From Methanococcoides burtonii DSM 6242 (GTDB taxonomy: Archaea > Halobacteriota > Methanosarcinia > Methanosarcinales > Methanosarcinaceae), in the NCBI RefSeq assembly GCF_000013725.1, contig NC_007955.1, positions 2,449,579-2,513,578 on the forward strand: a stretch of 64,000 nucleotides of DNA, in the 5' to 3' direction. The notes below the pieces were generated by a model. The model had not been told where the DNA came from and made no database searches. It worked only from the letters and a program-made list of their open reading frames with translations. Positions 1 through 64,000 of the stretch are shown piece by piece. Each line of letters begins with the position of its first letter. Position 1 is the first letter of the stretch. The position numbers were made by a program, and so were the translations under genes.

Positions 1-70
1 CGCGTTGATCTTCGGTCATGTGAATAGGAGCTTCAAAATCAATGTAATTGTTAGTAACATATATTTTCAT
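1..70 (-). CDS. N-terminus of unknown protein, cut by window edge
   Basis: An ATG on the minus strand at 70 opens a frame that reads MKIYVTNNYIDFEAPIHMTE and runs off the left edge. A purine-rich GGTGGA lies about ten bases upstream. Only 23 codons are visible, so I do not recognise the family. Confidence 0.5.
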   Translation of the reverse strand, partial: MKIYVTNNYIDFEAPIHMTEDQR

Positions 71-808
71 TTTCAAACATCCACCAAATAATTAAAAAAA
101 TACTTCCCGAATAAATTCGATGTTTAAAAATGGTTTTCCAAAGTATTAATACTTTTTTTGGAAACAAAATTACTAAAAGTGTTGCTAATCTGAGATTCAG
201 ATGAAAATTGTTTTAACAAAAATTCCAGCTAACCATTGAAACAATTTATTTTATAGAAATATCCAACTTTACAAAAATCTAGCGTACACTTTTTCAGTGT
301 TGTATATATCCCCGTATGTTGGTGCAGGGGGTGGGATTCGAAACCACAACTTCCTTTGAAATCGGATTTTAAGTCCGATGCCGTTATCCTGCCCTACAAC
401 TTCTGAACTATTAAATTGTGTAATGTTTGTAGTATAGAATATTACATAACGGCACAGTTTGCAGTAAAAATGTCATGACGAAAAAAGATACTTAGTATTT
501 CATATCAGATTGGAAGAAGAGTACAAGCATCTTGAAAATCTCGTTGACAATCTCTCTGAAATTTTTTCAATCCTAATATAATCATATATTATGTATATTG
601 ATGTTGATCATCCTTTGCTTCTATCTATCATACTTCCAAACCCCTTACAATTATAGAAGCAAGACAAATCATTAGCTTATATTATGGATAATAATGAGTA
701 TTTTTCACAGTGGTATTAGTAAAGACCTTACGAAGGCACATAGTTATATGCAGCAAGTAAAAGATAAACTCCAAATAAATTGAATATCGATAATCATTTT
801 AATATTAA
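71..808. other. Intergenic stretch with a decayed tRNA and no clear gene
   Basis: AT-rich DNA between the left-edge gene and the integrase. It holds the degenerate tRNA-Leu described separately. A stop-free stretch around 480-583 on the plus strand reads as a short helical peptide (HIRLEEEYKHLENLVDNLSE) but has no usable start codon, so it is at most a gene remnant. I see nothing else I can support. Confidence 0.4.
323..405 (-). pseudogene. Degenerate tRNA-Leu (UAA)
   Basis: Read on the minus strand, the 3' half is tRNA-Leu-like: an anticodon arm CGGACTTAAAATCCG with loop anticodon UAA, a variable arm, a T arm around TTCGAAT, and an acceptor strand CCCCTGC followed by ACCA. The D-arm region is still recognisable. 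The 5' acceptor strand (about CAGAAGT) cannot pair with CCCCTGC, and T-stem pair 53-61 is lost (T opposite C). The gene therefore looks dead. It sits near an integrase, in DNA with other tRNA-Leu debris. Confidence 0.6.
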
Positions 809-1948
809 TTATTGTCCAAGGCTAATTCCTTTTAATATTTCGTTTATTCTAGCTTCCACCAATTCATCAATCTTGGATTCCATAAGTTGTGTAAGTTTTC
901 CATCGGTTGTTTTTATTTCAGTATCAAGTTTAACTGCTGTTTTTATATCAAGCACCATTGAACAGCTACTGCAATACTTGGAATCATGTGGGTTAAGGGT
1001 TTTACAACGCGGACATTCAATTGGTTTGAGTTCAAGTTTTTCTTTTTTGATCTCATCTTCTATTATACCGTAAGAAGCCAGCAGTTTCTTTTCAACATCA
1101 TCTCCAGATAGATGGATGTATGTGGCAGGCATTTTTGAGTCTGCTTCCCAACCAGCGATGATTCTCAGCTCAGTTTCTTTGAAACCACGTTTAACGAGAT
1201 CAGTAAGTTTTCCATGTCTGAATGCATGTGGATGTATGTTTTTCTTGATTCCTGCATCTTCAGCAACCTTTTTGAGTGTATTCTGAACTGTACGAATATC
1301 GAGCCTTTTTGGTTCATTTCCAGTGTTTCTGAAAGTGACAAACAAAGGTGATTCTGGATTATTTTTGTATGGATGTTGGTTTATCCATGCTTGGAGGTCA
1401 GGCACTGCTTCAATGAGTCGAATTCTTCTCATTCCAGTCTTACCTTCAACAACTATCACAGCTCCATATTTGTCAATCTCCACATGTCCAATGTTCAGGT
1501 TCAGTACTTCAGTAGCTCTTGCGGCACTATCCCATAATGTCATTATAATTGCTCTGTCGCGCTGAGTTTTACATGCGGGAATAAGTTTCTTCACATCTGC
1601 TGGTACAATTATCTCTTTAGTGGGTAAGTGGTTCTTTGGAGTACGGGTCTTGATGTCTTCAAAAAAAGTGTTATCTGGCTTTAACCACTTGAAAAAGAGT
1701 CTCAGATCGACAATATCATTATGGACTGTTTTTGGCTTATTGTTTTTTCTTCGAAAAAGTATATAGCTCTCAATGTCTTTTTTTGTGATTTCATTGATTT
1801 TTTTGTTATCGTGGTGTTTAAGGAATGTGTAAACTTTCCATAGCTTTGTATTGATGGTAGTTTCTTTGAAGTTGTTAAGTCCAAGGCTTCTTGCATAGTC
1901 TTCTAGCACTTCTTTGTTTGTTTCATCAAATTCAGGTGCATATTTCAT
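809..1948 (-). CDS. Tyrosine recombinase/integrase with C-terminal zinc ribbon
   Basis: This 379-residue site-specific recombinase has an N-terminal SAM-like DNA-binding domain (about 5-95) and a phage-integrase catalytic domain (about 115-295). Visible catalytic residues are R144 (SAARATEVL), H241 and R244 (HPHAFRHGK), W267 and the nucleophile Y277 (ATYIHL). After the catalytic domain come C312, C315, C327 and C330, a four-cysteine zinc ribbon that is an added DNA- or protein-binding module. Its start lies about 50 bases from the tRNA-Leu(UAG) 3' fragment, as expected for an element integrase beside its attachment site. The catalytic set is complete, so the enzyme could be active. Confidence 0.9.
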   Translation of the reverse strand: MKYAPEFDETNKEVLEDYARSLGLNNFKETTINTKLWKVYTFLKHHDNKKINEITKKDIESYILFRRKNNKPKTVHNDIVDLRLFFKWLKPDNTFFEDIKTRTPKNHLPTKEIIVPADVKKLIPACKTQRDRAIIMTLWDSAARATEVLNLNIGHVEIDKYGAVIVVEGKTGMRRIRLIEAVPDLQAWINQHPYKNNPESPLFVTFRNTGNEPKRLDIRTVQNTLKKVAEDAGIKKNIHPHAFRHGKLTDLVKRGFKETELRIIAGWEADSKMPATYIHLSGDDVEKKLLASYGIIEDEIKKEKLELKPIECPRCKTLNPHDSKYCSSCSMVLDIKTAVKLDTEIKTTDGKLTQLMESKIDELVEARINEILKGISLGQ

Positions 1949-1995
1949 ACTTCATAACATGCTTTATACACTTATAAATATTACGTGGCCCTGTA

Positions 1996-2053
1996 TGTAG
2001 GGCTTAGGACCCTGTCTCGTAGGAGTTCGTGCGTTCGAATCGCACCTCCCGCA
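1996..2053 (+). repeat. tRNA-Leu (UAG) 3' fragment, probable att site
   Basis: The sequence runs from an anticodon stem-loop (TAGGG CTTAGGA CCCTG, anticodon UAG) through a variable arm, a perfect T arm (GTGCG TTCGAAT CGCAC), acceptor strand CTCCCGC and discriminator A. The D arm and 5' acceptor strand are missing upstream. Archaeal tyrosine integrases commonly insert at the anticodon-to-3'-end part of tRNA genes and leave such a copy. Its orientation predicts an intact tRNA-Leu(UAG) to the left, outside the window, on the plus strand. Confidence 0.75.
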
Positions 2054-2055
2054 CT

Positions 2056-2388
2056 AGCTTTTTTAAATATTTGTAGCAAAATCACATTTGAATATTTATG
2101 TTACATTCAATATGAATTCTAAAATTAAATCTATTGTTATGAGCTCGAATCTTCCTGATAGCTCGGACATAGCGACACTGGCAGGAATCGCAGTAGATTC
2201 CCTACTGACTTTTGTAATGTATTGGTACCTATCAAAGAAAGGTAAGATTGTTCACAAATATAATTTAGTTGCTTCAATAGATGCGATTTAATCTATAGTG
2301 AAAATATGGATTAATACACAAATGTATATATGTAACGATTGTGTATGATGATTATACATGACCAATTAGCTAGACGGAGGAATCAATA
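2056..2388. other. Spacer and promoter region ahead of the toxin-antitoxin pair
   Basis: A TTG-started 67-codon frame at 2088-2291 has no ribosome binding site and no recognisable family, so I do not call it a gene. A TATA-like box (AATGTATATATG near 2320) and GGAGG at about 2375 precede the antitoxin candidate. Confidence 0.4.
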
Positions 2389-2622
2389 ATGCGACTATCG
2401 ATCAATAAAAAGAACCGCAGGACGCGGGAAGTTGATAATATCGTGAGAATCGCGAGGGCAGCATCCTCTAGTGCGAAACAAAATGCATTTAGTCATGGGA
2501 TATCAGTAGCAAGACAACAGGGTGAAAACATTGTCATGTTGCATCCAGATGGAAGTACTGATGTCATCAAGAGAATTGAAAATATTCCTGTGACACTAAA
2601 CAAAAAACGATACTACATATGA
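2389..2622 (+). CDS. Small basic protein, putative antitoxin of a zeta-like pair
   Basis: A 77-residue protein with a basic N-terminus (MRLSINKKNRRTREVDN) and a C-terminal strand-rich part (NIVMLHPDGSTDVIKRIE). A good GGAGG stands before ATG. Its stop overlaps the next start by four bases (ATGA), which implies translational coupling. In COG4185/zeta-type loci a small gene of this size upstream of the kinase-like toxin usually encodes the antitoxin. That role is inferred from position; I do not recognise the sequence itself. Confidence 0.6.
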   Translation: MRLSINKKNRRTREVDNIVRIARAASSSAKQNAFSHGISVARQQGENIVMLHPDGSTDVIKRIENIPVTLNKKRYYI

Positions 2623-3341
2623 AACAACGTATGAGGGTATTTGCAGGACCAAATGGATCAGGTAAAACTGCAATTGTTAGTGAATTTATTGAAAAAAGGG
2701 ATGAGCTGATCGATCCTAATCGTCATGTTAATCCTGACGACCTTAATTTATTGGATGTTCTTAATTTTGATAACTTCGGAGTAAAAGTTGATGAGAGTGA
2801 TTTTCGAGATTTCGTACTCCAATATCATTTTTATGAAAAACTTGGCATTACCATTGAATATCTTAAAATTAAAGACAACTGTTTTTACATAAATCAAAAA
2901 AGTTCATACATGGGTGCAATGTTATCGGATTATCTTAGGCATTGTCTCATAAAAACAAATGAACGTTTGTTTTCGTTTGAAACTGTTTTATCCCATCCAT
3001 CAAAAATAGATTTTCTCAAGGATGCAAAAGAACTTGGTTGGGATGTCTATCTGTATTTTGTAAGTACAAACGACCCTGAAATTAATTGTGTTCGTGTAGC
3101 ACAACGAGTGCAAATGGGTGGTCACGATGTTCCCCGTGAAAAGATCTATGATCGGTACACAAAGACCAACAATAATTTATTTGAAGCTTTAAAGCACTGT
3201 CGTAGGGCATACATTTTTGACAATTCTGAAGAAATGGAATTAATAGCTAAAAAAAATCCAGATGGTTCATTAGATCTATTGGTGGATTATCTTACTTCAG
3301 ATTGGTTTAATGAGTTTGTACTTTCGAAATTGAATAAGTGA
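2619..3341 (+). CDS. Zeta toxin-like P-loop kinase (COG4185 type)
   Basis: A 240-residue protein with a Walker A motif GPNGSGKT at residues 10-17, followed by a helix and the pattern NPDDLN, as in zeta toxins and the COG4185 'predicted ABC-type ATPase' family. The FETVLSHPSK segment and the later RVAQRVQMGGHDVP region match the conserved body of this family. Bacterial zeta toxins phosphorylate UDP-N-acetylglucosamine. Whether this archaeal protein does so is unknown, although UDP-GlcNAc is made by genes at 19.6-25.1 kb. It overlaps the upstream small gene by four bases, in a typical toxin-antitoxin layout beside an integrase. Confidence 0.75.
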   Translation: MKQRMRVFAGPNGSGKTAIVSEFIEKRDELIDPNRHVNPDDLNLLDVLNFDNFGVKVDESDFRDFVLQYHFYEKLGITIEYLKIKDNCFYINQKSSYMGAMLSDYLRHCLIKTNERLFSFETVLSHPSKIDFLKDAKELGWDVYLYFVSTNDPEINCVRVAQRVQMGGHDVPREKIYDRYTKTNNNLFEALKHCRRAYIFDNSEEMELIAKKNPDGSLDLLVDYLTSDWFNEFVLSKLNK

Positions 3342-3493
3342 TGTTTATATCAATATTTGACTTCAATTAAAACAAAACTGAGGATTTCTATGGAGCCGAT
3401 TTACCAGTCTTTCAAATCTATGGTTTTGTTTCTTATCACTATTATTAATGAGAATGTTAGATTCTTAAATTTCTAAATTAAAAAAGTATTCAT

Positions 3494-3521
3494 CTCTACA
3501 GGCTTATATATCCGTGTAGAG
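3494..3521 (-). terminator. Hairpin terminator after RubisCO
   Basis: On the minus strand, downstream of the RubisCO stop, CTCTACA pairs with TGTAGAG around a 14-base loop. A run of six T follows about 10 bases later. This is a plausible terminator for rbcL. Confidence 0.5.
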
Positions 3522-3536
3522 ACCCTTTCCGTACAA

Positions 3537-4961
3537 TTATCTATTCAAATAGAACTCGATCGCTTCTGCCAGTTCCTTATGGTCCTTGGCATACTCCTCA
3601 ATGTCCATTCCCTGAAGGTATGCATCACATGCCTGAACCAGTGCCTTTGCACCTGACTGGGTGCCTCCTGGGTGGGAGTGTACGCCTGAACCCATGGTCG
3701 TGATGAAATCTACATTCTCCATTACATCGATGAAGGGTTTCAGTTTCACAGGGTTAAGACCGCCGGAAACGATTGGGCAGCACTTCTTCATGGCTCTCCA
3801 GCTATCATCTTCGAGAATGACATGGTGGGCAAGGTCCTCATTAACAAGGTTGATGACATCCTTGTCGGTATCCATTATCTTTGACCATGTCTGCTCAAAG
3901 AAGTGTCCCGGTGACTTCAAATACTGGATGCTGTGGGCGGCAACAACATCTTCTGCAGGTGTACCTTTCATCTTACCAATACCGGCTGTTCCGGTGTGTA
4001 TCCCTGAAGCACCGGCAAGGCGTGCGAACTTTGACAGTACCAGAACTGAAAACCCGATGGGGTTCTCCTGTCTTGTAAAAGCACCATGTGCAGCCCTGTG
4101 GAAGTGCAGGAACACATCGGGATATCGTCTTCTGAGTGTTTGGACCGCCATCCATCCGGCTGTGATGCCATCTATAAGGAATGCATAGCTTCCGGGCTCG
4201 AATCCTGCATTTGTGATCATTTCGCACCTTTCGATCATGGTATCGAAATCAGCGGCTGAAACATTGAACGAGTGAACCTTCTTCTGACCGGTTTCTTTCA
4301 CAGCCTTGTCCATGGCCTCTTTCACATGTGCGACCATCTTCTCATACGGGCAGAAATCCTGATTTGCCTGAGGCTCGTCATTCTTGACAAAATCTCCTCC
4401 ACCTACCCAGAAATCATAACATACTTCCGCATATTCCGCTGAGGTAAGTCCCATCTTTGGCTTGACTATGGTTCCGAGGATTGGTCTGTCATAAACATCA
4501 AGGTACTTTCGCATATCATCCACAGTATAGCTTGGACCGTCATACTGTTCCAGCATGGATGGCGGGAACCATATATCCATTAGCTTCAATGCCTGGATCT
4601 CTTTCATTCCAAGGATATTGCCGATAATGTAGGTCAGTATATTCTGGACATTTCCTCCCCTGTCAAAAAGCCTCCACGGATAAGCTATCCATACCAGCTC
4701 TCTCTCCAGATCAAGCTGATACACCCGAGCGTTCATGGTTCTGGAAAATGCAGTCTCAGTACTTACTTTGATATTCGTACCGGTTGATGATTCTGCAGCG
4801 ATCTCTGCAGCCGCTTGCAGTACGTTAAGATCTCCTCCCGGTATCATGTGAAATACTGCGAGAAGGAATTCCCCATTGGTCGGATCTGGTAATTTCAGAT
4901 CCACATATGCCTGTTGTTTTGAATCGAGCGATTTTACCAGGTCCTCATAGATTAAACTCAT
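3537..4961 (-). CDS. rbcL: Ribulose-bisphosphate carboxylase, archaeal form II/III-like
   Basis: This 474-residue large subunit carboxylates ribulose-1,5-bisphosphate. In methanogens it serves nucleotide (AMP) salvage or a reductive hexulose-phosphate route rather than a Calvin cycle. Active-site motifs are visible: KPKMG at 167-171, GGDFVKNDE at 188-196 with carbamylated K193, HRAAHGA at about 288, loop 6 TGTAGIGK with K330, and SGG at 399-401. Between the HFFEQTW segment (about 353-359) and MKKCCPIVSGG there is a charged insertion of about 29 residues relative to form II enzymes. The M. burtonii enzyme is known to carry such an assembly-domain insert. The gene appears to be monocistronic. 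Confidence 0.95.
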   Translation of the reverse strand: MSLIYEDLVKSLDSKQQAYVDLKLPDPTNGEFLLAVFHMIPGGDLNVLQAAAEIAAESSTGTNIKVSTETAFSRTMNARVYQLDLERELVWIAYPWRLFDRGGNVQNILTYIIGNILGMKEIQALKLMDIWFPPSMLEQYDGPSYTVDDMRKYLDVYDRPILGTIVKPKMGLTSAEYAEVCYDFWVGGGDFVKNDEPQANQDFCPYEKMVAHVKEAMDKAVKETGQKKVHSFNVSAADFDTMIERCEMITNAGFEPGSYAFLIDGITAGWMAVQTLRRRYPDVFLHFHRAAHGAFTRQENPIGFSVLVLSKFARLAGASGIHTGTAGIGKMKGTPAEDVVAAHSIQYLKSPGHFFEQTWSKIMDTDKDVINLVNEDLAHHVILEDDSWRAMKKCCPIVSGGLNPVKLKPFIDVMENVDFITTMGSGVHSHPGGTQSGAKALVQACDAYLQGMDIEEYAKDHKELAEAIEFYLNR

Positions 4962-5138
4962 ATAGAAATAATAGTTTGCAATCTATTTGAGTTTTTTGAA
5001 TACGTCATGGGAGGAAAAAGGAAATACTATTCGCTATAAGTGTTTTTGTGAGTAGTGGTATTCTATGATCTGCAAACGACTGTTCTAAAAAAGAATGACG
5101 AAAAAGAAAAAAAGATGCTTTAATAATTAGTTCTACAC

Positions 5139-5369
5139 TTATCCGTCATTTCCGATCGCTTCTGCAGAACAGGAGTCCATGACTTCTTCGCAATTCTTTT
5201 TTTCAGTATCATTTTCCGGCTGCTTGAATACAAAAACACTCGAACCGTTGTCATTCATCTTGAAATTATTTGGAGCTTCATCTATACATTTCTGACAAGT
5301 GATAAACTCATTCTCGACATAAAAAACTCCTTCTATATTTTCAGCTACTTTATTTTTTACATCTGCCAC
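5139..5369 (-). CDS. Small monocluster ferredoxin
   Basis: A 76-residue acidic protein with four cysteines at 25, 28, 60 and 67, in the pattern CxxC followed later by Cx6C. The segment after the first pair (CIDEAPNNF) resembles the CxxxxP region of single-cluster [3Fe-4S]/[4Fe-4S] ferredoxins. It would act as a soluble one-electron carrier. Because the first motif has only two cysteines rather than three, the cluster type is uncertain. It stands alone between RubisCO and the AhpD-like gene, all on the minus strand. Confidence 0.7.
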   Translation of the reverse strand: MADVKNKVAENIEGVFYVENEFITCQKCIDEAPNNFKMNDNGSSVFVFKQPENDTEKKNCEEVMDSCSAEAIGNDG

Positions 5370-5468
5370 ATATAAGTCCCCCGAAATCGATATATAATCC
5401 TCTTTAAATTTGTAAAGCTGGGTCTTTATAAATTTACAGAAAAAATATGTGCAGTAATTTATTATAAT

Positions 5469-5768
5469 TTAGAGAACATCCTGAAGGGCATTAGCAGCTA
5501 CGTAAACACTGCCAATTCCGCAGATGTACTGTGTGATCCTGATGGTCTGCATGATCTCTTCCTTTGTAGCACCGGCATCCAATGCCTGCAATGCAAGGGA
5601 ACGCACTCCGTTAACAGCACCCTTTGATGCATCGAGGGACAATGCCATCAGGAGCTTGTACTTGTAAGGGATTCCATTTTCCGGGAATGCGTTATGAAGG
5701 TTTTCATCCAAAAGCTTGACGAATTCCGGGTCATTATCTGCTATTATCTGAAGTGGGTCTTCTGGCAT
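5469..5768 (-). CDS. Carboxymuconolactone decarboxylase-family protein lacking the CxxC
   Basis: A 99-residue alpha-helical protein of the CMD/AhpD fold, recognisable from KYKLLMALSLDASKGAVNGV, then ALDAGATKEEIMQTI. In AhpD-like peroxidase partners the first helix pair carries CxxC and a histidine. Here those positions read DASKGAVNG, with no cysteine. The single cysteine is near the C-terminus (YICGIG). The thiol redox function is therefore doubtful. A second family member at 54373-54723 retains CESC. Confidence 0.8.
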   Translation of the reverse strand: MPEDPLQIIADNDPEFVKLLDENLHNAFPENGIPYKYKLLMALSLDASKGAVNGVRSLALQALDAGATKEEIMQTIRITQYICGIGSVYVAANALQDVL

Positions 5769-5942
5769 TTTTATTATCTCCTTATGTGTGTCATTTATTG
5801 AGAGCTAACTATTTATGATGATTCCATACCATTCATTTATCGTTGCTCAGGTCAAGAACAATATATCTTTTCATGGTCATTATGTTTATCTGTAAATAAC
5901 TTCCATAAATACATGTTATATCTTGTGATCCGGGGAATTAAT

Positions 5943-6266
5943 ATGAGCTATTCACTTCTGGCAATATCCATATTTTTTGAGATATGTGGTACCGTCTGCA
6001 TGAAAATATCCGATGGCTATTCGAACATTTCGGCATCTCTGATGATATTCGTGTTCTATGGTATAAGTTTCAGTATTTTCCCATTCGCCTTGAAGAACAT
6101 TGATGTAAGCCTTGCCTATGCCATCTGGTCCGGGGTGGGGACAGCATCCATGACCTTGATAGGTGTATATTATTTCAAAGAGCCTGCCACTACCATAAAG
6201 ATGGTTTCCATATTCATCGTCATGGCCGGTGTTCTTGGATTAAATCTCAGTGACAAGCTGGCATGA
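5943..6266 (+). CDS. Small multidrug resistance (SMR) family transporter
   Basis: A 107-residue membrane protein with four predicted helices, the standard size of EmrE-type proton-coupled exporters of cationic compounds. The membrane-embedded glutamate is present as E13 in SIFFEICGTVCMK, matching E14 of EmrE. The second helix region AYAIWSGVGTASMTLIG is the typical SMR signature. I chose the ATG at 5943 (MSYSLLAI), which puts E13 at the family position, over an upstream in-frame start at 5913. Confidence 0.9.
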   Translation: MSYSLLAISIFFEICGTVCMKISDGYSNISASLMIFVFYGISFSIFPFALKNIDVSLAYAIWSGVGTASMTLIGVYYFKEPATTIKMVSIFIVMAGVLGLNLSDKLA

Positions 6267-6406
6267 TACACTAGGAATCTACTTATGACCATTTTCATAT
6301 ATTGATCATGCCAGATATATATAATTCTGGAAAGAAGTGACCTGTAGCAACAGCTAAATATTTTCTACTCCCAATTACGATATAATAAATAATTGGGGGT
6401 AATCTA

Positions 6407-6859
6407 TTGATATCTGTGATCTCGGTACTTGCTGATCTGTCACTGACTCTTCAAGTGATAGCTTTTGTAATGCTTCTGTATGCGATAAATCTAAGGAAAG
6501 AAGGTCTCAAAGAGCATGGGAGGGCGTCTTCTCTTGCGGTATATGTAATGGTCCCTACGATATTGTATATGTTCTATTCTATCAGTCTGGGCTTTAGACT
6601 TCCTGAATATGGAATCATACTTGGTATGCACCGGCTTCTCGGCTCAATAGTTCTGATCTTCATAATTCTTTTTGTGACCAACAGATGGAGGTTCAAAAAG
6701 AAATTCCATATGGATATTGTAACAGTATGCTGGACTTTGACCCTGATGATGGGAATTGCTGTCTATTTGATATCTCATGCTATCTCATGCTATCTTATGA
6801 TATCGCTTTTCTTTTTTGCGATCTGCCTTTTCCCATATCACACTCTCAAATGTTCCTGA
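6407..6859 (+). CDS. Membrane protein, DUF420-like, with extended C-terminus
   Basis: An integral membrane protein with about four helices and the loop RKEGLKEHGRASSLAVYVMVP, which resembles DUF420-type proteins. The TTG start at 6407 has a GGGGGT ribosome site six bases upstream. The last 23 or so residues follow an exact 10-base tandem duplication at 6771-6790. Deleting one copy would end the protein at LISHAIL followed by TGA, about 127 residues. The tail beyond residue 126 is therefore probably a recent frameshift product. It overlaps the 3' end of the convergent CopZ-like pseudogene. Confidence 0.6.
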   Translation: MISVISVLADLSLTLQVIAFVMLLYAINLRKEGLKEHGRASSLAVYVMVPTILYMFYSISLGFRLPEYGIILGMHRLLGSIVLIFIILFVTNRWRFKKKFHMDIVTVCWTLTLMMGIAVYLISHAISCYLMISLFFFAICLFPYHTLKCS

Positions 6860-7400
6860 TCTTCAATCCTTTCCTTATTGCTTCATTAAAAGCTTGTGTA
6901 CAGCATTTGCCAAGTGGGTTCTTGATCTTGCATTGTGACCTTACTTCCCTTTTGATGTCTGTCATGACATCTTTCATATTATCGGTACCGGCGTTAACAA
7001 CGGTTTTAATGACCTGTTCTTCAGTTATCTCATTGCAATAGCACGCATACTTTGGATCAGCACCCTTTTTGAACCAAATCGGTACTTTCAGATAATTGGT
7101 TTTGAATTTTGCTCATGTTTCCGTGAAATATGCAACTTCACATTCTTCATTCATGCAGAGCAGATGATTTTCATCAATATTATCTTCCATCTTTTCTTTT
7201 TTCACAAGATGCTTTACAGTAATTGATCCAACCTGTTCACTGCTATATCCACAAATCGGGCACGCGGTCTTCTCTTTGCAAGTATCTATAGTTATAGTAT
7301 CAGTCACACAACAATTGTTGTTGCTCGAATCGCAGCAACAGTCATCACTTTTCGAATTCCTGTCACAGCAAGATGTTTGGTTCAATATCTTATTATTCAT
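6846..7400 (-). pseudogene. CopZ-like (2Fe-2S)/Zn-binding protein interrupted by an in-frame TGA
   Basis: The minus-strand frame from 7400 encodes a cysteine-rich N-terminus (CCDRN, DDCCCD, NNCC) and a zinc-ribbon (ACPICGYSS, LLCMNEECEVAYFTE). It stops at TGA (7113-7115), then continues in the same frame for 88 codons to 6846. The continuation includes LKVPIWFKKGADPKYACYCN and NPLGKCC. The CYC...GKCC pattern is that of the N-terminal domain of archaeal CopZ, a copper chaperone with a [2Fe-2S] cluster and zinc. The stop most simply arises from GGA to TGA. It is either a one-mutation pseudogene or a read-through gene; the 95-residue upstream part may still be made. Confidence 0.8.
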
Positions 7401-7515
7401 TTAAAGCACTCCTTTGGATGATCGGATTTTTTCCAATACCAGCATTAGAGTAAATTCGTCCATATATCAATTCGTTTGGGTTTCTATATCCCCTTTGGTA
7501 ACATTTGTCGAAAAC

Positions 7516-7560
7516 CTTATAAACGATTAATCGTTATAGATATGTGCAATCATTAATCGT
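7516..7560 (+). promoter_or_regulatory. Promoter with palindromic operator
   Basis: A BRE/TATA element (CGAAAACCTTATAAA) overlaps a perfect 14-base palindrome AACGATTAATCGTT at 7522-7535. A half-copy, CATTAATCGTGA, follows at about 7551. The predicted start site is near 7545. A dimeric repressor bound here would block TBP and polymerase. The target gene is the small membrane protein at 7598. Confidence 0.55.
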
Positions 7561-7597
7561 GACAAATTGCACTACACCAACAAGGAGGAATACATAT

Positions 7598-7765
7598 ATG
7601 GACACATATTACACAGGTTCTATGATGGAAGAAGAAGAGAAGCTTTTTGAATGGAGAACCGGCGGCTTAAACATTGATGGCAACGGATTGTTCTTTGCTA
7701 CAGTGGCCGGGTCCATTGCACTTATGGTCCTCATGAGGGTTTCATCTTATAGCAGCCTCCTTTAA
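7598..7765 (+). CDS. Small single-span membrane protein
   Basis: A 55-residue protein with an acidic N-terminal half (EEEEKLFEWR) and one transmembrane helix (GLFFATVAGSIALMVLMRV). AAGGAGG lies eight bases before the ATG at 7598, which decides the start over an upstream GTG at 7544. It sits alone behind a promoter overlapped by a palindrome, so it is probably tightly regulated. I do not recognise the family. Confidence 0.65.
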   Translation: MDTYYTGSMMEEEEKLFEWRTGGLNIDGNGLFFATVAGSIALMVLMRVSSYSSLL

Positions 7766-7840
7766 ATGGGGGAATGTCGGAATTACCGGTAAACTCCCAT
7801 ATTTGTCTTGCTTTTCCTTATTTTCGTCTTATTTTTTGTA

Positions 7841-8302
7841 TCATCGTTTGAACTGAAGTTTTTGGAAATACTTCTGATGATAGTCTTCTGCAGGAGAGAA
7901 TTCAGATGCTTTTACTATCTCTGTCTTAATGGTACTATCATACTTTCCTGAACGCTCCAGTTGTTCCCTGGATCTGAGTGCAGCTTCCCTTTGAGCATCG
8001 TCATGGTAAAATATGGCTGATCTGTACTGTGATCCATGGTCAGGTCCCTGACTGTCCTTTGTCGTAGGGTCATGTGTGTTCCATAATACTTCTAGCAGTT
8101 CCCCGTATGTGATGACCGATTCATCAAAAATGATGTCTATGGATTCAGCGTGTCCGGTCGATCCCGTGGAAACATCCTTATAAGTCGGGTCTTTCAATGT
8201 GCCGCCAGTGTATCCTACTTTTGTTGAGATCACACCTTCGACTTTGCTGAATGCAGCTTCAACACCCCAAAAGCATCCTGCTGCAAATGTTGCTCTTTCC
8301 AT
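7841..8302 (-). CDS. msrA: Peptide methionine-S-sulfoxide reductase MsrA
   Basis: This 153-residue enzyme reduces the S epimer of methionine sulfoxide in oxidised proteins. The active-site motif GCFWGVEA is at residues 9-16 with catalytic C10, and later conserved parts (VGYTGG, HDPTTKDSQGPDHGSQYRS, EDYHQKYF) are intact. There is no obvious C-terminal resolving cysteine, so regeneration may rely on an external thiol. It follows msrB by 12 bases on the same strand, forming a two-gene oxidative-repair operon. Confidence 0.97.
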   Translation of the reverse strand: MERATFAAGCFWGVEAAFSKVEGVISTKVGYTGGTLKDPTYKDVSTGSTGHAESIDIIFDESVITYGELLEVLWNTHDPTTKDSQGPDHGSQYRSAIFYHDDAQREAALRSREQLERSGKYDSTIKTEIVKASEFSPAEDYHQKYFQKLQFKR

Positions 8303-8314
8303 TGTCGATTCCTC

Positions 8315-8749
8315 TCATTTATCGTTCTTTTTTTCCTTTTCCTTCTCTGAACCTTCTGTAAAACCCAATGATGCCGAATTTATACAATATCTTTTTCCGG
8401 TAGATTGAGGTCCGTCATCGAAAACATGTCCAAGATGGCTTCCACAGTTTGAACATTGGATCTCAATCCTTTTCATAAAATAGCTATCGTCGATAACTAG
8501 TTCCACACGATCATTGGAGATCACTTCATAGAAACTTGGCCAACCTGAGCTGGAGTCAAATTTATTCTTCGAACTGAATATCTCCTGGCCACAAGCTCCA
8601 CAGCTATATACGCCGGGTCTATCGTTGCGTAACAGCTCGCCTGTGAATGGTATTTCGGTCTTCTTTTCCCTTAGGATGGCATACTGTTCAGGCGTCAGTA
8701 ATTTTTTCCATTCTTCTTCAGAACGGTTAATTTTTTGTTTCAATCCCAC
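8315..8749 (-). CDS. msrB: Peptide methionine-R-sulfoxide reductase MsrB
   Basis: This 144-residue enzyme reduces the R epimer of methionine sulfoxide. Two zinc CxxC pairs are visible (YSCGACGQ and IQCSNCGSHLGHVFDDG), with the catalytic cysteine in KRYCINSAS near the C-terminus. The charged tail EGSEKEKEKKNDK goes beyond the core. It is first in the msrB-msrA operon; a ribosome site (GGAGGT) precedes the ATG. Confidence 0.97.
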   Translation of the reverse strand: MGLKQKINRSEEEWKKLLTPEQYAILREKKTEIPFTGELLRNDRPGVYSCGACGQEIFSSKNKFDSSSGWPSFYEVISNDRVELVIDDSYFMKRIEIQCSNCGSHLGHVFDDGPQSTGKRYCINSASLGFTEGSEKEKEKKNDK

Positions 8750-8920
8750 AACCTCCTTACAAAAGCTCCCATATAAAAGTTATTAATACACACTTAAATA
8801 ATTTCGGTTGTAATTCTTGGGTTTTATATTTATTTCATTTGAATGTCCTATTTCGATCGGAACCTATGGAACACTAATATTTTTATGCAAACGTGTCCAA
8901 TACCCTATGGGGTAATTTAA

Positions 8921-9256
8921 ATGACCGGATATACAGAGCTATGCAGTTCAGATGATGTGCCGGATGGGGAAATGCGCAGTTTCGATTCAGGTGACAATAA
9001 GATTCTGGTAGTAAATCATGGTGGCAAGTTCTATGCCATCGATGCTATCTGTAATCACATGGGTGGTAAAACTTGTGGATAGTAAGCTTTAAGGATAGCA
9101 CAGTGATCTGCCCTCGTCACAAGTGCGAATATGATGTGACATCGGGTAAGATCAAAAAAAAGCGGGTTTTTTGTGCAGGCATTTTCCGGCAAATGTAATG
9201 ACCAGATATCTTATGCTACAAAAGTTGAAGGCGGTATGATCTACGTGGATATCTGA
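8921..9256 (+). pseudogene. Rieske-type [2Fe-2S] ferredoxin broken by two frameshifts
   Basis: The reading starts MTGYTELCSSDDVPDGEM and includes the first cluster motif CNHMGG before stopping at 9080. A one-base shift at a run of four A restores LWIVSFKDSTVICPRHKCEY, the second cluster motif (CPRH). Another shift between the A8 and T6 runs at about 9150-9175 leads to SGKCNDQISYATKVEGG and VDI, then a stop at 9254. All parts of a roughly 108-residue Rieske ferredoxin are present but in three frames. Both breaks lie at homopolymers, so sequencing error is possible. Confidence 0.8.
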
Positions 9257-9360
9257 TCCTGCTGTCTTTTATTGATCGGTGCGATTTTTGGTGTGTTGCT
9301 GAAATTGTTGAACTCGATTTACTGCAAATATTTAAATAAAGTTCCTGCACTCCTTAACAT

Positions 9361-9777
9361 ATGAGCCTTTTTTTAGCCGCAGTATTCCTTGCTTTTGTTT
9401 TATGTGTACTTAGTATCTTCTTAGCTAATGTTGTAAAGAAACGAGTAGCTGACACAGCAAATGGTGGCATGTATCCGAAAGGCTATTGGTTTGGCATGGG
9501 TATAGCTTTTGGTCTTTTGCTTGGGATGCCTCTTGGTATTTCCATCGGAATAGCTTTAGGAAATGTTGCTATAGGCATTGCTATTGGTCCGGCACTTGGG
9601 ATGGGCTTTGGTACTATGATAGGTTACGTGCTTGAGAAAAAACATGTAAAGAACATTCGCCCACTGACAGAAAAAGAGTCAAGGTTGCAGAGGGTGTTCA
9701 TTGTCTTTACCATCAGTGTTCTTATTCTGGGTGTAACTGTGCTTTTCAGTCTTGTTTATCTTTATGGTCTGATCTAA
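9361..9777 (+). CDS. Glycine-rich membrane protein, unknown function
   Basis: A 138-residue protein with an N-terminal helix (5-25), a central glycine-rich hydrophobic region of two closely packed helices (about 46-88, with repeated GIAxG/GMPLGISIG steps), and a final helix (108-135). Glycine zippers of this kind favour tight helix packing. Start is ATG at 9361. No family is recognised, and no operon partner is obvious, although the mechanosensitive channel gene follows 55 bases later. Confidence 0.65.
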   Translation: MSLFLAAVFLAFVLCVLSIFLANVVKKRVADTANGGMYPKGYWFGMGIAFGLLLGMPLGISIGIALGNVAIGIAIGPALGMGFGTMIGYVLEKKHVKNIRPLTEKESRLQRVFIVFTISVLILGVTVLFSLVYLYGLI

Positions 9778-9832
9778 TTGCATATTCTTGAATGACTAAA
9801 TATCTATATTAGTTCTGCATTAATAATTGGCT

Positions 9833-10756
9833 ATGGAAATTCTGGACGTTATCCCCTCATGGCTTTCGGGGGATGTTGCGGTTATTTTTTTTGCTTTCTT
9901 TGTCGTCATATTGACATTTTTTACAGCCAGGTTGACTGACCGGCTGCTAAAGGCATATTTTGTGCTGGCAAGCAAGAAAATGAACATCGATGAGACCACT
10001 TACGGACTTGTACGCCGCATTATAGTAGCAGTGGTCTATTTTGCCGGTTTACTTGTTATCATTTTTCATTTTGAAAGTCTTCGTGACCTGTCCATAGCCC
10101 TTTTTGCGGGTGCTGGATTTGCGGGAATTGTCGTTGGTATGGCTGCTCAGAACACTCTCTCGAATATCATTGCGGGTGTTGCTCTTGCGACTTTCAGACC
10201 TTTCCGCGTAGGTGATCTGTTGACAATTCATGGTGAATATGGCAGGGTCACTGACATAACTCTTGGTTACACTAAGATCAGGACCTGGGATAACAGGCGT
10301 TTGAACATTCCCAATCACGTAATCAGTGATGAAGCCATCATCAACTGGTCCATCGATGATCCGACGGTCAACTGGACAGTTGATATCGGTATTAGTTATG
10401 ATTCCAATATTGATCTTGCAAGAAGGATCATGATAGATGAGGCCAGTAAACACAAAAATGTAATGTCATACGAAAATCTCCAAAAACATAATTCTCATGA
10501 AAAAAAGGGGGAGGAGGTCTCTGTTCTTTTGACCGAACTGGGAGATTTTGCAGTAAATCTCAGGCTTTATGTATGGGTCCGGGATCGTTCGGTGTGCTTT
10601 ACTACGGGTTGTGATCTGAAGGAAGCCATCAAAAAGAGGTTTGATGCTGAAGGTATTGAAATTCCGTTCCCTTACAGGACGATTGTATATAAGAAAGATA
10701 TTGAACAGTCACATAAGGGAGACTTTGAAAGGTCTCGTGAAGAACCTGCGGCTTAA
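9833..10756 (+). CDS. MscS-family small-conductance mechanosensitive channel
   Basis: A 307-residue membrane channel that releases solutes under hypo-osmotic shock. N-terminal helices occupy about 12-35 and 60-85. The pore-lining helix is the glycine/alanine-rich ALFAGAGFAGIVVGMAAQNT segment. The beta domain follows with FRVGDLLTI, GRVTDITLGYTKIRTWDNR and NIPNHVI, all diagnostic of MscS. The C-terminal alpha/beta domain ends in a charged tail. I chose ATG 9833 over an in-frame TTG at 9827. Confidence 0.93.
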   Translation: MEILDVIPSWLSGDVAVIFFAFFVVILTFFTARLTDRLLKAYFVLASKKMNIDETTYGLVRRIIVAVVYFAGLLVIIFHFESLRDLSIALFAGAGFAGIVVGMAAQNTLSNIIAGVALATFRPFRVGDLLTIHGEYGRVTDITLGYTKIRTWDNRRLNIPNHVISDEAIINWSIDDPTVNWTVDIGISYDSNIDLARRIMIDEASKHKNVMSYENLQKHNSHEKKGEEVSVLLTELGDFAVNLRLYVWVRDRSVCFTTGCDLKEAIKKRFDAEGIEIPFPYRTIVYKKDIEQSHKGDFERSREEPAA

Positions 10757-10761
10757 ATCCC

Positions 10762-11388
10762 TTATTCTTTTTTGAATAGCTGGCAGCGTATGTAGGATTT
10801 CAGATAGGTTTCCTTATCCAGCATAAGGCCGTTATTTTTACATATTTCAACATATGTATTGTTCCAGTTATCTTCATTTGTTTTGAGCATGAAGAATGGC
10901 AGCAACATTGCACTGGTGAGTGCCATTCTTGGTCGGGCACAGTCGATAAGGACAAAATATCCTCCATTTCTTAGTACCCTTGAGGTTTCTTTTATGGAGC
11001 CTCTTCTGACTTCCTCATCGGTTTCGCAGAATGCTACGCTTGTTACCACTATGTCGAAAGCATCATTCTTGAAAGGGAGTTCATCCATCGTTCCTTTGTA
11101 GAGCGATATCTCCTCTTCCATTCCCTTTGTTTTTGAATGAGCATATTTCAGTTGTGTGTCGGAAAGGTCAATTCCATACACTTTACAGGTGTGCTCTGCC
11201 TTTTTCTCTATCTCTATATCAAGGGATGCTGTACCACACCCAAGGTCGAGTACCTTCATTCCTTTTTCAAGAGGTAGTTCACCTGCTGCTTTTTCGTAGT
11301 ATGAATGTCCAAATCCCAACAATGTGGCAAAAATATCATAGTTCCTTCCGCCATAGAGTAACCCAAATTCGTTCCCCTTTTTTCTCAT
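10762..11388 (-). CDS. Class I SAM-dependent methyltransferase
   Basis: A 208-residue protein with the Rossmann-type SAM-binding motif I VLDLGCGTA at 46-54, an acidic motif II (KVYGIDLSD), and motif IV region NDAFDIVVTSVAFCET. It resembles the UbiE/Methyltransf_11 group, which uses small-molecule substrates. The substrate cannot be told from sequence. It is convergent with the mscS gene, separated by five bases. Confidence 0.85.
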   Translation of the reverse strand: MRKKGNEFGLLYGGRNYDIFATLLGFGHSYYEKAAGELPLEKGMKVLDLGCGTASLDIEIEKKAEHTCKVYGIDLSDTQLKYAHSKTKGMEEEISLYKGTMDELPFKNDAFDIVVTSVAFCETDEEVRRGSIKETSRVLRNGGYFVLIDCARPRMALTSAMLLPFFMLKTNEDNWNNTYVEICKNNGLMLDKETYLKSYIRCQLFKKE

Positions 11389-11540
11389 CTTATGGAATAT
11401 ATGTATATATTGATTATAAATTTGTTATGATGATCTATGGGAACCAGACAAATCATAATATTTTTGTAAGGCATTGGCTGATAAATATTTTATACTACAA
11501 TTCTGTTCTTTAGTACAATTAGAACAGAGAATGTGCAATT

Positions 11541-12278
11541 ATGATGGGTCGATTCAAACACGATGAGTATATTTTCTACGGTGAACTGAGCATTGATGGG
11601 AATCTTGTGACTTCCCTATCTCACGATGGCGGAACTTTTGAGATGTCCGAGCTTGCTTTGCTTCCACCTGCTAAACCTTCTAAGATAGTTTGCATTGGTC
11701 TGAATTATATTGACCATGCTGTCGAACTTGGCATGGATGTTCCTGTCGAGCCTGTCATATTCATGAAGCCACCTTCTTCGGTCATAGGGTCTGGTGATAA
11801 AATAGTTTATCCTGCAATGAGCCAGCGTGTGGACTATGAAGCGGAGCTTGCAGTCGTTATTGGGAAGAGGTGCAGAAACATCGATTACGAGGATGCAGGT
11901 GATGTCATTGCGGGGTATACATGCTTTAATGATGTGACTGCTCGGGACCTGCAGCAGAAAGATGGGCAGTGGACACGTGCAAAGAGCTTTGATACTTTTG
12001 CTCCTCTGGGTCCGTTCATTGTTCCGGAAGGGGACTTTGATCCCAGTGATGTTTCTATTAAATGCAGGGTGAATGGCGAAGTACGGCAGGATTCCAGTAC
12101 TTCGAACCTCATATTTGATATACCACATCTGATAGAGTTTATATCGGATATAATGACATTAGAGGTAGGTGACGTTATTTCTACCGGTACTCCTCCTGGT
12201 GTGGGGGAATTACTGCGCGGGGACGTTGTCGAAGTAGAGGTCGAAGGTATAGGCACTTTGGCGAATGAGGTGATATAA
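11541..12278 (+). CDS. Fumarylacetoacetate hydrolase-family protein
   Basis: A 245-residue FAH-fold enzyme. The catalytic C-terminal domain starts at about 47 ([13 protein letters not shown]). Metal ligands are visible as E100 and E102 ([12 protein letters not shown]) and D131 ([10 protein letters not shown]), with the closing STGTPPGVG motif. Members cleave C-C bonds in beta-diketo acids or act as oxaloacetate decarboxylase or tautomerase; archaeal members are often assigned only generally. The stop overlaps the start of the HTH gene by one base, so the two are co-translated. Confidence 0.9.
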
Positions 12279-12577
12279 TGCTATTTGATCAGATCAACAG
12301 AGAACTTGAGCTTACTGAACGGCATTTGCTCGTTCTTAAAAAGGTCATTGAGAATGGGCCTATAGGTATATTGAAACTTGCTGAAGAGACGGGGATGCCT
12401 ACGCATAAGGTCAGATATTCTTTGCGTGTCCTTGAGCAGGAACATCTCATAAAGCCATCATCTCATGGTGCTACTGCCGGAGATCTTGCAGAAGAGTTTA
12501 TCGGGAAATTTGAAGGTAATATAGGCAATATTCTGGAGAAAATAACGCAGATAAGGCATATTGGGGATAAATTCTGA
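12278..12577 (+). CDS. Winged-helix DNA-binding protein
   Basis: A 99-residue predicted regulator. An HTH segment at about 25-70 (LKKVIENGPIGILKLAEETGMPTHKVRYSLRVLEQEHLIKPS) has the helix-turn-helix-wing layout of MarR/ArsR-like archaeal proteins. The C-terminal helix may dimerise. It shares its first base with the end of the FAH gene and could regulate that operon. Operator and ligand are unknown. Confidence 0.75.
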   Translation: MLFDQINRELELTERHLLVLKKVIENGPIGILKLAEETGMPTHKVRYSLRVLEQEHLIKPSSHGATAGDLAEEFIGKFEGNIGNILEKITQIRHIGDKF

Positions 12578-12644
12578 TATCTCTTTGTTTTTAATTATAA
12601 TTTATTATGTTCTACAATTAATTTGATCCTATGAGGGTATTTAG

Positions 12645-14354
12645 ATGACCTTAAGTGATGAAGATAAGATTACGATTGAGAAATTTGCGCTTCAAAACGC
12701 TGTTAAATATGGAAAAGCACCTCAACTTGGAGCTGTTATGGGAAAGGTCATGGGTTTATGTCCTCATCTTCGTCCTCTTTCAAAAGAGGTTGGTCCTGTT
12801 ATTCAGCATGTCCTTGATGAGGTCATGAAAGAGGTGCCTGAAGAATGGCAGGCAAGACTTGAGGTGATAGCGCCTGAACTTATTGAGGAACTGAACACGA
12901 AAAAGGAGCCTGATAAAGGGCTTAAGCCTCTGGATGTCAAGGAGGGTGAGAGTGTTGTAATGAGGTTTGCACCGAATCCTAATGGGCCACCAACTCTTGG
13001 TAGTACCCGTGGTATCGTTGTGAATTCGGAATATGTCAAGAGGTATGGTGGCAAGTTCATCATTAGATTCGATGATACTGATCCTCAGACCAAGCGCCCT
13101 ATGCTTGAAGCATATGACTGGTACCTCGAGGATTGCGAGTGGCTTGATGCAAAACCGGACGAGGTAGTCATTGCTTCTGATAATATGGAGGTCTATTATG
13201 ACTATGCGAGACAGCTCCTCGAGATGGGTCACGCTTACGTGTGTTTCTGTGAGGGTGGTGATTTCAAGAAGTTCAAGGATGCTAAGGAACCATGTCCTCA
13301 TAGGGGCCATGCACCTGAAGTGAATCTTGAGCACTGGGACAAGATGCTTGCAGGCGAATATGAGGAGAAGGCTGCGGTCGTGAGGATAAAGACCGATATC
13401 GAACATAAGGATCCTGCTATGCGTGATTTTGGTGCTTTCAGGATAGTGAAGACAGCTCATCCTCGTCCTGAAGTTGACGATAAATATGTCGTATGGCCAT
13501 TACTTGATTTCGAGGGTGCAATTGAGGACCATGTGCTTGGTATGACCCATATTATCCGTGGTAAGGACCTGATGGACAGTGAAAAACGTCAGGGCTATAT
13601 CTATAATTATCTGGGCTGGGAATATCCAAAGACAACTCACTGGGGTCGTGTGAAAATGCATGAGTTCGGTAAGTTCAGCACAAGTGGTTTGCGCCAGTCC
13701 ATCGAGGATGGCGAATATTCCGGCTGGGATGATCCAAGATTGCCTACACTTCGTGCTCTTAGAAGAAGGGGTATCAAGCCTGAAGCTATTCGTAAGTTCA
13801 TGATCGATATGGGCGTTGGCGAGACTGATGTCAGTCTCAGCATGGACACTCTCTATGCGGAGAACAGAAAGATCATCGACACTATTGCTAATAGGTACTT
13901 CTTTGTGTGGGATCCTGTGGAGCTTGAGGTCGAGGATGCGGTATGTTGTACTGTGAACCCATCTCTTCATCCTTCTGAGGATAGGGGAGTACGTTGCATC
14001 GATATCGGTTCAAAGTTGCTGGTCTGCAAGAGTGACGTCGAGTCTGCTGAATTGGGCGATATGTTGCGTATGAAATACCTGTATAATATCGAGATAACTT
14101 CTGTATCACCGTTGAAATGTAAATGTATCGGCGATTCAATGGAAGATGCAAAGAGCAACAAGATGCGTATAATCCACTGGGTGCCTGAAGACGGTATTCC
14201 TGTGAAAGTACTTGCGCCACAAGGTGAATTTATCGGTATGGGTGAAAAGCAGATCGTGGATGAACTTGACAATGTTGTCCAGTTCGAAAGATTTGGCTTC
14301 TGCCGTATCGATTCTGTGGATGATGGCGTTGTCGCTTATTTCACCCACAAGTAA
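12645..14354 (+). CDS. gltX: Glutamyl-tRNA synthetase, archaeal type
   Basis: A 569-residue class I synthetase. An N-terminal helical extension (1-100) precedes the Rossmann catalytic domain, and the C-terminal part is the beta-barrel anticodon domain of the archaeal/GlnRS-like form. The HIGH-equivalent signature reads APNPNGPPTLGSTRG, lacking the usual histidines, and the KMSKS-equivalent is KFSTSGL. The same departures are familiar in Methanosarcina-type GluRS, so the enzyme is probably functional. In archaea GluRS is non-discriminating and also charges tRNA-Gln for later amidation. A strong hairpin terminator follows. Confidence 0.96.
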   Translation: MTLSDEDKITIEKFALQNAVKYGKAPQLGAVMGKVMGLCPHLRPLSKEVGPVIQHVLDEVMKEVPEEWQARLEVIAPELIEELNTKKEPDKGLKPLDVKEGESVVMRFAPNPNGPPTLGSTRGIVVNSEYVKRYGGKFIIRFDDTDPQTKRPMLEAYDWYLEDCEWLDAKPDEVVIASDNMEVYYDYARQLLEMGHAYVCFCEGGDFKKFKDAKEPCPHRGHAPEVNLEHWDKMLAGEYEEKAAVVRIKTDIEHKDPAMRDFGAFRIVKTAHPRPEVDDKYVVWPLLDFEGAIEDHVLGMTHIIRGKDLMDSEKRQGYIYNYLGWEYPKTTHWGRVKMHEFGKFSTSGLRQSIEDGEYSGWDDPRLPTLRALRRRGIKPEAIRKFMIDMGVGETDVSLSMDTLYAENRKIIDTIANRYFFVWDPVELEVEDAVCCTVNPSLHPSEDRGVRCIDIGSKLLVCKSDVESAELGDMLRMKYLYNIEITSVSPLKCKCIGDSMEDAKSNKMRIIHWVPEDGIPVKVLAPQGEFIGMGEKQIVDELDNVVQFERFGFCRIDSVDDGVVAYFTHK

Positions 14355-14371
14355 GTTCAAAGTGTATGAAC

Positions 14372-14392
14372 GAGACCGGTATTTCCGGTCTC
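14372..14392 (+). terminator. Hairpin terminator after gltX
   Basis: GAGACCGG (14372-14379) pairs perfectly with CCGGTCTC (14385-14392) around the loop TATTT, followed by TTGTTTTAATTTT. Confidence 0.75.
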
Positions 14393-14415
14393 TTGTTTTA
14401 ATTTTGAGTGGTAAT

Positions 14416-14748
14416 ATGGATTGGAGTAAGTGGAAAAGGTATTATGGTGTAAAGCTTAGGGTCGCTGCATTCATTTTTGGTATTATTGGCTGGTTCCTTC
14501 TTTTTGTTTCTATTTTAGGATCACATTTTGAGCAACAGCTCTTATGTCTGGAAACGGTTGCAGGATCAACGACGTTTACACTTGGGATAAAGGTCTTAAT
14601 ATTTTCAGTTATCATTTCAATTATGAAATTCCAGAATGTTATTATGGAAAAGCTAGAAAAGCGTCAAATGTTATTTTCTTTCCTGAAAAAAGCTTACGCT
14701 ACAGCAGTTTTCGGATGTATTTTCGGGATCATCATTCTATTGATCTGA
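14416..14748 (+). CDS. Membrane protein, unknown function
   Basis: A 110-residue protein with three predicted helices (about 17-38, 50-70 and 90-110) separated by a basic segment (MEKLEKRQMLFSFLKKA). The ATG at 14416 follows GAGTGGTAAT and comes just after the gltX terminator, so it needs its own promoter. I do not recognise the family. Confidence 0.55.
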   Translation: MDWSKWKRYYGVKLRVAAFIFGIIGWFLLFVSILGSHFEQQLLCLETVAGSTTFTLGIKVLIFSVIISIMKFQNVIMEKLEKRQMLFSFLKKAYATAVFGCIFGIIILLI

Positions 14749-14829
14749 TGTGTCCGAATTGAAATAAGTTGTAAGAAGTCAAAAAAGTTTAAAGCGGTGA
14801 CCGAAAGGCCACCATATGTATTTTAAAGA

Positions 14830-15537
14830 TCACTCTTCAGTAGGTTTTTCAGGTGCAACTTCTTCAACAGGTGTTTCAGCCACAACTTCTTCAACAGGTG
14901 CTTCAGTTACAACTGGTTCAACAGGTGTAATAGATGCGACTGCCATGCGGTGTGGAGGAACTACCTGAACTTCGGTCTTCCTGATCTCTACTCTTCTGAG
15001 TGGATAAATGGACTTTGCTTTCCTGTAGATGTTTGCGGAAAGTTTACCGACAATAGCCTCTTCGACAAACTGCTCAAAGTCGAGTTCAGATGCGCGTTTT
15101 GCTGTTGTTTCGGTCATGATGTCCCTGAGTGCCTTGATCTGGCTTGTCCTTGCTCTCTTTACGGTGAAGCATATAGGCTTAACCCTGATCTTGTAGCCAT
15201 CCTTTGTCTTGACATTAAGGTTAGTGTCGATCCTGGAGGTCTGGCGTTTTACAATGGAACGGAGGTAGTCGGTTGTGATCTCGTGACCGATGAACCTTGT
15301 GTTTGCAACATCGCCTGTGACGTTGTCGATCTCCAACTTAAGTTTTATGTTGTGTTTCGAGAAATCGTTGGTAAGCTCGCCAACGGTGGTTTCTACAATA
15401 CGACCAATAAGACTTTCCGGATCGTCAGTTGGAGTTAAACCGATGTGGTTGCTACCAATGAACTTTGGTGCTACGATGTTATACCACTGTTTTAATTTCC
15501 ACTTATCCAATTTCCTTTGTACTCTCTTTTTAGCCAA
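14830..15537 (-). CDS. rps3ae: Ribosomal protein eS1 (S3Ae)
   Basis: A 235-residue small-subunit protein shared by archaea and eukaryotes, located near the mRNA exit. The N-terminus [19 protein letters not shown] and core ([30 protein letters not shown]) are typical. The C-terminus carries a low-complexity acidic tail, with the motif PVEEV(V/A) repeated three times, longer than the usual archaeal form. GGAGG precedes the ATG. In many euryarchaea this gene neighbours recJ and uS15. Here serS, udg, pcc1 and the glm operon lie between them. Confidence 0.97.
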
Positions 15538-15706
15538 GTAATTCCTCCTCTGTAATTATTATTGATGTGTTCGACCAATTCCCTGATCGAACGAAGATGT
15601 GATGTTCGTGATTCTGACCGGTAAAATTCCCGTTTGATAGGTTAATTAATAGCGTGCCTATACTGTAGGCGTCTATATATAAACAAATCGGTACATGAAA
15701 GTGATA

Positions 15707-17215
15707 TCACAGGAATCGAATTCCCTTTGGTACCTCTCCTACTCTTTTTCTGAATTCCTCTGGCCAGTTTTCGGGGTCTAGTCCCTTCTGTGCAAAGAAC
15801 GCAGATGCCCAGCGTTCAAGTCCTACACCTGAACAACCAGACCACAGTTCTTCACCGGTCTGGGATTTCACATTGAAACCTGATGGATACTTATTGCCAT
15901 TGATACTGACGTTCTGGAACTCCAGCCATTCTCCGTCATCTCCTCTGTATGGCAGTGGTGCCTCATAGTCTGTCGTGCCTGCCTCGCCCTGCTCAGAAAG
16001 ACCTGTAAGCCCTTCCTGTGCCATGAACCATGGGGTTACCCAGGCCTTTCTCCACTCGAGGTCAAGTATCTCATTGAATATGTGCATGTATCTCTCATGC
16101 AGCTTCCTGGCTGTCTCAATGACCTGTTCCTTGGTACCGAGCCATACTATCTCGACACGGTGGAACTCGTCCACACGTTCTATGCCGTGAATTCCGCCAC
16201 TCTCATAGCGGTGTGATGTTCCGGACTTGTCAAAGACCTTTATTGGGAACTCATCGGTAGGTATGGTCTCTCCCTGCAGATACATCCAGAAAGGTGGGCA
16301 TTGTGCATAACACAGACCGCCTATAGGATCGCCGATCTTTGATTTGATGAGCTCGGTAGGCACTTCATGTGTGACCTTGTAATGGTCGGATACCTCTTCC
16401 CAGTATGCAGGGTCCCTTGTTTTTGGAGGGCACACATAGTATATCTCAGGGTAAACACCCTTTGCATGTCCGGATTTCTGCCAGACCTCCCATGGGACAA
16501 GTTTCGGGAAGATCATTTCCCTGTATCCCAGAGGTTCAAGAAGCTCATCATAGACTATCTTCTCAAATGTCCTGAACATCTTAGTGGACTGCGGGCCGTG
16601 TATCCATTGACCACGGCTTGCACCCCGCTTGATCCATCCATGTTTCATCATTTCCTGAGTAGGATCTCCGGCGAACGTGTGTTCCTTCTTGTCACTTTCC
16701 CAGAGGATCTGCCAGTGCTCCGCCTTGCCGCCATAATCCTTTGCCCTTACCTTCTCTTCCATAAGGGTAAGTATCCTGTCAGGAATACGTCTCTCAAGTT
16801 CGGATTCTCCAACATTCAGTTCCAGAATAAGACCGCCCTCTACTTTTGATATATTGCTTACGTGAGGGATGTTCATATTCCCAATTTCCCCTTCCGCAGG
16901 CATTGATATTGTAAACTTCTTGACATCGACACCGCGAATGCCGATACGGAATTCCTTTCCAAGTTTGGCAGCAAGTGGCTTTTTCAGGCGCATTATTGCA
17001 TCGTGTGCCCTGACGTACCTTCCGGATTCAATGGTGAGCTCGATACTTCCGTCCACAATATCCCATTGTGTGATCTTCGCTCCCTGTCCTTCAGGTGCTC
17101 CTTTTTTAAGGATGGTGTTGTTTGCCTCATCAAAATACTGGGCAATAACTTCCTTTGCACCGGTCGGGTCGGTACTGGTTTTGAATGCTCCTTTAAGATT
17201 GAATTTAAGTTCCAT
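15707..17215 (-). CDS. serS: Seryl-tRNA synthetase, methanogen type 2
   Basis: A 502-residue class II synthetase. Its N-terminal 150 or so residues are unlike the coiled-coil arm of bacterial SerRS, and it matches the rare type-2 SerRS restricted to methanogenic archaea. The catalytic core runs from about 200, with motif 2-like [19 protein letters not shown] and motif 3-like [17 protein letters not shown]. In this form an active-site zinc binds the serine amino group through a cysteine set. It is probably transcribed alone; 108 bases separate it from eS1's upstream region. Confidence 0.96.
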
Positions 17216-17390
17216 GCATTTTTCCTCTTGAAACTGACCGTGATAAATGGACCACTATCATAGTATCTCTGATAATTAGCAAATAGTGGTCTAATTAATT
17301 GGATTGTTCGCTAAAACGAACAGTTATGAAATAGGCTTTAGATTTAATAATTTTTCCAACAAAAGCAGGTGAGTACCAGAATGAATGTGA

Positions 17391-17945
17391 TCATTCATTT
17401 TCCCAGATATAGCGATTCTCATCAAGGAATCTATGCTGGTCTTCCGTTCTCGACCGCGTATATATCAACGCTGCCGGGTGGAATATCTTGAGCACGTTCT
17501 TGCCTTCAAGCATCTCAACAGCTCCCCATTTCATCTTATGGCCACTGCAATATGCTTTCTCTGCTGTGTTCCCAAGCAGGACTATAAGGTTCGGGTCAAG
17601 CAGCTGGATCTGCCTGATCAGGAAAGGTTTACAGCAATCCAGCTCCTTTTTGTTGGGATTGCGGTTATTTGGTGGCCTGCACTTGATAGTATTGATGACA
17701 GCCCAATCAGAGCTTTCAAGTCCCATATATTCAATAAGCTCATCCAGTATCTTCCCTGCACGACCACAGAAAGGCACGCCTGTTTCGTCTTCTTTCTTCC
17801 CCGGAGCTTCACCTATAAAAAGCACTTTCGGCTCATCGGAACCCTTGCGTACGACCTTGTTAATGACCGTTTCAGAAAGAGGGCATGCCGTACAATCAAG
17901 GATGTCCTTCTCCACACCCTCTAGTGTTGTCCACTCGTTTTTCAT
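17391..17945 (-). CDS. udg: Uracil-DNA glycosylase, family 4 (Fe-S type)
   Basis: This 184-residue enzyme removes uracil from DNA. The N-terminal CTACPLSE gives two of the four [4Fe-4S] cysteines. Motif GEAPGKKEDETGVPF (about 46-60) holds the water-activating and uracil-binding residues. The remaining cysteines are in IKCRPPNNRNP and DCCKPF, and the leucine-loop motif is HPAALIYTRS. The start overlaps the end of pcc1 by four bases, so it is in an operon with pcc1 and recJ: a DNA-maintenance unit. Confidence 0.95.
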   Translation of the reverse strand: MKNEWTTLEGVEKDILDCTACPLSETVINKVVRKGSDEPKVLFIGEAPGKKEDETGVPFCGRAGKILDELIEYMGLESSDWAVINTIKCRPPNNRNPNKKELDCCKPFLIRQIQLLDPNLIVLLGNTAEKAYCSGHKMKWGAVEMLEGKNVLKIFHPAALIYTRSRTEDQHRFLDENRYIWENE

Positions 17946-18181
17946 TCTTTGTCCTCTATCTCACATATAACATCTTCAGCTATCTTTGCGTTCATCAAAA
18001 GATCATCAACGGTTGCTATCAGGGATGATATCTTCTCGGTCCTGATCGTGATCACAGCTTTATCTTCATTTATCTCCGTCTCCATGTTCGAGAGATTGTC
18101 CGGCTTCAATGAAAGGGCGACCTTTTCAGCGATGCTGGGTGCATCAGTACTGATTAACTCAATGGTGGTGGATATTTTCAT
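17942..18181 (-). CDS. pcc1: KEOPS complex subunit Pcc1
   Basis: A 79-residue alpha/beta protein matching archaeal Pcc1: ELISTDAPSIAEKVALSLKPDN, a central strand (AVITIRTEKISSL), then a helix. Pcc1 dimerises and scaffolds Kae1 in the KEOPS complex, which makes the N6-threonylcarbamoyl modification at position 37 of ANN-decoding tRNAs. It lies nine bases downstream of recJ and overlaps udg. Confidence 0.9.
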   Translation of the reverse strand: MKISTTIELISTDAPSIAEKVALSLKPDNLSNMETEINEDKAVITIRTEKISSLIATVDDLLMNAKIAEDVICEIEDKE

Positions 18182-18190
18182 GTTTTTACA

Positions 18191-19504
18191 TCAGGAAAGC
18201 TGTTCAGCAACGATGTCATCTACAAGAGCAATGAACTCCTCTATTTTTTCCGGTTCTACAGAAGCTCCGGATGCGATATTGTGTCCGCCACCTTGCCCGC
18301 CAACCGCATCGGCTGCTGTTCGCATGGCATATGCAAGGTCAAGCCCTTTGCTGACAAGTTCTCTTGTCCCTCTTGACGATATCTTCACTTTACCTTCCAC
18401 CTTATTAATGGCAACAAAAGGCATATCGGGATGGATGTATCGTATGACAGTGCTTGCTATCATCCCTGTGGACTCGAGGTCATCACCTATCAGATAATAA
18501 ATACTCTTCCCCTTTTGCAATAGCCCCTCAGCTTTATTTATGTCGTTGACAATTGCTTTCTGGCTCTGGGTGGTCATCTCCTTTGCTTCGTCAAGGGTTG
18601 AATCATCTCTCATGCAAAGAGCAAGTGCAAGTCCTGGAACTTTCTTTTTTCCACAAGTGTTCATTATGGCAACAAGATCATAGACGTTCTTCACAACTTC
18701 ATTGTTCAGAATATAAACATCGCCCACAGCAGCATCGATAGCTTCAGGACTTGCTCTTTTTGTAAGCTTCAATACAATGGTCGATATCAGTTTTTGCAGT
18801 TTATCACTGTCCATTGAATCGATGTCACCATGTATCTCGAGCATGTCAAGGAAACTGTCTATCTTTTCACGATCTCCTGTGATGTCAAGATAAGGCTCGG
18901 GTGTGTTTTCCAGTATATCAGCAATGTCCCCACTGCCTACTTTCAATCCCTTCTTGATGGAAATGACTCCAGCTTCCACAGCCTCGTCCAGTATTATCTT
19001 GTTCGCCGTTTCAAAAAGCTGCTTATCCCCAACTGCACCGGCAATTGCAATACCGGCAAGGTCTACATTTTCATGATCAAGTCCCTTTGCTACTAGATAT
19101 GTAGTGGTAGCTCCGCATAGGTGGACAGCACCATCGATGCCGAACATATGCGGATTTATCATGGCCTTGGCAGGGGAATCTCCGACCGGTTTATGGTGGT
19201 CGATGACAATTGTATCGTGCAGTACCTTTCCAATGATATCTGGTTGACCGCTGCCCATGTCACAGAAGATTACGATATCTCCTTCGTTAGTTGTCTCATT
19301 GATCATCTCGGCAACACTGTCTTCGAGCCTGCTTACGATCGTAAGGTGATATGGTATGTTCTTTCTGAGGAGCGCCTGGCAGATGATAGCAGCAGATGAT
19401 ATTCCGTCAGCATCGTTATGGGAAATGACACGTGCATGGCTGTATTCTTCTATAATGTCTGCTATCTGCTCTGCAAGTTCGCTTATTTTTTGCATTTCTA
19501 TCAA
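18191..19504 (-). CDS. DHH-family phosphoesterase, archaeal RecJ-like
   Basis: A 437-residue protein with DHH motif I SHNDADGISSAA, motif II VIFCDMGSGQ, motif III VIDHHKP and a C-terminal DHHA1 domain with GGQGGGHNIASGAS. These are the metal-binding motifs of RecJ-like single-strand nucleases. Archaeal members (GAN/aRecJ) bind GINS and DNA primase or degrade RNA/DNA from an end. It is first in the recJ-pcc1-udg operon. The DNA versus RNA substrate cannot be told from sequence. Confidence 0.93.
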   Translation of the reverse strand: MIEMQKISELAEQIADIIEEYSHARVISHNDADGISSAAIICQALLRKNIPYHLTIVSRLEDSVAEMINETTNEGDIVIFCDMGSGQPDIIGKVLHDTIVIDHHKPVGDSPAKAMINPHMFGIDGAVHLCGATTTYLVAKGLDHENVDLAGIAIAGAVGDKQLFETANKIILDEAVEAGVISIKKGLKVGSGDIADILENTPEPYLDITGDREKIDSFLDMLEIHGDIDSMDSDKLQKLISTIVLKLTKRASPEAIDAAVGDVYILNNEVVKNVYDLVAIMNTCGKKKVPGLALALCMRDDSTLDEAKEMTTQSQKAIVNDINKAEGLLQKGKSIYYLIGDDLESTGMIASTVIRYIHPDMPFVAINKVEGKVKISSRGTRELVSKGLDLAYAMRTAADAVGGQGGGHNIASGASVEPEKIEEFIALVDDIVAEQLS

Positions 19505-19559
19505 TCAGATCACCCGTATGTACAACCTTAAATACATAAATAACAACAAAGATCCGGCG

Positions 19560-20750
19560 TTATCGAACAACCTCTCCGGGTCTGGTATAGCTTCCACTTT
19601 CCATAACGGTTCCAACGTTGATGCTGGAATTTATTCCTGTGTGAACGTCATCACCCATTATGACTCCAAGTTTCCTTCTTCCCGAATCCGTTAGTTTGCC
19701 TTTAATTTTCACTTTGATGTTCTTACCATCGTGGCGCAGATTGGCAACCTTAGTTCCGGCACCGAAATTACACTTTCTGCCTATAATACTGTCTCCCAGA
19801 TACGTGAGGTGTCCTATATTCGTACCATCCATTATTATGCTGTTTTTCACTTCAACGGCATTTCCGATGTGCACATCATTTCCAATGGCAGTTGAAGGGC
19901 GTATGAAACAATTAGGTCCTATGTCACAGTCATTTCCTATGATCACCGGTCCGATAATGTATGCGCCATTACGTATCAGAGTTCCTCTTCCAACACTCAC
20001 ATCCCCGATAAGGGTGGCATTGGGTTCAATGACTCCTTTTACGGAAGGTTCCATTTGGTTCAAAAGGACTGCGTTCGCATCCAGCATGTCCCAGGGTCTT
20101 CCGATATCTATCCATTCTTCTTCCAGTATCTCATATCCGACATCTGCATCACTGTTGATGAGCATCTGAAGGGAATCGGTTATCTCGTATTCTTCTCTTG
20201 GTGATAATGTCGTCTGTTCGATAAGGTCGAAGATGGCTTCGCTGAAAAGGTAAATTCCGGCATTTGCAAGGTCCGTTGGTGGAAACTCTGGTTTTTCTAT
20301 GATATTTATGACCTTATTTCCATCAGTTTCAATAACGCCGAAATCTGATGGATTGTCCACACGTTTTACAGTTATTACTGCATCCTCTTTCCTTTCTATC
20401 ATGTGTTCAATGTGGTCGGAACTGACTAGTACATCGCCATTCAGGACTATGAACTTCTCTTTGACATGACCTTTTGCATATCCGATAGCGTTTGCAGTGC
20501 CAAGTTGCTCTTCCTGATGTACATGGTCAATTGTAACATTCCATCTATCGCCATTTCCAAAATATTGCTCGATGACTTCTTCATGATATCCTGTGATAAA
20601 AACGAATCCGTCAATTCCTGCTTCGATGGCAGAATCCACGATATGCTCTAACATGGGCTTGTTGGCGACAGGAAGCATGACCTTTGGAATGGATGATGTT
20701 AAAGGGCGCATTCGGGTGCCTTCTCCCGCTGCAAGTATGACAGCTTTCAA
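19560..20750 (-). CDS. Bifunctional sugar-1-phosphate nucleotidylyltransferase/acetyltransferase (GlmU-like)
   Basis: A 396-residue protein. The N-terminal nucleotidyltransferase domain begins [20 protein letters not shown], the NTP-binding signature. From about 240 it has left-handed beta-helix hexapeptide repeats (for example [20 protein letters not shown]), typical of acyltransferases. Archaeal enzymes of this form acetylate glucosamine-1-phosphate and then make UDP-GlcNAc. It overlaps glmM by four bases and is last in a four-gene operon. A paralogue stands first in the same operon. Confidence 0.93.
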
Positions 20751-22048
20751 TTAAGTGCCTCCTTGATAATGTTCTCTGCCATGCTGAACAATCTATCAGC
20801 ACCTTCTCTTGCTTCGGCTGTGATCCTTATCTTCGGTTCTGTCCCTGAAGGTCTCACAAGAACCCATCCGTTATCCATTTCCACGCGTATTCCATCGATG
20901 TCAGATATCTTCCCGCATTTCTCGAGTTTGGAATGGACCACTTCCATAACATGCGCTTTCCTTTCGTTGTCACATTTCACTGTGCCGCGATATGTGGGAT
21001 AATGTGGTAATTCTTTTTTAAGTTCTGATAATGTTCTGTTCTCTATTAGCTCCATTATCTTTGCAGAAGCGAAGATTCCATCCGGGCAATAGGATATCTT
21101 CGGGAAGATCCAGCTTCCTGAAGGTTCTCCTCCAATGTCGGCATTGCATCTTTTGATCTCTTCTGCAACGTAGACATCTCCGACCCTTGTACGAATGACA
21201 GTTGAGCCGGGCAGGGCATCGTCCACCATCATCGAGGTATCCACGGGTACTACAATTATAGCACCTTCGTCGCATTCATGTCTGGCAAAAAGTGCAAGCA
21301 TCTCATCGCCAGTAATGAACTCTCCCTTCTCGTCGATCGCCATCATCCTGTCTGCATCGCCATCCTGAGCAATGCCAATATCTGCACCGAATTCTTTTAC
21401 GGCTATTTTGAGCAGAGTAAGGTTAGTATCGTTGGGTTCGGGATTGCGTGCCGGGAAGTAACCGTCAGGTTGGGAATTAAGGGTAATGACCTCACACCCC
21501 ATCTTACGGAGCACATATGGAGTTATCGTGCTACCTGCGCCGCATCCGCAGTCAATGATAACACGTTTTGAGGACCTTTTTACATTCTGCAATATCATGT
21601 TGGTGTGCTGGCGGATGGCATTCGCATCTTCTGACACATTGCCAATTTGATCCCAATTGACAGGTTCGAAATCTTCTTTCTCTATGCATTCCTCTATCTC
21701 TTCCTGCTGGCTGGAATCAAAGGCCATCCCATCAGGGTTCCATAACTTTATTCCTACATATTCTGCGGGATTATGGGATGCAGTTATCATTACTCCACAA
21801 TCGTAGTCCTTTGTTGCATATGCAAGGGTTGGGGTACTGACCATTCCGATTCGTACAACATCACAGCCTGCTGAAAGAAGCCCGGAAATGATTGCGTGTT
21901 CTATCATCTCTCCTGCAATGCGCGGGTCACGGCCTACAACTGCACTCCTTTTTGTTTTCCCGAGTGCAAGACCTACCTTCAGGGCAAGATCTGTTGTAAC
22001 TTCCTTATTGGTAATTCCTCTTATTCCGGATGATCCGAATAATTTCAT
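20747..22048 (-). CDS. glmM: Phosphoglucosamine mutase
   Basis: A 433-residue phosphohexomutase that converts glucosamine-6-phosphate to glucosamine-1-phosphate. The catalytic phosphoserine is S91 in [10 protein letters not shown]. The magnesium loop is DGDADRMM (about 236-243), the sugar-binding loop is GGEPSG, and the phosphate-binding loop is [11 protein letters not shown] at the C-terminus. Its position between glmS and the GlmU-like gene supports the glucosamine assignment over plain phosphomannomutase. Confidence 0.95.
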
Positions 22049-22067
22049 ATAATAGCTCCATTTTTTC

Positions 22068-23912
22068 TTATTCTACGGTTACGCTTTTTGCAAGGTTCTT
22101 TGGCTTATCAATAGAGCAATCCTTTGCAAGGGCGGTATAATATGCAAGCAATTGCAGTACAACGGATGACAGTATTGGTGCAAGCATTTCATGTGTCGGT
22201 GGAATGCGCAGTACATAGTCAACATATTTCTCTATCTCCGTATCACCTTTTTCTGCTACGGCAATGACTCTGGCTTCTCTGGCTTTTACTTCCTTTATGT
22301 TGCTCAATATCTTGTCATAGACATGCCCCTTTGTAGCAATTGCGACAACAGGGGTTCCCTCATCAAGAAGGGCCAGTGGTCCGTGCTTTAATTCTCCACC
22401 GGCAAAGCCTTCTGCATGTATATATGATATCTCTTTAAGCTTTAGTGCACCCTCTAGTGCAACAGGGTAATTCACATTTCTTCCAACAAAGAAATAATCC
22501 CTCTCTTCTGCGAAGATCTCAGCACATTCACGGATCTCTGCTTTGCGGTTCAATATCTTCTGTATCTTTCCCGGAATCCTTTTAAGTTCTATCAGCAGAT
22601 CCTTCGCTTCATTTGTGTTGATGGTTCCTCTGGTCCTTGCAAAACGTATGGAAAGTAAGTAAAGAATTATAAGTTGGGCGGTAAATGTCTTTGTAGCGGC
22701 AACTCCGATTTCCGGTCCTGCTCTTGTATAAAGAACGCTGTCTACAACTCTTGTTATGCTGCTGCCGACAACATTGGTTATGGCAATGGAATTACAACCG
22801 TAGGCTTTGCAGCTTTTGACGGCGGCGAGGGTGTCTGCTGTTTCACCGGATTGTGTTATGGCAATTGAAAGGACATTGTTTCTCATTATCGGATTGCCAT
22901 ATCGGAACTCTGAACCGATATCTACATCAGTGTGTATTCCGGCAAGTTTCTCAAAAAGATATTTTCCGAGAAGTCCTGCATTCCATGATGTTCCGCAGGC
23001 AATTATCTCGATCCTGTCAATATTCCTGATATCTTCATCGGATATGTTCAATTCTTCCAGATTGACTGAACCATCAAGTTCGGATAGCTTTCCTGCGAAC
23101 GTGTCATAAACAGAAGTCGCTTGCTCGTGTATCTCTTTAAGCATGAAATGTTCATAGCCTGCCTTTTCTGCTGCTTCGATATCCCAGTTGATGGTAGTCG
23201 TTTCTTTTTCAATCACGTTTCCGTCTATATCGTAAAATTCTACTCCATTTGGCTGCATTTTAACGATGTTCAGGTCATCCACAAAAACTACTTTTTTTGT
23301 GTGGCTTAAAAAAGCTGTAACATCCGATGCTGCATAATATTCACCATTGCCCATACCTATTATTAAGGGGCTATCTTTTCTGGCTGCCAGCATGGTATCA
23401 GGTTCGCTGCTGCAAACAGTTGCAATTGCATATGATCCTTCTAATTCTTTTAGTGCTTGTTGAAGTGCAGTGAAAAAGTCGCATATCTTTTTAGTGTTGG
23501 TTGCACTGCCATATAATTTTGAATGTATAAGATGTGCAATGACCTCTGTATCAGTTTCAGAGAGGAATGTATATCCTTCTTTTTGTAATTGTTCTTTTAT
23601 GCTCAGATAGTTCTCAATGATCCCATTATGAACTACTGATATGTTGCCTGAGTTGTGTGGGTGGGAGTTGATGGTACTTGGTACTCCATGTGTGGCCCAG
23701 CGAGTGTGTCCGATGCCGATGTTCCCCTTTATATCGTCTTTGAGTATTTTTTCAAGGTCATTTATTTTACCAATGGTCTTGTATGTGTCTATGGTTTTAT
23801 TTAGTAGTGTTATGCCTGCGGAGTCATAACCTCTGTATTCCAGCTTTTTCAATGACTCTACTAATATGGGTGCTGCATTCTGTGTTCCCACGTATCCTAT
23901 AATTCCACACAT
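22068..23912 (-). CDS. glmS: Glutamine-fructose-6-phosphate aminotransferase (isomerizing)
   Basis: A 614-residue enzyme that makes glucosamine-6-phosphate from fructose-6-phosphate and glutamine. The N-terminal class II glutaminase starts MCGIIGYVG with catalytic C2 and includes YRGYDSAG and GHTRWATHG. Two SIS domains follow, with [12 protein letters not shown] in the first, and the C-terminus ends [13 protein letters not shown] as in all GlmS. It is second in the operon. No glmS ribozyme is seen upstream, where only 11 bases separate it from the preceding gene. Confidence 0.98.
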
Positions 23913-23923
23913 TTTACTACCTC

Positions 23924-25141
23924 TTAGATCACAATGGAATTTTCAGGCAAATTGCGGGATATGATCTTTCCTGAATCTATGTTGCAGTTCGATGATATCA
24001 TTACTCCGGCTTTGACAAGTACTCCGTGGCCGATAATTGTGTCATCACCTGTGATAGTTCCCAACTTTTCAGCTGTTTGGATATCGTCTTCCAGTTCTAT
24101 CTTGATGTTCTCTTTGTCCTCTGTGATGAAGTAAGGGCCGATGGAATTATTCATTCCGATCACAGAGTTGGATATGTGTGAATGATTTCCTATTCTGGTA
24201 TTGTTCATGATAATGCTGTTCTGTAGGTGGGAGAATGAGCCTATGGTTACGTTGTCGCCTATTGTTGTGGATGGGAGGATGACCACGGTTGGCGCGATTT
24301 CACAATTGTCTCCGATAATGGCAGGTCCTACGATGTAACATCCTGATCTTATTATTGTATTGTTTCCAATACTAACATTTCCTCGAATTATGGCACCTTC
24401 TTCAACAGTACCTTTTATTCCATAATCTTTGGACCTATCAAGAACGATCGAATTGTCTTTTAATATATCCCATGAAAAAACGGCATCGATCCATAATGAA
24501 TTTGTTATTGTATGGTCTACCTGGAGGCCATCATCGATCATCTGTTGTAATGTATCTGTTATTGCGAATTCTCCCATTTGAGATATGGGGGTTTGCTCGA
24601 TCCTTTCAAAAATATTCTGGTCGAACATGTATATGCCTGTGTTTATCACATGGCTTACTTCAGCGGTAGGTTTTTCAACTATTTTTTTCACTTTTTTGCC
24701 ATCACAAACGATGACTCCATATCCGCGAGTGTTTTCCTTTCTTGCTGTTAAGATTGTCGCATTTCCATTATGGTTATCAAGAAGGTCCTTTATGGTGTTT
24801 GCTTCTATTACATTGTCCCCGTTTAGAACAAGGAATGTTTCATCTTCTTCTCCCATTAACTCTGCAACCTGCTTTATGGCATGTGCTGTTCCAAGTTGTG
24901 CTTTCTGGTGAACATATGTTATGTTAATCCCAAAATCGATCCCATCTTCAAAATAGTCCATTATGCGTTCTTTTTCATAACCTACTACAAGTATAAGGTC
25001 CTTTATCTCGTTTTTTGCGAGCGAGTCAATTACATGCTCGATGATTGGTTTATTTGCGACGGGAAGCATAACCTTTGAACGTGTCAGTGTGAGTGGTCTG
25101 CAACGTAATCCTTCTCCGGCAGCCAGAATTACAGCTTTCAT
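23924..25141 (-). CDS. Sugar-1-phosphate nucleotidylyltransferase with hexapeptide domain
   Basis: A 405-residue paralogue of the operon's last gene, beginning [20 protein letters not shown], with the same nucleotidyltransferase and left-handed beta-helix architecture (VSIGNNTIIRSGCYIVGPAI). The arginine-rich signature has RCRP in place of RMRP. It leads the operon. The two copies could split the uridylyl- and acetyl-transfer steps, or one may use another sugar such as glucose-1-phosphate. Sequence alone does not decide. Confidence 0.88.
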   Translation of the reverse strand: MKAVILAAGEGLRCRPLTLTRSKVMLPVANKPIIEHVIDSLAKNEIKDLILVVGYEKERIMDYFEDGIDFGINITYVHQKAQLGTAHAIKQVAELMGEEDETFLVLNGDNVIEANTIKDLLDNHNGNATILTARKENTRGYGVIVCDGKKVKKIVEKPTAEVSHVINTGIYMFDQNIFERIEQTPISQMGEFAITDTLQQMIDDGLQVDHTITNSLWIDAVFSWDILKDNSIVLDRSKDYGIKGTVEEGAIIRGNVSIGNNTIIRSGCYIVGPAIIGDNCEIAPTVVILPSTTIGDNVTIGSFSHLQNSIIMNNTRIGNHSHISNSVIGMNNSIGPYFITEDKENIKIELEDDIQTAEKLGTITGDDTIIGHGVLVKAGVMISSNCNIDSGKIISRNLPENSIVI

Positions 25142-25390
25142 GTCTAGTAGTGGTCATTCTATGAATTTATATCTTGCCTTTTAGAGATTTTTGAGAATCC
25201 AATTAGGGAGTCTGTATAGCTGAAGCTATGGGAATGGCAAGATTGCAAGCGGGTGAGGTAGTTGTGTAGCGAGGGTGATGGGATGTGCTATGCTGAGCAT
25301 ACTGTATAATGAATATGATAAGTTTAAAAAAGTAATTAGATGCTCGGCATGAGCCGAACATCAATAAATTGACAAGAGTGGCCAGGCCAC
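25142..25390 (-). terminator. Spacer with uS15 terminator hairpins
   Basis: On the minus strand just after the uS15 stop, AGTGGCC/GGCCACT (25377-25391) forms a hairpin. A second hairpin, with arms 25339-25348 and 25353-25362 (one mismatch), is followed by TAATTACTTTTTT. The remainder up to the nucleotidyltransferase start would hold the glm operon promoter. I see no gene here. Confidence 0.6.
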
Positions 25391-25849
25391 TTATCTTGTG
25401 ATCAACATTTCTGCAGTTTCTGGTTTGTATTTCCAGTCAATAGGGAGTACCTTTGTAGACTGGTAATATTTCACGAGCCTTCTGATCTTTGATTCAGCTG
25501 ACTGCAATGATCTCTTGTTGTGTACATCCTTGTTGTTAACTACAAGGTGTTTACGCAATCCGATAGCCTTTACAATTAGGTTGTAGAGGTCTTCAGGTAC
25601 GTTTGGTTCCTCGCTGTTGTCTCTCAGGATTTCTGTTACCTTCTTTCCTGTTGCGAGTTTAACGTCAGGTACACCATAGTTGTCTCTGAGTACCATTCCA
25701 ATTACACTTGTAGAGTTGCCCTGTTTCCAGAGGTCAAGTACTACTTTTGTAATCTCTTCTGTTGTTGCTGTGGACCATGCTGGTGATTCTGATCTGATCG
25801 GTTTTGTTGAACCGGATTTTCCTTTTGTACGGGTATGCATTTTAGCCAT
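25391..25849 (-). CDS. rps15: Ribosomal protein uS15
   Basis: A 152-residue archaeal-type S15, which binds the central domain of 16S rRNA. The archaeal N-terminal extension ([17 protein letters not shown]) precedes the core; [18 protein letters not shown] is the diagnostic C-terminal helix. A TATA-like TTTATATTAAA lies upstream at about 25983-25993. It appears monocistronic, with terminator hairpins downstream. Confidence 0.97.
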
Positions 25850-26005
25850 AGCATTCCTCCTGATAATTATAATGTGATATTCAATATATTATTGGTTTGA
25901 GTTTGTGCTCAAGTTAAAGGAACGTTGGGAACATTAACTTGAATCGGTACTTTGGCGAAGTGACCTTAATACGCTTGACATTTAATATAAAGGTTATTGT
26001 CTTTT

Positions 26006-27126
26006 TTACCATATGGACAGGGTGATATCAACGTATCCTTTATTGATCTTATTATAGATGGATTCTATCTTTTCGTCCCGGAGTTGTCTAATCTTATTGA
26101 TATCATTGGTAGTTGCCATTTGGGATACTGTATCATTTATTTCCTCTGACATGCTGTTTTTCAGATAGTTCGCAATATTCTTTTGGTTTGCTCGGATCAT
26201 ATCTTGTTCTGTAATTGTTATTGTGTTGTTGAATTCAAAAGGGTACGCTGTATGGGGTATCATCTGTGCTGATGACAGTGCGGCAGCATCGATAGTTTTG
26301 TTGAAACCATCATAATATGTGCCGAATTTAGTTGTGTTCGAGGAGTTGATATGTGTCGTGAGGGTCGTGTCGTTAATTGTACCCAGTAAGTAGCTTTTTG
26401 ATGGTCTGTTATTTGTTGGCAGTGTCACCCTTGAACTTTGTTTTACTGCATCTATTTGCGGCTTGATGCCGACCGAGATCGAGCTTTTGAGTGGATATCC
26501 CTCAACTGGCTCCCACGTTGTATGAAGTTGGTAGCTATATCTTCCTGCTATGCATTTGTCTAGGTATGTATCGATTGCAATACGAGTCTGTTCTTTGTGA
26601 GATATGGCTATTGGATCGACCGTTTGTATGGTGCTGCTATTGTCGATCGATAACGTTAGGATAAGATCTTCTGCTATTATTTCTGCAAATGTGCGGTGAT
26701 TATGCTGCTTATAATATGGTTTGGCAGATGATCCCACTATTAGTTTATCTAGCAGACTACTCGTTCCATTGGTGCTGGAATGTTCTATAATGACTTCCTG
26801 TCTGGATGTAGTAATTGTTGGCGTTGGATGGCCAAGGGGGTGTTGTCGGGTGATGTTCCCATATGTATGTTCACGTCATCCGGGATATCGATGTCTACAT
26901 ATATTGTAGATCCTGTGCCGCGGAAATATATCTGTTCTGAGTTATGCACGATCTTGCTGATCTCTATGAGTGCGCTATCTTCATTCGCTTTTTCTTTCAA
27001 GTCGGCCATTGCAGTGATTGCAAGGGCCATTATCAGCAAGACCAGAATAGCGGTTATTGCAAATCGAAGGGGCAGGGAATCGTCCGCCCTCTCATGTTCT
27101 TTTAGTGATATTTTTGTCGGCAACAT
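26006..27126 (-). pseudogene. Membrane-anchored secreted protein broken by two frameshifts
   Basis: The N-terminal part (from 27126) has a basic leader and one hydrophobic helix (LRFAITAILVLLIMALAITA), then an extracellular-looking region ending DIDIPDDVNIHMGTSPDN. At the run of five C (26836-26840) the sensible reading moves one frame, giving WPSNANNYYIQTG. Near 26795-26803 it moves again to EVIIEHSSTNGTSSLLDKL, which continues without a break to 26006. The three pieces join into one protein of about 370 residues. The C-terminal 243 residues form an open frame but have no independent ribosome site. The leader resembles archaeal pilin-like or exported proteins; function unknown. Confidence 0.6.
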
Positions 27127-27131
27127 TATTT

Positions 27132-28367
27132 TTAGTTGTTTTTGATGAATTCGATAGCTTCATCTAGTGGTAGTTGTGATTGGTCACCGGTTTCCATGTT
27201 CTTTACGGTTAGCTTGCCGGACTCGACCTCTTTCTATCCTACTATGACTGCGTAATCTGCTTCAATGTTGTTGGCATGGGATAGTTGTGTTTTGAAGTTA
27301 CGCTGCATGATATCTAGATATACGGTTAGTTCTTTTCGCAGGCTTGTTGTGACCTGGATGGCATCGATACGCGTTTCATCGGTGGATATTACAACTACGC
27401 TCTTCTGTTTTTCAGGCATTATTTCGCACACTTCCATTATACGGTCGAATCCAAGTCCGAATCCGGTAGATGGTACATCTCCGCCGCCGAATAATGAGAT
27501 CAATTGATATGAACCTCCTCCGCAGACCTGATTTTGTGCGCCAAGTCCTTCTGCATATATTTCGAAAACCATTCCGGTGTAGTAGTCAAGGCCTCTTGCT
27601 ATGCCTAGGTTGATAGAATAATCGATCTCGTATGCGTTGAGGAATGTCAGGAGCTGCTCAAATTTGTCTATTTCTTCGATGTCTCCTAATATTTCTCTTG
27701 CTTTTGTTATTGCATCGGTGCCTGTGATGCATATCAGCTCAAGTAGATTTCTTCTAAGCTCTACCGGGGCGTTTATTTCTTCAAAGTATTCTTCGAGACC
27801 GGAGTCGTCCTTTTTGTCCACAAGGCGCATTATTTTGCTTTGTTGCTCTGGTTCGAGCTCTCTGAGTATATGGCGGATTATTCCTAAGTGACCTACGTGA
27901 AGGTCGCCTTTGATGCCTGCTGCGTTGAGCATGGTGGTTGCAAGGGCAATTATCTCAGCATCTGCATCAGCGCGGTTGCTACCGATAACTTCGACACCGA
28001 ACTGCCAAAATTCTCGGAACCTTCCTTTTTGTGGTCTTTCATAACGGAAGCAATTCTCGAAATAGAATAGCTTGAGTGGTTTTGGGGTCGCCTGCATTTC
28101 GTTGACGTACATTCTCATTACCGGTGCGGTAAGTTCAGGGCGTAATGCCATGTTCCTGTTGCCCTTGTCGTTGAAATTGTAGAGTTCACCGATAACACCT
28201 TCTCCTGATTTGAGGGTGAATAGCTCCAGATTCTCAAAGGTGGGGGTGATAACTTCCTTATAGTCCCATTTGTTGACCACATTTCTCATTATGTTCTCGA
28301 TGTTTCTTCTGCGAGCGGTCTCTTCTGGAAGGAAGTCCCTTGTCCCTCTTGGTTTGCTGACTTTCAT
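27132..28367 (-). CDS. hisS: Histidyl-tRNA synthetase with in-frame UAG (pyrrolysine candidate)
   Basis: A class II synthetase, complete as 411 residues only if the UAG at 27234-27236 (codon 378) is read through. Motif 1 ([10 protein letters not shown]), motif 2 ([23 protein letters not shown]), the histidine motif [18 protein letters not shown] and motif 3 ([14 protein letters not shown]) are intact. After DYAVIVG-UAG the same frame continues [20 protein letters not shown] and ends IEFIKNN-TAA at 27132. This restores the usual C-terminal anticodon-binding domain. Methanosarcinaceae, including Methanococcoides, use UAG for pyrrolysine. Stopping at UAG would remove 33 residues from an essential enzyme. 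Confidence 0.9.
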
Positions 28368-28871
28368 TTTGATCGAATCCTGATGAATAGTAATTGTGTT
28401 ATGTGTGGTACTACGTTCTTTGTTAGTGTATAGTATGTAGGACCAATAATGGTTGTGTCTATAGTAACTGAATGATGTATTTTATATTTTCGATTATTGC
28501 TTCATATTGTTTGAAATCGATAATTTAGCAGCACTTCTATAAATATATATTTTGTGTAATGTACAATATACAGGTTACATATAAACCCATGTTATCCATT
28601 GACACACAATCTATAAATATGAGAGCGTAGTGTTAGGGGTGCTCTCATTGAGCTGATTGGTGCCGTTTTCGGTACGATCAGGATGAGGGTTCAAAAAACG
28701 TTTATGCTCTTTCATGACTGGACTCACATTTGTCAAAAATGTGGTTGTGCTTTCCTATTCGGAAGGTATATATAGCATGGAGGAGTTTAAGGAAATCCAC
28801 TCAATGGGTGGACTTTCAATCACCTTCAATTTAATATTATTTAGTGGAGACCGGAGCTTTTTTGGTCTGAC
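28368..28871 (+). promoter_or_regulatory. rRNA operon promoter region with several TATA boxes
   Basis: About 500 bases between the divergent hisS and the pre-16S stem. Candidate TATA boxes read TATAAATATATAT (near 28539), CTATAAATAT (28611) and GGTATATATA (28765). Multiple tandem promoters are usual for archaeal rRNA operons. A 72-codon frame at 28714-28932 runs into the processing stem and is not a gene. Confidence 0.5.
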
Positions 28872-28907
28872 GTTGAATTTGGCAGTTCGATTAATTCTGA
28901 CTGATAG
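28872..28907 (+). other. Pre-16S processing stem, 5' strand
   Basis: GTTGAATTTGGCAGTT plus the next 20 bases pair with 30538-30573, with a small internal asymmetry. This gives the long helix flanking 16S rRNA in which archaeal endonuclease cleaves a bulge-helix-bulge. Confidence 0.9.
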
Positions 28908-29032
28908 TGTAAATCTATCTATCGAGAACTAATCGAAATTGTGCATGAATAAGTAACTCTCTAATTCACTTTAGAGTGTTCTTTTCCGACAATTTTTAAG
29001 TTTAACTTCCAATTAGTGTGCTTTAACAACAA

Positions 29033-30508
<1,476 letters not shown>

Positions 30509-30537
30509 AAGCAAGATCCGCACAAAGCGGATCACCG

Positions 30538-30573
30538 CTATCAGTCAGAAATCGATAAACTGCCAAATTCAAC
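30538..30573 (+). other. Pre-16S processing stem, 3' strand
   Basis: CTATCAGTCAGAAATCG followed by AACTGCCAAATTCAAC is the complement of 28872-28907. A separate small hairpin, GATCCGC/GCGGATC, lies between it and the 16S end (30515-30533). Confidence 0.9.
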
Positions 30574-30615
30574 AAACCACTTTCAATGAACTGAGATTCG
30601 CTGGAAAGTTCTCAG

Positions 30616-30688
30616 GGGCTTGTAGATCAGTTGGAAGATCGCCGCCTTTGCAAGGCGGAGGCCTAGGGTTCGAATCCCTACAAGTCCA
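30616..30688 (+). tRNA. tRNA-Ala (UGC)
   Basis: A 73-nt cloverleaf in the 16S-23S spacer, as in most euryarchaea. The acceptor GGGCTTG/CAAGTCC contains G3:U70, the alanine identity pair. The anticodon loop CTTTGCAAG has anticodon UGC, the T arm is AGGG TTCGAAT CCCT, and the discriminator is A. CCA is not encoded (ATT follows). Confidence 0.97.
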
Positions 30689-30786
30689 TTGGATCAATTA
30701 AGATTCACAATCATCAAGTGCACCGAGCAAGTAATGTTGCTTGGGAAGGATGGATGTGCCTGATACCCCATATCAGGTACTATGAG

Positions 30787-30812
30787 ATCATGTATACATA
30801 TTACATATCAGA
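30787..30812 (+). other. Pre-23S processing stem, 5' strand
   Basis: ATCATGTATACATATTACAT with the following ATCAGA pairs with 33782-33809. The 3' strand carries two extra bases, giving a bulge. It precedes mature 23S rRNA by about 35 bases. Confidence 0.85.
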
Positions 30813-30846
30813 CGCTCACTGGACAAAGTGAGATGGACTCTGGTAA

Positions 30847-33755
<2,909 letters not shown>

Positions 33756-33781
33756 ATCCTTCTCGCTTTGTCCGGGCGAAA

Positions 33782-33809
33782 TCTGATATGTAATATGATC
33801 ATACATGAT
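33782..33809 (+). other. Pre-23S processing stem, 3' strand
   Basis: TCTGATATGTAATATGATCA with the following TACATGAT is complementary to 30787-30812. It lies between the end of 23S and the first 5S gene. Confidence 0.85.
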
Positions 33810-33830
33810 TCCATTCCATTAATTTGAATG

Positions 33831-33954
33831 AGTATGGCGGCCATAGTGGTAGGGCAACTCCTGTTCCCATCCGAACACAGAAGATAAGTCTACCTACGTT
33901 GTTTACTGTACTGAAGTACGAGAGTCTTCGGGAAATCTGCATCGCTGCTATGCT
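33831..33954 (+). rRNA. rrf: 5S ribosomal RNA, copy 1
   Basis: A 124-nt 5S. Closing helix AGTATGGC/GCTATGCT and the conserved core (CTCCTGTTCCCATCCGAACA) are intact. It is about 22 bases after the pre-23S stem, so it belongs to the main operon. It differs from copy 2 at a few positions, including one paired change. Confidence 0.95.
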
Positions 33955-34145
33955 CACTCTATTCAACTTTTTTCTTGACTGATCTTTAACTCAATAGTTG
34001 TAACTCTGTCTGACAACATTTACAATGGTAATTGATCTCATTCTAACAGACATCATGTCTATCAGAATCACTTCGCAGTACCTATATTTGTCACAAGGTA
34101 AAAGTTTATATGCATGTTTTACCTACTAGGGAATACATCCCAATT

Positions 34146-34217
34146 GCCAAGGTGGCGGAGCGGCTACGCAATCGCCTGCAGAGCGATACCATTCCGGTTC
34201 GAATCCGGACCTTGGCT
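34146..34217 (+). tRNA. tRNA-Cys (GCA)
   Basis: A 72-nt cloverleaf with acceptor GCCAAGG/CCTTGGC, anticodon arm ATCGC CTGCAGA GCGAT (anticodon GCA), T arm CCGG TTCGAAT CCGG, and U73, the cysteine discriminator. CCA is not encoded. It stands between two 5S genes; an upstream TATA-like TTTATATGCATG at about 34107 could give it its own promoter. Confidence 0.97.
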
Positions 34218-34339
34218 TTATTCATTAAAATAAGAGGGTCTGACTTAAAATCCTGACCTCTTGAGCAAAGCTCAAAGGTCGCGCGCTCCAGAAGCGCTAA
34301 TCTGGATTTGGACCTTGGTTTTATTCATTAACATAAGAG
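34207..34339 (+). repeat. Direct repeat of tRNA-Cys 3' end and spacer (30 bp, two copies)
   Basis: GGACCTTGGCTTTATTCATT and ten following bases (34207-34236) recur at 34310-34339 with two mismatches. The second copy runs directly into 5S copy 2. The DNA between contains two small hairpins (TTGAGC AAA GCTCAA is the clearest). This looks like the remains of a duplicated tRNA-Cys-5S unit, with the second tRNA decayed. Confidence 0.7.
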
Positions 34340-34461
34340 TATGGCGGGCATAGTGGCAGGGCAACTCCTGTTCCCATCCGAACACAGAAGATAAGTCTGC
34401 CCACGTTGTTTATTGTACTGAAGTACGAGAGTCTTCGGGAAATCTGCATCGCTGCTATGCT
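34338..34461 (+). rRNA. rrf: 5S ribosomal RNA, copy 2
   Basis: A second 124-nt 5S gene, nearly identical to copy 1, with intact closing helix and core. One T-to-C change in GTGGYAGGG is matched by A-to-G in GTCTRCC, which keeps the pair, so the copy seems to be under structural constraint. Confidence 0.95.
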
Positions 34462-34473
34462 CACTCTTATTAA

Positions 34474-34505
34474 GTTGCTTTTCTTAATGTTTAGCTTAAA
34501 AAGCA
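34474..34505 (+). terminator. Terminator hairpin after 5S copy 2
   Basis: GTTGCTTTT pairs with AAAAAGCAAC across a 13-base loop, just downstream of the last rRNA gene. It is a plausible end to the rRNA-tRNA transcript. Confidence 0.5.
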
Positions 34506-34615
34506 ACAGCTATAGATCAATCCTTGCAAAATCAAAACAGTGTATTCTGTAAATACATATGCGTAACTTCAATCATAGATTATATCTACTTTTATCTATA
34601 TATTTATCATTTACA

Positions 34616-35728
34616 ATGTCATGTGAACGGATAATTTCTGGTACCATAATATATGGGGATGAGTTTGAATCAATTGATGGGTATATTTGTATCGAAGATG
34701 GGGTCATTTCCGAAATCGGCGAAGAACCCACGGATAGCAATAACATCATAGCCCCATGTTTTATAAATTCCCATACGCATATTGGTGATTCTATTTGTAA
34801 GGACCCTGTACTCGGGGAATGTAATAATTTTAAAGTATCCAAAGATCTTGATGCTCTTGTACGGCCACCGGGTGGACTAAAACATAAGATACTTGAAAAT
34901 ACATCTTATCCTGATCTGGTCCGATCTATGCGAATGACCATACAAGATATGTTACAAACAGGCACTTCCGCATTTGCAGATTTCAGGGAGGGTGGTGTTC
35001 TCGGTGCTCTTGCACTGGAAGAGGCAGTTTCTGATCAGGATATAGACCATCTCATATTTGGAAGACCAAAATGCACTGACCGACCACTTGATGAAATTAT
35101 GTCTGAACTTGACAGGATACTGCAACATGCAGATGGTCTTGGGATGAGTGGGACAAACGACCTCGATATGGATATCCTCATCAAGTCCAAACGAAAAGCA
35201 AAGGATTTCAATAAGTTGTTTGCGATACATGCAGGAGAAAAAGACAACACTGATATCGAAAAAGCAATTTCACTGGATCCCGACATTCTAATTCATATGA
35301 CAAAGGCAATGCGTTCCGATCTGCAGGCAATATCCGAATCCAATATTCCTATAGTTGTATGTCCACGTTCCAACTTTATAACTGATGCGGGTATGGCCCC
35401 AATTTGTGGAATGTTGGAGGAAGGAGTGAATGTAGGTGTTGGAACTGACAATGTAATGCTCAATTCAGTCAATATGTTCTCTGAAATGGAGGTCTTATCC
35501 AAGGTTTTCGGTCTTGAGGATAGACAAGTATTTAAGATGTGTACGCTAAATGGAGCATCACTTCTGGGACTTGAAAATACAGGTTCCATTAAGAAAGGCA
35601 ATAAAGCAGATCTTATGATCTTGAATGGCAATTCCAACAATCTGGTTGGTATAAGTGATCCGATAAGCGGAATGGTCAGAAGGGGTAGACCAGACGATAT
35701 TTTATCCATTATACATACAAACAAATGA
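34616..35728 (+). CDS. Amidohydrolase-family protein (cytosine deaminase/ATZ-TRZ-like)
   Basis: A 370-residue metal-dependent hydrolase. HTH in CFINSHTHIGDS is the first metal site, IHAGEKD the next histidine, and GTDNVMLN the catalytic aspartate; the C-terminal KKGNKADLMILNG is the usual amidohydrolase composite-domain ending. Substrates in this family are deaminated or hydrolysed ring compounds; the specific one is unknown. I chose ATG 34616 (MSCERIISG) because a TATA-like box (CTATATATTTA) lies inside the longer 34559 reading, suggesting a nearly leaderless transcript. Confidence 0.88.
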   Translation: MSCERIISGTIIYGDEFESIDGYICIEDGVISEIGEEPTDSNNIIAPCFINSHTHIGDSICKDPVLGECNNFKVSKDLDALVRPPGGLKHKILENTSYPDLVRSMRMTIQDMLQTGTSAFADFREGGVLGALALEEAVSDQDIDHLIFGRPKCTDRPLDEIMSELDRILQHADGLGMSGTNDLDMDILIKSKRKAKDFNKLFAIHAGEKDNTDIEKAISLDPDILIHMTKAMRSDLQAISESNIPIVVCPRSNFITDAGMAPICGMLEEGVNVGVGTDNVMLNSVNMFSEMEVLSKVFGLEDRQVFKMCTLNGASLLGLENTGSIKKGNKADLMILNGNSNNLVGISDPISGMVRRGRPDDILSIIHTNK

Positions 35729-35740
35729 TGGTGAGGTAAC

Positions 35741-36193
35741 ATGACTAGCGAACTGTACAAGAAGATAATGGTAGCAACCGATGGTTCTGAACAGAACAAA
35801 AAAGCAATATCATATGGTGTTGAATTTGCGAAATTGAGTGGGGCAAAGTTGTATGTTGTATATGTTGTGGATACAGCTGCGTTTGCTTCTATACCAATGG
35901 ATGCCGGATGGGAAATGATGTATGAACTTTTGGAAACAGAAGGTAAAAATGCATCAATGCAAGTTGAAGAGTTTGCTAGATCTCAAGGACTGGAATTAGA
36001 ATCTACTGTTCTGGAAGGACATCCTAGCAATGAGATAATCAAATTTGCAGAAGAAAATGGCATCGATATGATTGTGATCGGTACACTTGGTAAAACTGGA
36101 ATTGATAGGTTCCTCCTTGGAAGTGTTGCTGAAAAAGTAACTCGTAATTCTAAAGTGCCCGTACTCGTTGTACGTGGAGAAAAAAACGAATAA
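35741..36193 (+). CDS. Universal stress protein UspA family
   Basis: A 150-residue single-domain protein. It begins with the KKIMVATDGSEQNKKA strand-loop and ends with the ATP-binding signature GTLGKTGIDRFLLGSVAEKV (a G-2x-G-9x-G(S/T) pattern), so it is probably an ATP-binding Usp. GGTGAGGT precedes the ATG. It is 12 bases after the amidohydrolase and 23 before the CBS gene, so the three may form an operon. Confidence 0.95.
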   Translation: MTSELYKKIMVATDGSEQNKKAISYGVEFAKLSGAKLYVVYVVDTAAFASIPMDAGWEMMYELLETEGKNASMQVEEFARSQGLELESTVLEGHPSNEIIKFAEENGIDMIVIGTLGKTGIDRFLLGSVAEKVTRNSKVPVLVVRGEKNE

Positions 36194-36216
36194 ATTTATA
36201 TTGAGGTTAATTGAAC

Positions 36217-37068
36217 ATGCCTAAGGAAACACTGGTCAGAGATATTATGGTTAAGGACGTTGCGTGCATCTCTCTTCCTGGTTCAAGAGATGAGGTTCTT
36301 TCTATTCTGAAAGACAAGAAGGTCTCAGGACTTCCAGTCATCAAGGATAACAAATTGGTTGGAATTGTAAGTCGTTCCAATCTTTTGAAAAAACCAACAG
36401 AGGAACAATTAGCCCTTTTAATGGTGCGCGATCCAATTTCAATAAGTCCTGATGAGGACCTATCTGTAGCAGCACACATCCTTTTGAAGCACGGTATTAG
36501 AAGGTTACCTGTCGTGGAAAATGAAAAACTTGTAGGACTTATCACTGTTGCTGATGTAGTGGGCAGTCTGGTGGATTTGAATATCACCACTCCTATAAGT
36601 GAATATCTCAATTCCGGGGTAGGTCCGGTCTGGTATGAGACCCCTCTCCACGTTGTGGCAAGGAACATGGAGCTGGCACATGTAAAAGCAGTTCCTGTTA
36701 TTGACACCAATCTCGATATCGTAGGTCTTATCACCGACCGTGATATCATAAGTGCAAGTGTCATTGAAGACTCTGTGGAAGTGTCCAACATGTCTGCAGG
36801 TGCAGATGATGATGAATGGACTTGGGAAAGTATGAGGGATACCATGAGCATTTATTACAGTGTCTCAAGGATAAAGGTTCCTTCAGTGCCTGTTAAAGAT
36901 GTCATGGTCAAGGAGTTGATCTCAGCATCAAGTAATATGGGTGTCAGCGAATGTGCACTTAAGATGAAAAGGAATAGGATCGATCAGGTTCCAGTGGTTA
37001 GTGCAAACCAGAAATTCATAGGTCTTTTGAGGGATCGCTATCTTTTAAAAGCCATCCTTAACGCGTGA
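36217..37068 (+). CDS. Four-CBS-domain protein
   Basis: A 283-residue cytosolic protein made of four CBS repeats, two Bateman modules, that usually sense adenosine nucleotides. Repeats start near VRDIMVKDVACISL, LLMVRDPISISPDE, ISEYLNSGVGPVWY and VKDVMVKELISASS. No attached catalytic domain is present, so it is a stand-alone regulator of unknown target. I chose ATG 36217 behind TTGAGGTT over TTG 36211. Confidence 0.93.
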   Translation: MPKETLVRDIMVKDVACISLPGSRDEVLSILKDKKVSGLPVIKDNKLVGIVSRSNLLKKPTEEQLALLMVRDPISISPDEDLSVAAHILLKHGIRRLPVVENEKLVGLITVADVVGSLVDLNITTPISEYLNSGVGPVWYETPLHVVARNMELAHVKAVPVIDTNLDIVGLITDRDIISASVIEDSVEVSNMSAGADDDEWTWESMRDTMSIYYSVSRIKVPSVPVKDVMVKELISASSNMGVSECALKMKRNRIDQVPVVSANQKFIGLLRDRYLLKAILNA

Positions 37069-37081
37069 TCTTAGATATTTT

Positions 37082-37102
37082 GAAAGGAGGTTTTCTCCTT
37101 TC
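37082..37102 (+). terminator. Terminator after the CBS gene
   Basis: GAAAGGAG and CTCCTTTC form a perfect 8-bp stem around GTTTT, followed by GATACTTTTTTAATTT. Confidence 0.8.
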
Positions 37103-37138
37103 GATACTTTTTTAATTTATTAATTGGATGTGCTTTAC

Positions 37139-37819
37139 ATGAACAGACCGTTTACATTCATAAATTCTGCAATGTCTGCCGATGGTAAAATATCTACCAA
37201 AGAGAGAAAACAGGTACGTATCTCTGGAGATATCGACTTTGATAGGATGGATGAGCTTCGTGCATCATCAGATGCGATAATGGTGGGGATAGGTACGGTT
37301 CTCGCAGATGATCCCAGTCTGACTGTAAAATCTCGATATCGTCGCGACACACGCAAGAACAAAGGACTTGATGAGGATCCTGTTCGTATAATTGTGGATA
37401 GTAAAGCCCGAACACCTCTGAATGCTGATATCTTTAAAAAGGGAACTGGTATGCGCATTGTTGCCGTCTCAAGCTCTGCACCTAAAGAAAAGGTAGATGC
37501 TCTTTCAAAAAAAGCAACAATTATCACCGCAGGGGATGAAAAGGTCGATCTTGTCCTGCTCATGGGCCAGCTAAGTTCAATGGGCATTCAGAGATTGATG
37601 GTCGAAGGCGGTGCAACTCTCAACTGGGGTTTGCTTTCCAATGGTCTTGTGGATGAGGTATTCTCTTTTATAGGTAATATCTTCATAGGTGGCAATAGCT
37701 CTCCAACTCTCGTTGATGGGGAAGGTTTCCTCAAAGGTGATTTTCTGCCTCTGGAATTGATAAGTTCTGAAACCATTGAAGAAGGCGTATTGCTCAAATG
37801 GAAAGTACTTAATAAATGA
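37139..37819 (+). CDS. 2,5-diamino-6-ribosylamino-pyrimidinone 5'-phosphate reductase (archaeal riboflavin pathway)
   Basis: A 226-residue RibD C-terminal-type, dihydrofolate-reductase-like NADPH enzyme. In archaea it reduces the ribosyl side chain before deamination in riboflavin and F420 precursor synthesis. Visible motifs are RPFTFINSAMSADGKIST, the nucleotide loop MVGIGTVLADDPSLT, and RLMVEGGATLNWGLL. Start ATG 37139 is preferred to an upstream TTG at 37124. A short AGCA-TGCT hairpin with eight T follows at about 37828. Confidence 0.93.
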   Translation: MNRPFTFINSAMSADGKISTKERKQVRISGDIDFDRMDELRASSDAIMVGIGTVLADDPSLTVKSRYRRDTRKNKGLDEDPVRIIVDSKARTPLNADIFKKGTGMRIVAVSSSAPKEKVDALSKKATIITAGDEKVDLVLLMGQLSSMGIQRLMVEGGATLNWGLLSNGLVDEVFSFIGNIFIGGNSSPTLVDGEGFLKGDFLPLELISSETIEEGVLLKWKVLNK

Positions 37820-37968
37820 CTCTTCGGAGCATCAATGCTTTTTTTTATCCACACGGTTTTGGGGGCACGTGTGTGAACTATGCATAACCTTTAAATGAAA
37901 AAATGTTCATAATTATTGTATTCAATAAAAATGTTCTACAAAATAATTGATCCTGGTTGGTGGTATCT

Positions 37969-38466
37969 ATGAAATTAGAAGCTCTCGTTATTACTTTACT
38001 TACTCTGTCAGTTCTTCTTGCAGGATGTGTTTCAGATGTCACTCCTATTGATGCGGAATATGATGCAAATGACCGCGATGCTATCCTTGTAACCGAAAAG
38101 CAACAGATAGATGATGCACTGGTAAACGGGCCTGTGCTTTTAAAGATCGGTGCTGAATGGTGTCCTCCATGCACTCAACTTGACCCTGTTCTCGATGAGC
38201 TTGCAATGGACTATGAAGGCAGAGCGACCATAATGTACATTGATTCAGGGATTACATCTGGTCTTGCCGCACAGTTCAAATATTATTCAATTCCTGATAC
38301 CACGGTGATAGCAGGTATCGAAGATGGAAGTTATTTGTTCATGAGGCGTGATGGTGTGATCGATACTTCTCGTAACAAAGCAAGGATTCTGGGATATGTC
38401 GATATATCTGTTCTTGAAACGGTACTTGATCATGCGATCGAGTATCATGCAAATACGAGTGAATAA
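37969..38466 (+). CDS. Thioredoxin-fold lipoprotein
   Basis: A 165-residue secreted thiol protein. A signal peptide ends in lipobox LLAGC with lipid-attachment C20. The thioredoxin active site is WCPPC with C65 and C68, followed by the conserved TQLDPVLDELA helix and a cis-proline in YYSIPDTTVI. It would work outside the membrane as a ResA/CcmG-like reductant. Its stop is immediately next to the ccdA start, so the pair is co-expressed; CcdA probably supplies electrons. Confidence 0.92.
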   Translation: MKLEALVITLLTLSVLLAGCVSDVTPIDAEYDANDRDAILVTEKQQIDDALVNGPVLLKIGAEWCPPCTQLDPVLDELAMDYEGRATIMYIDSGITSGLAAQFKYYSIPDTTVIAGIEDGSYLFMRRDGVIDTSRNKARILGYVDISVLETVLDHAIEYHANTSE

Positions 38467-39159
38467 GTGAAATTATTTCAGATAACCTATCTTTTACTTA
38501 TGGGGATGATTTTTATGGATCTTGGAGGAGCTACACCATTAGCAGCATTTATAGCAGGGGTGATCAGCATATTATCTCCCTGCGTTCTTCCTTTATTGCC
38601 TGTTATTTTTGCTTACTCTACTTCAAAAGGTAAACTAAGACCTCTTGCGATAGTATCCGGTCTATCCTTATCATTCGTATTCATGGGGATAATAACATCT
38701 GTCTTTGGTTCGCTTTTTCAGCAATATCTCATCTACCTTACTGCATTTGCAGGTATAATTGTCATATTGATGGGGTTGACCTTGCTTTTTGATCTTGGGA
38801 CTTTCAACTCAATTGGCGGACTTTCGGGAAAACAGTTCAAAGAGAACGGCTTAATGGGTGGTTTGCTCCTTGGTATCTCCTTAGGTATCATATGGATACC
38901 TTGTGTAGGTCCAATACTGGCTTCGATCTTATCTCTGGTCGCGATTGAGGGTGATCTTCTCTACGGTGCCTTCCTGTTGTTCGTATATTCAATGGGTCTT
39001 GGTATCCCAATGTTATTAATTGCTTACTCTGCGAATATTTCCTCGTCAAAGCTGGGCATGATCGCAAAGTACGATATGTATCTTAAAAAAGTAGTTGGAT
39101 TCATCCTGGTATTAGTCGGTATGTGGATGCTTTACAATAATGTGCTCATAAGGCTATGA
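38467..39159 (+). CDS. ccdA: CcdA-type thiol electron transporter
   Basis: A 230-residue, six-helix membrane protein of the CcdA/DsbD-transmembrane family. Conserved cysteines are seen in ILSPCVLPLLPV and IIWIPCVGPIL, equivalent helices 1 and 4. It moves electrons from cytoplasmic thioredoxin to extracytoplasmic thiol proteins, including those that keep apocytochrome c heme-binding cysteines reduced. The GTG start directly follows the stop of the thioredoxin lipoprotein gene. It is relevant to the multiheme cytochrome at 54.9 kb. Confidence 0.93.
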   Translation: MKLFQITYLLLMGMIFMDLGGATPLAAFIAGVISILSPCVLPLLPVIFAYSTSKGKLRPLAIVSGLSLSFVFMGIITSVFGSLFQQYLIYLTAFAGIIVILMGLTLLFDLGTFNSIGGLSGKQFKENGLMGGLLLGISLGIIWIPCVGPILASILSLVAIEGDLLYGAFLLFVYSMGLGIPMLLIAYSANISSSKLGMIAKYDMYLKKVVGFILVLVGMWMLYNNVLIRL

Positions 39160-39270
39160 GCCTAGATGGATCTAATCCACTCATATGACTGCTAAAAATA
39201 GAATCTAGGAAGATCAATGTGTTAATTGACCAATAATAAATTTTAAAATTAATAAGAGATGTGAGTAGAT

Positions 39271-40020
39271 TTACTCACACTCACAACAGCACTTGCACTC
39301 ATCTCTTTCCTTTGCAAGAGCCACAAGTTCATTGACACAAGCTACGGCCATGGGCGTTCCGCCACGTGTACCTACACATGTGATGGATGGGACCTCCATT
39401 TTACGGATCTCTTCCTTGGATTCTGCGGCGTTGACGAAACCGACAGGGGTTCCGACTATAAGTGCCGGTTTGATGCCGTGCTCGATCATCCTGCACACAG
39501 CAAGAGCTGCGGAAGGTGCATTTCCGATAGCCACAATAGAACCTTCAATCCTGTCCCTTGCTAAAAGGAATCCAGCAGCAGTTCTTGTAATGCCATACTT
39601 TTTAGCAACTTCTGCGTTCTGGTCCTCATCAAGGACGCAGATCACTTCGCAATCATGCCCTTTCTTTGTAACTCCGGCTTTGACCATATTGATATCTACA
39701 AAGATCGGAGCTCCGTTCTTGATGGCTTTAACACCAGCTTCTATTGCATCGTCTGTATAGCGCATGATATCAGCAATAGATGGGTCGCCTGTGGAGATCA
39801 CACAACGCTGGGTGACACGTTCTTCGGGTGTTTCTTTTTCACCTTTCACGATCAGGTCATGCGCAATGCGGCGACTGGTCATGTAGATGGTCTTTGCTTC
39901 ATCGGTGCGAGCGCCTGAATCTGAACATCCTTCTATGAGCTCTGGGTCGATCTTGACCGTCATCTCTACCAGATCTTCAAGTTCAGGTATGTCCTTCTTA
40001 CTGCTAGTTTCAGTAGTCAT
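39271..40020 (-). CDS. cbiC: Cobalt-precorrin-8 methylmutase with cysteine-rich tail
   Basis: A 249-residue enzyme that moves the C-11 methyl group to C-12 to give cobyrinate. Core motifs are MTSRRIAHD, GAPIFVDINMVKAGV, AIGNAPSAALAVCRMIE and GTPVGFVNAAESKE. After the last helix the protein ends DECKCCCECE: five cysteines in ten residues, not needed for the family reaction and possibly metal-binding. It is last of the seven-gene cbi operon and overlaps cbiH by 11 bases. Confidence 0.95.
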   Translation of the reverse strand: MTTETSSKKDIPELEDLVEMTVKIDPELIEGCSDSGARTDEAKTIYMTSRRIAHDLIVKGEKETPEERVTQRCVISTGDPSIADIMRYTDDAIEAGVKAIKNGAPIFVDINMVKAGVTKKGHDCEVICVLDEDQNAEVAKKYGITRTAAGFLLARDRIEGSIVAIGNAPSAALAVCRMIEHGIKPALIVGTPVGFVNAAESKEEIRKMEVPSITCVGTRGGTPMAVACVNELVALAKERDECKCCCECE

Positions 40021-40813
40021 ATTTCCTCTGATACCCCCTAGGTGTTATTATCTTTTCGCCGTTCTTGCTCTTCCAGATGCGTGAATCAGCATTACAGACG
40101 ATTATCATTGTGCTCATGTCAACCCAGTCGTTGTGGTCAAGCACTTCTTCAAGAGTTGTAACGATGTAGTCCTGACTTTCTCCGCGAAGTGCGTTCTTGA
40201 CAAGTCCTACGGGTACGCTTCCGTCTTTATGCTGTTTGATGATGTCGATAGCCCTTGAGAAATTGGAATGCCTTTGTCTGCTCTTTGGGTTGTAAAGCGA
40301 GATAACGAAATCTGCTGATGCGGCTGCATTCAAGCGTTTCTCGATAACTTCCCAGGGTGTCAGCAGGTCACTAAGACTTATGACGGCAAAGTCATTTACA
40401 ATAGGTGCACCAAGCACACTTGCTCCGGCGGTAATTGCTGTGACTCCCGGAAGGACCTCCACATCAACTTCAAGATCAGCATGTTCAGCAACTTCCATTA
40501 CAAGACCTGCCATGCCGTAAACATTGGCATCGCCGCCGCTTATCATGGAAACGACCTTGTTCTCTTTTGCAAGTTCCACTGCTTTCTTAGCACGGTCTAC
40601 TTCCTTTCCCATTGCACTGCGGATTATCTTCTGTTTGTCCAGAAGTTCTGCCATCTGGTCAAGATAAGTGCCGTTACCGACAATGTAGTCGGAGTTCAGT
40701 ATGACATCTCTGGCACGGATGGTAAGTTGTTCTACAGAGCCTGGTCCGATGCCGATGATGAATAATTTCCCATTTTCATTTTCATTCTGCGATTGCAATT
40801 GTGATCCTTCCAT
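40010..40813 (-). CDS. cbiH: Cobalt-precorrin-3 C17-methyltransferase
   Basis: A 267-residue SAM-dependent tetrapyrrole methylase that methylates C-17 and contracts the ring. The N-terminal signature is LFIIGIGPGSVEQLTIRA, with VSMISGGDANVYGMAG and VLPGVTAITAGASVLGAP as the SAM-pocket loops. The ATG at 40813 lies inside the end of cbiG(C), a 32-base overlap; the closely spaced later ATGs are out of frame. Confidence 0.95.
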   Translation of the reverse strand: MEGSQLQSQNENENGKLFIIGIGPGSVEQLTIRARDVILNSDYIVGNGTYLDQMAELLDKQKIIRSAMGKEVDRAKKAVELAKENKVVSMISGGDANVYGMAGLVMEVAEHADLEVDVEVLPGVTAITAGASVLGAPIVNDFAVISLSDLLTPWEVIEKRLNAAASADFVISLYNPKSRQRHSNFSRAIDIIKQHKDGSVPVGLVKNALRGESQDYIVTTLEEVLDHNDWVDMSTMIIVCNADSRIWKSKNGEKIITPRGYQRKYDY

Positions 40814-41135
40814 ATACTTTTTTTTTCAGTATCAATTTCTTATTATCAGATAATGCTAACGCTGCCGGCTCGGCAACACCTTTGAGCCCAAAGCGGCTCG
40901 CCTGTGAATCAGACGGGACATCAAAACTGTTCAGAACATCATCAGGCAGGAACTTGATCTCAAATCCCATTTCTTTGATGGCTTCTATCAGTCCGGTCTC
41001 GTTTTCTTTAAGTATAGATGAAGCGAACATCTTTATTTCGCTCATGTCCCTTTCCACTTCTTCCAATGCGCAGTTCACTGCATTGATGACCTCTTCGGAT
41101 GACACTCCTCTGCGGGCGCCTATGCCTAAGTACAT
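40782..41135 (-). CDS. cbiG: CbiG C-terminal domain protein
   Basis: A 117-residue stand-alone version of the CbiG/CobE C-terminal domain: [20 protein letters not shown], then MFASSILKENETGLIEA and FDVPSDSQASRFGLKGVAEPAAL. In most bacteria it is fused to the N-terminal half that opens the delta-lactone of cobalt-precorrin-5A. Here it starts at TAATG, overlapping the stop of the N-terminal protein, so the halves are made separately but coupled. Confidence 0.9.
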   Translation of the reverse strand: MYLGIGARRGVSSEEVINAVNCALEEVERDMSEIKMFASSILKENETGLIEAIKEMGFEIKFLPDDVLNSFDVPSDSQASRFGLKGVAEPAALALSDNKKLILKKKVYGRITIAIAE

Positions 41136-41668
41136 TAATGCTCCGCCTTTTTTTTCAGGACAGATACATCATTATCCACAATAACGATCTTTGGTCCCTT
41201 TATTTCCAGGACTTCAACATCCTGATCGAGCAGGGCACAATTCACATCTCTTGTAGATTCCCTGTTGACTATGTCATATCCGAGCTTTGCCGCAATACCT
41301 TCGACAGAATTGCGATTGTGTACTTCAGTAGCTGTTGTGATAACAGGTATCACTCCTATCTCGGAGATCTTTCTCACAAGCTCATTGGCACCGTGGTGTC
41401 CTCCTAGCAGTGGAATGGCAAAGTTCAGGTTAGAATCGACTACCACTATGGCAGGATCTTCCCACTTATCTACTATAAGTGGTGCTATCTCCCGCACAAC
41501 GATACCTGTTGCAAACACAGCTACTATTGCCTGATATTCTTCAAATATGTCTTTGAAGATATCCTTCTTGTAAATTATCACATCTGCCTCGATGTGGTCT
41601 GCAAGTTTGTTTGCCACATCGAGGTTACGTTCAAATGTGATTACAGCGGTTCTTGTGCCACTCCGTAT
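41135..41668 (-). CDS. cbiG: CbiG N-terminal/central protein (cobalt-precorrin-5A hydrolase), AUA start candidate
   Basis: The protein aligns from [20 protein letters not shown] onward, with [22 protein letters not shown] and [15 protein letters not shown] typical of CbiG. Residues upstream in the same frame merely shadow the end of cbiF. No ATG, GTG or TTG is present at the expected place. A perfect AGGAGGT (41682-41676) stands seven bases before an AUA codon at 41668, making AUA (I-R-S-G-T-R-T-A) the best initiation site. Length is then 177. The stop overlaps the next start (TAATG). Confidence 0.8.
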
Positions 41669-42372
41669 AGGTGTGACCTCCTGTAATCGATAGGGTCTAC
41701 TACGCCGCCAATGAGGATCATGGCAGAGCGTATGATGCCTGCTTCCTTGACCTTCTCTGCAATATCGGCAACAGTTCCGTAAATGATCTTCTGGTCTGGC
41801 CATGATGCGTGGAAAACAACAGCCACTGGAGTATCATCTGAATACTCTACCTTTTCCATGATCTCCTCTATTTTCTGAGTTCCAAGGAAGACCGCCATTG
41901 TTGCGTTGTGCCTTGAAAGTTCCTTGAGTTTATCTTCTTCAAGGGTCTTTCCTGCAGGACGTGTAATAATAAGTGTGTCAGAAACACCATTGAGGGTAAG
42001 CTGTGTATTGAGTGCTGCAGCAGTTGCGAACACGGAAGAAACTCCTGGAACACGTTCCACTGTAACACCGTACGTCTTCAGCTCTTCCATCTGTTCAACA
42101 ACGTTACCGTAAAGGGATGGATCTCCACTGTGGAGGCGAACTACTTTCTTTCCTTCCTCCAGGGCATTTGCTATCCTCTTGGATATGTCTTCAAGGGTAA
42201 GACCATAGCTGTCAACCTTTTCTCCCTTGCAGTAGTCCACGACAACAGGGTTCACAAGTGAACCTGCATATACCACAAGGTCTGCCTCTTCCAGCTTTTC
42301 CTTGCCGAGTAATGTGATAAGTTTTGGGTTACCCGGACCGGCACCCACAAAAGTAACAACTTTATCTGTCAT
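41641..42372 (-). CDS. cbiF: Cobalt-precorrin-4 C11-methyltransferase
   Basis: A 243-residue SAM-dependent tetrapyrrole methylase: [20 protein letters not shown], then [13 protein letters not shown] and [18 protein letters not shown], and [15 protein letters not shown]. It methylates C-11 of cobalt-precorrin-4. The start at 42372 is chosen because the upstream in-frame extension to 42489 has no family similarity and overlaps cbiL. The last 28 bases overlap the start of cbiG. Confidence 0.95.
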
Positions 42373-42385
42373 GAAAACACCTGTT

Positions 42386-42997
42386 TTAATCTTTCTTAGC
42401 ATAAACAATGCTGAAATAGTTTCCTTTTTCGGGGATGTCTTCGCGGTTCTTGATAATGACCTCTTTGTCGGAGAATAATCTCTCTGCAAAGATGAAATCT
42501 GTATATCCTTCCTCGCTGAATTCCTCGATCAATTGCCTTGGACGGTTTGCTTTAAGCCTGATCTTGTGCTTTGTTTCAGAACCATCGCTGACCTCGAACG
42601 AAGTGTCAACTTCAGCATCGGCCCTTGCGGCAAAAGATGTGATCGAACTGATCCCCGGGACTGTAGAGGTCTCTACGTCAGGATAATGTTTGTTCATGAC
42701 ACGTTTTAAATGTGTGAACGTAGAAAAGAAATTAGGGTCTCCAATAAGGCCGAACACCACAGTACCGTTCCTTGCTTCATCTGCAATAATGTCTGCATTC
42801 TTCTTCCACACTTCGTTCAGCACATCATAATCCCTGAGCATTGGGAAATCCAATATTTCTGGGGTTGCATATGGCTTTACAAGTTTTGCAGCCATGTTCC
42901 CTGGCACATACACCTTATCGCTATTCTTAAGAATATTCACCGCTTTAAGTGTAAGAAGCTCCGGGTCACCTGGTCCAAGTCCTACTCCTATCAACAT
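42386..42997 (-). CDS. cbiL: Cobalt-precorrin-2 C20-methyltransferase
   Basis: A 203-residue SAM-dependent methylase with the signature [20 protein letters not shown] and [15 protein letters not shown], acting on C-20 of cobalt-factor II/precorrin-2. It is slightly shorter than typical CbiL (about 230). It is second in the operon, 13 bases upstream of cbiF. Confidence 0.93.
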
Positions 42998-43051
42998 ATT
43001 TCTATCTCCATAAATTTAATATATCGTACCTAATGTCAACTTTATTAAGCA

Positions 43052-43603
43052 TTAAGAAAGTTTTCCTACTACTATATATACAGGATTTTCAGGCTTGAAC
43101 ATGGTCTCGCCAGTAAGCTCATATCCTCTTGTAATGGTCACATGAACAACTTCTGAAAATATGCCAAGTTCTTTCATCTTGTTCATTGTGGTTACCACGG
43201 TTTCTATCCTTACAGCATTGACAACAATATTTCTTGTCTTTTTCTCATAGAGCACATCCAACACTTTGGATATGTTCTTGGTGCCGCCAACAAATGCACA
43301 GTCAATAGACCCAATATCAGCATTCTTGTCTATGGCTTCTGATGATTCTCCGTGTATTAATGTGACATCATCAATGCCAAAATTCCTGAAATTCGTCCTT
43401 GAAACCTCAATAGCTTCTTCTCTTGCATCGATAGCAACGACTTTGAAATTCCGTGCAGTCTTTGAAGCTTCGATGGACACGGCACCTGTTCCACAACCGA
43501 CATCATAGAACGTGATTCCATCTTTCAGGTCAAGTTTTGATAATGAGATCGCAATGACCTCTGGCTTTGTAGGGCCTCCGCTTATGTGCAATAGTTCTGA
43601 CAT
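43052..43603 (-). CDS. cbiT: Cobalt-precorrin-6B C15-methyltransferase (decarboxylating)
   Basis: A 183-residue class I methyltransferase: GGPTKPEVIAISLSKLDL, SAM motif FYDVGCGTGAVSIEASKTA, VVAIDAREEAIEVSRTN. It methylates C-15 with loss of the C-12 acetate carboxyl. It is first in the cbi operon. Its promoter lies in the 76-base divergent gap shared with cobQ. Confidence 0.95.
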   Translation of the reverse strand: MSELLHISGGPTKPEVIAISLSKLDLKDGITFYDVGCGTGAVSIEASKTARNFKVVAIDAREEAIEVSRTNFRNFGIDDVTLIHGESSEAIDKNADIGSIDCAFVGGTKNISKVLDVLYEKKTRNIVVNAVRIETVVTTMNKMKELGIFSEVVHVTITRGYELTGETMFKPENPVYIVVGKLS

Positions 43604-43679
43604 TTTTCACCTAACTAAAGTAAATTGGAGTTAATTAGATATAGCATAATAAACGTTGTCACATAAAAGGTTGTTGTGA

Positions 43680-45167
43680 ATGACTGCAAATAACGCTAAT
43701 AAAAAACATCTGTTAGTATTGGGTACAGCCTCACATGTTGGTAAAAGTGCAATAGTGACGGCTCTGTGTCGCATATTCTCTGCTGATCACAAAGTCGCAC
43801 CTTTTAAGGCACAGAACATGAGCCTGAACTCATGGATTACGGTGGATGGTAAAGAGATCGGTATTGCACAGGCGATACAGGCAAAAGCTGCGGGAGTTGA
43901 ACCTACGGCAGATATGAATCCTGTTCTTCTTAAACCAAAAGGCGATCGTGTCTCACAAGTTATACTTCTTGGCGAACCCTATGCTGATAAAAGTGCGGGT
44001 GCATACTATGATTCCATTGAAGAGACCCACGATGTATTAAAAGGTGCTCTTAAAAGACTTGAGGCTGAATATGATCTTATTGTGATGGAGGGTGCAGGTG
44101 GTGCTGCCGAGATTAATCTGTATGACCGTGATATTGTCAATATAGGGACAGCAAGGATAACCGATGCTCCTATCATCCTCGTTGGTGATATTGAACGAGG
44201 TGGTGTTTTTGCAAGTTTGTATGGGACGATCCAGTTATTGCCAGAGGATGTTCGCAAGAATGTGCGTGGTCTGATCATAAACAAGTTCAGGGGCGATCCC
44301 GCTATATTGGAGTCAGGATTGACTGAACTCGAAGAGCTCACAGGGATCCCTGTCCTTGGTGTAATGCCTTATTTCAAACTTCGTATACCTTCTGAAGATT
44401 CGGTATCCATCGGTGACAAATCTGCAGATGACGGTGAACACTATGATGTTGACATCGCAGTAATAAGGTTGACAAGGATATCGAATTTCACGGACTTTGA
44501 ACCCCTTGAGCATATGGCAAAGGTAAGGTATGTCGACCTTTCTGATGACCTTGGAAACCCCGATGCGATCATCATCCCGGGTACAAAGAACACGACCAGT
44601 GATCTGAATGACCTCGTAGAGAGTGGGATGGCTGACAAGATCAAGTCCTTTTACGGCATGGTTCCCATACTTGGTATCTGCGGTGGTTATCAGATGTTAG
44701 GCAAATCCATTGTTGATTCCGGTATCGAAGGTGGTGAATCTGCTCGCTTGGATGGACTTGGACTTCTGGATATAGAGACCGTTTTCGATGCATACGAAAA
44801 GCGTACGGTTCAGGTAACCAAGACCGTTAAGGAAAGTGGTCCTATCTTTGACAGTATCAAAGGTGAGGATGTGAAGGGGTATGAGATACATATGGGCATT
44901 TCTTCATCAAAAAGACCGGTGTTTGGCGATGATGGCTGTGCAGACGATAGTGGTCTTGTTATAGGCACCTATCTGCATGGTCTCTTTGATAATGTCAACA
45001 TAAGGCGTGCACTTATCAGTTATCTTCTCGAAAAGAAGGGTCTCGAGTTCAAGGAAGAAGAGATTCCTGATAAGGATCCCTATGATGAACTTGCAGATGT
45101 TGCTCGTGAAAATCTTGACATGAATAAAATATATGGTATGATCGGATTGGAGCCTGAAAAGGTCTGA
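43680..45167 (+). CDS. cobQ: Adenosylcobyric acid synthase
   Basis: A 495-residue enzyme that amidates four side chains of adenosylcobyrinate a,c-diamide. The N-terminal P-loop domain has LGTASHVGKSAIVTALCR and PFKAQNMSLNS. The class I glutaminase domain has the nucleophile in GICGGYQML, with the histidine in GTYLHGLFDN. It is divergent from the cbi operon, as expected for a shared corrinoid gene cluster. Confidence 0.97.
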   Translation: MTANNANKKHLLVLGTASHVGKSAIVTALCRIFSADHKVAPFKAQNMSLNSWITVDGKEIGIAQAIQAKAAGVEPTADMNPVLLKPKGDRVSQVILLGEPYADKSAGAYYDSIEETHDVLKGALKRLEAEYDLIVMEGAGGAAEINLYDRDIVNIGTARITDAPIILVGDIERGGVFASLYGTIQLLPEDVRKNVRGLIINKFRGDPAILESGLTELEELTGIPVLGVMPYFKLRIPSEDSVSIGDKSADDGEHYDVDIAVIRLTRISNFTDFEPLEHMAKVRYVDLSDDLGNPDAIIIPGTKNTTSDLNDLVESGMADKIKSFYGMVPILGICGGYQMLGKSIVDSGIEGGESARLDGLGLLDIETVFDAYEKRTVQVTKTVKESGPIFDSIKGEDVKGYEIHMGISSSKRPVFGDDGCADDSGLVIGTYLHGLFDNVNIRRALISYLLEKKGLEFKEEEIPDKDPYDELADVARENLDMNKIYGMIGLEPEKV

Positions 45168-45206
45168 TCCGGTCATTTCCTTCCTTTAATTCTTTATTCT
45201 CTTTTT

Positions 45207-45419
45207 TTATTCTTCGTAGGATTTTTCAGGTTTCATTGTGAATGTGAACCTTGAGCCTTGTCCCGGTTCACTTTCCACCAGGATTGTCCCGTCCAGCATA
45301 TCAAGGTATTTCTTCACAAGAATAAGGCCGATGCCTGTTCCTCCAAATTTCCTTGTGCTTGATGAATCGAGTTGTTCTAATGTATTGAAAAGGATAACGT
45401 TTATATAGAAGTCACACAA
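45207..45419 (-). pseudogene. C-terminal remnant of a histidine kinase
   Basis: Seventy codons match the end of the HATPase domain: LEQLDSSSTRKFGGTGIGLI (the G2-box region), then VKKYLDMLDGTILVESEPGQ and SRFTFTM. The dimerisation domain and N box are missing; coding similarity ends about 18 residues in, at DNA that now holds the trp promoter. It is a truncated leftover, unlikely to be functional. Confidence 0.8.
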
Positions 45420-45455
45420 TTATACATTAATGTACATACTTGTACACAAATGCAA
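45400..45455 (+). promoter_or_regulatory. trp operon promoter with two TGTACA boxes
   Basis: A TATA box TTTATATAG (45400-45408) is followed 22 bases later by TGTACATACTTGTACA (45431-45446), two TGTACA boxes ten bases apart that overlap the expected start site. TGTACA is the known binding site of the archaeal tryptophan repressor TrpY of Methanothermobacter. Similar control by tryptophan is inferred here; no trpY gene is in the window. Confidence 0.7.
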
Positions 45456-45465
45456 AGGTGATTAC

Positions 45466-46527
45466 ATGAAATATTATCTACAGAAATTAATTGATGGTCA
45501 TGATCTCTCCATGGTGGAATCTGAAGCTGCCATGGGACAGATACTCGAAAGTGCTACGGATGCACAGGTCGGTGCATTTGTGATGGGTATGAAAATGAAA
45601 GGTGAAACTTCTGATGAGGTGGCAGGGTTTGCAAAAGGAATGCTAAATGTTGCAAACATGATCCGTCCTAAGGTTGATGGTATACTCGTTGATACATGTG
45701 GCACGGGAGGGGATCGGCACAATACTATTAATATCTCAACAGCTGCTGCAATTGTTGCTGCGGCTGCAGGTGTGACCGTTGCAAAGCATGGGAACCACTC
45801 GTTCACATCACTTTCCGGTAGTGCAGATGTTTTCAAAGAGTTGGGTGTTAAGATCGATCTGGAACCTGATCTTGTTAAAAGTTCAATTGAGGATATTGGG
45901 ATAGGGTTTATGTTGGCTCCCAAATTCCATCCTGCAATGAAACGGATGGTAGGTCCAAGAAAAGAGCTTGCTGTAAGGACAATGTTCAATATTCTCGGTC
46001 CTCTGACAAATCCAACCGGTGCAAAGGCACAGGTTATCGGGGTCTTTGACAAAGATCTTTGCAATCTTATGGCTGAGGTCCTCAAAAAACTCGGAAAGGA
46101 ACATGTAATGGTCTTCCACGGGGATGGCATGGATGAGATCTCAACACTTTCTGAAACATTTGTAGCTGAACTTAAAGATGGTATCATCTCAAACTACACG
46201 CTCACTCCTGAAGAATTAGGGGTCGCAAGGGCAAAAGCTACTGATATTGTAGGTGGCACTCCTGAAGAAAATGCCCATGACCTTCTGTATATTCTCAATG
46301 GGGAAAAAGGTGCAAAACGCGATATAGTCGTTGTCAATGCTGCTGCAGCGATATATGTTGCAGGACTGGCAATCTCGATAAAGGATGCTATTCCTTTGGC
46401 GGAAGAGGCTATTGATAGCAGGAAGGCACTGAATAAGCTTAAAGAATTAGTGGAATTTACATCTGGTAATAAGGTGGATAATGAGGCATTTAACACGGGT
46501 CAAAGTCTGCGGAATGAAGTCTGCTGA
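45466..46527 (+). CDS. trpD: Anthranilate phosphoribosyltransferase
   Basis: A 353-residue enzyme that joins anthranilate to PRPP. The PRPP loop is DTCGTGGDRHNTINIST, with KHGNHSFTSLSGSADVFKEL and MVGPRKELAVRTMFNILGPL conserved. I chose ATG 45466 (MKYYLQKLIDG) behind AAAGGTGA. An upstream ATG at 45430 lies in the operator. It is first in trpDFEG and overlaps trpF by 47 bases. Confidence 0.96.
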   Translation: MKYYLQKLIDGHDLSMVESEAAMGQILESATDAQVGAFVMGMKMKGETSDEVAGFAKGMLNVANMIRPKVDGILVDTCGTGGDRHNTINISTAAAIVAAAAGVTVAKHGNHSFTSLSGSADVFKELGVKIDLEPDLVKSSIEDIGIGFMLAPKFHPAMKRMVGPRKELAVRTMFNILGPLTNPTGAKAQVIGVFDKDLCNLMAEVLKKLGKEHVMVFHGDGMDEISTLSETFVAELKDGIISNYTLTPEELGVARAKATDIVGGTPEENAHDLLYILNGEKGAKRDIVVVNAAAAIYVAGLAISIKDAIPLAEEAIDSRKALNKLKELVEFTSGNKVDNEAFNTGQSLRNEVC

Positions 46528-47149
46528 AGACGTTGATCTTTCAGTACGTTCCGGGGTGGATGCGGTTGGTTTTATAACCGATGTGCCCGTGGACACTCCT
46601 CGCAAGATAGATCTCCAAAAGGCAAAAGAGCTTATAGCTAGTGTTCCTTTTTTTGTGGATTCTGTGCTGGTAATAATGCCAGGTTCAGCGCAGGAGGCTA
46701 TCGATATGATCAGGACTGCTAAACCGGATGTTGTCCAGATTCACAGTCAACTCGATATTGAGGAAATGAGGATTTTAAGGGATAATACTGATGTCAGTAT
46801 AATTCGCACTTTCCATGTTCAAGGGGATGTGTCTGCTGACGATCTGTGCAATAATATAAATATGTTCACTTCAGAAAACCTTATTGATGGGGTTCTGCTG
46901 GATTCATATGTGTCAGGCAAAGTGGGAGGCACCGGTCAATTGCATGACCTTTCCGTAAGTAAGCGTGTAGTTGATCTTGTAGATGTTCCTGCCATATTGG
47001 CAGGCGGTCTGAACCCTGATAATGTTAAAGCCTGTGTGAATGAGGTCATTCCTTTTGCAGTGGATACTGCTTCGGGAGTCGAAACGGATGGACTCAAAGA
47101 TGTTGATAAGGTCGCTGCTTTTGTGAATGCGGTGAGGTGTGTTAGATGA
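46481..47149 (+). CDS. trpF: Phosphoribosylanthranilate isomerase
   Basis: A 222-residue TIM barrel performing the Amadori rearrangement of phosphoribosylanthranilate. The N-terminal TRVKVCGMKSAEDVDL holds the catalytic cysteine, VDTASGVETDG near the end binds phosphate, and LAGGLNPDNV is the barrel phosphate loop. The start lies 47 bases inside the end of trpD, and the stop overlaps trpE by four bases (ATGA). Confidence 0.95.
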   Translation: MRHLTRVKVCGMKSAEDVDLSVRSGVDAVGFITDVPVDTPRKIDLQKAKELIASVPFFVDSVLVIMPGSAQEAIDMIRTAKPDVVQIHSQLDIEEMRILRDNTDVSIIRTFHVQGDVSADDLCNNINMFTSENLIDGVLLDSYVSGKVGGTGQLHDLSVSKRVVDLVDVPAILAGGLNPDNVKACVNEVIPFAVDTASGVETDGLKDVDKVAAFVNAVRCVR

Positions 47150-48717
47150 TCTCGTTCGATCTTACAAAAGAGGAATTTACGGATATTGTATATGGTGTAG
47201 GAAAACCTGCTATTGTTCAGCTTATGGCTAAAGTGAGGTCAGACTGCTCTCCACTTCAGCTTTACACTACATTACAAAAGGACAGATATTCCTACCTGCT
47301 GGAATCAGTGGAAAAGGAAAAACGTCATGCTCGCTTTTCATTTGTAGGTGCTTACCCTGATGGTGTTGTTAAGATAAGTGGTCGCACCCTCGTACTGGAA
47401 TGCACGACAGATTCACCATTGATCAGTAATGTACGGCAGAATATAGCTTCTGAATGTGACATTATTGAAGATACTGATGGTTTGTTAAAAGCGGTCATAC
47501 GTGATGGTCATGATGTGCTTGATGCATTGAGGGCCGTGTTCCCTACTGCGAACGGGACTGTCTTGCTTAACGGCGAAAGGTTTGACAGACAGACTTTCCT
47601 TGGCGGTGCTATTGGTTACAATGGTTACGACATTGTGTATGACTGTTGGTTAGATGCTGAAAGAAGTCATAATTCAGATATTCCTGATATGCAGTTCATT
47701 CTCACAACGAAGACATTCGTTTTCGATCATCTCACAGAGGAAACGTATATTGTACTGACTCCGTTCATGGATATCGGGTGTGATGCTGGTGCTATATATG
47801 CTGGTGCTTTGCATGACGCAGAGAGAATGCATAAATACCTCTGTCTGGCAGGCGATGTCGAACAAGATATCTTGCCACCGGTAATGGATGCAGGCGAACC
47901 AGTGTGTAATATGGGCAAGGGTGTTTTCGAGAAAGCAGTGATGACTGCAAAGCAGCATATCATCGATGGTGATATTTTCCAGGTGGTCTTATCCAGAAGA
48001 TATTCTGTCAGACTGCAACAGTCCCCTCTTGAACTTTATCGTACTTTAAGGGAAATAAATCCAAGTCCGTATATGTACCTTTTCAGTTTCGATGATCTTA
48101 GTATCGTGGGTGCAAGTCCTGAGACGCTTATGACCGTACATAAGAAAAATGTTATTACGAATCCTATTGCTGGGACATGTCCTCGTGGGAAGGACAAGGC
48201 TGAGGACGCGAAATATGCTGCTCATATGATGGCGGATGAGAAAGAGCGTGCAGAACATGTTATGCTTGTGGACCTTGGGAGGAACGATGTCCGTATGGTC
48301 TCTCAGTCCGGGTCGGTGAAAGTAAAGGACCTGATGAGTGTCGTGAAGTATTCTCATGTACAGCATATCGAAAGTACTGTTTGCGGGGTGTTAAGGCCAG
48401 AGTGTGATCAGTTCGATGCGACCCGTGCCATCTTTCCGGCAGGTACACTTTCAGGTGCACCTAAGATAAGGGCAATGGAAATTATCGATGAGTTCGAAAC
48501 ATCCGCACGTGGTGTCTATGGTGGCGGTGTCGGCTACTATTCGTGGAACGGTGATGTGGATACTGCTATCGTGATCAGGACCGTTGTTATTAATGGTGAT
48601 ACTGCTTATATTCAGGCGGGTGCGGGAATTGTGGCGGATTCCGATCCGACATATGAATATGAGGAAACAGAGCGTAAGATGGCTGCTATGCTTACTGCCA
48701 TGGGGGTCAAAAAATGA
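47146..48717 (+). CDS. trpE: Anthranilate synthase component I
   Basis: A 523-residue chorismate-using enzyme. The feedback region has YSYLLESVEKEKRHARFSFVG, resembling the LLES element that binds tryptophan. The catalytic domain includes GDIFQVVLSRRY, PSPYMYLFSF, NPIAGTCPRGK and DLGRNDVRMVS. It overlaps trpG by four bases. The presence of the LLES element suggests normal tryptophan feedback inhibition. Confidence 0.97.
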   Translation: MISFDLTKEEFTDIVYGVGKPAIVQLMAKVRSDCSPLQLYTTLQKDRYSYLLESVEKEKRHARFSFVGAYPDGVVKISGRTLVLECTTDSPLISNVRQNIASECDIIEDTDGLLKAVIRDGHDVLDALRAVFPTANGTVLLNGERFDRQTFLGGAIGYNGYDIVYDCWLDAERSHNSDIPDMQFILTTKTFVFDHLTEETYIVLTPFMDIGCDAGAIYAGALHDAERMHKYLCLAGDVEQDILPPVMDAGEPVCNMGKGVFEKAVMTAKQHIIDGDIFQVVLSRRYSVRLQQSPLELYRTLREINPSPYMYLFSFDDLSIVGASPETLMTVHKKNVITNPIAGTCPRGKDKAEDAKYAAHMMADEKERAEHVMLVDLGRNDVRMVSQSGSVKVKDLMSVVKYSHVQHIESTVCGVLRPECDQFDATRAIFPAGTLSGAPKIRAMEIIDEFETSARGVYGGGVGYYSWNGDVDTAIVIRTVVINGDTAYIQAGAGIVADSDPTYEYEETERKMAAMLTAMGVKK

Positions 48718-49304
48718 AAGTGCTTTTCATTAACAATAGGGATTCTTTTGTATGGAATCTTGTTGACTATGTGTCCATGTATGAATCCGATACAGTTGTG
48801 GTGCCCAACACTATTTCTGTGGAGGAGGTCCGGGACATCAAACCTGATGCAATAGTTATCTCACCGGGTCCGGGAAATCCTGGCAATGCACGTGATATTG
48901 GAAATTGTCTTTATATCATCCGTGAGTTTGGTGTTAATGTGCCTATACTTGGTGTATGTCTTGGCCACCAGTCGATCAATACTGTTTATGGGGGTACCAT
49001 CGGTCATTCTCCTGATGGTCCTGTCCATGGTAAGGCTTCAATGATCTCGCATGATGGATCTGAGCTGTTCGAAGGTATTTCTGGAACATTTGCCGCAGGA
49101 AGGTATCATTCCCTTTCTATCCATGAGCTGGCTAAGGATGTCAATGTGATAGCAGAGAATGACAATGGTCTCATAATGGGCATCAAACACAGATCTTATC
49201 CTGTTTATGGGGTGCAGTTCCATCCGGAATCCATACTGACACCTGAAGGGTTGAAATTGGTTGGTAATTTCCTGAAGTTGGCAGGTATGCGAACGAAGGA
49301 TTAA
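48714..49304 (+). CDS. trpG: Anthranilate synthase component II (glutamine amidotransferase)
   Basis: A 196-residue class I glutaminase supplying ammonia to TrpE. The nucleophile is in GVCLGHQSI; histidine and glutamate of the triad are in GVQFHPESIL. It begins MKVLFINNRDSFVWNLVDYV. It is last in the operon trpDFEG; trpC, trpA and trpB are not in the window. Confidence 0.97.
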   Translation: MKVLFINNRDSFVWNLVDYVSMYESDTVVVPNTISVEEVRDIKPDAIVISPGPGNPGNARDIGNCLYIIREFGVNVPILGVCLGHQSINTVYGGTIGHSPDGPVHGKASMISHDGSELFEGISGTFAAGRYHSLSIHELAKDVNVIAENDNGLIMGIKHRSYPVYGVQFHPESILTPEGLKLVGNFLKLAGMRTKD

Positions 49305-49330
49305 TGTTCATTGGTGCTATCTTTTCCAAT

Positions 49331-49876
49331 ATGATAATTGGATTAACTGGAACTCCGGGTACTGGTAAAACGTCTGTTAGCAGGCTTCTTCAGGAGCATG
49401 GCTATAATATGCTTTACCTGACCGATCTGATCAAAGATGAATGCCTTTACTCTGAGGTGGATGAGGGCCGGGATACACTGGTTGCGGATATGGACCGCGT
49501 TTTTTCCCGTGTATGTGAGCTGGTCGGTGATGATGAAGGGGTGAACATTATCGATAGTCATATGGCCCATCACATTGCCGATGTGGTCATAGTTCTGCGT
49601 ACTGCTCCTTCCGATCTTAGGGAACGTCTCAATCTGCGCGATTATTCTGATGCTAAGATCGAAGAGAATGTGGAGGCCGAATGTCTGGACGTTATTCTGG
49701 TGGAGTCTGTGGAATGGTGTCAGAAAGTCTATGAGATCGATACTACCGGAAGAATGGCAGAAGATGTTGTGTCTGATGTGGAAGAGATCATCTCGGGTGT
49801 TCTGTCGGGCAATGATGCCGAGGTCTATCAAAAGTATATGCCTGGTTCGTTTGACTGGAGTGGGGGGATACTCTGA
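49331..49876 (+). CDS. Adenylate kinase 6-like NMP kinase
   Basis: A 181-residue P-loop protein of the AK6/Fap7 family: MIIGLTGTPGTGKTSVSRLL, then NIIDSHMAHHIADVVIVLRT and the LxxRGY-like LRERLNLRDYSDAKIEENVE. AK6 has broad NMP kinase activity and, in eukaryotes and archaea, a role with uS11 in small-subunit maturation. I prefer ATG 49331, which places the P-loop at residue 7. An ATG at 49304 overlapping the trpG stop is possible. Confidence 0.88.
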   Translation: MIIGLTGTPGTGKTSVSRLLQEHGYNMLYLTDLIKDECLYSEVDEGRDTLVADMDRVFSRVCELVGDDEGVNIIDSHMAHHIADVVIVLRTAPSDLRERLNLRDYSDAKIEENVEAECLDVILVESVEWCQKVYEIDTTGRMAEDVVSDVEEIISGVLSGNDAEVYQKYMPGSFDWSGGIL

Positions 49877-49879
49877 CAC

Positions 49880-50074
49880 TCACTCTATTTTCTTATCAGG
49901 GGTGATGCCATAATATTCTGTTCTGGCTTTACCCCATGGACATCCGTTCTTCCCGCATATCCTCAATTCTATCTTTTGCAATGCTTTGCAAATTCCAATC
50001 CCTGCTCTTGCACCTCTGCAAACAGGGCAGTATTTTTCACAGAAAACCGGTGCTTTTTCTTTTGTAGTTGTCAT
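49880..50074 (-). CDS. Small cysteine-rich protein, unknown function
   Basis: A 64-residue basic protein with six cysteines (12, 16, 19, 29, 40, 45) in FCEKYCPVCRGARAGIGICK and RICGKNGCPWG. The layout suggests a metal or iron-sulfur site. It is convergent with the AK6 gene, four bases away. It has its own promoter upstream in the AT-rich gap at 50.1 kb. No family recognised. Confidence 0.6.
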   Translation of the reverse strand: MTTTKEKAPVFCEKYCPVCRGARAGIGICKALQKIELRICGKNGCPWGKARTEYYGITPDKKIE

Positions 50075-50186
50075 ATTATTATCTTCTCCACTTTGTTCAA
50101 TCTCTATTAAATATGTATTTGTTAGTAAAATGTAAATATACTTACTGCCTATCTATTTTAATTATATCTTCATAAGGGAGTATATT

Positions 50187-50642
50187 ATGAAATTTATAAA
50201 AATAGGAATTGTTCTGTTGTTAATGTTAGTGTTGATGGTATCCGGATGTTCTGATTCAGAGGAATCCGATGTGGTATCAGAAGTTGCAGACGATCTTGGT
50301 GTAGATGTGATAAGTACATCATTTGATGATCTTGATGATGCTTATTGCGATCCTGAAGTTACTCAGGATGAAATCGCAACTCTGATCGATGAAGGGTATA
50401 AAGGTAATTTCGTTCAGTGGACAGGGACTGTATTTGCTGTTACTAATAATGGCGACTCCTATACAGTTCAGGTTCAGCACTGCCCGGGTTCACTTTCTGA
50501 TGCAGGTGTCACTTTCAGTCAGGATCAGAACGATGTTGTTTCAAAGCTCATAAAAGGTCAGGAGATCACTTACCTGGGCAGGATCACACGCTATCAGAAG
50601 AGTGTTGGTATCTGGGTTGAAGAAGCTTCCCTTGTTGTTTAA
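50187..50642 (+). CDS. Lipoprotein with OB-fold-like domain
   Basis: A 151-residue protein with a lipoprotein signal (VLMVSGC, C21). It is acidic, and the segment FVQWTGTVFAVTNNGDSYTV...GQEITYLGRITRYQ resembles the OB-fold (tRNA_anti-like) domain of exported archaeal proteins. There are cysteines in AYCDPE and QHCPGS. GGGAG precedes the ATG. Function is unknown. Confidence 0.75.
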   Translation: MKFIKIGIVLLLMLVLMVSGCSDSEESDVVSEVADDLGVDVISTSFDDLDDAYCDPEVTQDEIATLIDEGYKGNFVQWTGTVFAVTNNGDSYTVQVQHCPGSLSDAGVTFSQDQNDVVSKLIKGQEITYLGRITRYQKSVGIWVEEASLVV

Positions 50643-50691
50643 GGGTGTAAGATAAATTCGCTTTAAAAAAGATGATCTGATTAATTATATT

Positions 50692-50712
50692 TGATGGTGT
50701 CTTTCACCATCA
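50692..50712. terminator. Terminator between convergent genes
   Basis: A perfect hairpin, TGATGGTG/CACCATCA, with loop TCTTT, is followed by CTGTTTTTATTTTT on the plus strand. It ends the lipoprotein transcript. Confidence 0.75.
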
Positions 50713-50738
50713 CTGTTTTTATTTTTGGATATTTAGGT

Positions 50739-53280
<2,542 letters not shown>

Positions 53281-53291
53281 TTAAATCCTCC

Positions 53292-53388
53292 AATTTAATA
53301 ATGCTATTTAATAATGCTATTTAATAATGCTATTTAATAATGCTATTTAATAATGCTATTTAATAATGCTATTTAATAATGCTATTTA
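53292..53388 (-). repeat. Seven tandem 13-bp repeats in the mer leader
   Basis: The unit ATTTAATAATGCT (plus strand) recurs seven times with exact 13-base spacing (GCT at 53303, 53316, 53329, 53342, 53355, 53368 and 53381). It begins about 11 bases before the mer start. Beyond it, on the minus strand, TTTTAATATATGC (about 53400-53412) is the likely mer TATA box, so most or all of the array should be transcribed as 5' leader. Confidence 0.9.
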
Positions 53389-53855
53389 GGATTACGTGCA
53401 TATATTAAAACCTTATTGGTTTATCTCGAATGGAATACATTATCCGTGCTAAGCTTATATTTCTTGTTTGATTAGTCTGTTAATATGTGTGAAATGTTCT
53501 CTTTTTCCCTGTATATTTAATTGCTTTTTCATCCCACTGTTCTTCTGTCACTTTTGAAATACCGATATGCATAAATATCCATCTGACCTATTTTCAAGAG
53601 TAGTAATGGTTCCATTTATGGAATTCAAGGGGGATTTCCTTGGTCTATCATTCAATTAAGTAGGAACTCTGGGTTGCCTGTTACATTTTTCAGGTGTCTC
53701 TTAATATATTCCTCAATGCATCTCCCAATGGCAATAGTGATAGAAGCTGATGCTGGGAGCATGTACAAATTGACGATCTTGGAATCTTGTCCCATATGTC
53801 TGTTGAAACGATTTACAAACAAACACTTTTTCTAAATACTACATTGGGTGATCGA
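53389..53855. other. Long intergenic region, mer promoter and a possible gene remnant
   Basis: The mer TATA box is near 53405. A minus-strand ATG frame at 53652-53795 (47 codons) has coding-like composition (YMLPASASITIAIGRCIEEY) but no ribosome site or recognised family. Nothing else is supported. Confidence 0.4.
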
Positions 53856-54092
53856 ATGAAATGTTATGAATGTGCAAAGAACGAAAAAGACTCGGATGTT
53901 TTAGGCATCTGCATTGTATGTGGCAGGGGGGTTTGCAAAGACCATCTTATGCGTGAGAAAATTCCAAAATGGGATGGAGAATATGACATCAAGCTAAGTT
54001 GTATGGGCGATTCCTGCAAGATAAAGGACATGCAGCCAATGCTCAAGATTGTGTGCACACCATGCCATGATGCTCTAATAGGGAACCAGTGA
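53856..54092 (+). CDS. DUF2180-type zinc-finger-like protein, copy 1
   Basis: A 78-residue methanogen protein beginning MKCYECAKNEKDSDVLGICI with VCGRGVCKDH, a CxxC...CxxC..C..H pattern. Two further pairs follow (SCMGDSCK, VCTPCH). This matches the small cysteine-rich DUF2180 family of methanogens; the role is unknown. It is directly upstream of a paralogue. ATG 53856 aligns both copies at MKCY. Confidence 0.8.
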   Translation: MKCYECAKNEKDSDVLGICIVCGRGVCKDHLMREKIPKWDGEYDIKLSCMGDSCKIKDMQPMLKIVCTPCHDALIGNQ

Positions 54093-54102
54093 GGTGGATA
54101 CC

Positions 54103-54321
54103 ATGATGAAATGTTATGATTGTATGGAAGAGGGCAACGACACTGAAGCTGCAGCTGTCTGTATTTTATGTGGAAAAGGAATTTGTGTGAACCACTCGAA
54201 AGAACTTCTTCTTTCGGTCTCAGCAGGGGCACCACCTCATACTAAGCGTATGCACAACGGCCTTACAAAGATCCTGTGCAAGTATTGCCTGAGCAACACC
54301 ATTGTTGATGCCTTTGACTGA
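54103..54321 (+). CDS. DUF2180-type zinc-finger-like protein, copy 2
   Basis: A 72-residue paralogue of the preceding gene: MMKCYDCMEEGNDTEAAAVC, then ILCGKGICVNHSKE, with a final LCKYCLS. GAGGTGG six bases upstream decides ATG 54103. The pair leads into the redox gene run on the plus strand. Confidence 0.8.
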   Translation: MMKCYDCMEEGNDTEAAAVCILCGKGICVNHSKELLLSVSAGAPPHTKRMHNGLTKILCKYCLSNTIVDAFD

Positions 54322-54372
54322 TCACATTGATGTTTATAAATTTATAAATTATTAATTAGGGAGTGACATAAT

Positions 54373-54723
54373 ATGAGTGAAGAAAGCAGAAAAATAATAG
54401 ACGATATTGGCGATAAGATGGGGTTCACCCCTCAAATACTTGAGACCTTACATGAACTGGATCCTCATTTTGTAAAGAAGTACACCCGATGCGATCATAA
54501 GATCCTTACAGACGGTGCCCTCCCGGCAAAAGTAAAAATATTGATGGCACTTGCTGTTGTAGCTTCCAAGCAGTGTGAATCCTGTACGGTGGCACAGATG
54601 AAAAGTGCATTGAAGAATGGTGCGACAAAAGAGGAGATAATGGAAACCATGGAAGTTATTTCCGTAACATCCGGTGCACCTGCTGTGGCAGCATGCCGGG
54701 ATGCGCTAAAAATGTTGAAATAA
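54373..54723 (+). CDS. AhpD-like carboxymuconolactone decarboxylase-family protein
   Basis: A 116-residue helical protein with KVKILMALAVVASKQCESCTVAQMKSAL. The CESC pair gives the redox-active thiols of AhpD-like proteins, although the usual histidine three residues later is T/V here. KNGATKEEIMETMEVI is the family's second helix. It probably acts as a thiol reductant or peroxidase partner. GGGAG precedes the ATG. Confidence 0.88.
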   Translation: MSEESRKIIDDIGDKMGFTPQILETLHELDPHFVKKYTRCDHKILTDGALPAKVKILMALAVVASKQCESCTVAQMKSALKNGATKEEIMETMEVISVTSGAPAVAACRDALKMLK

Positions 54724-54852
54724 CTCAATCGTTCGGTCGAAGGATAAGGGCACAATACCATCTGGGTCGAATAAATTCTCATCGACCTTCTTTTTTTAGG
54801 GCTTGTTCCCTTGTTCATTAATTTTTAAAAATGATCTCAGGGGGTTTCTCAT

Positions 54853-56247
54853 ATTAAGTCCATTCATTTAGCTTTGACATTCTTATTGTTCGTAGCTGCG
54901 ATCCTGTTTGTCACATGTACTGCCTCAGCCGTTGATCCTACAGGATTTGATGAGTTGAACTCTGAAGATTTCGTGACCAATTCTAAATGTGCGAATTGCC
55001 ATGCTATATTGCGTAGTCAGCATGAAGGTAGCATGCATGCTTTTGCTTATTCCGACCCTCTGTATCAGAAAGAGGCTCTGCTTGCAAGTGAAGATACCAA
55101 CGGTCAGACCGATGAGTTCTGTTCCCGCTGCCACACGCCCATAGGTGTTGTCAGTGGTGAAGTTCCTCCCATCGATGGCTCTATGATAAGTGATGTGGCT
55201 GCGGAAGGTGTCCAATGTGATTTCTGTCACACAGTATCCGAAAGTGCAGGTATTGGTGACGGTTCATTCGTTTCAAGTCCTGGCGATGTTAAATGGGGCC
55301 CGCGTGATGATGCACCTTCGGCTTTCCATGAGTCCGAGTTCAATGGTCTTTACACGGAGGCTGAATATTGCGGTATGTGTCATAATGTGAACAGCCCTTT
55401 TAATGGCCTGCCTCTTGATGATACTTACACTTTCTGGTCCGAGAGCTCTTATGCAGAAGAAGGTGTGGTTTGTCAGGATTGTCACATGAGCCCGGGTATA
55501 ACACATTTCGAAGCAGACCCTGGCCGATCAGCGTCCAGTTCTCCTAAGAGGGACCATATTCCTGTACATGAGATCGTTGGTGGCAACTACTTCATGCTTG
55601 ATATCCTAACTGATGGAAAAGCCGGTGATGCTGCTGTGGAAAGGCTCCAAAAGGCTGCAACGCTTGAAGTGGATGCACCGGAAGATGCAATTTCCGGTGA
55701 TGATGTTTCTATCAAAGTCTCTGTTACCAATTCCGGTGCCGGTCATAAATTGCCTACGGGGATCTCTGAAATAAGGCAGATGTGGGTATCTGTCTCAGTA
55801 ACTGATGCCGATGGGGTACTATTATACAGTTCCGGAACGCTTGATGGTGAGGGGAATGTCGAAGAGGGTATTATCTATCATACGGTCCTTTCCGATGCTG
55901 ATGGGGATGTGACAACTAAACTATGGCAAGCTGAGGCTATTGTTTCCGATAATCGAATCCTTCCAGGCGATACAGCGGTCGAATCCCATTCGTTCGTTAT
56001 GCCGGAGGGAGCTGCGGATCCTATTCTCGTTGAAGCAAAACTATTATACCGCTCCGCACCTCAGAGTATTGTTGATGAACTGTTCGGGAAGGGTACTCAT
56101 GAAGTTCCTGTGATTGATATGGCAAAAGCCTATGGTTCTATTAATGGGGAGGCTGAAGTGCCTTCAAGTTCAACACCGGGATTTGGTGTAATATTGCTTA
56201 TATTTTCACTGATCGCAGCTGGTTGTGTTGGCAGGATCCTAAAATGA
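54853..56247 (+). CDS. Pentaheme c-type cytochrome with PGF-type C-terminal anchor
   Basis: An extracytoplasmic electron carrier with five CxxCH heme sites (CANCH, CSRCH, CDFCH, CGMCH, CQDCH) in the first 220 residues, further histidines as distal ligands, then a beta-rich domain containing GAGHKLPTG. The C-terminus STPGFGVILLIFSLIAAGCV is a PGF-CTERM-like sorting and anchor segment. A start at TTG 54874 gives a signal peptide with no positive charge. An AUU at 54853, eight bases behind AGGGGG, gives (M)KSIHLALTFLLFVAAILF, a normal signal. That start is preferred. Confidence 0.9.
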   Translation: MKSIHLALTFLLFVAAILFVTCTASAVDPTGFDELNSEDFVTNSKCANCHAILRSQHEGSMHAFAYSDPLYQKEALLASEDTNGQTDEFCSRCHTPIGVVSGEVPPIDGSMISDVAAEGVQCDFCHTVSESAGIGDGSFVSSPGDVKWGPRDDAPSAFHESEFNGLYTEAEYCGMCHNVNSPFNGLPLDDTYTFWSESSYAEEGVVCQDCHMSPGITHFEADPGRSASSSPKRDHIPVHEIVGGNYFMLDILTDGKAGDAAVERLQKAATLEVDAPEDAISGDDVSIKVSVTNSGAGHKLPTGISEIRQMWVSVSVTDADGVLLYSSGTLDGEGNVEEGIIYHTVLSDADGDVTTKLWQAEAIVSDNRILPGDTAVESHSFVMPEGAADPILVEAKLLYRSAPQSIVDELFGKGTHEVPVIDMAKAYGSINGEAEVPSSSTPGFGVILLIFSLIAAGCVGRILK

Positions 56248-56262
56248 TATTGGAGAAATGAT

Positions 56263-56892
56263 ATGTCTGATAATGCGATAAAGCTGCTTGGGATCTCGGG
56301 CAGCCCTCGAAAAAAAGCCACTGATAGAATGGTCAGGGAGGCTTTGAAGTATGCTGAGGAAAAATATGGTGTGGAAATTGAATATTTCTCTGCTAAAGGC
56401 AAGGATCTGAAATTCTGTATCCACTGTGACCATTGCGTAAGAACAAAACAGGGATGTATCCACAAAGATGATATTGTGGAACTTTATGAGAAAATGGAGT
56501 GGGCAGATGCCTGGATAATTGGCACCCCTGTCTATCAGGGTACGGTCAGTGGTCAGACTAAAACAATAATGGATAGGTGCCGTGCAGTTGTTGCCCGTGA
56601 CCCGAAGGTCTTTATGAATAAGGTGGGTGCCGGTATGGCTGACGGCGGTGACCGTGTGGGCGGGCAGGAACCGGCTTTACAGGTTATACATAATTTTTAT
56701 ATCATCAGCGAAATGATCCCTGTGTCAGGTGGTTCATTTGGTTCTAATCTCGGAGGTACGTTCTGGTCACAGGATAAAGGTGCCGATGGCATTGAAGTGG
56801 ATGATGAAGGTTTAAGAAGTATGCGAAAGACGGTTCGAAGGCTTATTCAGACGGCTCAAATGTTAAAAAAAATACCATCGGAGGATATTTAA
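56263..56892 (+). CDS. Iron-sulfur flavoprotein (Isf/NADPH-dependent FMN reductase family)
   Basis: A 209-residue flavodoxin-fold protein: LGISGSPRKKATDRM is the FMN phosphate loop. The compact cluster motif FCIHCDHCVRTKQGC gives C52, C55, C58 and C65, the CX2CX2CX4-7C pattern of Isf, which binds [4Fe-4S]. GTPVYQGTVSGQTKTIMDR is the isoalloxazine-side loop. Isf proteins take electrons from ferredoxin and reduce oxygen or peroxide. The next gene starts directly at its stop. Confidence 0.9.
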   Translation: MSDNAIKLLGISGSPRKKATDRMVREALKYAEEKYGVEIEYFSAKGKDLKFCIHCDHCVRTKQGCIHKDDIVELYEKMEWADAWIIGTPVYQGTVSGQTKTIMDRCRAVVARDPKVFMNKVGAGMADGGDRVGGQEPALQVIHNFYIISEMIPVSGGSFGSNLGGTFWSQDKGADGIEVDDEGLRSMRKTVRRLIQTAQMLKKIPSEDI

Positions 56893-57591
56893 GTGGAATT
56901 CGAAGCTCCTATCACTGAAATTATAGAACAGACGCACGATGTGAAAAGTTTCCGTTTCAAAAGGCCTGAAGATTTTGAGTACAAGGCCGGACAGTATTTG
57001 TTTGTTAGTATTCCCGTAAATGGTGAAATGCAGCGTAAGCCCTTGACAATATCCAGCAGTCCTACTGAAAAAGATCATCTGGAATTCACTAAAAAACTTA
57101 CCGGTCATGAATACTCTGATGCACTTGATGCAATGGTTCCGGGTGATGTTCTTATTATCAACGGTCCCAATGGCAGGTTCACTTTTGAAGGCGAGTATAA
57201 TAAGATCGCCCTCATCAGCGGTGGTATTGGCATTACTCCTATGATCAGTATATGCAGGTATTGCAGCGATAGTAAGACTGGTACGGACATCGTGTTCCTT
57301 GATAGCAATAAGGTGGAATCTGATATTGCATTCGGGGATGAACTGGACGAGATGGGGCGTTCACATCCTAACATGAAGGTCGTACATACGCTGACACGCG
57401 CAGATACTGATTGGCTGGGTTGTACTGGGCGTATATGTGAACCAATGATATTGGACTATATTTCTGATATCCTGGAACGTACTGTCTATGTTTGTGGCCC
57501 TCCTCCAATGATGAAGTCCGTTGAAGAACTACTTCTTAATATGGGAATTCCTAAAGAACAGATCAAGAAAGAAGCACTTGTGGGATTCTAA
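56893..57591 (+). CDS. Ferredoxin-NAD(P)H reductase-like flavoprotein
   Basis: A 232-residue FAD/NAD(P)H oxidoreductase. It has the flavin motif RKPLTISSSP, the nucleotide-binding GGIGITPMISICRYCSD and the C-terminal YVCGPPPMM. The ferredoxin-like C-terminal [2Fe-2S] domain found in some relatives is absent. The GTG start directly abuts the Isf stop, so the two are translated together and likely exchange electrons. Confidence 0.92.
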   Translation: MEFEAPITEIIEQTHDVKSFRFKRPEDFEYKAGQYLFVSIPVNGEMQRKPLTISSSPTEKDHLEFTKKLTGHEYSDALDAMVPGDVLIINGPNGRFTFEGEYNKIALISGGIGITPMISICRYCSDSKTGTDIVFLDSNKVESDIAFGDELDEMGRSHPNMKVVHTLTRADTDWLGCTGRICEPMILDYISDILERTVYVCGPPPMMKSVEELLLNMGIPKEQIKKEALVGF

Positions 57592-57640
57592 GTATTATCT
57601 ATTAATGATGTTTTTTGAAATAAAAATATGAGGTATATCA

Positions 57641-58216
57641 ATGAGTTGTATCAAAGAAACTGAAACTGAAAAAAATCTATTGAAAGCCTTTGCAGGCGAA
57701 TCACAGGCAAGGAATCGGTATACGTACTTTGCTTCAGTTGCCAGAAAAGCGGGGTATGATCAGATCTCCGCTATCTTCGCTGAGACCGCAGATAATGAGA
57801 AGGAACATGCAAAGAGGCTCTTCAAGTTCCTTGAGGGCGGAGATGTTGAGGTCACAGCTTCTTTTCCTGCAGGCGTGATATCAAGTACAAGGGATAATCT
57901 TGAAGCTGCGGCTGCTGGCGAGAACTACGAACATACTACTATGTATCCGGAATTTGCCAAGATCGCTGAAAGTGAAGGATTCCTGGAGATCGCTTCTGTG
58001 TTCAGGCATATAGCTGTTGCAGAAAAAGGACATGAAGAGCGTTATCTTAAACTTGCTGCCAATCTGGATCTCGAGATGGTATTCAGAAAGGATGGTACCG
58101 TTGCATGGAGATGTCGCAACTGTGGTTATATTCATGAAGGTCCTGCAGCTCCGGATAAATGTCCTGCATGTGATCACCCAATGGGATATTTCGAGGTTAA
58201 GGCAGAGAACTACTGA
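57641..58216 (+). CDS. rbr: Rubrerythrin
   Basis: A 191-residue peroxide-reducing diiron protein. The ferritin-like domain has [18 protein letters not shown] and the paired ExxH sites ([23 protein letters not shown]). The C-terminal rubredoxin domain has [20 protein letters not shown]. It reduces hydrogen peroxide with electrons from rubredoxin or a flavoprotein. It overlaps or abuts the AfpA gene. Confidence 0.97.
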
Positions 58217-58230
58217 TGGGGGTTTATGAT

Positions 58231-58773
58231 ATGAAACGTATTGCATGGGGTATTACAGGTTCTGGTGACCAGATCGTTGAGACGTATCAGGTCATGAAGG
58301 ACATTCAGAAGCGTACTGATCTTGAGTTCATGGTCTTCCTTTCAAAGGAGGGGGAGACCGTTATGAAATGGTATCGTATTTGGGATGATATTCAGAGGGA
58401 TTTCCCTAATTTCAAGACCGGTGTGGGTCCGAACTCGCCTTTCATTGCAGGCCCTCTCCAGGTGGGTCATTACGATGCTTTGATTATTTCACCTGCAACG
58501 GCTAACAGTGTGGCTAAGATCGTTCACGGCATCGCCGATACGCTTGTTACGAATGTAGTTGCACAGACCGCAAAAGGTGATACGCCTATCTATATTCTTG
58601 CAGTTGATCAGAAACGTGGAACTGTGGATACTTATGCACCCAGTGGGAGGAAGATGACGTTGAAGATGCGTGAAATAGATGTTTCCAATTCTGAGAAACT
58701 TTCACAGATGGAAAATATAACGCTCATCGAAAAACCGGAAGATATTTACCAGATCCTCGGTGTAGAAAAATAA
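58231..58773 (+). CDS. afpA: Archaeoflavoprotein AfpA
   Basis: A 180-residue flavoprotein of the HFCD/DmrB-like group: MKRIAWGITGSGDQIVETYQ binds FMN, and ALIISPATANSVAKIVHGIA is the substrate-side loop. Archaeal AfpA is reduced by ferredoxin and is linked to Isf in other species, which fits its place downstream of isf, fnr and rbr. I chose ATG 58231 behind GGGGGT over the ATG 58216 overlapping the rubrerythrin stop. Confidence 0.9.
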   Translation: MKRIAWGITGSGDQIVETYQVMKDIQKRTDLEFMVFLSKEGETVMKWYRIWDDIQRDFPNFKTGVGPNSPFIAGPLQVGHYDALIISPATANSVAKIVHGIADTLVTNVVAQTAKGDTPIYILAVDQKRGTVDTYAPSGRKMTLKMREIDVSNSEKLSQMENITLIEKPEDIYQILGVEK

Positions 58774-58774
58774 G

Positions 58775-58808
58775 TGATGGTTTCCGGCTAGTTCCGGAAG
58801 TCCCATCA
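58775..58808 (+). terminator. Terminator after afpA
   Basis: TGATGG/CCATCA forms the outer stem and TTCCGG/CCGGAA the inner stem, followed by TTTTATTATTTTATTT. It closes the redox gene run. Confidence 0.8.
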
Positions 58809-58870
58809 TTTTATTATTTTATTTCTAACAATATTCTGTATCCTCTGTTGGATCTCGATCTTAAAATAGC

Positions 58871-59974
58871 TCAGTTCTCTCTTTTGCCTTCTATGAACTC
58901 ATTTGTCATGAGGTGTGCCACATCGTCAGTGAACTGCTGAGGTGGGTGTTTCATGAAGTATGATGATGGTGAATAGAGTATTCCGCCTACTCCTCTGACC
59001 AGTGCAAGTTTACAGCAGCGTATGGCATCAATGACAACTCCTGCGGAGTTTGGTGAATCCTCTACCGAAAGACGAAGTTCGATGTTCATTGGTACGTCTC
59101 CGAAGAGCTTTCCTTCCATTCTCAGGAAACATAGCTTGTTGTCCTGCTGCCATGGGACGTAATCGCTTGGTCCGATATGGATGTTATGATCGTCAAGCCT
59201 TTCTGTAAGTACTGACTGGACCGCTTCTGTCTTTGAGGTCTTCTTTGAAGAAAGCCTGTCGCGGTTGAGCATGTTGAGGAAATCGGTATTGCCACCAGTG
59301 TTGAGCTGGTATGTTCGCTCCAGTTTAACTCCCCTTTTATTGAAAAGGTCTGCAAGGGTACGGTGTGTTATGGTTGCACCAAGCTGTGCTTTAATATCAT
59401 CGCCGATTATTGGAATTCCCTTGTCCGCAAATTTCTGTGCCCATTCGGGGTTGCTCGCAATGAATACTGGCATATTGTTGACAAATGCGACATTTGCATC
59501 GAGTGCACATTGTGCATAGAATTTAGTTCCCTCTTCAGATCCTACTGGAAGGAAGTTCAAAAGTATCTCCGCACCGGAGTCCTTTAGAATGGATGTGACA
59601 TCTTCTTCTGTAGATTCAGGTTCTGTTGCTGGAATGAACTTATACTGGTCTTCGTAGTTCACCATGTGTTCGGACACACCGTCCTTAATGTTTCCCATTG
59701 TGACCTTTACTCCGGTCTCTGGTATCTCTGGACAGAATACGGTCGTACAGTTCGGATGTGCAAAAATGGCTTCTGATACGTCCTTTCCAACCTTCCTCTC
59801 ATCAATGTCAAATGCTGCGACTACTTCAATATCAAAAGGTCTGTACCCACCAATTTCCCAATGCATAAGTCCTATCGCATCTTTTTCCTCTTTGTCTTTA
59901 TAGTACTCAAGGCCCTGGATCAGTGAACTGGCACAGTTGCCAAGTCCTGCGATTGCGATTTTTATCTTGTCCAT
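58871..59974 (-). CDS. Inositol-3-phosphate synthase (archaeal)
   Basis: A 367-residue NAD-dependent enzyme that turns glucose-6-phosphate into inositol-3-phosphate, the precursor of archaetidylinositol lipids and inositol-based solutes. The NAD loop is IAGLGNCASSLIQGL; GDDIKAQLGATITHRTLADL and QLNTGGNTDFLNM are catalytic-core signatures. It stands alone on the minus strand amid plus-strand redox genes. Confidence 0.95.
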   Translation of the reverse strand: MDKIKIAIAGLGNCASSLIQGLEYYKDKEEKDAIGLMHWEIGGYRPFDIEVVAAFDIDERKVGKDVSEAIFAHPNCTTVFCPEIPETGVKVTMGNIKDGVSEHMVNYEDQYKFIPATEPESTEEDVTSILKDSGAEILLNFLPVGSEEGTKFYAQCALDANVAFVNNMPVFIASNPEWAQKFADKGIPIIGDDIKAQLGATITHRTLADLFNKRGVKLERTYQLNTGGNTDFLNMLNRDRLSSKKTSKTEAVQSVLTERLDDHNIHIGPSDYVPWQQDNKLCFLRMEGKLFGDVPMNIELRLSVEDSPNSAGVVIDAIRCCKLALVRGVGGILYSPSSYFMKHPPQQFTDDVAHLMTNEFIEGKREN

Positions 59975-60247
59975 AACGCTTCCTCTTAACTAAAGTGAAC
60001 GATTGACTATGTATATTCTATAATCGTTATGCAATGTCCTAATGTTTACCAGTAAATAAAAAGGTTTCTAATATAATGGTTATTGGATTCGGTTATGTCT
60101 TTAGAGGAGCGTTTGGGTTAGAAAGGTTTTTAAGGTGTGAAAGCTGTTCTTTTTTTGGAGATCTTGTTTCTGTATTGATGGAGAAATAAATGCAAGCGCT
60201 ACCAAAGGGCTTGTCTGGTCTTTAAACAAAATAATGGAGATGATATT

Positions 60248-60736
60248 ATTTCAGAAGCAGAAAATGAATCTTATGGACTGGGTGATATAGATTCCATTGA
60301 AGATGCAGTAAAACTCGGTATATCCTTTGAGGATCAGGGCCGGGAATTTTATCTTGAGTTCTCCCGGAAAACGAAGGATCTTGCTGCAAAAGAGCTTTTC
60401 CTTTATCTTGCTGATGAGGAGAAAAAGCATTCTCAATACTTAATGAACTATCTTGAAGGGGAAGTTCTTCTGTTAGAGAGTGATCCTGATGTTCATAACT
60501 TCAAGAGTGCTTTTTCGTCAGAGTTTGCCAGTGGCGATCTTGGTGAGGTGGGTATACTTCTTGCTGCAATGAGGCTTGAACGTAAGACTGAGGATCTTTA
60601 CAGTATGCTTGCAAGGAATGCTTCTGATTCAAAACAGGAAGAATTCTTCGAAAGGCTTTCTTCGGTTGAACGCGGTCATTATGATCTTATAGATGGTTTC
60701 CTTGAATCTGCTACTGATTTCAGGATGCAGACGTAA
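60248..60736 (+). CDS. Ferritin-like diiron protein (erythrin), AUU start candidate
   Basis: The frame open from the 60248 region encodes 162 residues with two diiron half-sites: EFYLEFSRKTKDL...EEKKHSQY and RLERKTEDLY...SVERGHYDL, each an E...ExxH pair. The first in-frame ATG (60443) would remove the first half-site. The best start is AUU at 60248, eight bases after GGAG, giving (M)SEAENESYGLGD. It probably detoxifies peroxide or stores iron. It lies just before fprA. Confidence 0.8.
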   Translation: MSEAENESYGLGDIDSIEDAVKLGISFEDQGREFYLEFSRKTKDLAAKELFLYLADEEKKHSQYLMNYLEGEVLLLESDPDVHNFKSAFSSEFASGDLGEVGILLAAMRLERKTEDLYSMLARNASDSKQEEFFERLSSVERGHYDLIDGFLESATDFRMQT

Positions 60737-60754
60737 AGCTACGAGGTTCTGTTC

Positions 60755-61969
60755 ATGGATCTGATAAATGATACTCTTGAAATTGCCAAAGGTATCTACT
60801 GGGTAGGTGTAGTTGACTGGAATCTGCGCGATTTCCACGGCTATGCGACTCCACGGGGTGGCACTTACAATGCGTATCTGATAGTTGATGATAAGGTCAC
60901 TCTTATTGATACTGTCAAGGGTGACTTTGCACCGGAGATGATCAAGAGGATCCGAAAGGTCGTAAACCCTTCGAAGATAGATCATATCATCTGTAATCAT
61001 GTGGAGATGGACCATTCAAGTGGTTTGCCTGCTATCATGGAGTTAGCAAAGGATGCGAAGATCTTCTGTACTAAGCGTGGTAAGGTCGGGCTTGAAGAGC
61101 ACTATGAAGCTAACGGCTGTAGTGCGTGGGATTTTGAAATAGTTGATACTGGCTATGAGCTTGACATCGGCTCACGGACACTTATGTTTCTTGAGACTCC
61201 CATGTTGCACTGGCCGGATAGTATGCAGACATATTTGAAAGAAGATCGGATATTGTTCTCCAATGATGCATTTGGCCAGCATTTAGCCACTTCGGTGAGG
61301 TTCGAGGATGAGGTGGAATGTGGTGCTTTGGAAGATGCTGCAATATATTATGCGAATATCCTTCTTCCATTTGGTTCTAAGGTGCTAAAGTATGCTGATA
61401 AGATCGCAGAACTTGGGCTTGAATTCGATATGATAGCTCCTTCTCATGGGGTTATATGGCGAAAGGAACCTATGAGGGTGGTAGAAGCTTATATCAAATG
61501 GGCTAAAGGAGAAGCTGTTCCAAAGGTCTTGGTTATCTATGACACTATGTGGGGTAGTACTGAGATCATGGCAAAGGAGATCGTTGAAGGTGTCTCTGAA
61601 TGTGGTGTTGAAGCCAGAATGTTCCACCTTCGGAAAAATGATTGGAGTATGATGTTACGGGAACTCCTGTCTTCTCCTGTCATTGCTGTTGGTTCTCCTA
61701 CCATGCATGGTACCATGTTCTTTACGATATCCGGTTTCCTTACATACCTTAAAGGGCTTCGCCCGAAGGGTAAGAGTGCTGTTGCTTTCGGTTCATTTGG
61801 CTGGGGTGGCGGTGCGGTTAAGCATGTTGAGGAAATGATGGCATCTGCTGGGCTTGAGGTAATTGAACCAGGACTTCAGGCAAAGTATCGGCCATATGAA
61901 GATGATCTTAAGGCGTGTCGGGAACTCGGAGTCAGGCTCGCACAGCTTGCATTGGATAAAGCTGAATGA
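60755..61969 (+). CDS. fprA: F420H2 oxidase, A-type flavoprotein FprA
   Basis: A 404-residue two-domain flavodiiron protein that reduces oxygen to water with F420H2. The N-terminal beta-lactamase-like domain carries the diiron ligands in HVEMDHSSGLP, and the C-terminal flavodoxin domain carries the FMN loop YDTMWGSTEIMAKEI. No rubredoxin domain is attached, as in methanogen enzymes. It is downstream of the ferritin-like gene and upstream of the FTR-like gene, forming an oxygen-defence group. Confidence 0.95.
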   Translation: MDLINDTLEIAKGIYWVGVVDWNLRDFHGYATPRGGTYNAYLIVDDKVTLIDTVKGDFAPEMIKRIRKVVNPSKIDHIICNHVEMDHSSGLPAIMELAKDAKIFCTKRGKVGLEEHYEANGCSAWDFEIVDTGYELDIGSRTLMFLETPMLHWPDSMQTYLKEDRILFSNDAFGQHLATSVRFEDEVECGALEDAAIYYANILLPFGSKVLKYADKIAELGLEFDMIAPSHGVIWRKEPMRVVEAYIKWAKGEAVPKVLVIYDTMWGSTEIMAKEIVEGVSECGVEARMFHLRKNDWSMMLRELLSSPVIAVGSPTMHGTMFFTISGFLTYLKGLRPKGKSAVAFGSFGWGGGAVKHVEEMMASAGLEVIEPGLQAKYRPYEDDLKACRELGVRLAQLALDKAE

Positions 61970-62005
61970 TATTGATTTTAATTGAATACAAGGAAGTGAT
62001 GATTA

Positions 62006-62281
62006 ATGAAATTCGAAGGCGAACTTGAAGAAGAATTCTATAATAGATCTAAGAAGAATGCAGAGACCACTGGTTATAGGCTGAATCCTGATTACGATGT
62101 CATAACAATCGCAGTCAAAGGTATCTGTAATAATAAACGTGAATATGGTGAATGGTACTGTTTTTGCCAAAAGAGGACGGGGGATGTGGAAAAAGATAAG
62201 AAGATCATCTGTCCATGTGCTGCTCGGTCACGGGATGTGGAGATGCGTGGTTCCTGTAAGTGTGGATTGTACATTAAATAA
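62006..62281 (+). CDS. Ferredoxin:thioredoxin reductase catalytic-subunit-like protein
   Basis: A 91-residue protein with seven cysteines (41, 52, 54, 69, 71, 84, 86). The motif series WYCFC, then IICPCAAR and GSCKCGLYIK matches the CPC/CxC pattern that binds the [4Fe-4S] cluster and redox disulfide in FTR. It would pass ferredoxin electrons to thioredoxin-like proteins. It follows fprA by 36 bases. Confidence 0.92.
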   Translation: MKFEGELEEEFYNRSKKNAETTGYRLNPDYDVITIAVKGICNNKREYGEWYCFCQKRTGDVEKDKKIICPCAARSRDVEMRGSCKCGLYIK

Positions 62282-62306
62282 AGACTGATTAATAATACAA
62301 TATATG

Positions 62307-62323
62307 AAGGACACATGGTCCTT
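62307..62323 (+). terminator. Terminator after the FTR-like gene
   Basis: AAGGAC/GTCCTT with loop ACATG, followed by TCACTTTTTTCTTTTT. Confidence 0.7.
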
Positions 62324-62523
62324 TCACTTTTTTCTTTTTACAGAAATTGAATGCGATGCTGTATGCACGATGTATTTGTTCTGTAAGGATAGTTAGCTAT
62401 ATTTAGAAGGATGTGTTTTATGATAGGTAAGTGCACAATCTGTTATTAATGGACATATTTAAACAGTTTTTTGTGTCCTATTCATAATATCACATTTTAT
62501 TATCATACCCGGAGATTCTAAAT

Positions 62524-64000
62524 ATGAAAGTATTGGTAAGCGATTCATTATCAGAGGAAGGAGTTTCAAAGTTAAGTGAGCATTTTGACGTTGATGTTTC
62601 AACGGGTCTTTCTGAGGACGAGCTTGTAGAGAAGATCGGTATTTTCGATGCTCTTGTAATTCGCAGTGGTACACATGTCACAAAAAGGGTAATCGAGGCC
62701 GCTGACAACCTTAAAATTATAGGCAGGGCTGGTGTTGGTGTCGATAATGTTGATGTTGATGCAGCTACTGAAAAAGGTATCATTGTTGTAAATGCTCCTG
62801 AAGGGAACATGCTTTCTGCGGCAGAACACACTATCGCTATGATGATGTCGATGGCAAGGAACATTCCTCAGGCAAATGCTTCTTTAAAGGCCAAGAAATG
62901 GGAACGCAAGAACTTCATGGGGGTTGAGGTTAACGGCAAAACACTTGGTGTAATAGGTCTGGGACGTATTGGTGCTGAGGTGGCAAAACGTGCACAGGGT
63001 CTTGAAATGTCAATTCTGGCCTATGATCCTTTCGTTACTGAGGACCGTGCTAAGGATATGGGCGTTGAACTTACGACTGTTGATGATATTGCTCAGAGGG
63101 CAGATTTCATTACGGTTCATACTCCGCTCATAAAAGAGACGCGTAATATACTCGATAAAGCACAGTTTGATATGATGAAGAGTTCCACAAGGGTCATCAA
63201 TTGTGCACGTGGAGGAATTATCAATGAGGAAGCTCTTGCTGATGCGGCAAGGAATGGGAAGATCGCAGGTGCTGCCATTGATGTGTTCACCAGTGAGCCT
63301 CCATTTGACTGTCCTTTCATTGGTCTTGATAATGTGATCGTAACACCTCATTTGGGTGCATCGACAGAAGAAGCCCAGGTCAATGTTGCAGTGTCTGTTG
63401 CTGAAGAGATCATCTCTGTTCTGAATGGTGGTTCTGCACGTAATACTATCAATATTCCTGCTGTGAAGCCGGAAGTAATGGCAATACTTGCTCCTTATAT
63501 CGGACTTGCTGAGACGTTGGGGAGTGTGGCAGCACAGCTTCTTGATGCAAATTATAATAAGATCGAGATATCTTACAATGGTGAGATCGCTGATAAGGAT
63601 ACAAGGGCTGTAACGGTTGCAGCTTTAAAGGGTATTCTTGAGGATGCAGTTGGTTCGGCTGTAAACTATGTGAATGCTCCTTCGTTGGCTAAGTCCAGAA
63701 ATGTTGAGGTAGTTGAGAGTAAATCCGAAACTTCCGGGGATCACGCTTCAACCATTCGCATAACTCTTTTCCAGGGTACGAACACAAAGTCCGTTTCAGG
63801 TGCAGTTGTCGGTCGCGAGCCTAAGATCGTTATGATCGATGGCCAGTATGTTGACCTTGTTCCGAATGGATTTATGATCGTGTCGAATCATGTCAATAGA
63901 CCGAATGTCATTGGACCATGCTGTATCGTGCTTGGTGAGAATAATATTAATATTTCCGGTATGCAGGTGGGCCGTGTGGAAGTTGGTGGCAATACCATAA
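62524..64000 (+). CDS. serA: D-3-phosphoglycerate dehydrogenase, C-terminus beyond the window
   Basis: The first 492 residues of an NAD-dependent dehydrogenase for the first step of serine synthesis. NAD-binding [15 protein letters not shown], catalytic [13 protein letters not shown], and the active-site histidine in [14 protein letters not shown] are visible. An intervening allosteric domain (about 320-450) and the start of a C-terminal ACT domain ([20 protein letters not shown]) follow, giving the long form. The frame is open at the window end. ATG 62524 follows an AT-rich leader. Confidence 0.96.

Follow-up and report, generated by a model that had tools for sequence, protein, structure and literature searches.

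An in-frame UAG codon in the only hisS gene of Methanococcoides burtonii is very probably read as pyrrolysine

Does the histidine--tRNA ligase of Methanococcoides burtonii DSM 6242 end at the TAG that interrupts its reading frame, or is that codon translated? We analyzed a window of 64,000 nucleotides (NC_007955.1, positions 2,449,579 to 2,513,578), in which hisS occupies positions 27132..28367 on the minus strand, 411 codons if TAG is counted as sense. From an ATG at 28367 the frame runs through codons 1 to 377 (27237..28367, minus strand), reaches a TAG, codon 378, at 27236-27234, continues in frame for 33 sense codons (27135..27233), and closes at TAA (27132..27134). An earlier note, made from the sequence alone, had described a TAG at codon 378 followed without a shift by 33 further codons and a TAA, and its coordinates and counts were exact. 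As a full-length match to the hisS equivalog NCBIfam TIGR00442, whose cut-off is 287 bits, the frame scores 404 bits. The genome is a single contig of 2,575,032 bases, 99.9% complete, and carries one hisS, so that a second copy is ruled out. An open tail of this length is common, since in the window 28% of TAG triplets precede 33 or more codons free of TAA and TGA; we therefore set the length aside as evidence and used sequence conservation instead. Directly after hisS lies a short gene (26785-27126, minus strand) for a membrane-anchored product with a pilin-like N-terminus; it matches M. alaskense to about position 26840, then changes frame in a stretch of C's and stops prematurely, through either real decay or a sequence error.

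We screened 112 genomes of Methanosarcinaceae for hisS and obtained a match in 108; a second collection gives names for the sisters M. seepicolus, M. alaskense, and M. vulcani. Among the 108, the M. burtonii genome alone has an in-frame TAG within hisS; there is none in the other 107. Over the whole 411-residue frame the identity to the four nearest sister genomes is 92 to 93%, and these four, as well as M. vulcani, use TAA as their stop codon at the same place. At codon 378 the four nearest sisters have AAG, encoding lysine, the other Methanococcoides genomes have AAA or AAG, and more distant relatives have lysine or glutamate codons; residue 378 varies among the 108 homologues, being mostly Glu, Lys, or Asp. 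A single A-to-T change from AAG, replacing lysine with pyrrolysine, therefore accounts for the TAG. The earlier note had called for a comparison with relatives, and had supposed a single change from GAG, CAG, or AAG; the supposition is borne out, with AAG singled out by the nearest sisters. Three irregular hits among the relatives (G046, G085, and G101) were examined as candidate truncations and explained by undetermined bases, a TAA at residue 410, and a draft-contig frameshift. Alignment A1 shows KNMETGDQ as invariant, but this was left out of the evidence because the sequences had been retrieved partly with that motif as a search pattern.

Decay of the codons downstream of the TAG, which the earlier note had named as part of a ground for rejecting read-through, was sought by comparison with M. 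seepicolus and was not found. The 33-codon tail differs from that of M. seepicolus by 16 synonymous and 4 nonsynonymous changes, at 21 synonymous and 78 nonsynonymous sites; so few nonsynonymous changes (4/20) would arise from unconstrained, random substitution with a P of about 4 x 10^-8. We then placed the changes on branches using M. vulcani as the outgroup. The M. burtonii branch carries 6 synonymous changes and 1 nonsynonymous change (1/7; P of about 6 x 10^-4), and the deficit persists when the changes not resolved to a branch are added (3/14 nonsynonymous; P of about 9 x 10^-6). Part of the divergence of the tail may be older than the TAG; the branch counts, read from sequence divergence, indicate that the tail has not decayed and say nothing on the age of the TAG. 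The tail has a codon score of 0.153, equal to that of real genes (long ORFs average 0.135). By these comparisons, the codons downstream of the TAG are still selected as protein.

The same 33 codons supply the last two strands and the helices of the anticodon-binding domain. The Pfam domain HGTP_anticodon spans residues 324 to 410 of the read-through protein (55 bits), while a Pfam search of the 377-residue form detects the catalytic core but not HGTP_anticodon, in agreement with the proposal in the earlier note that the continuation is the normal end of this domain. An AlphaFold2 model, built with lysine in place of pyrrolysine, has a mean pLDDT of 91, and the predicted fold matches known HisRS structures, e.g., 1wu7. 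In the model, a strand of the anticodon-binding domain leads into a short helix that begins at residue 378; a stop at this residue removes the helix 378-383, the strands 386-390 and 396-399, and the helix 401-410. The 377-residue product lacks the end of the domain and is probably inactive and degraded.

The capacity to translate UAG is present in the genome. A tRNA-Pyl gene with the anticodon CTA (CUA) lies at 2190676-2190747 (G000:C1) and is followed by pylS, pylB, pylC, and pylD, each of which exceeds its NCBIfam cut-off; with these the pylTSBCD set that was to be checked is complete. TAG usage was sampled in 464 kb, made up of the window and 20 stretches of 20 kb, for ORFs of at least 200 residues: 10 of 290 (3.4%) terminate at TAG, against 19% expected from triplet frequencies. 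The same protein clearly continues past a TAG in mttB, in an ADP-dependent glucokinase-like gene, in a histidine kinase, and in hisS; the mttB gene (L051 18078-19595) encodes a known pyrrolysine enzyme. To judge from these frames, TAG is rare in the genome and is a sense codon in several genes. A few genes in the sample do end at TAG, pylB among them (L032:8250-9362, minus strand), with its TAG two bases before the start of pylC. The 42-codon in-frame extension of pylB overlaps pylC and has a noncoding score, so UAG probably terminates there, and it is treated as a stop in the literature (PMC2933860); UAG is thus not plainly sense everywhere in this genome.

Two other frames in the sample are of separate interest. 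The ADP-dependent glucokinase-like gene (L044:4304-5659, minus strand; G000:C1:1424304-1425659) has its in-frame TAG as codon 386, upstream of the GLGD motif; in three sisters, 82 to 84% identical, the frame is open, with glutamate there or at an adjacent position. An uncharacterized ORF (L037:10794-11693, plus strand) consists of 174 codons, a TAG, and then 125 in-frame codons with a gene-like score.

Given the full UAG-reading machinery and a tail that is still selected, we conclude that the essential HisRS of M. burtonii very probably carries pyrrolysine at residue 378. We regard it as highly likely that UAG is decoded as pyrrolysine in competition with the release factor to give full-length HisRS, and that recent, near-neutral drift gave rise to the codon. 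In the proposed sequence of events, codon 378 would have changed from AAG to TAG in the M. burtonii lineage; tRNA-Pyl(CUA) charged with pyrrolysine would compete with the release factor at the UAG; and the resulting 411-residue HisRS with Pyl378 would carry out the histidine charging of the cell. We infer the residue at 378, the efficiency of read-through, and the fate of the short form, and expect some 377-residue product alongside. Pyrrolysine is a derivative of lysine. Since position 378 is also variable, the change should be tolerated and function kept. The restriction of the codon to a single species speaks for drift rather than for a conserved regulatory device.

We also considered insertion dependent on a PYLIS element, as proposed for mtmB; there is no notable stem-loop directly after the hisS UAG (100 nucleotides from the UAG, z = -1.14), and this candidate was rejected for want of a stable one. 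Competition of Pyl-tRNA with the release factor, with no obligatory mRNA element, is favored in the literature (PMC9499178), and read-through of hisS would not need a special mRNA signal. Several points count against read-through by drift. An amber codon introduced in M. acetivorans gave an apparent read-through of 20 to 30% (PMC2933860), and for an enzyme that is essential such a level would be costly; pylB still ends at TAG; some of the tail divergence may be older than the TAG; and the M. burtonii base rests on one genome of the species.

This last point bears most directly on the reading in which the true codon is AAG and the TAG is a sequencing or assembly error, with nothing recoded. We have seen a single assembly of the species, the sisters do have AAG, and the region has its oddities, in that the neighboring gene looks frameshifted relative to M. 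alaskense. The genome is, however, a finished single contig, and a substitution error is unlikely to have hit exactly the one stop that can be read here, given the other in-frame TAGs in the genome; we consider an error very unlikely. Termination at the TAG, with a 377-residue HisRS that suffices and a tail that is a recent relic, seems to us less probable still: UAG can stop translation in pyrrolysine-using archaea, as the end of pylB illustrates (PMC2933860), but no anticodon-binding domain can be detected in the short form, none of the 108 hisS genes of the family is convincingly truncated at this place, and nonsynonymous changes are in deficit in the tail.

The least probable of the readings, in our estimate, makes the TAG a regulatory device that tunes HisRS output to pyrrolysine, and hence to the supply of methylamine. 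Read-through depends on the pyrrolysine supply by its very mechanism, and the partial reading of the introduced amber codon in M. acetivorans (PMC2933860) would suit such tuning. Sisters would be expected to share a device under selection, yet the codon is found in none of them, and the sequence after the TAG has no notable RNA structure (z = -1.1).

The proposed translation of the hisS TAG as pyrrolysine has its closest precedent in Thg1, the tRNA-His guanylyltransferase of M. acetivorans, in which an amber codon present in a single species is read as pyrrolysine although activity does not require it (Heinemann et al. 2009, cited in PMC2933860, PMC3639795, and PMC8211752). As in Thg1, the TAG of hisS is found in one species and is replaced by a sense codon in relatives; neither enzyme is a methyltransferase, the pyrrolysine is noncatalytic, and both act on tRNA-His. 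A neutral gain of an amber codon of this kind is further matched in hisS by pyl genes in the host, a tolerant position, and a selected downstream frame. The pyrrolysine of Thg1 was proven at the protein level, however, whereas that of HisRS is predicted from the gene; HisRS, unlike Thg1, should be essential, and every histidine codon depends on its action. Resembling Thg1, and being one of several such TAGs in the genome, the hisS TAG is less isolated than the earlier note held.

The methylamine methyltransferases MtmB, MtbB, and MttB likewise have a TAG read as pyrrolysine by tRNA-Pyl and PylRS, but there the residue is conserved and catalytic, whereas in HisRS it would occupy a variable position in one species. 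A 2025 paper reportedly describes an archaeal genetic code in which all TAG codons are read as pyrrolysine. Such genome-wide reading would cover the hisS codon, although pylB here has a TAG at its natural end; the list of pyrrolysine proteins in that paper may already include hisS. The main text of two published screens that covered this species (PMC1242214 and PMC3639795) makes no mention of a histidyl-tRNA synthetase.

If HisRS does require pyrrolysine, the pyl genes could not be lost here, even on substrates for which no methylamine methyltransferase is needed, a concrete step toward fixing an optional 22nd amino acid in a genetic code. A tentative extension, which we think somewhat doubtful, is that the species relies on the PylRS system to charge tRNA-His and hence to grow: one essential aminoacyl-tRNA synthetase would have no active form without another, and the pyl genes would have become essential on every substrate.

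A TAG of another kind is found in histidine kinases. The M. burtonii gene (L051:5302-6924, plus strand; G000:C1:2425302-2426924) and its counterparts in the sister genomes (L152-L170) share a TAG that always falls in the same column of the HATPase domain, within NSLKFTPENGCI-TAG-IN; it is present in every one of the 11 Methanococcoides genomes, at 20 sites. In the other 101 genomes of the family the pattern has no match, and a reversed control pattern gave none; with a stricter pattern, TAG is present in 19 of the 22 sites that have the motif. Read as a stop, it would remove most of the ATP-binding domain. The column is a candidate conserved pyrrolysine, possibly with a functional or pyrrolysine-sensing role. 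PMC3639795 touches on a cluster of histidine kinases with read-through in three other methanogens, which may or may not involve this column. Because the TAG is kept across species and paralogues, unlike that of hisS, the histidine kinases are the better candidate for a functional pyrrolysine outside the methyltransferases, and their TAG column may be a stronger observation than the TAG of hisS.
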